64,000 nt of DNA, from assembly GCF_964340395.1 (NCBI RefSeq), contig NC_135552.1, forward strand, positions 28,182,181 through 28,246,180. Reading direction: 5' to 3'. The stretch comes from Glandiceps talaboti. Lineage: Eukaryota; Hemichordata; Enteropneusta; Spengelidae. Positions 1-64,000 of this stretch are shown in pieces. Position 1 is the stretch's first letter. Every line of letters starts with the position of its first letter. A program made the position numbers and the translations under genes. The notes beneath the pieces were generated by a model. That model saw only the letters and a list, made by a program, of their open reading frames with translations, had not been told where the DNA came from and ran no database searches.

Positions 1-591
1 ATGATTTGAAAGTATTAGTTATGTACTTGTTTGTTTACTTTTATATTACTTTTTTAAAATTAAAACTTACCGATCGACACATAATTTTTAATGTTGTTAC
101 AATGAAAAACATAGAATTAGGTACACACATCCTTACCGGTAATACTGATGAACAGGTAAAGATAATTGCAATAAAAGGTATATATTAAATATATATAAAT
201 TAAATGTATAATATTCAGAGACCTATAAATTAAATTCCTCTTTCTACCATGGGGTATTTGTTTGTATACAAATAATTACCAGTTGAACAAAACAAGATTT
301 TACAGTATTCATACTCAAGCTGCAATGTCATAGTATATCACTTTAGCAAAAGCTAGCATTTTAACAATTAGTCACTCTCAGTTTGGAAAGTTCCTTATTA
401 CACATGTATGATGTATCTTTTAACCTCTACACCAATCTGTAAGCAGAAATTTGTTTGTATGGGCGCCAGTTCAGATGTAGAAGAGGCGATCAGAATAAAA
501 GCGTAAACATGTACCACGAAGGTCAATTCAGGCAAAATAACGAAGGTAAAATAGCAATGAACGATTAGCCGACATCTACATCGGATTTTAA

Positions 592-885
592 TCAGATTGC
601 TTCTACACCTAACTGGAACCCTCCCATTAAGGACATCATATGATGTGTACATAACATACCAAGTGCCTCAATTTCAATAGTTACTACATCAATGGTAGGT
701 GACATACAAAAAATGTGTATTCCTAAGTCTGACAACACTTGTTTGACTTCAAATAATTCTTTCACATCAATCAACGTTAAATGTCTACTCTGGCTGTCAT
801 CTATAGCTATTATTAATCTAAGAATCAATAATTCCTCACTTGACATTGAAATACATGCCTGCAGCACTACAATATCATTATTCAC
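592..885 (-). CDS. Unassigned candidate coding exon
   Basis: A 97-codon open stretch on the minus strand with protein-like composition, including SEELLILRLIIAIDDSQSRH and LFEVKQVLSDLGIHIF. A plausible acceptor CTGCAG precedes GCATGTATTTC inside it, so the exon may start near 860 rather than at 885. I do not recognise the family and found no neighbouring exons in the first kilobase. It could be one exon of a gene continuing past the left edge, or a chance open frame. Confidence 0.25.
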   Translation of the reverse strand: MNNDIVVLQACISMSSEELLILRLIIAIDDSQSRHLTLIDVKELFEVKQVLSDLGIHIFCMSPTIDVVTIEIEALGMLCTHHMMSLMGGFQLGVEAI

Positions 886-1129
886 ATATCTTTTAGAATT
901 TATAACGAATATTCAAAACTTTCAATTTTGTGACATTACACAAGTTTTGTTATCTTTGCAAGCTGGAAAATAAATTCAATGTATTTAAAAGTTTTCGATT
1001 TTAATTAAATATGGTCAAATTGATGTGAAGAACAACAAATTAGTGATTTAAGAATGAAAAATTAGCCTTGAGACATTTAGCAATCTGACCACCACCCCCA
1101 ATTAGAGTGACATGTGTGTTTATTTATTC

Positions 1130-1790
1130 ATACAGTACTTCCTCATATTACCTACAGCCTTGAGGTTTGGGTAATACTTATGCGTCACACTTGCACTGTG
1201 TTTTAACTACACAAAAAGTGATTGTTCAAACGATAGATTAAATCTTCCATGGACCATTCAGCCCCTTTGTTTTTTAAATTGCATATTCTAGATGTTTTCA
1301 AACTTCATAAATATTTAGTAGGCTCTTTTATTTATGGTTTGATCCACCAACAATCACTGCATTCTTTGTACGATTATTTCAGCATTCCTAAGTCACGACT
1401 ATGATACTCCCTCCATTCTGCTTTATATCAAAATCTATATCCATGTCATGCCAGGTCAAACCCAGGTCAATTTTCTATTTCTTTTTAGGGCGCAAAATAT
1501 TGGAATGACATCCCTCCCTGTCAACATAAAATTTATTTAATTCTTTATATTGTTTCAAACAAACCTTCAAACAACATCTATTGACGCAGTATAACTGATC
1601 AACTGTATATTTGTAATTTTAATCATGTGTTCATAATACATTATATATTTTGAGTCATGTTGAGTACCTTGCTGTGAATTTCTGTATATGTGAGGTGACA
1701 GGTCCAAACTAGCTGTAAGCTAGCTATTTCCTGACTCCCAATTTACCCAGTTATATTTATTTGGAGTAAATAAAACTGATTACTGTAAAT
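1130..1790 (+). mobile_element. LINE fragment, 3' end of ORF2 and 3' UTR
   Basis: Broken translation includes PCHARSNPGQFS followed by GAKYWNDIP, the usual C-terminal block of CR1/Jockey-type LINE reverse-transcriptase proteins. An AT-rich tail ends near AAATAAAACTG. The frame is interrupted by stops and shifts; the copy is dead. Confidence 0.6.
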
Positions 1791-1979
1791 GTTCAGCTCA
1801 GATGTCATAACCAAAGTGTGGAAAATAAAACGTTATCCACCTGACTAATAATAACTAAGATTATAACACCTTGACATATAAATTGTACCTACTGATAGTA
1901 CATGTACTGACAATACGACAAAAACACTTATCCACATGCATGATGGCCTTCATAGAATAATAGGTACCACTCATGTGAT

Positions 1980-2085
1980 TTCTTCACAACAAATAACAAT
2001 GCAGTCCTTTGTAATGCAAACTTCACAACAAATAACAATGCAGTCCTTTGTAATGCAAACTTCACAACAAATAACAATGCAGTCA
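1980..2085. repeat. 39-bp tandem repeat, almost 3 copies
   Basis: The unit CTTCACAACAAATAACAATG + CAGTCCTTTGTAATGCAAA repeats nearly perfectly. Confidence 0.85.
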
Positions 2086-2560
2086 TGGTCTTGTTGCTAG
2101 GCATATTTGCATTCACCTTTTTTGAAGTTTATTCACTTGCCTAACCATTCCTATAGTTATTTTTGTTATACATACACACCACCATCATTTAGCTGTTGCT
2201 ATGGGCATGGTCTTGTTGCTAGGCATATTTGCATACATTTTTTAATGTTCATTCGCTTGTCTATTCATTCTTGTTATCTTTGCAATAGTCACTACCATTT
2301 GGCTGTCACTATGGGCGTGGTCTTGTTGCCAGGCATATTTGCATACATTTTGGAAATCTTTATTCATTTGCCTACCCTTCCCAGTTTTCATCTTGGCAAT
2401 GTAAACCATCATTTGGCTGTTGCTGTGGGCGTGGTCTTGTTGCTAAGGATATTTGCATACATTTAAAAAATCTTCATTGAACTTTAACCTACCCATCCCT
2501 GTTGATATCTTTGTAATGTGCATTACTAGGGGCATGGGCATGGTTGCTAGGGCCAGCTGT
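2085..2560. repeat. Degenerate tandem repeat of about 115 bp, 4 copies
   Basis: Each copy has GGTCTTGTTGCTAGGCATAT followed by TTGCATACATTT and an AT-rich spacer, with increasing divergence to the right. Downstream sequence to about 2950 looks like further repeat-derived DNA. Confidence 0.6.
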
Positions 2561-3034
2561 GTCAAATTGCTTTGGCGAATAACAGCAGAATAACACCTCC
2601 AGAAAGAGCCCCACCAAGTTTCAGCTCGATTCAATACAACATACATATTTTGAGATAAGTTTTTGACTGAAATTGAGATTTTTAGACCTAATTTGTATAT
2701 TGCTGATGGGATCATCATGTTGTGAACACATCTTCATCTACACATCTTCAGATACATCCTCATTAAATTTCAGCCAAATCTGCTCAGTTTTGGAATCATA
2801 GATTTTTTACCAAAAAGACACATTTTCAGACCTAATTTGCATATCACTTTTTGGATCATGTCATGAACAATTCTTTCTTTCTTTGTCAAGTTTTTTGACC
2901 AAAAATGACATTTTTTGACCAATGTCATACACCTGTAATGCAATCATTTTGCTTTGAACAATTTCTCAACTAGACATCACAAGTAATGTTTCCACTAAAT
3001 ACCAAGGCAATCGGTGTGGTGTTTTTTGAGTCAT

Positions 3035-3128
<94 letters not shown>
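3035..3128. repeat. (AC)n microsatellite
   Basis: An uninterrupted AC dinucleotide run of about 94 bp. Confidence 0.97.
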
Positions 3129-3130
<2 letters not shown>

Positions 3131-4258
3131 TGCTGTAACTAGAAATAGTGAGCCTTTATCAGTGGGCATGTCAAATTACATTACTTTAGAGGGCACACTG
3201 GTTCATGTGGTCAAATATATATGGGAGTCTGGTATAAGGTTGCATTGAAGAAGTACTGTACCTAACTAACACTGGGACAGTGTACGCTCCAAACAAAGAA
3301 TTCAAATATATGTATAATTTGTAGGTTATTGTATTTTTAAGCAATATCCTAACTTAACTTACACCATAATATCAAGAAGTGTATATATTTTCAAACACAT
3401 TCATACTTGCCCTGTTACACCACAGACCCTCCCTCCCCACCAACAGACAAGCAGCTCTTGTCATAATTCATTAAAATCATACTACCGATAGATGTACCCT
3501 TGTTGCCATGCAATAGATATTCATTTTGAACATAAATTTACCCATGGGAATAAGGCATATGGACAAATAGTATGTTTTTTTGATTGGTGAGATAATTAAT
3601 TTTTTTTAATATCCATAGTCATTGGGTCATAAAATTAGGTTATAAAAATAATAACTTTGGTATCATAAATTACAAATGACTGCATGTTTCCACTAAGGTC
3701 TAAATACTACACCCATATTCACTTTCACTTTTCCTGATGTGTGATGTGTTATCTGATCTGACGAATCACATCTTCCACCAAAAAGTACATGAAATACGTT
3801 GAATAACCATAGCTGCAGTAACTATATCTTTGTTTATGTTTGCAGTAATTTCAAACCTTTTTTCTTTTTCATTTTATTTGGTGTGTTTTAACACTTTTCT
3901 TTCCGTCACGGTTTACTGCCTCAGTGTGAATTGATCTGACTCGGCTTCGGACTAGCACACTGTAGATATTTTTCACAACTAGAAAATTTTGCACACGGTC
4001 TATGTTTTTACTAACTACCAGACTGGCACATTATATTCATGTATAAGAAGACATTTTAGTCATTACTTATTTTTACATTTTTGTTTTTCAGCGAAATAAA
4101 GCAGAAATGTGTCTTTGGTAGAAATGTCCAGGTTTACAGGGTACTCTGTGCTGTTGTTCCATTTACATTGTAAATATACATGTAAGTTTGTAACAAATGA
4201 ATGAGTCATTGACATAGAAGTAGGAGTAACCTAATTTGTAAGTGTGACTGTTAGTCAT

Positions 4259-4353
4259 ATTGTATCTGTATCTGTATCTGTATCTGTATCTGACCTGTAT
4301 CTGTATCTATATCTGAATCTATATGTGTATCTGAATCTATCTATCTGTGTATC

Positions 4354-4400
<47 letters not shown>

Positions 4401-4471
4401 GTATCTGAATCTATCTATCTGTATCTATATCTATATCTATATCTATATCTATATCTGAATCTATATTTGTA
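4259..4471. repeat. (TATCTG)n / (TATC)n / (ATATCT)n compound microsatellite
   Basis: Hexamer and tetramer repeats grade into one another along about 210 bp. Confidence 0.9.
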
Positions 4472-4859
4472 TCCTAGACATACAAGCACCAATACTGATT
4501 GTCCTCTACATAGTCAAGGGTTGTGTATGGGGGCAATATTACGATCAAAGTACTAAGGGGCCTAGTATTGATAACATTCCGTGCAGTTTTGAAGGCTTGT
4601 GTGTTGGGTGCATAGCGAACTTCTTGATGTAGTGAGTGCCGTAGTGGTAGTGTTTTGGGATATAATGAATGTCAATAGCAGTCTTTGTTTGTGGTTATCA
4701 CTTTGTATTTATGAATGTCTGATTGCCTGGTCTGTACTGAGCGTGAAGTATTTGATGATTGAAGTTATTCGTTAATGTTGTTTGGTGTGAATCCATATAT
4801 ATTGTGATTAAGCGTGAATTATTAATTTATAGTGCTTCGATCCTGAAGTGATTCCCATT

Positions 4860-5240
4860 TGATTTTGTTCAATATACTGGCAGTGATACTTGATTCCCTC
4901 CTGTAGTCTCCAGTCCAACAGCAAAACGAGCAGCACGATGTTGTATTCTTTCAATTTTTATATTACTATCTGACTTATAATGAGGGTCCCAAATAGCAGA
5001 GCATATTCCAGTCGAGGTCTGACCATGGATGTGTTAGGGGGATACATCCTAATACATCCATGGTCTGACCAACGATTTGTAGACTATGGGCTATGGCTTT
5101 GGTATGTGTATCGAAATGATACATGTTTCTCTTCAGAAGACCGAGCATTTGATTTGCAGACGGTGCACGCGTTTCGCTCAAGCAAGGAGAAAGACTTCCC
5201 GCAAATATTGTATCACTTTGCAGTCGTTTGGTTTCGATCC
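4860..5240 (-). mobile_element. LINE fragment, reverse-transcriptase thumb region
   Basis: On the minus strand it reads RLEYA, then after a one-base shift WDPHYKSDSNIKIERIQHRA, the typical thumb-region block of CR1/Jockey-type LINEs. Upstream on the same strand are NQMLGLLKRN and, in another frame, the remains of the SLVRP motif. The copy carries an inverted duplication at 5016-5070 and has no intact frame. Confidence 0.6.
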
Positions 5241-6439
5241 AACAATCGTACACGGCGTTAAAATTAAGAGTTGAGACATTTGTGTATTAAACGAAAACAC
5301 TAAAGTACACACATTTACTCGTACAGTTTTACGGATTACATAACAAACAAACGGATGTGTATGCGGATGTTTGCATGTAATTATAGACATGATACACAAG
5401 CCTACGTCGGAGAGATAGGAGAGCTCGAGAGGAAAGTAGGACCTCTCTGGTGCTACGATCTTTCACTGACCATCATGGTAATTCCGCCGTAATTACCGTG
5501 CCAGAATGTGACTCGTTCGCAAAATTAAAGTACAAATGGATTTCGAAAAATCTTCAAAAAGGGCGGACATCGTCCGTTCAATGCTTTGGGAAAGTGTTTA
5601 GTTTTGCGTCGCACACGATACAAACCGCACTCTAATATCTACGTTAACCCCAGAGTAACTCCATCCATCGGAAAATTTCGTAAAATTCTTACCTTCCATC
5701 GTTGACTAGGGCAAGACAAATCACCAATAAAATACGGAATAAGCAATTATGTTGAGACGACACACAGCAAGAGCACTTGTGAAAAACAGTGCCACGAACA
5801 CGCAGAGGTACGTATAACAATCGAAATGATGACGTAAATGGAAACTTTTGTTATTTTAAGACTCCCCAGCTCTCTCTTTTTATTTTTAAAGACCAAGTCT
5901 GCTGACAGGCGCCGGTCACCAGCGCGTCATAGACCGTTGAAAGCACAGGCACTCGAATCAACGTGTATGATTAAAAAAAAAATATGTATGTCTTATTTAC
6001 ATATAATACAAAATACATATTTTTTTCTACACGTTGATTGGAGTGCCTGTGGTTGAAAGTGAACCCCGTTAGATTGATTGCAGTAACACAACAAAGGTCT
6101 CTCATAGCTCTGGATTCTCAGAAATTATTATCGTCGTCCTGTACGTGCGGATGTCGGACGTTTACCCTTTGTTCGAAGAAAAACAAATTGAAATACCAGT
6201 AATAGCAAATCAGAATTATCACTAAAGTCAAGAAAGAACAGTTTTCGAAGGGAGCCTCCAGTAAATTACAGGGGCGGGGAATGGGATTCCGGGAATCAGG
6301 CTCCATCGCCGGGCTGTTGCGTAAAATTTGACCCTCCATTCAGTAGTGTCAAGAAGTCGGCCTCCTCAATTTTCTTATTCTAAACAGATCAAAGATCTTC
6401 AAAACGTGTCAGAAATGTCAAAGGACCCCGTCAGTATCT
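5241..6439. other. Intergenic stretch, higher in CpG, no gene seen
   Basis: Short open frames only, none with a recognisable family. A short inverted pair (AATCAACGTGTA near 5956 and TACACGTTGATT near 6028) flanks an AT-rich core and may be another small fold-back element. Confidence 0.4.
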
Positions 6440-6974
6440 TATCAATATCAGAAGTATAAAGCTGAAAATTACAGACCAATCTCGCTTTACATGTGTATGC
6501 TGTAAACTTCTGGAACACATAGTAACAAAACACATCATGAACCATGCAGAATCAAATAATATCCTTTACCCATTACAACATGGATTCAGGCAGCGTCGAT
6601 CCTGTGAAACTCAACTACTTGAGCTCATAGATGTTCTAGTTATGGACTTTTCCAAGGCCTTCGACAGAGTCAGTCTCAACCTGTTGGTACATAAGTTACA
6701 TCACTTTGGTATAAGAGGTAAAACCCTAAATTGGATACAATCTTTCCTACTTCATCGTACCCAAATAGTTGTCACAGATGGTGAAACATCGGACACTATA
6801 GTAAATGAATCAAGGGTCCCACAAGGGTCTGTATTGGGACCGTCACTGTTCCTATTCTACATTTATACATGTAACGACATACACGAAGACCTGAACTCCA
6901 CTATACGCCCGTTTGCAGATGACACAATAGCATACCTTACCATTACATCAGAAGCTGATAAAGCAAACTGTTAA
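6440..6974 (+). mobile_element. LINE fragment, reverse-transcriptase palm with internal deletion
   Basis: Starts near AENYRPIS (finger motif) and runs through LYPLQHGFRQRRSCETQLLE, MDFSKAFDRV, SRVPQGSVLGP and the catalytic FADDT. A segment of the usual length between the GFR block and the MDFSKAFD block is missing. A frameshift lies upstream of 6537 and the frame stops at 6972. It belongs to a CR1/Jockey-type non-LTR lineage; the exact clade is not determined. It may be a sister copy of the two other fragments in the first 7 kb. Confidence 0.75.
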
Positions 6975-7497
6975 TGTAAGTGATCTCTGGCCAATTATAA
7001 GATTAGGAATGTTTTAATTTAGATAAGACTTATGAATGGACAAGGCGTCTTTATTTAGTCAATAAAGAAAAGAGAGAATTACACACAGCCTCAGATAGTC
7101 TATCAGCTAGCCCTTGGATGTTCTTCCGATAAAATAGGACACACAGCCGAACAACGCTATCGAGGATGGAACATCCGAGTTCAAGCCCTCACATGCGAAC
7201 TTCGTTCGCTTATAGTTATAGCATCGAAAGAAAGCCCGAACGTCTAGCAGCAAGACTAAGCCTCAGACTGCTAGTGGTCTGAGAGCAAAGTAACCAGGGA
7301 AAGAAAAAGTTATAGTTTTAAAACTCAATGAGTGAATTGATCAATATCACAAAATAAGTTATATTGCACCACAAAAAATGATCATTCAATTGATCATTCA
7401 ACCAAATAATAAATTAACCGATCGACCAATCAGTTACATGCTTGCTGCCTCCTGTGGTTACACCAACAGTTTGCTTTATCTCTTATCTAGTGGGAGA

Positions 7498-7632
7498 TTA
7501 TCACACACTGAATAAACATCAACACTCAACCATGCACAGAAGCTCAGACTAATTTTAATGGTGGTCTGAGATAGAAGAGAGTTCTCGTCTATACTAGTCT
7601 GTGCATGGCTGAGCGTTTATTCAGTGTGATAA
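7498..7632. mobile_element. Fold-back MITE-like element, 135 bp
   Basis: Termini TTATCACAC and GTGTGATAA begin inverted repeats of about 38 bp that share TGAATAAAC and CATGCACAGA blocks. An inner hairpin (CTCAGAC...GTCTGAG) fills the centre. A TA target duplication is possible if the ends are read as TCACAC/GTGTGA. It has no coding capacity. Confidence 0.65.
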
Positions 7633-8380
7633 TAAAATATCTTTGTGCTTGTGTTTATTTTTATTTATTTAAACCTGTTATTAGTATACTGTAAATTTTG
7701 TTTGAAATGTTATAGCAGAACCATTTCATTGTATAATGTTGCAGCCATTCCTTATTATCAAATGAAGTTATCACCAAAATCACAGTTGCGCCCATTCTTT
7801 GAATTTATCTACAGAGTCATTTGTACCCATCTATAACACACAGGTCATATGATTCTTATTGTACAACACTAAGGGTGTCTAATACAATGTCATTTCTTAA
7901 AACAATACATGATACTCACTTTTTTAATTGCTTTATTTTCCATAAAATTCAAATACACATGTACAGCTACAAGAGATACAGCCAAAATACTGTTAAAGTT
8001 TGGACATAAATGTTCTCACCCCATATCAAATATATATTCCACTACAAGTACACTGTAAATACAGTGTTTATATTGTCAGTTTTCATTTCTGATGTCATGT
8101 GACACATTCTTGGTACATACTTTTAACAGTTCAGCTCCTTTAGAACAATGTACACTACTTTGTGGAAAACATAATATTGGACTATACTTAATACTCCACT
8201 CTGCTTATACACAACTCTTTCATACTAAGCTTCGTAGGATAAACAACAAACAATGTGTCACGTTTCACCTGGCCACTGGAAATGTATTTATATGATGGTT
8301 GACAGCTTGTCTTTGTATCTATAGCACACTTTTCTGGAATAAGACTATTTTCCAAATAATTATACCAGTCTCTTGTAACA

Positions 8381-8386
8381 TTTATT
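8381..8386 (-). terminator. SF3B1: Candidate SF3B1 polyadenylation signal
   Basis: AATAAA on the minus strand about 760 nt after the SF3B1 stop. A second signal at 7932-7937 would give a 1.2-kb 3' UTR. The choice cannot be made from sequence alone. Confidence 0.35.
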
Positions 8387-9144
8387 ACCAGAGGAAAGAT
8401 ACGTAAATCAGTCAGATTTGCTCATTAAAAAATTTGCCCTTTCCCTAGAAAAACACATCCGGTAAAAAAATGGCTACATACAAGAAAAGTTTGGTGTGCA
8501 CGGTTATTTTACCTTTTAAGTTAAAATTACATATATTTGAACAACTGGCATTTAAGATGGAACAGACTGTAGTGTAAATTGATCAAAATAGGAATGATAT
8601 CAACAGATATCTATGTTAAGTATATGTAGTGAGACATTGGATGATTACAGGTTTGATACAAGTTTAGTTTTACAAAATCCACAAAAAATAAGGAAAACAT
8701 AAACATGAAGTTTTCATCAAGTTGTGTAGGAGTACACTAGTTAAACATTGTGAATTTGACAAAACTTGATATCACGGAGCAAGAAGTGTTAACCAAACTA
8801 ACTAACTTTACTTTTCACCAGTATTGGTCGTCCACAGGTCACAGCATAGTTGTATTTGTATGAACATCACGCCAGTAGTAAGTCAAACCAAAAGTAAGAC
8901 TGTATGGAAACTTTTAGAAATATCTCGGTTCAACCCATGGAATCATATATATACAAAGGTAATGCAAGTAGTCCAATTCAGATTTGAAGCATTTACGATG
9001 AGAATTATCCTTGTACCATCATAGAACTTTGCACTGGACTGTTCACTGGGCTGCTTTTAGTCTTCAAGTCTGCAATACAACCATCTGAGTTGATCAAATC
9101 AACTTTTGATAATAATAAAATTTTCCTGTATACAAAGCCCTCTT

Positions 9145-23440
<14,296 letters not shown>

Positions 23441-23775
23441 ATTTGCAAATATATTCAACGTGTGGTTGACGTCCGTCGGGTATGTTCGGAAAATGTGATA
23501 CAACACCAGTTATATTTATTATGTCTGTTATTCACAGAAATATTAACACTTCATGTATAATTGTGTGGCGCTACGTATGTTCTTATTGCTGCTCTATAGC
23601 CTAGTAAGAGTTAAAAGTTGGGATTTGTCAATTTTATGCATTTCGGATACTTTCGGATAGTATTCGACAACTTCCCATAAATTACCGACTACCACAGTTC
23701 CCGTTTTCGTGACCTTTGTGTGTCACGTGATCTTGTGACGTATTTGCCGGTATTGTACTAGATTCATACAGAAAG
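23441..23775. promoter_or_regulatory. Divergent promoter region of SF3B1 and COQ10
   Basis: Only 335 bp separate the two opposed start codons. The stretch holds a palindromic E-box TCACGTGA (23723-23730) and a CRE-like TGACGTA (23736-23742). No TATA box is evident. The two genes are also head-to-head in human (SF3B1/COQ10B). Confidence 0.7.
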
Positions 23776-26700
23776 ATGGCGAGCAATAAGGCCGTATTGA
23801 CCGCCTCTTTAGGTCATCGGATTTTACGGTTATTGAAGACTGAAACACAAATTTTAAGCCAAAGCAGGTAGGTTGTGATTGTGGGAATAACCTTGCTCTT
23901 TAGAATCGACGAACCGGATCTTATGTGTTTAACGGTCGCACCGCGGCCGTACCGGTGCCGCTTGCGCTTGTGAACATTACGTGATCGTGATCGAACATGG
24001 CAAGGTCATCGCGACCGAAGAATAAAACTTTACGGTTATATCTCAGAACTATGCGGTTTTACATGGTTAACTCTAAAGGTCGTGATGATTACGTTATACA
24101 GTTTCAAGGATGTCACTACACAAGTTGTAGCAGTCTATCACTGAAACCGAACCTTCTGATTCGATTCTTGAATATATCAGCCCTGCACAATTCCACCATA
24201 TGAGTCGTACTAGTCCTGCTTACATGACGGTGCACGAGTCTGTATTACTGACTTGAGGGGGAGGGACAATTGTCAGAATCGAGTCCCGAATTCCTCCGTA
24301 TGCGAGCAGGACTAGAGTCGTACCAAATACCCACTCATGGCTCTATTATTGAGATAAGAGATTATTTAGATCCATGCGCTATTAAAGTTAACCACAACAG
24401 TTTGTATTTATACCGACAGTCACAAGAACCAGGCCAATTTCAAATTTTGATATGTTAGTAATTACATATTGTAAGTCATACAACTTACAAGGCTTGAATT
24501 GGAAGGGGGGGGGGTAATAATTTAATGTTTGGAGGGGAATTTTGAAGTGAGAACTAAACTATGTCTGCAGTTCGAATATATATTCAACAGTTTTAATTGT
24601 TTTCTTTCAGGCTTATATGTACATGTACATGTTTACCAACAACATATAACAGTGGATTGGTGAAGCCATCAACATTGTCAGTACCAACCTCAGTACATCA
24701 TGTATCATCTCGTACATTTTTATCTAATTTAATACCGAAACCATTCACAAATAAGAAAAAGGAATATTCTGAAAGAAGGATATTAGGGTAAGTATTTCTG
24801 TATGAAAACAGGGAAAGTGATTGCCTTGTGACTTGTGAACTTTTGGTGATGCACAATTGTGAAGTCACAAACAGTATTATTAATACTATTATTAATTACT
24901 TAGTATCACATGTTGACAACTGAACCAGAAAAGTCTAGAGTTCATATCGCTGCAGAATTTTTATGAAATAAAGTTAATATTGGAGGTTTGGGTTTTCTTA
25001 TTTCAATCATTACCATGTATTTCGTGAGGGAAGGAAGACTACATGTATGTTAAGTGACAAATGTTAAAATGGAAGAAAATTAACACATACATGTACAGAC
25101 TGAGATAAAGTGTTCTAAGTTATTACATAATACTCTATTTTCTATGACTGGTTCTGACTATTAGAAATAGTTGAATCAAAATGATAGTTGTTTACATGCT
25201 ACAAAGTTAACAATCATCAAAACTTTCAGGATACCCTTTTTGTGTAATAATTTGTGTTTATGAGAAATTTGTGACATGAAATTGATGAATAACACCCTGT
25301 GGAGCAGTCTGTGGTGATGAGTAGACAGTTGACCCACATTACTTGACCTTTCCTCATTTACATAACACAGGCTGTCATTGTTGTACACTGTCATGAAATC
25401 TATTGTACTCTCTTGTGTGTAATGTGATGTAATAGGGAAGAAGTACCAAGAACTGAACCCATCTTGAGTTCATTTGAAATTCGTGACATACTGAGCCCCA
25501 ATTTTGCCCAAATTTGAGACTCGTTGCTGTATGTGGAAGTATCACCCAGATTGGTGATACCTTTATACTGCATTGTCATACCCTGTCTGTTTGTCTTTAC
25601 TGCTTATATCATGCAGCCCTATCAGTTATCAGTGACCACTTCATTGGCTGATATTGTGATACACATTCCCTATATCTGTGATAGAGGTACCATGAGTTGC
25701 AGGAGTCTGGACATATCATATCTTACCAGACTACCTACCTGTATACTCCATGGTAAAATCTTTCAGAGTTCCACACCAAAAGAAATCTATGAAAGCCACA
25801 CCTCTGTTATCCCTAAGATGGAACCAGGTCACTTCTCCCCCCCCCCCCCCCCCAGCTGTTTCAACCTCAGTTAACTGAGTTATTTCTACCCTCTATTCAA
25901 GCAACCCTGTTCTCTTCAACCCTCATACCTTGTTCACTTCAACCTCCTACTATAAAAGCACATTGTGTTTCATATCAAAATGGCATTAACATTGTTGTCT
26001 CTGGGTGAATTGCCGAACTGTGATAATAGAAATGAAAAACTGTTACCAAGGTAACAAGCAAAGCTTCAACGTGCTGTGCAAAATTTGACAAATAAATAGC
26101 AAGATTGTGTAAACTGTTTTGTGAGATAAATTAAACAAAATCATAATTTGTTCTGTGTACATGTATATGGCAAAACTAAATTATTCTAACAGTTTACACG
26201 CATCTTTAAAATTTGTTTTCCTCATTTATTTTGCAGGTACTCAATGGAAGAGATGTATGAGATTGTCGCCGATGTAGAACATTACAACGAATTTGTACCA
26301 TGGTGTTTGAAATCTGATATTATAGCCAGGAAAGCAGGTAGCATGAAAGCTGGCCTGGAGATTGGATTCCCACCACTCATAGAGAAATATACATCAGTTG
26401 TAACATTAGCTAAGCCTCACATGGTGAAGGTGAGAAATGGACATAGTGTATCAAAATATGGAAATGCTGTGATGCATTTTGTAGTACTGTCATGTATTGT
26501 ATAATCTGAAGATGCTACACATCCATGATTGATGAAAGTGACGTCTTTTTTCGTACACATGCCGTACATACCCCACCATACAAACATTCACTGGACATGA
26601 AATAATACATGTTCAAAGAATTGACCAATGAGTTGTGTAACTCTCTCAACTCCCTGTGGAACACACAATCCTTGCTGTCATTTTAATAATAGGCATATTA

Positions 26701-28814
26701 TCATACTTCAAATGTTTTTGTACCAAATAAACAAGAAATTGATATCAATCTATTATCATTATAAATGAAAATGACAGTAAAATAGATCTAGGAAAACTTA
26801 AAAGTCTATCATGTGTTACTGTCCCAAAATATGGACATTTGCTCCAATGGTTAGGGATGGCTATCTACTAGTATCCAACAAGAGAGGGGCTGGGTAGATA
26901 TTTAGATACACACAAATCCATAGTGGGGCTGTATTGTTTAATTAGTATGTATTATTATTATCAGGAAATAAATAACGTGGAAAACAATGTCAGAAGTATG
27001 CTGATTCTGACCTGTGTTGTCACACTCATTAATATATTTTGGTGTTTTGTTTGAACAGGCTGTTTGTACCGATGGTAAATTATTCAATCATCTAGTGACA
27101 ATATGGAGATTTCGACCTGGACTTCCTGGCAAACCAAATACTTGTACACTAGACTTTCAGGTAGTTATATTATGTGTCTTGAATATAATGCATTTGTCTT
27201 TATTTCCAACTGATAAAACATATATTGGTATTTAAGGTGTAAATTTAGTAATGTGTTCCATATGAAATTATGACAAACTGTTCTCAACAGTGTGGGTGGT
27301 CATTTTGATAATATTGATCACATACACATGTCCTTGTCCCAATTTGTTCTCAATGATTTATTAATTAGATATTATTATTCTCCAATATTTTTCTTCATTC
27401 GCCCAAGGAAAATATGAGTGACCTAAGGGGCCTTTGTCAACCCTTAGGTCACAAGTATTTTCTGGCTGAATGAAGAAATAAATTTAGAGAATAACGTAAT
27501 TATACCAGCGCCAGTAACATCAAAGAAAAATCAGCGAAAGTAATGGCAATTTTGAACACAGCAGAACCAGTGACACGTATTGTCGTGACAAGACCCAGTC
27601 TGTGTTTGTAACTCAGTACAGTGCAAGAAGCTAAAAAATTGTAAATAGTTATTGTATGTACAATAACAAACATTTTACACATTTATTAATCTTTTTCAAT
27701 TTACTGAGTTACAAACAATGACTTGGCAAATGTTGTTTCACTTTTATTTTTCAAGTAGGATGCCATGGTATAATTGTTTTATCCAAAATATATATCTAAT
27801 CCTCATCCATACAGCCATTTTAAATTTGACAATTATTATTAGTTTTGATTTATTGGAGAGTGTCTTGTCATCTTTAGGTGTGACTTGTCAATATATCCTG
27901 TCAACAACTCATATACCATGTGTCATTTATAAAGGGGAACAACACTCCAAGAATAAAGTAAAATTTCTAAACTTGTGGTTCTGGATAGTGATTTAATTAA
28001 GGATTTGACATCACCTTTGAACAAAGAATACTGCAAGTACATAGCCTGAATATGTCCAAAGTCAGGACGGGGACTTATGGAATGGGTTCCGTCTGTCCGT
28101 GCGTGCGTCCGTCCGTCCGCCCGCAGCTGTTTCTTGGAGATGCCTGGACCGATTTTTTTCAAACTTGGTACAGGGGCAACATACAATGGCATACATATGC
28201 ACGTCAATTTGTTTCATGATACGATCCAATATGGCCGCCTGGCAGCCATTTTGTTTGCGAATTTTCCATGTCCAAAGCCATAACTCAAACATGCTTGAAC
28301 AGATCTCATTCAAAGTTGGTATTAGCAGTGTTCTGTGACATACATGTGCATATCCATTTTCATCTTGATACAATCCGATATGGCTGCCTGGCAGCCATTT
28401 TGTTAGCGCAGTTTTCATGTCCAAAGCCATAACTCAGACATGCTTGAACAGAGTAGTGATATCAAATACAACCATATGAGGCCAAACAACATTAACCAGG
28501 TTTGAAAATGACAACATAAACTGCCAGTTCCTTAAAACCCAATCATAGCGGGGGCTATGTCATTTTCAATGACTTGTTTGTTGGTAATTTGGGACAAGTT
28601 TCTCACAAATAGTTTCATTCAGTGATGTCTTTTTCTTTACTTGCAGGTATCCTTTGAATTCAGGAGTGCTTTACACTCCCACCTGTCTCATCTATTCTTT
28701 GATGAAGTTGTCAAGAAGAATGTTGGTGCTTTCCTGAAGAGGGCACAAACTGTGTATGGTCCACAGAAAGTCGTTACCGGTAACAGCAGACCACAGATTC
28801 TGCAGAGTGCGTGA
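23776..28814 (+). CDS. COQ10: Coenzyme Q-binding START-domain protein COQ10, complete, 5 exons
   Basis: Mitochondrial START/polyketide-cyclase-like protein that binds coenzyme Q and is needed for its efficient use in respiration. Exons 23776-23867, 24611-24787, 26237-26429, 27059-27160 and 28647-28814 splice in frame to 243 aa (human COQ10B 238). The first 70 residues are basic and Ser/Thr-rich, as in an import presequence. The conserved part starts at [19 protein letters not shown] and includes HYNEFVPWC, the [15 protein letters not shown] strand, [11 protein letters not shown] and [13 protein letters not shown]. Intron 1 carries a 104-bp transposon (24211-24314) and intron 4 a fold-back element (27375-27494) and an interspersed repeat. 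The first canonical AATAAA downstream is at 32217-32222, which would give a 3' UTR of about 3.4 kb. Vertebrates have two copies (COQ10A and COQ10B); only one is seen here. Confidence 0.95.
24211..24314. mobile_element. Short DNA transposon (MITE), copy B, 104 bp
   Basis: Same element as copy A: ends TAGTCCTGCTTACA and TGCGAGCAGGACTA, with shared core blocks GGTGCACGAGTCT and GACAATTGTCAGAATCGAGT. It is flanked by a perfect 9-bp direct repeat GAGTCGTAC (24202-24210 and 24315-24323). It lies in COQ10 intron 1. Confidence 0.87.
27375..27494. mobile_element. Fold-back MITE-like element, 120 bp, COQ10 intron 4
   Basis: Nearly the whole element is an inverted repeat: TTATTCTC...CTTCATTC...GTGACCTAAGGG on the left mirrors CCCTTAGGTCAC...GAATGAAG...GAGAATAA on the right, around an 11-bp loop. 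Small interruptions in the arms show that it is not recent. Confidence 0.65.
28045..28590. repeat. Interspersed repeat with two internal subunits of about 149 bp
   Basis: A GTCCGTCC-rich head is followed by two diverged copies of a segment containing GCCTGGCAGCCATTTTGTT (near 28234 and 28383) and TCCAAAGCCATAACTCA. It ends near GCGGGGGCTATGTCATTTTC. The multi-copy nature elsewhere is inferred from style only. Confidence 0.55.
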
Positions 28815-30778
28815 TGATAGGAGACATTAGCTCTCTAGATTTTACCCAACATACATGGAAATTTTGTAGAATGAAACTGACAGATTTTACCACCTACAGA
28901 GATTTTTAGGGAGGAAGGGTACCTAAAAAAGTGGTTTTCCTGTATCAAAATATACCATATTACCATGGTTACATTTAAGACATGGGTTTCACTGTATTGT
29001 GTTGACTTTCTAATGAAATATTTTGTCAGACTGAAATTTTAAGCAAGCATCCTCAGAAAGAACTGGGTTAAAGGGCTGCAAGTTTATCACACAATTCGTG
29101 GAGGGAGGGGGGGGGGTCCACGGGGAAACACATACACCCACTCCCTGAATAATTAGCGAACATTAACAGGTCACTATCTTTCTCAGTAATCACAAATTAA
29201 GATGAAGTAGTCTAGGTGTCATGGAAACAGACCCACTGTGACTACTGGAGTCAAGTAAACACTGAATTATGTTCTTCTTACAAGGAGTTACTTTCCTAAT
29301 TTATTTGGTGTATTTTGATTTCTCTGGTACCCACTTTAAGGATTTGCTGGCACCCTAGTGAAATATACATGATGCAGTGTTTATTTGCCTCTATAAATTA
29401 AAAAAACCCTGTAATTTCATAAATAATCTCACCTTGCAGTAAAGTACATATAGTGCACACTACATGATGTGTGGATACCCAATAACACCATAAAAATTGA
29501 CATTGAAATTTTAATGTGACGCAGTGTTTGTTTCTGGAAAGTGGCTGAAATTATACTATTGTATGGAATTCTATTCTAAACTGTGATAGGCAAATAGGCA
29601 AAAGTAAATGTATTACCAAACTATGTATTTACTCAAACAATAGAATGTTACCATGGAAATAGAATTTGAACATGCAGCATGCTCACAAAGAGGTTGAAAT
29701 ATATGCAATATTTTTTGCCGAGAACTGAATATTTATAGAGATTTGACTCGTATTTTGGTCTGTAAGTGTTCGATAGAACATTATCAGAAAAGAATATTTC
29801 TTTTTTCCCCCATTAGCTTCACGGTCAAAGAAGTTCAGTGCTTTTAAAGAGAAATTATACCAAATAGCTCATATAAGGAAAAGAACTTAGGAAGGTTATG
29901 AAATGTAAGTGTTAATCTAAACTGAAATAGTATACCTATGATAATAGAAATTTAAAAGTTGATCATCTCTGACATGTTTACACGCAGTGTAGGAATTTCC
30001 TTAGTGATGACAACTTATTATGGGAATGAGAAAATTAACTGAAATATACTATAGTCCAATGTGATGATTCTCAAAATGAGAGAGAAAGTCATATTTCTGT
30101 TTAATTTTAAGAATTTGATATTTGAAGTGTTATGTAGATACTTTGTTTTCACAACTATAATTGTCAGAGGTTGTCATTACACCAGATGACTAGAGATGAA
30201 ACTAAATGAGTTGAACAAATCCAGTCTGCAGCTGATGTAAGATATGGGTTGATGTGATAGTAACGTACTCTTTACACTAATGCTGCATTGTTGACAATTG
30301 AATTCCTTAGTCAGAATAGGTAGCTTTGTGAAGTCTATGGTTTACAGTGAAGTATACAAAGTGCATGATGGGAGATGCATGAATTATTCATAAATGATAA
30401 ACAAGTGATTATCTTTATTAGTATTAACATATACAGTGCATGATGCCAGGCCTGTGAGTATTTCTAATTGATAACCATTGTCATTAAATTTGAATACTAA
30501 CACAGTGTTCATGACTACAATTAACACATATGAATATTAATTGATCTTACGCTCTGGGTGTTACAATGCATGATTTGAGACCACGTTATGTCTCTATTGA
30601 GTGATTAACTAGTGATTATCATTAAATTTGAATACCAGAACAGTATTCATGAATACTAGTATGATTTACACATGTGACTAGCTTTAGAAACTGAGCACAA
30701 AAACAAACTGGAAGCTAAAATTAGCATAAATGAATTCCCAATAGCCTCAAACTGTACATTATATAATATATATCTATA

Positions 30779-30985
30779 ATTGTGACCCTGTGAATGGTAT
30801 AGTACAGTCTGTCAGTAGTGCTGTGACCCTGTGAAGGGTATAGTACAGTCTGTCAGTAGTGCTGTGACCCTGTGAATGGTATAGTACAGTCTGTCAGTAG
30901 TGCTGTGACCCTGTGAATGGTATAGTACAGTCTGTCAGTAGTGCTGTGACCCTGTGAAGGGTATAGTACAGTCTGTCAGTAGTGC
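30779..30985. repeat. 41-bp minisatellite, 5 copies
   Basis: The unit begins CTGTGACCCTGTGAATGGTA and ends CTGTCAGTAGTG; copies differ by A/G at one site. It lies downstream of COQ10, possibly in its 3' UTR. Confidence 0.92.
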
Positions 30986-31876
30986 TGCACAGACTGGACA
31001 AAATGTTATGTAATTTTACAAGATGAAGACACATGATTTGCTATTTTACCATAGTAACGGTCACTATGGAAACACCAAGATTATGACACCTGTTTGATAT
31101 CAATAATCATGTTTTACACATATTGTTTAATTCAGTATGTAAATAGATTTGATTTGTTAATTTGTAAAATAACGGAAGATTCTTTGAATTCTTTCTTGGA
31201 GTGAAGAGTTTAATCTTTCCTTGCATATTTTGAGCCAAGATTTGATTTTTCGTTTGGCAATATTTATAAGCTGTGCTAAGACATCATTTTAGTTGGTTTC
31301 CTGTCACTACATATATTTCAGTGTATCATTGATTGTAATATGTTCTTCAAGAAACCATATACTTGAGTGTTTTTATTTCTTCAACACGGGTTTAACATTT
31401 TTATTTGATGTAATTGTTCACAAGTTAGAATGCAGGATGTAATCTCCACTCAATCTGATTGTCTTTTAACTTCTACCAGCAAGTTGGTTTTTATGTGTTT
31501 AGGGGAATACGCCATGCAATAAGCAGACATAAACATGTTTACCCTCTTCCCTCTCTTTCCTTGGGCACCCTCATGTTAAATTCCTGTGACACAGTGGGTA
31601 CCTGAAATATGCTGTATTAAAACATGAGTAAGAAGTATCTAAACTGAAGGTTAATTAGAAAAAAAATCATGAATTATTGAATTTTAGAGAGATGATTTCA
31701 ATTTTTTGTGTTCCCACAATAATTTAAATTTAACCATTGACAGGAATGTGGGTAATGCGTTCTTTTAGTATGTTACCAAAAAAATTTACATCATGATATT
31801 GACTTCCTATATGTTAATCAGGCACCTATTGTTATATTCATTTTCTGTACAGCTTTCATGTAATCCAGAACATCTT

Positions 31877-32078
31877 CATGACTTATTACCTGATACAAGA
31901 CAGTGTACTCACTTCCTGGAGTACCATGACTTATTACCTGATACAAGACAGTGTACTCACTTCCTGGAGTACCATGACTTATTACCTGATACAAGACAGT
32001 GTACTCACTTCCTGGAGTAACATGACTTATTACCTGATACAAGACAGACTTAGACAGTGTACTCACTTCCTGGAGTAA
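31877..32078. repeat. 48-bp minisatellite, 4 copies
   Basis: The unit begins ATGACTTATTACCTGATACA. The last copy has a short internal duplication (AGACTTAGACAG). The period is a multiple of three, which explains the open frames over it; no gene is implied. Confidence 0.92.
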
Positions 32079-32216
32079 CACCACAGTGGTTTAGGAACTA
32101 TGTGTACAGACTTTTATCTTGCTGCTTCTAGCAATCAGGGAAATGTATTTTCTTTTTGCTAATTTCACGAGTGTTATATTTGCATACAGATTGTATTTAT
32201 TGCACTTGATTCTCCA

Positions 32217-32222
32217 AATAAA
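32217..32222 (+). terminator. COQ10: Candidate distal COQ10 polyadenylation signal
   Basis: First canonical plus-strand AATAAA I found after the COQ10 stop, 3.4 kb away. ATTAAA variants occur earlier, so the true 3' end may be nearer. Confidence 0.3.
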
Positions 32223-33495
32223 GCTAGATTGTATGTACAATACGGTCTTTTTAATGAATATATGACTTATGTTGTCTCTTTCTGTATAACAGCAGATGAA
32301 CTATTAGCAATCTAACACTGATATAAACTAAAACTACATTGCACTGTAGGGTGTCGTTGAATGTGTCAGTACATCTTGGAATACACCTGCTGTGTATTTT
32401 CTATGCTCTATCTGTGTCCATTTTTTTTTTTTTTTTTTTTGGGGGGGGGCTCAGTATTTACAGTCTTGATAAAAGGGTGGTGATATCATATCAAGGTGCC
32501 ATCCACATGCGACATCAATACATTTTGTTTGAGCTGTCCTATTTGCCAATAACATGTTGCAATTTGCAAAAAAAAGAAATGAAACTGATCAAAGAGGGCG
32601 CCCTTGCAGGTCTGTAATTAGTCACTTTTCCACTTGAAATATGAATTTTGGTTGCTGAATGAAGTCTATTATTGCTGTAGATTTCAAAAAGCCGTGTAAA
32701 CATTTGGAAATAAGTTCTCTGGATGTACAAATGATTCAAACTTCCTAAATGTGAAACGCAACGGGGGGCTTGGGTTTTGCTGCAATATAAAGCTCTTACT
32801 CTTGTATTTAATAATGAGGCAGATGACTGCCATGCCTTAATCTGTCGCTCTCTGTGGAAAGTAATTTGAACTATTCTAACAAAGTTAAGCCTCAGGAGCA
32901 GTCGTTTACCACATACGTTGGCAAAATTATTCACCTCATTTACCATTTAATTATGAGGAAGTTGATAGCCAAGTGAATGTGTGTGTTTGCCTTAATACAT
33001 CTTTACATTTATGTTATATGCAGACAATATAGCCATGTAAAAATGTACCGAGAGTAATATCATGTATTAAAAACAATACTTGAGTATTCATGTATTCTAT
33101 GGCTTTTAACAATTGTTTGAAATTTTATGACACTATTTTCCAAAAAGTGCTCCCCTCCCAACCACTGTTATGTTGTTTTTCCCAAAAATCAAGATTGAAG
33201 GGAAAGTTCCGCTGGTTAAGTATCTCAAAGTATACGTATAAGGGTTCTCACACAGCATTGAATACAACAATTCTTAGTACCTGCCACATGCTACCGGTGG
33301 TAGTAAATCAAAATAAAACAAGAAATTTGTACTCTTCTCACACATGCAACTATGGTAACAAATGTAGAGCAAAGTTATGGTGTCGATCAAGACATTTTTA
33401 TGATGTGTCTAGGTGTTTAGTACAACCTACCGGTATATAGGGTACTCAGAATAACCATCATCACTCATTGGAGATAAATTCTTTGAAAACACAGA

Positions 33496-33501
33496 TTTAT
33501 T
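33496..33501 (-). terminator. HSPD1: HSPD1 polyadenylation signal
   Basis: AATAAA on the minus strand about 370 nt after the Hsp60 stop codon, the first canonical signal in that direction. Confidence 0.6.
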
Positions 33502-33870
33502 GACAGCTAAGAAATCTATACAATACATCATACATCTCACATTTTGCATGAATCCAGGCAGAACTATGACAGTGCAAAACTGGCCCTTTGTTGGTCAAAA
33601 CTGTATTTGAATGAAAACTAGCACCAACATTCTGAACATGAAACCACATACATTTTTCATTTTCTACAGCTATTCATACAAAACAACTTGGTTTTGGCAG
33701 TCTAAAAAAGTGAAAAAAGAAAGAGATGGGGAAAAAACACAAAAAATATATTGCCAGTGCCAACAATTAATTAGTTCTCTCTGTAATTACGATTCAAAGT
33801 TCCACAAGTACCCTGGTTTGGGATATAATAAATTTTTCTCATCATTATTGTTTCAAAGTCTGGAAATAAT

Positions 33871-36800
33871 TTACATCATGCCCCCCATACCGCCCATACC
33901 GCCCATACCTCCCATTCCGCCCATACCACCCATACCACCACCCATAGGTAGATCTTTTTCTTCTTTTGGCATTTCTGTGACTACAGCTTCTGATGTGGTG
34001 AGTAATGATGCGACACCTGATGCGTCAACAAGTGCTGTCCTCACAACCTGCGGAAAGTACAAAACCATTCGAATTAGATTCATATCCAAGACAAAAGAAG
34101 GAAGTCAACAGTCTGAATAAAAACAATCGAGATATTTTACAAATGTTTACAGCACATCAACAGATGAGTCCCATTTTGACAGGCACATCAAAAAGGAATT
34201 ATTGCACAATGTCAGTTAAGAACAGTCTCCCTTCGAAGGCACAAACATCACATGGGTTGACTTTGTATTACAATTACTCTTGAAAGATAAATTTTGTTTT
34301 GATGCCTCAAAATTTGACTAAATGAAATTCAAATGTATCATTTTATGTTCAACCACTAGGGAGTATCCAACAGATAAGTCTACTAAAATAATTGAAAGAA
34401 CTTAAATCCGGATTTACATCGGACACGTTACAGACTGACAGCATGATGTACATGATCAAGGTCCAATGCTGAGATCATACAAAATACAATAGGTATGCAA
34501 CTAATTTACTTTAGATAGTCGTGAGTCATATACACTTACCTTTGTTGGATCAATGATACCAGCTTTGATCATATCTACATATTCACCATTGAGGGCGTCA
34601 TAACCAATTTCTGGAGATGACTGTAAAATTTTTTCCACCACTAGGGAACCTTCGACACCAGCATTATTAGCAATAGTTGTGGTTGGCATACGTACTGACC
34701 GTCGCACAATTTCAACACCTGTAAGAGGAAATGGATTTTTAGGACCACACACACACACTGTAAAAATGTGAAATTTTCTGTTCAATTTAACTTGTCTGGA
34801 AGAAACTGCATAATTTTCTGGGTAGATATCAATATGCAATAATGGGGGGACTCTGAACACTGTCAATATTTTATCAAGTGTACAGTATTTCATTTACCAA
34901 ATAACCAACTATGGGTTGCTAGATCAAGTCTTTAGTTAGTGGAAGTATCACAATTTGAATGATACCCCTCTTATCTGCTCCACTATATGTCACCAGTTCA
35001 ATATTGGCAGTTTGTACTACCCTATCCCTAAACTGATATACAGTTAAGAAAAGTTGGAAGGAGTTTTTACTCTGACTTGTTGGGTGAAAAAAACATGCCA
35101 AGGAAACATACTACTAAGTGATATACACATAGAAAAACAGAGAAAAAGTAACAAAAGCTCAGAATGGCACAATTCTTATGTGCCAACTGCTGGAATCATT
35201 TAAAAATTTGTTGACATCTTGTGCCAAAATTACTTCTAGGTTTCAATATTTCAGTATGAACAGGGCACCTGTACAATACAGCATTCAGACAAATCATTCC
35301 ACAGTACTTTCAGATTGACTAGGGCGATTTGATTGTCATCATAAAACTGCTTATACTGCAATCAAACATTACATATTTGTACAATATATAGGAGAACCAG
35401 AAATAAATTAAAATTTCTCACCTGTTTCTTGGTCTTTGTTTGCACACTTGACATTGTCCAAAGCTGGAAGACACCTGAGCAATGCAACGCCACCACCAAT
35501 CACGATACCTTCTTCTACGGCAGCTTTTGTAGCATTCAGTGCGTCATTTACACGGTCTTTCTTTTCATTCACTTCAACATCACTGGATCCACCAATCTGA
35601 AAGGTCAATGGGCAAACACGATGTTGGCTACCTATCTTAGAACTTTCAATTCAAGACACGACTCAAAATAAGATGTTGTCATTCAGCATAAATATTATCC
35701 TGTCCTATAAAGACTATCTAGGAAGCAACAACACAAACTACACAATTGACACCCCCACCTAGCTCCCTTCCAACACTGAATCACCGAAATCTCACCTTGA
35801 GAACTGCAACACCATCAGACAACTTGGCAAGTCTTTCACTAAGTTTTTCTTTTTCATATTCTGATGTTGAGTCTTCAATTTCTTCCTTGAGCAGAGCAAC
35901 TCTCCTGTCCATGGCTTCTTTGTCTCCCTTACCCTAGACAAGCGAATAACATTCAAAGTTGCGTTAGGGTGATGACAAGTTTTTGTAGCATTAAAGTTTC
36001 TCTTTCTGAAAATCAACGGGCACATTTTTTTTTTGCAATGAGCTGGTGATGTAAGGCAACAGAGGAAAATACAATACAAAAGAATGTACCACTCATAACA
36101 TCATTACAACAGTCAAACTTCCACTACTGTACAATGCAGAATTCAGACAAAAATCATTCCACAGTTCTTTCAGATTGACTAGGGCGATTTGTTTGTCATC
36201 ATAATACTGCAAGTGAGAAATAAGACATTGGCATTGATATTGACATAATAGATAATAGACACTGATAAGAAATACAAGACTTTGTAGTATTAAAGTTTCT
36301 GTTTTTGCAAATCAACAGGTGCATGTTTTACAAATCAATGGACGCAGTTGCCATATATCAAATTTTACTATATGCTGGTGGCAGAAGGCAAAAGAGAAAA
36401 ATATAACATTAGAGAATGGTAAAACCTAATTAAGAATGTTGAAAAGACTTCTAAAGTTCTTGACACCTCAAAATATTAAATGTGCTTGTAGGTGTACCAT
36501 TCTCTAAGAATCACTAGTTTAGAGACTTCAAGTCACCTTGAGGAGTAATGTATCATCCTTTGTGATGACAACTTCACCAATGATACCAAAGTCTTGGGCT
36601 TGTACTTCTTCAAGCTTCAATTCAATACCTTCCTGACCAAACACCATACCACCAGTTGCAATGGCCATGTCATGGAGTTGATTCTTTCTGTTGTCACCAA
36701 ATCCTGGTGCTTTAACAGCAACAACTTGGAGACCAACTTTAAGCCTATGTACATGAGATAATAATCATATAGCTATTTAGTCTATCTTTTCACTATCACA

Positions 36801-39800
36801 GGGGATACAATGGAATGGGCTAAGAAGATACATGCAGTTTCCCTTATTGCATACAACTTTAGGAATTACTATGCTGACAGTAGTTTTACAACAAATTCCA
36901 ATACAACCTGCTAATTTCCACTTACAACCATTGTCAATCCTGTTTTTCCAAACTTTGTAAGTTTCAGTTTTTTTTTGTGCACAAAAAATAACCCAGTAAA
37001 AAGGATTAAATTTGATGAACCGTGTAAAATAGTATTTTGGGGGTTTGGTATAATTTCTTCATTTCTAGGGTGCTTGGAATGAATAAGCAAAAACACACAA
37101 AGTGCCATTCACATCATTACATCATCAAAACTACTAATACTGGGTAGAATTTAGGGGTTGACTGACGTGTGAGGGCGCTATGTCAGAGCGTACCTTACAC
37201 ACTGGGCAGAATTCAGACAAAATCGATCCACAGTACTTTCAGATTGACTAGGGCGATTAGTTTGTCATCATAAAACTGCCAGTCATGAAATGTGATTAAA
37301 ATCAAGACAAAGTACAGCACGTTTGCCACCTTCATATTTTGATACTGTTGTAATTTGCAACCAACAACAGGGAAACTTTGAGTTTGGTTACAGGGAACAT
37401 TTCCATGACAAGCATTCTCGCACACTTTCATAATTTATAAAGACTTCATTCACCTGTTAAGAACCATTGTACTAAGAGCTTCACCATCGATATCCTCAGC
37501 TATGATAACTAATGGTTTTCTTTGTGAATTGGCTAGTTCTAACGCTGGTACTATTTGTTGTATACTGGATATTTTCTTCTCACTCAACAACAGAAACGCA
37601 TCCTGGTATTCTACTTTTTGTCCTGTGTGAAGAATGGGAAACATCACTTATCTGTGTTATGTTGCTTGTCACAACTTTTCATCCAGACTGATTTGTCACT
37701 TAAAGCAGAAATCAGATATTGTCAATCTACATAATACTTCAGATTGACTGAGGCGACTTAGATGTCATCATGTATCTGCAGTGATCAGAACCAAACTTTG
37801 CTCCGATTTTTATGTGATAGGTTCTAAGAGCAAGAGATAGCCCCTGTACAAATCTGAAAGAGATAGCCCCTGTACAAATCTGAGAGAGATAGCCCATATA
37901 CTGACATATCTAGGAGAAAGAATTAGCCCCTGCACATAAGCGAAAGAGATAGCCCCTGTACAAATCTAAAAGAAAGATTTAGCCCCTGTACAAATCTAAG
38001 AGATATAGCCCCTGTACAAATCTTGGAGCAAATTTAAGTACATTAAAAGGTCAGAAAAGGTTGTGATTTGTATTATAGGACATGTATATTTTTCAACTTT
38101 GATACGTATTGCAAAATGACTACTAGATAAACAGAAATAGTAAGATAAGTAATAAGAAATGTAAATAAAGAACCTACCTTTTGGTGTATTGATAAAATAT
38201 GGTGAGATATAACCCCTGTCGAATTTCATACCCTCAATAATATCTAATTCATCATGTAAAGTTTTGCCATCTTTGACTGTGATGACACCATCTCTTCCAA
38301 CTCTTTTCATAGCTTTTGAGATAAGACTTCCAATTTCTTGGTCACCATTGGCTGAAATCGTTGCAACCTGAAAAGTAAAAACAATGCAATTACTTAGTTG
38401 TGACTGCACTTCTTCCCTGATTGTCAAGCATTGAAATTATTTAGCTAACATGCATAATTTATATGCACATGAGTGCCTTTAATTAATATCACAAGCTGAT
38501 ATCTACACTGAGTCTCGTCGAAAGCACATCTATTTCAACTTTAAAACTGGAAAGTTGCTGCTATAAAACAAAATCTCAATATTATGATAACTATACTTCA
38601 GTAGTTCCACACACTTCTTTCTCCATCCCATAAATATAATCTGGGCAGAATTCAGACAAATCATTCCACAGTACTTTCAGATTGACTAGGGCGATTTGAT
38701 TGTCATCATTATACTGCCATGATATTTGAAAACTGTCAACTAGACAAGTTGCTGCTTCCACTTCTCTTTACCCTTTATTGCAGTACAAATGTATAATATA
38801 TTATCCAATGTGATTTGCAACTTGTCAAAAAAGGGTAATGAAGTTTAAGAATGGATTTATCAGAATAACTTCGTTGTACACACAGAAGGGGTTACCTTGA
38901 AATTGTGTAATTTCCTTACTTAGAAGTACACAGAAGGGAACTTACCTGTGCTATTTCTTCTGGTGTTGTGACTGGTTTAGATAAATTTTTCAATTCTTCA
39001 ACAATAGTTTCTACTGCCAGCATTACACCTTAAGTGATGGATACAAAAACATGGATTAATTGACAGTTTGAAAAGATTATGAAAGAAGTGTTCAGTACGA
39101 AAAGCCAGTCTTCAGTCTCAGAAGTTTTGAGGGGGAAAACCTGCATGGACAATTGTTTTGTTAATAAATAACACTCACATTCACAAAATGATGATTCATT
39201 TCAAACAGACACTTGCCACATCAAAGCACTATCAGAAGATTAATATCTAAACTGTCACTGGGTGACTGATTGTACAGTAACTTGTGTGGTATGATTGACC
39301 ATTGACACATCACTCAACTAACCTTGACCCCCTAGGTACTCTTAACCTATGAACTCCAGTCAACCCTTCCATGTATTCATCAATTGATTGATTGATTGAT
39401 TGATTCTTTAGATACCCAGTTCACTTATCTCTCTTTAACTGGCCCACACGTTCTTGTAGGGCTTATAGCCCTGCTTAATATGGTCTAGTATTTGAATGGC
39501 ACATGCCATGATCAAATTAGTGCAGGGCTTAGGAGAGATATATTGCACCTCAAAATAACATTATAGGTTCTACACATTCCTTTACCCCACTCCTTTAACT
39601 TCATTCCCTGAAATCTGAAAGAGGCTGTATGCCTCAAAATGCTAGTGCAATTTATGAACACATTGAACTGTTTTTCCTAATTTGTTATTTTGTTGTACAA
39701 ACAAGTACATCCTGGTAGAAAGAGCATAATCTCAGAGTGCCTCCAGACCACTAAATCAATTTTCCCATCCTTAATATTATAAAAACATGGTAAGCATTTC

Positions 39801-40664
39801 AATGCTGGGCAGAATTCAGACAAATCATTCCACAGTACTTTCAGATTGACTAGGGCGATTTGTTTGTCATCATTATACTGCCTTGATTGAATGTTAATGA
39901 ACACTACAATAAGAGTGGAACACCTACCTCGCCTAATTTCTACTGGATTAGCTCCTTTACTAATTTTTTCAAAACCTTCTTTTGCGATTGCTCTTGCTAA
40001 GATAGTAGCTGTTGTCGTTCCATCTCCAGCCTCTTCATTTGTGTTATTAGCTACATCTTGTACAAGTTTTGCACCAACGTTCATGTATTTGTCTTTTAAT
40101 TCAATACCCTTTGCCACTGTCACACCATCTTTTGTAATCTTTGGACTGCCCCAACTTTGTTCTAAAATAACATTACGTCCCTGTCACAAAACAGAAAAGA
40201 AAAAGTTATTTTTCACGAGATGAAAAGATCACATCATGCAAACTGGTTGGAGAACACTCCATAGATGTGCATTCCCAGCACCCTTTGAGACTACAATCAT
40301 CATATTCATGTATCAAGTTTTACTTCAAATGTTCATGATCATTCATAATGATTGACAATTCTACTTTTGAATCTCATGTGGCAAAAAGAAGTTGGTTATT
40401 TCACACTGAAACAAGGAATATGATCGTCTTTGTTTCACTTCAAATCTTGCAAGAAATTGCTTCAAGAAATACCTTTGGTCCTAGTGTAACTCCTACTGCA
40501 TCGGCAAGTACATCAACACCCTGTAACATCAAAGCTCTTGCTTCTCCACCAAACTTAATGTCCTTAGCATATGTACGTGATACATATGGAGCTACAATCC
40601 TTGCCATGGATGGAGACAATGCCCTTGATGCTAAGGGTTTTATTATACTTGGTAGGCGATACAT
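33871..40664 (-). CDS. HSPD1: Mitochondrial chaperonin Hsp60, complete, 10 coding exons plus a leader exon
   Basis: Group I chaperonin of the mitochondrial matrix; forms heptameric rings that fold imported proteins with Hsp10. Coding exons: 40473-40664, 39928-40180, 38946-39028, 38178-38367, 37454-37622, 36537-36744, 35796-35933, 35422-35596, 34540-34718, 33871-34047. All junctions are GT-AG and phases close to give 587 aa (human 573). An arginine-rich presequence ends at RTY before AKDIKFG, matching the human cleavage site. The nucleotide-binding GDGTTTATI (catalytic Asp at residue 117), the GGGVALLR segment and the DPTKVVRTAL stretch are intact. The C-terminus carries the Gly-Gly-Met tail typical of GroEL and Hsp60, here with about seven repeats. 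Six introns each contain a C/D-box snoRNA-like element. The 5' UTR is interrupted by an intron of about 1.4 kb. Divergent from HSPE1. Confidence 0.97.
35278..35350 (-). ncRNA. C/D-box snoRNA-like element, HSPD1 intron 9 copy
   Basis: C box ATGATGA, D' and D boxes CTGA and an unchanged guide. The terminal stem is weaker than in the other copies because the 3' end reads ATGCTG. It starts 71 nt after the 5' splice site. Confidence 0.72.
36136..36210 (-). ncRNA. C/D-box snoRNA-like element, HSPD1 intron 7 copy
   Basis: C box ATGATGA, D' and D boxes CTGA, a GCAG/CTGC stem and an unchanged guide. It has two extra T residues before the D box. A locally duplicated segment of the intron lies on each side (about 35975-36090 and 36275-36420). 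Confidence 0.78.
37205..37280 (-). ncRNA. C/D-box snoRNA-like element, HSPD1 intron 6 copy
   Basis: Same architecture and the same guide as the intron 3 copy, with a GGCAG/CTGCC stem. The C box is TATGATGA. The region before the D box differs by a few bases. Confidence 0.78.
37705..37779 (-). ncRNA. C/D-box snoRNA-like element, HSPD1 intron 5 copy (diverged)
   Basis: The most diverged copy. It keeps C box ATGATGA, D' and D boxes CTGA and a GCAG/CTGC stem, while the rest has changed widely. The guide reads GTCGCCTCAGTCAA, which still pairs at all 14 positions with the same rRNA segment by using different G-U wobbles. It sits 82 nt before the 3' splice site, close to the usual place for intron-encoded C/D snoRNAs. 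Confidence 0.75.
37835..38030. repeat. Imperfect minisatellite of about 27-30 bp in HSPD1 intron 5
   Basis: About seven copies of a unit built on TAGCCCCTGTACAAATCT, separated by variable AGAGA spacers. It lies just upstream of the exon ending the intron's 5' side. Confidence 0.85.
38644..38718 (-). ncRNA. C/D-box snoRNA-like element, HSPD1 intron 4 copy
   Basis: Almost identical to the intron 3 copy, including the GGCAG/CTGCC stem, ATGATGA C box, CTGA D' and D boxes and the guide. It lies 276 nt before the 3' splice site of its intron. Confidence 0.8.
39808..39882 (-). ncRNA. C/D-box snoRNA-like element, HSPD1 intron 3 copy
   Basis: Read on the HSPD1 strand it has a GGCAG/CTGCC terminal stem, C box ATGATGA, D' box CTGA, a degenerate C' region (GGAATGA) and D box CTGA six bases before the closing stem. 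The guide ATCGCCCTAGTCAA, one base before D', can pair with large-subunit rRNA UUGACUGGGGCGGU. It starts 45 nt after the 5' splice site. Confidence 0.8.
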
Positions 40665-42052
40665 TTTTCTCTGTGAATCAATGAAAGTGACAAATTGTTA
40701 ATTCTGAGAGCCTTAAAGGAAAAGTGGCTATCACATGAACTTAGCATAATATACTTCAACAATATCTCCTGGTCAATGTCATAAGCCACAGGCCTCTTTA
40801 CAACACTGTCCAAAACATACTACCTTCACAAAAATGTTGTTGCTTCAGCAGAAATATCATGTACTCTGGCTTGTGAGTGTTCTGTTCCACTGCATGTCTA
40901 CTATGCCCTCACAGTTCACTGTGGCAAGACCAGTGGTCAATACAAGCTCTCAGCATGACCTCTGGTTGCTTGCTTCCAGTTTATACATATTACAGTAATG
41001 TATTTCAACACCATTTTATCTCAGATTATCATTATATACACCAGGGACATTCAGCCCCACCAAAGTATCTGCCAATGTTTAGTTGGAAGAGGTGACTTTA
41101 GCCAGACAGTGAGACCATACTGCCATCATGGAGGTATTTGGGAAAACTTAAATACTGCCATGCTGCCATAAACCAATCACATGAAAAGCACAGTGAAGTG
41201 TGAAAACATTTCAATTTCAAATGAAATCATTCTGTACAATAGTGATTTTTCCAAATTTGAACAAAGCAAAACCTATGTATTTTTGAAGTGTTGGTATGTG
41301 TTTGTCAAATCAAGTTCTAACTTAGTTTTGAATTCATAGCATCAACAATTTTAATCTTTTAATAAAAAAAATATTGTAATCATCAAAAATATGTCTTAAT
41401 GTCACACTGGGCATTCACGGCTAACAAACTGTAATACATAAAAACTCACTAGATTTTACTTTCAGAGCCTTTTCGTGTAGGACTATGATTTGATATGTAC
41501 AATACATAACTATTATAATGCAAACCAGTTGTTAATGAATTTCCTTTAACAATGGCTCCCCTAATGAAAATGTATATAGTTTACAATTCTGTTATCACTG
41601 TATTGTTGAAAGTGTAAAGACACAACAAGGGGTGGGGTGAGGAATTAACCCTTTCAGATATGATGACGACACACACAATCTTGTTGCAACATATCATTAG
41701 AATGTTAAATTCTGATGCCGCTCAGACAAGTTCCCCTAAGTTCGAGAAAACGAACAACCCTTGGTTATAATGAAAGATTGTGTGTTTCACTAACTTAATT
41801 TTCTTGATGAAAGGGAAAATAAAGCTACGGTAGTTCGTAATATCAATCTACATAGTACATTGTAAAATGTTTTTCTAAGGCAGATATATTTACGACAACA
41901 TTCCCGGCTATCTGGCGCATTGGCTATGTACCCACGTGGGCCATGCGAAGCCCTCAAAGATCTGCATGTTCTGACTTCAAATATACGCAGAAATCATACG
42001 TCCCATAAATAGTTCTTTGGGAAAAAGCAATAAGAGAAAAATGTATACTTAC

Positions 42053-42160
42053 TTAATTGTATCTGTACCGATAATATGAATTATGTGGTAAAGTTAATCA
42101 GTAAAATCGCAAGGGACTTTACGCCACACACACTCTCTCGCTCTTCACAGGACGCGGCCT
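42053..42160 (-). other. HSPD1: Probable noncoding leader exon of HSPD1 (5' limit approximate)
   Basis: A strong donor (GTAAGTATAC) on the minus strand begins just below 42053. The coding exon opens with a matching acceptor (CACAG) six bases before the Hsp60 ATG at 40664. Together they define a 5' UTR intron of about 1.4 kb. The transcription start is not marked by a TATA box, so 42160 is a guess. Confidence 0.55.
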
Positions 42161-42787
42161 TCGCTGCATGCACACGATTTGACCTCAACTTACACAACCA
42201 CGTGAGAGTCGGTTTAAATGGCGAATAATTAGGCCCCGTACCATGTATAAATGTTTGCTAATAATTTCTATACATGCGCATTATCACACAAAAAAATCGT
42301 CTAACTAATAATATTATTGAAGCATTGAGTGCTTGTTGATTTGAATAAATGCAATGATTTCACTATAACTTATATGTAGAATAATGTCTGTGAAAATATA
42401 CCCATACTACCTGACAGACAAGCTTTTCTGAATAGTGTAATAACATAATCAGTTTCAGGGCCACATTTCTAGAATCATCTTTGCCGGGGCCATGCTGCAC
42501 TTACAGTATTTATAGAATAACGATTGTGTATGTATTTTCTTTCCATATTTTGACTTTATATCATATGCAAACAATATCCAACAATCAAAATCACCATAAT
42601 CACGTTAGTACTGTCTGCTATTAAAAATAAATAAACCCCGGCCCTGATCACATGTAAATTCTCTTAACGGCCAGGGCATAACGCATGCCCAGTTCAAACC
42701 ACGTGAGTAAAACGATCGCAGGGTAAAATCAAGTCGACCAAACCGGTAAACCTCGTGTCGTCGTCGTAAATTCACATCTTTGCAACC
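42161..42787. promoter_or_regulatory. Divergent promoter region of HSPD1 and HSPE1
   Basis: The Hsp60/Hsp10 pair shares a head-to-head promoter in animals. The 10-mer ACCACGTGAG occurs at both ends (42198-42207 and 42699-42708). A two-unit heat-shock-element core TTCTAGAA lies at 42467-42474. A further TTCGAGAA core (41741-41748) lies in the HSPD1 leader intron. Binding is inferred from motif only. Confidence 0.6.
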
Positions 42788-44785
<1,998 letters not shown>

Positions 44786-45018
44786 CATAAAATACAAATA
44801 ATTTAAACTTGTAAAACATTTTATATTTGTCACAGTTAAGCCAGAACTACAGATACTATGTGGACCATCAGATTAAAGAAGGACCCTCATTTTTTTTGGT
44901 AGATTTTCAACTTAGAAAAAAAACTCTCTATAGCACCTGATACATTACCTTTGGTTTTGGATTTTGTCACTTTTTTAGGTTTTGTTTACAACTTGTGTGG
45001 TAATGTCTTTATTGGAGC

Positions 45019-45024
45019 AATAAA
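45019..45024 (+). terminator. HSPE1: HSPE1 polyadenylation signal
   Basis: Canonical AATAAA 234 nt after the HSPE1 stop, followed directly by an A-run. Confidence 0.7.
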
Positions 45025-45045
45025 AAAAAAAAAATGTAACAATGA

Positions 45046-48000
45046 TATGTCTGAGGTTTGGTTCAATGTATTACTGTGAGTGATGTACAAGATATAAACA
45101 CACTGATCAGATAAGACCATTATTTTGTTCTGGACAAACTCTCTCTAGAGTCTTGCCAGACCATGTTTTTTCTGGCTGAAATTTCTAATATCTTGGGCCT
45201 TTGAAATATAAATTAGTAACCACCAAAGCATATATCTTGGCGATGACATTTGCATGACAGAAGCAAATTCTGAATAATCACATTGAATCATTTATAATAC
45301 TATTTATTATATATTCATCATGGAAGCACTAAGATGCATACACAAGTCGTCCCACTTTTGATTGAGAAACATGCATGTTTCAAACAAATCACTTGTCCTT
45401 CTTCAGTGTCTGACAATGATCCAATTTGCTGGGGGTGGATTGTTGACTTTGATGTACATGGCCTCCAATAGTCTTCAATCTATTAGAAAGACATTTTATC
45501 TGAAACATTTATGGTGACCTTATCACGTGCACAGTGGTGCATTGCTAAGACAAGTACATTGTGATGCATATGTATGACGCCCTCATGAGGTTGTGCGTGA
45601 GAGGAATCAGTAAAAATCTGTCCCTAATAACACTCCACAGTAAGGTTACAAGTAGGTACCAGGAAAATAATAGAGAAAGGTGTTCAGGGCATGATTAGGG
45701 ACTTGTACCATTCAGGAAAATTCCAGTTGAAAATTCTACCATTAAAGCAAGGAATTTAAACAAGTGTTTCACACAGCTTGAAGGGATTCTAATGTTCTCA
45801 CCATTGCACTAAATACTCCTCAACAGTTAAAAGGTCTATTTTTTTCTTGAATTCTATGCTGACACTCAAAACTAACAAGGCCTTTGAAGTATAGTATAAA
45901 TAAGCCATATGATATCCTGCAAAATAGCTAGACAAAATGTGCAAGTACATTGTACTATTAATAGTATAGGGTTAAAGGTGGTGTATGTGGCATACCAATT
46001 TTTATTATTACATAACTAGGTAAATTACTAATGCTACAATCAGATAGATACCAGGATGACTGAGTGGAGACTGCAATATTGATTTGTAGTCTTAGATTGT
46101 ATCTTTGAAGTTTGAGTGTATTTTGTTCCCTACCTCTGCATTGTAACTTTTTTTTACTAATTGTTTCAGATGTTCCAAATGGTGCCATGTATTATTTTTG
46201 CACTCATGTTGCTGTAATTTGTCTCTCTAGAAATAAAACATTTAATGAAAAATAAAATCTTTTAATGGATGCACTGCCATGACCTCAAAAAGAGTGATAC
46301 CCCCCCCCCCCCATTTAAATTATTACCTGTCTTGGCCTACAAGTATACTTGTAGAATCAATCCTTGAAAGTCTTATGCCAAGATAATTTTACTCTTATCA
46401 GTAATCAACAAAGTTCATTTTGAGAGAATGTTTGCAAAGATGGACAGATAACAACAGACATCCAAGTTTTTAGTGGAAACCAAATTTATTGCTTTATTAC
46501 TGAATACATGAACATCACACTTCTGATTATAAATCATTTGGATTATCACATTAGGCTATGAGTTGAAAACTTGGTATTCTCTCAACTTCATGATATTGAT
46601 GGACATTTGGTGTGTTTGGCACATTTAGTATCTACAAAACATTGACATACACCTTCCATGGAGTCAGAGATTACCAACATTTCAACCCTTACACACACCA
46701 CAATGGGAGCGCAGTTCCCATATATTCCCATATATTTAGCAACACACAGGGTTTGGTCAGCTGTGAAGAAATGCTAACCTAGCTGTGAAGACTACTGTAA
46801 ATACACAAAATGAACACAGGTTTCTCTGCAAACATGACGGATAAATGTCAAGCAAATTCCACTTCAATAAGATATTTACAAAGGTTAACAATGATTGGCT
46901 GCTATGACATCACATGGGTATTTTCATCCAATCACCAAGATCAATGAATGAATGGTTCTTTTGGTTTGTAAAAAGACGTTCAGGGCATCTTTGTTCACAA
47001 ATTCTCTTCATACATTTTTCTTTTCTTGTACATTGTTCTGTGCTTGTTGTATAAGTTCAGTTTTGCTGTCAGATTTGTGTGTATCTTTATATGGTATATA
47101 CTTGTATACCAAGACAACTTTTTGTGTTACTCAGAATACACAATATACAACACATATTTCATTTAGGATTGCAATTGATGGCCGTTCATATCCACTATGT
47201 AATACATGGTATATACAGAAGCACTTTTCCCCCAAGTATGAAAGCACAGTCAAGGGTGTCGTTATTTAAGCTATTGTATGCATCAAACCAACTCTGAGAA
47301 ATAATAACTATAACATTTGAAACATAGGTTTTGAGGTCAACATTTGATTTGGAGAAGGTACTTCAGAGTCCAAGAAGTAAGAACTACACGTTGAAGATAC
47401 TACACATACAACAGGCATTCAGTTAGTGACTGGTCAGACTACAACAAAGGTATAATATGTAATAACACATTTAATGTATGTTTACATTGCCAGCTTAGTG
47501 AAATGTGTTCAAGCAAATCAAATATTCCAGACAAGAACATTTTCTGCAGCTTAAATATGATGTATATAATGGAGAGAATTGTACTTCATGACTACAAAAT
47601 AGAAATACTTGCCTTCACAAATGTACAATATTTGTAAGATACCTGGAACACACAGTTTTTAAGCAATCAAAAGAAATGCAACTATAAATACACCAAACCC
47701 ATCCACAGAAAGAAAACATATGTGCGAACAATTTTATTACATTTGAACATTAGTAATGCTACACCCTGTACATAGACAAGTCTCCCCTTCAGATTATTAC
47801 AGAAACAGAAAAAGGGGTTCCATCCAGTAACTACATATTTATTTACGTACTAATCTTTTGAACCAAAACACTCTTTCGTTTTGTAAATTTCCCACAACTC
47901 TATGAACAATGCTGTAGAGAAGACTTGGACTATTTGTGCAATAAATTAGTTACTTGAGTTTTTCTCTCATTTTTCTTTGTTATCTCAGGAAAAAACTGTA

Positions 48001-48547
48001 AACAATTCACAGAAACTGACCAACTGTACAAATTACCTAGTAAAATGTTTCTTGTTGTTCTAAGTCATAATTATTCATGTCAAATAATTCTAAAGTCTTG
48101 TGTGTTCAGTCCTTGCGTATGCATGACAGCAGTGTCTCATTTCATATTGAATGGTATGTGTGTAAACTCAGTCGCTGTACTTCTAGAAGTATATAGGAAG
48201 TACCTTTGTCATGCTATAGAGAATGTACTTATGAAAATGTTGAAACTCACTTGCCATTCACTGGACACTTTTGTTTTATCTTTGCTCGAGCTTGGCAATG
48301 AACTGTCTTTGCACTGGGGCAAAATCCCAACAGATACCTGGATGTGAGTTTTTTTTTGTTTACAAATGTTGAATGTATGGGGAAGTTTACATCTGACAAA
48401 GTAGACACTTTATTTCAGTTAAAAATAGCTGACATAGTCAGAACGGTTTGGGGTCAAAAATCAACATCAAAATGTTTACAAAGGGACTGTTAGTCAAAAT
48501 TTAATCATTTCATATCAAATCATACCATGAATTGTACACAACACACT
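45046..48547. other. Tail-to-tail spacer between HSPE1 and CS
   Basis: No coding exon is supported. Several AATAAA signals on both strands (plus near 46229, minus near 46493 and 47837) suggest that alternative long 3' UTRs may fill part of it. Confidence 0.45.
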
Positions 48548-48553
48548 TTTATT
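48548..48553 (-). terminator. CS: CS polyadenylation signal (proximal)
   Basis: AATAAA on the minus strand about 100 nt after the CS stop codon. Further candidates lie near 47837 and 46493-46507, so longer 3' UTRs are possible. Confidence 0.5.
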
Positions 48554-48648
48554 TCTGATTTAATTTCATCTACATTCCATCTCCTCCATCACTTTGTAGT
48601 TACATATTAACTGGTGCGCTATCAAAGGATTGTATGTGTATGCTGTGT

Positions 48649-51600
48649 CTATGAAGCACCAGCAAGTTTTTTGAGACCCTCTGTAGTGAGAGACTTGGGG
48701 CGTTCAATTGGTAGACCCATAGCTCTTGACCAGATGAATGATGACATGCATCCAAGGGCACGTGACACACCAAACAATACTGTATAGTAGTTCATTTCAT
48801 GCATACCATAGTGCTGAAATGAAAACAGAATAACATGTTAAGATCATTTTGGTGGCTCAACTACCGAGTACACTTATAAGGATCTATACGCCATGATTTT
48901 AAGGAAATGCTGAATTTTCATTTCCACTACAAAACTTTATTGCATAATCTATAATTTTATGTCATTTATGTCATTTATGAATCATACAAAACCATCATAC
49001 TAAATACGGCAACACTTGCTAGAATTCATAGAAATAACATGACTTTTTCTACAGCAATTTTGGTTTCATTTTATGTAAATCAGACACAACACAAAAATCC
49101 TAAGAGAAGCCAAATAGTGAACATGGGGCCCAGTTCATATTAGGATTGTGAAAAACAGATTTCTGACAGCATGATAGAAAGAGTTGGTCTAGAACAAAAT
49201 AATGATCTTATTTAATCTGTATGGCTGCACTGCTATGATGACACTAATGCAAGAGCATGGGATTGAAACATTGGCCTTTAAAGGAGCACTTCAGAGGTCA
49301 TAAGATGAACTTCCTTGAAATGAGACATGGGATAACAGGGAATAATTCAAGTGTTTTCAGTTAAATAGCCCAACCACAAAATAATCACGTCTTACCCGGG
49401 TCTGACTTACCCCTTTAAACATGGAAGCATGGATTTGCTATGAGATACAATATATCAGTATAAGAAACCACTATTAGAATAGAAGGGTTACTTACTGTAA
49501 GGAGAACACCACTATGGGCATCCACATTTGGCCAGGGATTCTTTGCTTTGCCCTGCTCAGTCAGAATATCAGGCACCATTTTGAAAAGCTGAGATACCAG
49601 TTTGAACAGCTTGTTTTCTGGCATGTGCTTGAGAGCAAATTCACGCTGCACGAGATAACGTGGATCTGTCTGACGGAGAACTGCATGTCCATACCCTGGT
49701 ACAACCTTTTTTGAAATAAATAGCAACAAAATTTAGATGCCACAAATTTTATATGAATTTATAGTTAGAAGGTTGATTAGGATATTGAATGGTTTTTTTT
49801 TGCGTCTTTCACAACAATTTGTCTAATGACTGATATATTAAAACAAACTACAGATACTAATGGTACACACACTTGTTACATGTTACATTATATTTCACTG
49901 TTAATACAGTAATCTAACATCACATTCAATTTGATAAGTGGCAATGATATTAATTTGAAATCACAGAGAGTTACATTGTGTCAAATCATTGGTATGTTAA
50001 GTGCTTGTGATTGATGTATCAAGATTGTAACTTTTCTTGCATCGTTTATTTTCTGGTTGTGACTGACCTGTCCTGATTTCAATGTATTCCAGATAACTTC
50101 TCTGAGGTTATCATCTGAGACATCTTCACCAACTTGTTGTTGTAGATGTTCCAACCACAACAACACTTCCTGTAAAATAGAATATTCACACAACTGATTA
50201 TAATGTAATATTTCACTTTAAAATATAAATGGATATCATTTCCTCTGCCATTATACCCAACCAGCCAGTGTTCTCACTTGGGATATGAACACTCAGCCAA
50301 CCTTAGATAAGTGGTGGCCATGCTTGGGTGACCTGAAGGGACAACCTTAGATAAGTGGTGGCCATGCTTGGTTCACCTGAAGAGACAACCTTAGATAAGT
50401 GGTGGCCATGCTTGGGTCACCTGAAGGGACAACCTTAGATAAGTGGTGGCCATGTTTGGTTCACCTGAAGGGACAACCTTACATAAGTGGTGGCCATGTT
50501 TGGTTCACCTGAAGGGACAACCTTAGATAAGTGGTGGCCATGCTTGGTTCACCTGAAGAGACAACCTTAGATAAGTGGTGGCCATGCTTGGGTCACCTGA
50601 AGGGACAACCTTAGATAAGTGGTGGCCATGCTTGGGTCACCTGAAGGGACAACCTTAGATGAGTGGTGGCCATGCTTGGGTGACCTGAAGAGACAACCTT
50701 AGATAAGTGGTGGCCATGCTTGGGTCACCTGAAGGGACAACCTTAGATAAGTGGTGGCCATGCTTGGGTGACCTGAAGGGACAACCTTAGATAAGTGGTG
50801 GCCATGCTTGGGTCACCTGAAGGGACAACCTTAGATAAGTGGTGGCCATGCTTGGGTCACCTGAAGGGACAACCTTAGATAAGTGGTGGCCATGCTTGGG
50901 TCACCTGAAGGGACAACCTTAGATAAGTGGTGGCCATGCTTGGGTGACCTGAAGGGACAACCTTAGATAAGTGGTGGCCATGCTTGGGTCACCTGAAGGG
51001 ACAACCTTAGATAAGTGGTGGCCATGCTTGGGTGACCTGAAGGGACAACCTTAGATAAGTGGTGGCCATGCTTGGGTCACCTGAAGGGACAACCTTAGAT
51101 AAGTGGCGGCCATGCTTGGGTGACCTGAAGGGACAATCTTAGATAAGTGGTGGCCATGCTTGGGCCACCTGAAGGGACAACCTTAGATAAGTGGTGGCCA
51201 TGCTTGGGTCACCGGAAGGGACAATCTTATATAAGTGGTGGCCATGCTTGGGTGACCTGAAGAGACAACCTTAGATAAGTGGTGGCCATGCTTGGGTGAC
51301 CTGAAGAGACAACCTTAGATAAGTGGTGGCCATGCTTGGTTCACCTGAAGAGACAACCTTAGATAAGTGGTGGCCATGGTTGGGTCACCTGAAGGGACAA
51401 CCTTAGATAAGTGGTGGCCATGCTTGGGTCACCTGAAGGGACAACCTTAGATAAGTGGTGGCAATGCTTGGGTCACCTGAAGGGACAACCTTAGATAAGT
51501 GGTGGCCATGCTTGGGTGACCTGAAGGGACAACCTTAGATAAGTGGTGGTCATGCTTGGGTGACCTGAAGGGACAACCTTAGATAAGTGGTGGCCATGCT

Positions 51601-54600
51601 TGGGTCACCTGAAGGGACAACCTTAGACAAGTGGTGGCCATGCTTGGGTGACCTGAAGGGACAACCTTAGATGAGTGGTGGCCATGCTTGGGTGACCTGA
51701 AGGGACAACCTTAGATAAGTGGTGGCCATGCTTGGGTGACCTGAAGGGACAATCTTAGATAAGTGGTGGCCATGCTTGGATCACCTGAAGGGACAACCTT
51801 AGATAAGTGGTGGCCATGCTTGGGTGACCTGAAGAGACAACCTTAGATAAGTGGTGGCCATGCTTGGGTCACCTGAAGGGACAACCTTAGATAAGTGGTG
51901 GCCATGCTTGGTTCACCTGAAGAGACAACCTTAGATAAGTGGTGGCCATGGTTGGGTCACCTGAAGGGACAACCTTAGATAAGTGGTGGCCATGCTTGGG
52001 TGACCTGAAGGGACAACCTTAGATAAGTGGTGGCCATGCTTGGGTCACCTGAAGGGACAACCTTAGATAAGTGGTGGCCATGCTTGGGTGACCTGAAGAG
52101 ACAACCTTAGATAAGTGGTGGCCATGCTTGGGTCACCTGAAGGGACAACCTTAGATAAGTGGTGGCCATGCTTGGTTCACCTGAAGAGACAACCTTAGAT
52201 AAGTGGTGGCCATGCTTGGGTCACCTGAAGGGACAACCTTAGATAAGTGGTGGCCATGCTTGGTTCACCTGAAGAGACAACCTTATATAAGTGGTGGCCA
52301 TGCTTGGGTCACCTGAAGGGACAACCTTAGATAAGTGGTGGCCATGCTTGGGTCACCTGAAGGGACAACCTTAGATAAGTGGTGGCCATGCTTGGTTCAC
52401 CTGAAGGGACAACCTTAGATAAGTGGTGGCCATGGTTGGGTCACCTGAAGGGACAACCTTAGATAAGTGGTGGCCATGCTTGGGTGACCTGAAGGGACAA
52501 CCTTAGATAAGTGGTGGTCATGCTTGGTTCACCTGAAGAGACAACCTTAGATAAGTGGTGGCCATGCTTGGGTCACCTGAAGGGACAACCTTAGATAAGT
52601 GGTGGCCATGCTTGGGTCACCTGAAGAGACAACCTTAGATAAGTGGTGGCCATGCTTGGATCACCTGAAGGGACAACCTTAGATAAGTGGTGGTCATGCT
52701 TGGTTCACCTGAAGAGACAACCTTAGATAAGTGGTGGCCATGCTTGGGTCACCTGAAGGGATAACCTTAGATAAGTGGTGGCCATGCTTGGGTCACCTGA
52801 AGAGACAACCTTAGATAAGTGGTGGCCATGCTTGGATCACCTGAAGGGACAACCTTAGATAAGTGGTGGCCATGCTTGGATCACCTGAAGGGACAACCTT
52901 AGATAAGTGGTGGCCATGCTTGGGTCACCTGAAGGGACAACCTTAGATAAGTGGTGGCCATGCTTGGGTGACCTGAAGGGACAACCTTAGATAAGTGGTG
53001 GCCATGCTTGGGTCACCTGAAGGGACAACCTTAGATAAGTGGTGGCCATGCTTGGATCACCTGAAGGGACAACCTTAGATAAGTGGTGGCCATGCTTGGG
53101 TCACCTGAAGGGACAACCTTAGATAAGTGGTGGCCATGCTTGGGTGACCTGAAGGGACAACCTTAGATAAGTGGTGGCCATGCTTGGGTCACCTGTAGGG
53201 ACAACATTAGATAAGTGGGGTCAGGTAACACAGGGGGTCAAAAGTGAAGAGTTGCAGGGCAGTGTGCTAGATCTAGCACTTCACCAAAAACAACAGAGTG
53301 ATAAATTTAGCAACTGTTTGTTTTTCAGTTGAGGACTGTCACAGAAGTACAGACTTTGTCCATACACCCTCCAACCACGGTCTATGCTTTGTCAGTGTTC
53401 ATGTTACAGTTGAGTATCTTGTTGTTATGAGTACAAGAGATTACTGGAGGCCTGCTTACCTGGTTAGCCAATCCATGCAGTGGTCCTGCCAAACCATTCA
53501 TACCAGCAGCAAATGATAAATATGGATCTGACAATGCACTACCTACCAAGTGACATGTATGTGCACTAACATTGCCACCTTCATGGTCACTAGATTTAGA
53601 AAAATATGGGATAAAATGTGATATAAGCATAACAACCATTGCAGATATCTTGAAATGAATTTGTCTTTGTTTGGCAACATAAAAATAAAGAAGACATTCA
53701 CTTGTCTTTTTAGTTATAATATCTACTAATTTTAATAACAATGTCAGTAGTTGATAAACAGTTGCTTGACAATGATGTACTTTTGTCATCTCTGTCCTAA
53801 GGAACATATGCTTCAGGTATGCATGTCACTCTTTCTAGTGGGCAACTTAAATTGTTCAACACAACTTTGAAATACATGCACTATATTATATACATATGTC
53901 TGGAATTATATGATTAACCTGCCAATATCATTCTCGCAAACCAGAGCTGTTATTACTTCTGCTACACTACGAAATAAAAGTGGGGTGGCATGTAAAGAAT
54001 GGTGCCGTTAAACAGGCCGTGGTTTGTGACGATGGCCAATATTGATTTGTTGCATCCTCCTGCAGTGATGCCATACATAGGAAATGACACTGGTCTTACC
54101 AAATTTCACCCACATATAATCACATGGTAATGCTATATTCTTGTTTGTGACTCTGACCAAATCATCATTGCCTTCACACTTGACTTCACAACCATTAGAT
54201 TACCTCTCCATAAAGTCAATTTGTATATTTTGAATCATCTGTCCTTCTCATAATTCAGTTTATTTAATGAAACTCTAACTTATTACTGTTGTATTATTTG
54301 CATTTGTTTTAAATTAGCTAACAACTGTCTGCTGGTTACGGCAAAATGTGGGGAAATGACATTTATGGCAGCAGATTTTTTCAAATGTAATTTTGGTATT
54401 CCCACCTCTTGATATAAAACATGCTGCAGATCTGAAAATAAAATGTTGATGACCAATGATGGACATATCTATTCAAAGAAACATAGTGTGGATTAACACT
54501 TTTCAGTGCCATGTGAACAGAATAATGTTCCTGAGTATGGTGATAGAAATTTTGATAGAGTGATAATTGATTGATTGATTGATTGATTCTCTATCCATTC

Positions 54601-57600
54601 AGTAATAAACTTAGTAAACTAATACTGTCTTTATATCCAAACTCACCTATGGATGGTTAAATACAATCTAATGAGTTCTGTGAACATTTCGTTGTCATAT
54701 CCAAGCATAGTTGTGAAATTGTGAGACCAATCTTTGTCTGTATCAATAGCACCAATGGCTGTTCCTTCTCTGTACAGATTACGGTAAATTGTAGCTGCAA
54801 TGGTTGGTAACTTAGCAATCAAATCCATAGCATCTTCATAAGCATACTGTGTAGGAACAAACAAACAAACAAACACATATTAAATGTTATGCCAATTTTA
54901 GTTTAACAAACGCTCTCTGTAACTATGTCGTCGCCCCCCCCCCCCCCCCCCCCCTTTTTTTTAAAAGTCAGTGTATTACAAACATATTATGTAAATACCA
55001 ATCACTTTGTTATGGGCTGGTAAGCAGGTAAAAATCTCCTTGAGTTCCCCATCAAATTATGGTATAAATGTATGGGTTACTATACCAGTTTTACTAGACC
55101 CCATCACCACCACCCCGACACCTCCATCCTGTTACCAGTAATGTTCCTTGACCCTAAGCAACAACCCTGAATACACATAACTTATTCACAGGTAATCTGC
55201 ACAGACACAATGTGATAGAGATTGATTAGTGTTCACAAAGAACCTTGGTAACCAAGCCTAGGATAGTTATCAATTTTTTGATACCATAAAGTATGTCATT
55301 TTTATATCATATCCATATTTCTGGTATAAGCTCTACTGCTTACTTGACATGATTCAGCATACTTTTAAAGATGATTAATATATGATACATTTCAAAAATA
55401 AAACAAAAGTAAACATTAGCCACTGACTATTAAGTTACAGACATTGCCCTTTTTAGCAAAATACTGAAAAGAACTTTTTGAATAGCATGTCAATTGACTA
55501 AATATGGTTGGCAATAATAGTCTGTTTTGAGATACGTGTTTGACAGAAGTAAAACATATTAATTGTTTCATTGTGGAAATATAACCAAGTATAATGTTTC
55601 ATAACATATTTCTACCAGGCATCTGAATACAGAATAAGTGCTAAGGTCTATACTTTCCATATTCATTTTTGCTCTCATCATACATATAATGTTTATGTAG
55701 GTTTCATGAACTAATAAAAAAAAAATTTAATATAGGAAGGATAAGTAATCAAAAATATTTGAATATTATGGCAATACTATGGTAATTCATAACAAATTAC
55801 ATCACATCTGGCAAGAAGACATGACACAAACTACACTATTTCTGAGACAGAATATGAGGTGTACACATTTTGACATTTAGTGACATGCACAACACATATC
55901 ATACTTACAATGAATGCTATTTACATTTGAACAATCTCAAAAATCAGAAGTTAAAGGTCAGTCATGACATGATTGACAGGTATGTCAACCAGGGTCTGAA
56001 AGATTTGTCACTACTGGGCACCCCTAGATCAATGGCCAAAAACATGTTTTTGGTTGTAGTATAATTGCATGCAACCAACTCACCACACCCACTGCTGAGT
56101 ACCTGACATAACACATACCGGTTGCACTACATAGCTCACTCTATTATATTTAGTCTGTTCTTACACATGTGCATGTATTTCTTTACTCTCTCTGCATGAA
56201 TGATTGCAGAGTACATACTTCATTTTTTTTTTTATTCTGGTGTTTGCTGGTACAAAGTCTACACAATCGATAAAATGTTCAATTTAGTGTCTGTGTTCTT
56301 CATACACAAGTTGACATTTTCATATAATTCATCCTCAGGCAACTTTATGTATGTGTACACAGCTAGTCTAACTAGTCCATCAAGTCCTGTATGGTTTCTG
56401 TGTATGCTTGTAACTGATCTGACTTCTGAATTCAACTATTCAGCTGTGCACAATAAATCATCCACTCCATATATGCCCCATATGTATTGATTTCTGAATA
56501 CTTCATTAAAAAATATCTGAGTCACAGAAACCTACGTGTACATCCTGTGACTATTCAAAATGTCACTTTGGAGCAGTATTTTGCTAAGGTTTAGTATGCA
56601 CCCAGTAACAGATGGGGAACATCTCGTAACACCTCCAATGCACAGATTTCCATATATTACATATAACATTACTTTGGTGTGGAAAACTGGTAATATACAT
56701 GGGGAAGTAGGGTAGATTTTACCTGCTTACTTTCAGGGATAAAACTTTCATTTTATTTCTGGTATGTTGTTAGACTATTACAGCAGACAATATGGGAAAA
56801 GACAAGAAAAGACACACAACTCACCTCCCAGTATGTACTCTTATGGACATCTCTGTCAGAGTAAGCTTTAGCAAATTTACTTTCACTATTCAGGGCTGTG
56901 ATGGCAGCACTGAATTGGGACATTGGATGTAGGGTATTAGGAAAGTTATTCAACATTGTTACAACATGGGCAGGTAGATGAGCCCTGTTGGCCCACTCTT
57001 TAGATACAAATGCAACCTAAAACAGAAATAAAAGACAAACATTGGTAAATTTACAATCATATGCTACAATCCCATGATGTACAGAGACAGGAGCATCCAC
57101 TATTAACTTCTAGAACTGGCTTATCATTCATACTTAGGGTCAACTGTAACTGTGGAATTTTGCATTATGATTATCATCAACCACACTCAATGTTCTACTA
57201 AGATTCACTGTTTAGTCATTTCATTTGATCTAAGCTGATGAACATTTTTCAGGTCATCAGCAAATCTCGTACATTGATTGTTAAGTATTTCATTATCTAT
57301 TTTGGTTCAACAAATTCAGCCTGTTTTAATAATTACAAGCACATGACTAGTTCTTGGTAATTATTACTTGTAAGTTGACAATTTTAGCAAATCTCTGGAA
57401 TCTATCAACTTTCTTCAGCTTTATATGATGCTATTTGTACCTCATAAAATAGTTTAGCTAAAAAAATTGAAAAAAGGTGTCAAAAAAATCTAGCTTTCAA
57501 AGGTATCTACCATGTAGAAAATTATCACCTGTTGATGTACAATGACAATATAAAATAATTTGTTTTCAAGAAATACTGTAAACCTGGACATTTTCACTAA

Positions 57601-60600
57601 AAGACTTACTTTTGCTTATTTTGCTGGACAACAAAAACACAGAAATAAACAGTGACTAAAATGCCTTCTTGTACATGAACATAATTATGAATATACCAGT
57701 CTGGTAATTAGTAAAAATATGAATATACCCGTCTGGTAATTAGTAAAAATATGAATATACCAGTCTGGTAATTAGTAAAAATAAGTTTTTTTAATTAGTT
57801 TGTCCTCACATTCTCTTTCTTAAACTTTGATATTATGTTTGATATCCTCCGTGTCATGCAACAAGGGAAATTATATGAATAAATTAGAGAGATGACAAAT
57901 CACTTACCTGTTCAGGAGTTGGGATATTTCCGGTACACAGAAGCCAGAAGAGACCTTCTGGTAAGGGTTCTGCACCACCTGGTGCTTTGGGTAAGAGTTC
58001 CTGACATTGAGGGATGGTGTAACCTCGGAATTCAATTCCCAGTTCTGGATCTAGATGGGATGTTTCACACACTAGACCCTTGATACCACGCATACCACCA
58101 TAAAGCTAGTGAATAAAAAAACAATATTTTGATGCTTTAAAGGTAAGGGAATCATATGTTGAAAGTGCTTTACTAATGACAATATACATATACCATTCAA
58201 CTAAATGAAATCCTCTCAAATGACTGACATTGATCAAAATAACTGATACTATTAAATTGACTTTTTTGTAAGTACATTTTCAATAAAACTTTAATTGAAA
58301 CCACTGACATAATACATCTACATATTTTAGAGGTCACCTGCACACATATCAATTACAATGTTGTTTAAGCTACATCATCCTACATGTATTACAAATAATG
58401 TCTTTTCCATTATTCTAAATGAGCTAAAAACTATGCAAACTATGAACACATGTCTAGACTAGAATACATAGTACCATGGTACATGTTGTACACTACTAAC
58501 TACAAATCACATGTTGGCAATAACCTAAACAATAGGTAATTGTCTCTCATATCAATCCATGCCCTGTTATATAATTACATATAACCAGGTAGGTTTAGAA
58601 GGACGCATGTTCCAAAGCACACATAAAATGACATTCTCTAGTATCAGCATTACTTTGATATCTGACTATCCATTTAATTATTCAACATTATTTCTTTCAT
58701 ATAGTATTGTACACTTTATAGATCACTGCCCTCTGTACATTTTTACACACAGTTCACATAGTTGAGAGACAATACAATGAGCTAGAATGCTGATATTCAT
58801 TTCAAGTGAATATGTGAAAATTCTAAATACATTCAGACAAATGTAAAAAGACCTTTAGATTTAATCAATTTCAATGTTAACATTTGATTCTTTTTTATAG
58901 TTGGAATCTGACCTGAGTGAGTTATCCTAATCACTACCAGTGCCCCATATCAAACTATGTATTACATAACATTAATCCATCCATTCACATTCTATATTCA
59001 CCATGCTGTAATCAACTTGAATCAATGCCTTTGACTTTGGTGATCACCCCAACTTGTGTATACCTTTATGGTAAAATGACTTTAATTTTAAATAGATATA
59101 ATATCAGAGTTAAAACAAATTGATTGGAAAACAATATAGTTTTATGATATGATTATGATAGCAAATATTTCACCATATTGTATCCTATATTCTCAGCATG
59201 TGGTGCTATCATGTTGAACTATGATGATTTTGTTGCCAATGTAAGAAAGGATTTAAATTTTAAAAAAAAATATTTATATATCAAGAACATATACTGACTA
59301 GTTATTACATCCAATTAATTTAATATTCTCTATACATTTTTCAAATTAAATACCAAAAATAAATATCTAAGTCAATTTTTCCAACATTTTTCAAATTTCA
59401 ATAAATAGAAACAGAACTTTTCATATGATGATGTTGTATTAAATCAATATGGCATAGCTGTTTCACAGTCTATCTGAATACAACACAATACATCTATTTG
59501 TAATCAATTAATAACACTTCATTGAGATATCTATCAAGGGACACTGCTACACAAAGGTCAAAGGTTATAGGTCATGACCTTATTTAGTTAACTCACCATG
59601 TCAACCTGTACTTCTCCAATGACTTTATTTCCAAACTGTTTACGGAATTCTCTTACTTCTGATACATGTTTGGGTACAAGATCATGCATGACATCTTTCA
59701 GATCCTGAAAATACGAAATGAAAAATATGATTTTATAATGTTCACATTTTTTCATATTGCTCTGTGAAATATGACAAACTTACCATAGAGTACATTAGGT
59801 ATTAGATACACATGACAATTTATTGCATAGAAATACATACATGAGAACCAGTTTTCTACAAATCTACATATACGTTTGAGGCATACCCCTATTTGGGTCA
59901 CACATTTATACATGCAGTCTGTAAATGCCAAGGCTATCACTTACAACAACAGTCATTAATTTAAGTACTAGTACTCATTTGAAGCACCTATCAAATTTTG
60001 TCAAATGTCCTAGATATATAGTTCTTCCATATCAGCACCCCTATATCTTGTACCTACCTTAGTACCTACATAATCTCTCTACAGCTAAGTTGTTGTACAT
60101 GTTGGTAGTACATACCGTTAAATGGTGATGATGTGTCATATTGGCCTTGAATGGGATTTCATGTTAGTTCCTAACTCTGAACTGACTTGATAACATTATA
60201 GTAAACTCCACAGCATCAGTAACACACATGAAATCTTTTAAGATCCTCCTTGCCTTCACTGTAAACACTTGTTTACCAACTCACATTTGTCAGACATTCT
60301 CCAACCATACCAACCTATATACATGTTATATTTCATGAGATCTCAGAGAGGACACAATTACTTATACGCTTTCCTTTGTTGCCTTATAAAGGGCAAATCT
60401 GCACTGCCAGACAATTCACATATAGTACATTTGTATATGTACATTCATCCGGTCTGCTGTTGTCAGTTTGCTGTGCATCAGTGCATGTCCATGTGACAAC
60501 ACAGCCCTAAAATATTTTAAAAGCCTAAATCACACTACATTGTTTTAAACCGGGCAACTTTACATCTACATATAGCTGACTCAGCACTATGTGAATGTAC

Positions 60601-61687
60601 AAGTATTTTCATTCTGTTTGCTAGGGTTAGGACCCCAAATAAGGGACAAAAAGAGTGACGCCATTAAAATCTGCATAGATTTCTATCCCCTGACCATGTG
60701 CAAGGTTTTTGAAAGGGTGCCCCTGTAAAATACTTCACAACTAGGGTGTATTTTACCTACTTTCACAACACCACCCATTTTTACATTATTTGACTTTTTA
60801 AATGGACCATAAGATATGCCACAGACGTATTTATTATCTCTTTCACCATACAAACATGTTCAATGATTGACGTTTCCACGATTCAAGGCAAAGACTTTCA
60901 ATGCATTACTAAAAAAACACTAGTCAGGTGACAATTCTACAACAAAACCAGTCAAGGTTAGTAGAATATAATAACCCCGACAGCTCTTGTTGTAAATCCA
61001 TGAATATTTGTCTCAGTACAATACAAGTTGAATACATTAGTAAGGGCTGACTCGCAGGAAACCTTGAGACAAAGTGACACAGCAAATCTATTTATTTGAG
61101 ACTTGTTTCACTGCAGTGCACTTTATGCAGGTTACATGGAAACACCAATTACAAGTCTTTTCACAATATCATCTGTAGCCACATTGTAGTATAATTGGTA
61201 TTATAACATTACCACTATGCACATTGGAGGACCTAGACATTTTATATGTCAATCAGATACTAATTACATATTTTCATTAGCTGTACACATATACATGTAT
61301 TATGTAATTTTGAATCTGGCACAAAATTTTGTTGTCCATTTGAAGCAGAAGGCTTTGCTATCAATAATACCTTGTTATATAATATTAAAAGGATAAAATT
61401 TGTGAGTATAATCATAGACCTTCCACCCACTGGGTGGAGGATCTATGGTATATTCCACATGTTTCAGCATACAATAGGGACAATCATTATCCAAGGGCAA
61501 GTCATCTCTGCTTGCCAGCTATCCATGTTGTAGTTATACACTAAATCAACTATTCATTGCAAGATCTGATGTCAATACATGTCATAATTTCTAACTGATG
61601 ACTTTCATGGCATAATTATAGTATACTTACTGAGGAATCTGACTTGTGTCGTACACCTGTACTGATGACTGGGACAACATTCTGAAA
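48649..61687 (-). CDS. CS: Citrate synthase, mitochondrial, 9 exons seen, first exon missing
   Basis: Condenses oxaloacetate and acetyl-CoA to citrate in the mitochondrial matrix, the first step of the TCA cycle. Exons in gene order: 61631-61687, 59597-59704, 57908-58105, 56825-57016, 54647-54846, 53460-53589, 50068-50169, 49496-49705, 48649-48813. Phases are consistent and give 453 aa; human is 466. The catalytic triad motifs are intact: His in [10 protein letters not shown], His in [10 protein letters not shown] and Asp in WPNVDAHSG. The lysine in [11 protein letters not shown] that is trimethylated in mammals is also present. Exon 61631-61687 begins in the end of the presequence ([13 protein letters not shown]). 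The start codon and about 14 residues must lie in an upstream exon that I could not find before 64000, so the gene probably extends past the window. One intron holds a 2.9-kb minisatellite. Confidence 0.94.
50298..53218. repeat. 44-bp minisatellite, about 66 copies, in a CS intron
   Basis: The unit starts CCTTAGATAAGTGGTGGCCA and ends GACCTGAAGGGACAA. From 50301 to 53161 the period holds for exactly 65 units (2860 bp) with no net length change. Variation is confined to a few sites: GGTGACC, GGTCACC, GTTCACC or GATCACC in the centre, GAAGGGAC or GAAGAGAC after it, and occasional GGTCATG or CATGGTTG. The array makes up about 89% of its 3290-nt intron. Confidence 0.98.
54934..54963. repeat. Homopolymer C-run then T-run
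   Basis: About 20 C followed by about 10 T in a CS intron. Similar C-runs occur near 22071-22083, 25838-25854 and 46301-46312, and a T-run then G-run near 32420-32449. Exact lengths may be assembly-sensitive. Confidence 0.8.
57685..57782. repeat. 32-bp tandem repeat, 3 copies
   Basis: ATGAATATACCAGTCTGGTA + ATTAGTAAAAAT repeated three times with one substitution, in a CS intron. Confidence 0.9.
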
Positions 61688-61744
61688 CTAAAGAAATATG
61701 AAATCTTATAAGTACATAAACAGAGATGAACTAGATGAGACACT

Positions 61745-61814
61745 TCTCCTGCTTGCAAGTGGAGTAAGTCGAGACTCTATTCTCAGAATGTCCCTGTCTG
61801 CAGGCATGACTAGG
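61745..61814. mobile_element. Decayed MITE of the same family, copy C, 70 bp
   Basis: On the minus strand it shares GGGACA, TCAGAAT-like and TTGCAAGCAGGA blocks with copies A and B but lacks part of the middle. Flanks TGAGACACT and TGAGACACA match at 8 of 9 positions, an aged target duplication. It lies just upstream of the first CS exon seen. Confidence 0.6.
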
Positions 61815-61922
61815 TGAGACACATGCATTAGAACACATCCTTAACTGTAAAGGCCAAGATACACAAGGTAATTTGGTGAACAACACACTAAGCAATTTGT
61901 CACATACAACTAATTGCTTTGT

Positions 61923-61961
<39 letters not shown>

Positions 61962-64000
61962 CACACACACACACAGACACACACACACACACACATGTAA
62001 TCACAGCACAAAACAACATTGCAATGTGCGTCACAAGGAAATCCAACATGTCTGATTTCCTGCAATTCATCGAAAGTTGAGTCTTGCATTACATGGTGAA
62101 TTGTCTCAATGTATGCACTCAGTTGATGTTTGTGATCATTTGCTCACCAAGTCACTTCATTCATCTTGGCTTTAACAAACCTACATCTCATGTTCTCCTG
62201 ATATTAAACATGAAATTTCTTGGAATGAGAATGTGATGGGCTACTTTTATCTTTATTTTAATTATTGCTGTCTTTATAGTACAATCAAAACGTTCATCTT
62301 TGATGATAAATTAGAGTACAGTACACCACCTTCTTTCTTATACGTTTCCAAATATCAGTTTCAGTGAAACCAAAAGTGGACAGGTAACAGACAAGCTGCA
62401 TCCTTGGTTGATATAAGGTAATTAAAAATAAATCCTATATCACACAATACAAAGCATTTGCAGATATATAGAAATAAATCACGTCTGGTCACAGTGGTGA
62501 TTCAAATTTATAAGATATAACACTGAGATGAAATTTATTCTGAAAGAAAGAAACAAATTTTCCATGAAAATTAGACATTTTCTACATTTCTACATTTACT
62601 TTGACCCCTTCCTTGCTTCAGAATACCTTATGAATATTTGTAATGCTCTATATTGACTCTAGGGATCTGTTCTAACCAATCACACTCTAACAGCAATCTT
62701 ACAATCTGAACCACGGTCCAGTCAATTTAGTACTGCCACACCGATTAGTCTGCCTGTCACCAGTATCGCTTTCAATGAATTAATTTCTCACTAAATATCA
62801 CACTTGTCTTTCTAGTACATGTACTTAGGTGTTCCTGTTCAATTCTAGAGGCCTCTAATTCTCTACCGGTAACCATGGATGTATTTATGGCGTAAATTAA
62901 TATTTCTACATACGTCAAATTACTATCATTTGGCTGTTTTAGTATTTCATCTACTTTAGAGGTCTACTAATGCTAGGCAAGGGTTTTTATAAGATTTACG
63001 ATGATACAGAATACCGTATAAAAATAGTATGTTAAAATGCTTTGAACATGTTTGTCTGTTGCGGTGAATGAACTGTGTGAATATTCATAACAGCAAAGAA
63101 CAAACATAAATACTATAGTATGTATTAATATGATGGCACTACAATATGGATAATTCTTTATGTACACATATTTAATTTGTGCTAATTCTTGGCTATTCTG
63201 ATTTCAAGCTGTCAGTGTTACATCTAGTCTTCTAAGACACTAGTCAATTTCCAAGTAAACTGCATACATACAACAATATCAATTCATACAAAATCATGTG
63301 GAGACTTGTCTAGTGTCTATTTTAGTTACAGATGTGACGAAGCGAAAATTACAGTCTACAGTCTACTACATTCATAAATATGGCAGCCAGATTAAGAATG
63401 GCAGTGCTTTCACCTTTTTATCTCATAAAATCATCTCAGCAGAAAATCTGCAATTACGTGGTTTTCTGGTTTCTGCATCGTACAAGCGCCTCCCTTACAA
63501 TTTATAATAAGCTTTACTTGAAGATTTAGAAATCTGCCTGTATTGAGTGATTATCTACAGTATTACTGTATATAGGGCAATTCATTTGACTGAGTAATTT
63601 GGCAGCATTGGAAATAGACATACAAGGGACACTGATTGTAATCTAGATAAGCTATCTCATGCATGGTTGTCTTGACAGTGTTACTACACTACTGCTAGGA
63701 AAGGTTGAAACATGGGATAATCAAAATCATAAATATGGAAAGTGTGGCTTGTATGTCAAAATTTGAGTGAAACAGTTCACTGTAAATTGATTTACATGTC
63801 AATTCAATAAATATAGATAATTGTGGGAGTAGCTTGTTCCATTACATTACTGTGTATATAAAGGTCATGTGTTCAAAGCAATTTGTTCTAGTGAACTAAT
63901 TTATTAAATTTACTATATATTGTATTCCTTCTGTTACGCCGTGCAACATTATGACAAACATGTCTCAACATATGAATCAATATCATTCTGATATGACATC
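61815..64000. other. Probable CS intron 1 or upstream DNA, no exon found
   Basis: Apart from the AC microsatellite I see nothing that fits. In particular there is no ATG-bearing exon ending in phase 0 with a presequence-like translation and a GT donor on the minus strand. Confidence 0.45.
61924..61996. repeat. (AC)n microsatellite
   Basis: An AC run with two single-base interruptions, upstream of the first CS exon seen. Confidence 0.95.

What the first reader, a model, noticed from the sequence alone, without database searches (positions are those of the whole stretch)
35278..39882. A six-copy C/D-box snoRNA family, one per intron, inside Hsp60
Six introns of HSPD1 (3, 4, 5, 6, 7 and 9) each hold one element of about 75 nt on the host strand, with a C box (ATGATGA), D' and D boxes (CTGA) and a short terminal stem. 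The only intron skipped between 3 and 9 is intron 8, which is just 199 nt long. Seen directly: the boxes, stems, shared guide and orientation. Known: animal C/D snoRNAs are usually processed from introns of highly expressed housekeeping genes. Inferred: this is an expanded snoRNA family hosted by Hsp60. I do not recall a C/D snoRNA in human HSPD1, so it may be lineage-specific or lost in vertebrates.
Basis: partly seen in the sequence, partly recalled or inferred. Interest (0 to 1): 0.88.

Follow-up and report, generated by a model that had tools for sequence, protein, structure and literature searches.

The report
Six snoRNA copies in Hsp60 introns
Six introns of an animal Hsp60 gene each seem to carry one copy of a small guide RNA gene whose guide matches the tRNA-binding P-loop of the ribosome, but set four bases off from the usual guide, so it may mark a different ribosomal base; this is predicted from sequence only and no RNA has been seen.

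Summary
Introns 3, 4, 5, 6, 7 and 9 of HSPD1 (minus strand) each hold one 73-77-nt element with C box ATGATGA, D' and D boxes CTGA and a terminal stem. Similarity between introns stops at the edges of that unit, and genome searches found the element in no other gene. It is best read as an intron-hosted box C/D snoRNA family.

The D'+5 rule then points to an A four bases upstream. A SNORD31-like gene in the normal register lies elsewhere in the genome beside SNORD25- and SNORD27-like genes, as in the U22 host gene. So the HSPD1 family looks like an extra, register-shifted P-loop guide. In the divergent intron-5 copy, all three guide changes keep pairing.

Not shown: expression, methylation, conservation in other species. 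The organism's own P-loop was not found in the held assembly. A new member of a known kind, with a testable retargeting prediction.

The parts
33871..40668 (-). Host gene HSPD1 (Hsp60), coding exons 2-11 with introns 2-10; noncoding exon 1 lies above 40668 and was not located
   Evidence: Reading frame and GT-AG junctions; Cpn60_TCP1 on one exon piece
39808..39882 (-). C/D snoRNA copy in intron 3; C box 39867-39873, D' box 39841-39844, D box 39816-39819
38644..38718 (-). C/D snoRNA copy in intron 4; C box starts 38709, D box ends 38652
   Evidence: best Rfam match SNORD31, 19.2 bits, cut-off 40
37705..37779 (-). C/D snoRNA copy in intron 5, the divergent one; C box starts 37771, D box ends 37712; guide GUCGCCUCAGUCAA
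   Evidence: Rfam snoU31b 29.2 bits, cut-off 37
37205..37280 (-). C/D snoRNA copy in intron 6; C box starts 37271, D box ends 37213
   Evidence: no Rfam match at E up to 10
36135..36211 (-). C/D snoRNA copy in intron 7; C box starts 36202, D box ends 36143
   Evidence: no Rfam match at E up to 10
35278..35350 (-). C/D snoRNA copy in intron 9; C box starts 35342, D box ends 35285
   Evidence: Rfam SNORD31 18.1 bits, cut-off 40
39846..39859 (-). Guide positions 2-15 (AUCGCCCUAGUCAA, shown for the intron-3 copy; same letters in five copies), predicted to pair with the 28S P-loop; separated from the SNORD31 register by 4 nt before D'

Best explanation
A six-copy family of box C/D 2'-O-methylation guide snoRNAs, one per intron of HSPD1, released from the spliced introns. 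Each has one working guide, upstream of D', that pairs at positions 2-15 with the 28S rRNA P-loop hairpin (UUGACUGGGGCGGU). By the D'+5 rule it directs methylation of the A in UUGACUGG (E. coli A2247 and yeast 2615 equivalents, by counting back four from the known G), four bases 5' of the G set by SNORD31/snR67. Shown: anatomy, copy number, host-strand placement, no further copy found in the genome, guide complementarity to a P-loop sequence that is recalled for animals and backed by the Rfam consensus, and a separate SNORD31-like gene in the usual register. Inferred: expression, processing, methylation of the A, and descent from SNORD31. Rough odds: a C/D snoRNA family 0.95; P-loop as target 0.8; the A as the modified base 0.65.
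For: Boxes C, D' and D invariant in 6 of 6; boxes plus guide keep 26 of 29 columns invariant against 14 of 32 other columns between C and D (Fisher p 0.0002; columns of related copies are not independent). Unit-sized similarity at differing places within the introns. All six on the host strand. No further copy found. Guide core shared with SNORD31, with a 4-base insert before D'. Duplex energy with the P-loop -24.8 kcal/mol in five copies and -22.3 in intron 5, against -24.4 for the SNORD31-like gene; 1 of 4000 shuffled guides pairs over 14 or more bases and 2 of 4000 over 13 or more, on a 389-nt 28S segment. The three guide changes of intron 5 all keep pairing. Terminal stem kept with changes on both sides at 3 of 8 pairs (weak).
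Against: No expression or methylation data. No Rfam family reaches its cut-off, and introns 6 and 7 gave no Rfam match at E up to 10. The organism's own P-loop was not found, and the full rRNAs were not available for a search of better targets. The stem control is weak: 28 to 214 of 500 shuffles reach the observed values, and two of the eight pairs form in only 2 and 3 of 6 copies. Five of six copies lie 209-787 nt from the 3' splice site, off the recalled vertebrate optimum of about 70-80 nt. Folding energies are ordinary (z -0.02 to -1.64). The target A is not constant among eukaryotes (lower-case g in the Rfam consensus), and I recall no report of methylation there.
Confidence: 0.62

Rival explanations
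1. Redundant SNORD31 paralogue: the same P-loop pairing, but the conserved G is methylated, through a degenerate D' four bases upstream, adding copies for a heavily used site.
For: Same guide core as SNORD31; same target stretch.
Against: A perfect CTGA lies four bases further down in 6 of 6 copies, and the four bases in the SNORD31 place read CAAU. With the guide held at D'+5 on the second G, pairing is broken. A SNORD31-like gene in the usual register exists.
Confidence: 0.12
2. Expressed C/D RNAs that act elsewhere (another RNA, rRNA folding without methylation) or dead copies that no longer act.
For: Full rRNAs and snRNAs were not available to search for better targets; D guide too short and variable for a second target.
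Against: The boxes and the P-loop guide are the conserved columns.
Confidence: 0.15
3. Cis-acting intron elements that regulate HSPD1 splicing by pairing with their own introns, as reported for SNORD2 in EIF4A2 (PMC10324135, passages).
For: One per intron in a multi-intron gene. Five of twelve element-flank comparisons are better than most shuffles (4, 5, 6, 9 and 19 of 60 shuffles reach them).
Against: The other seven of twelve are not (31 to 60 of 60 shuffles reach them); no consistent side or site (60 plain shuffles each).
Confidence: 0.06
4. A non-RNA repeat (mobile element or conversion tract) that happens to carry box-like motifs.
For: High identity among five copies suggests recent duplication or gene conversion.
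Against: No copy found outside this gene; always on the host strand; boxes and guide are the conserved columns. Target-site duplications and tails were not tested.
Confidence: 0.03

Closest known systems
SNORD31 / U31 (Rfam RF00089), yeast snR67, Giardia GlsR4, C. elegans ceN63
   Same: C box, then about 9 nt, then the guide core CGCCYYAG for the P-loop; D' guide only in use
   Different: Four bases (CAAU) between guide core and D', so D'+5 moves from the G to an A; C-to-U changes in the guide core; host is HSPD1; six copies; Rfam scores far below cut-off
U14 (SNORD14) in hsc70 introns
   Same: Several copies of one C/D snoRNA, one per intron, in a heat-shock protein gene (three in human, mouse and rat: PMC7277114, passages)
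   Different: Different snoRNA, target and chaperone. In this genome SNORD14 has five matches, four in a 2.4-kb stretch of C9; its host there was not identified, and by eye no Hsp70 reading frame was seen among the frames listed
U22 host gene (UHG) snoRNAs U25-U31
   Same: A locus of this genome (L038, C8) has SNORD27-, SNORD25/snR56- and SNORD31-like genes on one strand, all below Rfam cut-offs
   Different: A separate locus on another contig that holds the usual-register P-loop guide; the HSPD1 family is additional

Membership tests
Box C/D snoRNA | C box RUGAUGA and D box CUGA flanked by a terminal stem | tested here: met
   6 of 6; stem 4-bp core plus variable outer pairs
Box C/D snoRNA | Internal D' box with an rRNA-complementary guide just upstream | tested here: met
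   CTGA in 6 of 6; 14 bp to the P-loop (three G-U pairs in intron 5, two in the rest); target letters recalled plus Rfam consensus, not this organism's own
Box C/D snoRNA | C' box | tested here: inconclusive
   Only a degenerate candidate (UGGAAUGA in four copies; read)
Box C/D snoRNA | In an intron, host strand, of a broadly expressed gene | tested here: met
   Intron and strand 6 of 6; broad expression of HSPD1 is recalled
Box C/D snoRNA | Stable RNA bound by the C/D proteins (fibrillarin, NOP56, NOP58, 15.5K) | not testable with these tools
   No RNA data
SNORD31 (RF00089) | Rfam gathering score 40 bits | tested here: not met
   18.1-19.2 bits for introns 9, 5 and 4; snoU31b 29.2 of 37 for intron 5; snR67 20.5 of 55 for intron 3. 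The C8 SNORD31-like gene also misses it, 26.2
SNORD31 (RF00089) | Guide core for the P-loop | tested here: met
   CGCCCUAG or CGCCUCAG against CGCCCCAG
SNORD31 (RF00089) | D'+5 falls on the P-loop G (yeast G2619, E. coli G2251) | tested here: not met
   Falls on the A four bases 5'
Dispersed mobile repeat | Copies scattered over the genome outside this gene | tested here: not met
   Five matches, all in HSPD1 (the intron-5 copy was not listed, and the tool skips very common words); pattern search: 40 of 46 hits elsewhere, one snoRNA-like, of usual register

The most novel reading that the evidence does not exclude
The family is a stress-coupled rival of SNORD31. HSPD1 is stress-inducible (recalled); raising its transcription would release six copies of a guide that occupies the same P-loop stretch, so ribosomes made then would carry a methyl group on the A and perhaps less on the conserved G, where the CCA end of P-site tRNA pairs (recalled). 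That would be a switch in ribosome modification wired to mitochondrial chaperone demand.
Probability: 0.08. Interest if true: 0.85.

Novelty: new member of a known kind. Interest (0 to 1): 0.45.

Why it matters
The P-loop methylation (E. coli Gm2251) is among the conserved ribosome marks. An animal that keeps a usual-register guide and also carries six copies of a related guide shifted by four bases gives a natural test of whether a small insertion before D' moves the methylated base, and of whether a chaperone gene can couple ribosome modification to stress. If only the plain reading holds, it is one more snoRNA host gene, comparable to hsc70 with U14.

Tried and rejected
Transposon or dispersed repeat: rejected. 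The usual guide plus D' (CGCCCCAGTCTGA, exact) gave two genome hits, neither snoRNA-like on reading. Pairing with own introns: no consistent signal. The best weak R1 hit, 26753-26841 in the COQ10-like gene, lacks ATGATGA and CTGA; the other two weak hits were not examined. Folding energies uninformative. The stretch before D was judged no guide because the spacer after the C' candidate is short and varies in length (reading); it was not tested against full rRNAs. Own 28S: four partial matches, of which three were scanned and match the eukaryotic LSU family, one a 3' end (L040) and two degenerate (L039, L041); the P-loop pattern with up to one mismatch gave one hit, with a mismatch, not examined. 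A eukaryotic P-loop in other collections: none in plasmids, viral contigs or genome contigs. Taxon: the mitochondrial contig reads TGA as Trp and has a tRNA order near COX1 that I recall as deuterostome-like; not settled; a paper search on the assembly size held nothing. Papers: HSPD1 with 'snoRNA host gene' and 'intron', 0 papers. Searches (20 listed of 66; 10 of 10; 10 of 88; 10 of 287) listed no title on snoRNAs in Hsp60 introns; the unlisted rows were not seen. Position names A4192/A2615 and the like: 36 papers, 15 listed, none on rRNA by title. Papers seen as passages only: PMC3511168, PMC7277114, PMC11121408, PMC10324135, PMC11175523; the rest as listings.
Full report
Observation. HSPD1 was rebuilt from the minus strand (sequence). 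Of the nine introns 2-10, six (3, 4, 5, 6, 7, 9) hold one element each on the host strand; introns 2, 8 (199 nt) and 10 do not. A covariance model built from the six finds them at 78.9-108.6 bits, high by construction, and three weak hits elsewhere in the window at 19.4, 15.2 and 14.3 bits.

Anatomy. ATGATGA, CTGA (D') and CTGA (D) are invariant in all six. The terminal stem has three invariant pairs (CAG with CUG), one pair with a single G-U change, and outer or inner pairs that vary; 81.3% of cells pair, and three of eight pairs have changes on both sides. This is weak support: 28 of 500 shuffles reach the percentage paired, 42 the pairs changed on both sides, 112 the cells so changed, 214 the pair types and 32 the covariation score; every slid register scores lower. 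Similarity between introns is confined to 34-87 nt: among the five close copies 90-98% identity over 72-87 nt, and for the intron-5 copy about 75% over 77-83 nt to three of them. The C box starts 54 to 406 nt after the 5' splice site. Boxes plus guide keep 26 of 29 columns invariant, against 14 of 32 other columns between C and D.

Distribution. A DNA search of the 590-Mb assembly listed five matches, all in this gene. It did not list the intron-5 copy, so it misses copies that divergent; the tool also skips very common words. A pattern of C box plus guide core gave 46 hits, against 20 for the pattern read backwards. All 40 outside HSPD1 were read by eye (24, 16). One looks like a snoRNA: C8:8084854-8084877.

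Relation to SNORD31. Rfam gives SNORD31 at 19.2, 18.4 and 18.1 bits for introns 4, 5 and 9, snR67 at 20.5 for intron 3, snoU31b at 29.2 for intron 5 and GlsR4 at 19.1 for intron 9, all below the curated cut-offs; introns 6 and 7 have no match at E up to 10. Such scores alone would be chance level; the shared guide core is what matters. The SNORD31 consensus reads ACCGCCCCAG-UCUGA and ours AUCGCCCUAGucaaUCUGA, a four-base insertion before D'. The C8 gene reads ACCGCCCCAGG-CTGA, the usual register, with a 7-bp terminal stem. It scores 34.7 bits to ceN63 (cut-off 65) and 26.2 to SNORD31 (cut-off 40) and is the best SNORD31 hit in the genome, at E 0.319; that search used an E limit of 10, at which 13 of 14 control genomes also gave hits, none over the cut-off. 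The identification rests on guide, boxes, stem and company: on the same strand, within about 3 kb, are SNORD25/snR56-like (34.1 bits, cut-off 54; 10-bp stem) and SNORD27-like (33.5 bits, cut-off 52) genes. The U22 host gene carries U22 and U25-U31 (PMC7277114, passages).

Target. Yeast snR67 directs Gm2619, equal to E. coli Gm2251 (PMC11121408, passages). The Rfam eukaryotic LSU consensus gives the P-loop as GAGUUUGgCUGGGGCGGcACA; the animal form with A at the lower-case g and U at the lower-case c is recalled. Against that form, five HSPD1 guides pair at positions 2-15 with two G-U pairs, and the intron-5 guide at 2-15 with three; best duplex energies are -24.8 and -22.3 kcal/mol. The C8 gene pairs at 2-12, -24.4. 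D'+5 falls on the A for the HSPD1 guides and on the second G for the C8 gene; holding the HSPD1 guide at D'+5 on that G breaks the pairing. Of 4000 shuffled guides, 1 pairs over 14 or more bases and 2 over 13 or more, counted on the recalled 389-nt segment only. The intron-5 guide differs at positions 8 (U to C), 9 (C to U) and 15 (A to G), and each change keeps a pair. A target perfectly complementary to the five-copy guide would mismatch the intron-5 guide at position 8, so the P-loop is the better shared target. The organism's own P-loop was not found in the held assembly.

Mechanism. Most likely these are C/D guide RNAs processed from spliced HSPD1 introns. Their D boxes end 89 (intron 5), 209, 284, 468, 566 and 787 nt before the 3' splice site; the vertebrate optimum I recall is about 70-80 nt. 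Terminal stems may stand in for position (inference; a paper on splicing-dependent and -independent assembly was seen only as a reference title). Pairing with their own introns shows no consistent excess: of twelve element-flank comparisons, 4 to 19 of 60 shuffles reach five and 31 to 60 of 60 reach seven.

Evolution. The best guess is a SNORD31 duplicate that entered an HSPD1 intron, gained four bases before D' and spread from intron to intron, with later homogenisation and one older divergent copy. Descent from SNORD31 rests on guide core and spacing only. Mobility of intronic snoRNAs among broadly expressed genes is described in PMC3511168 (abstract and passages). No animal relatives could be searched, so lineage and age are open.

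Verdict. Real, and a C/D snoRNA family by anatomy; the kind is known and copies in a chaperone gene have a precedent in hsc70 and U14 (PMC7277114, passages). The new and testable point is the shifted register beside a retained usual-register guide.

Noticed in passing
window 5000-54000: Gene order SF3B1-like (-), COQ10-like (+), HSPD1 (-), HSPE1 (+, head to head), citrate synthase (-). The first four match the human order as I recall it. Pfam supports COQ10-like (Polyketide_cyc), HSPE1 (Cpn10) and citrate synthase; SF3B1 is by eye only, and three of its pieces gave no Pfam match.
   Followed up: partly
window 6384-6971: A reverse transcriptase fragment (RVT_1, E 4.5e-21) on the + strand.
   Followed up: no
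window 37823-38023: Short tandem repeats inside HSPD1 intron 5, about 86-96% alike between copies (self-matches).
   Followed up: no
L067 (G000:C9:14740001-14750000): Four SNORD14 (U14) copies within 2.4 kb on one strand and a fifth about 1.9 Mb away, all over the Rfam cut-off. A repeated peptide-like stretch (SIPKHSQFPPKRF) recurs in L067 and L068, hinting at copies that carry flanking repeats. Host not identified.
   Followed up: partly
L038 (G000:C8:8079001-8089000), near 8086082: A further C/D-like candidate with a 6-bp stem between the SNORD25- and SNORD27-like genes; not assigned to a family.
   Followed up: no
L073-L075 (G000:C40): COX1 found three times, 15,435 bases apart, so the contig looks like tandem copies of a mitochondrial genome; in the COX1 stretch read, no AAA codon and ATA at isoleucine sites in 3 of 4 cases.
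   Followed up: partly
L040 (G000:C27), L039, L041: 28S rRNA pieces without the P-loop: a 3' end and two degenerate fragments; the ribosomal repeat seems mostly missing from the held assembly.
   Followed up: partly
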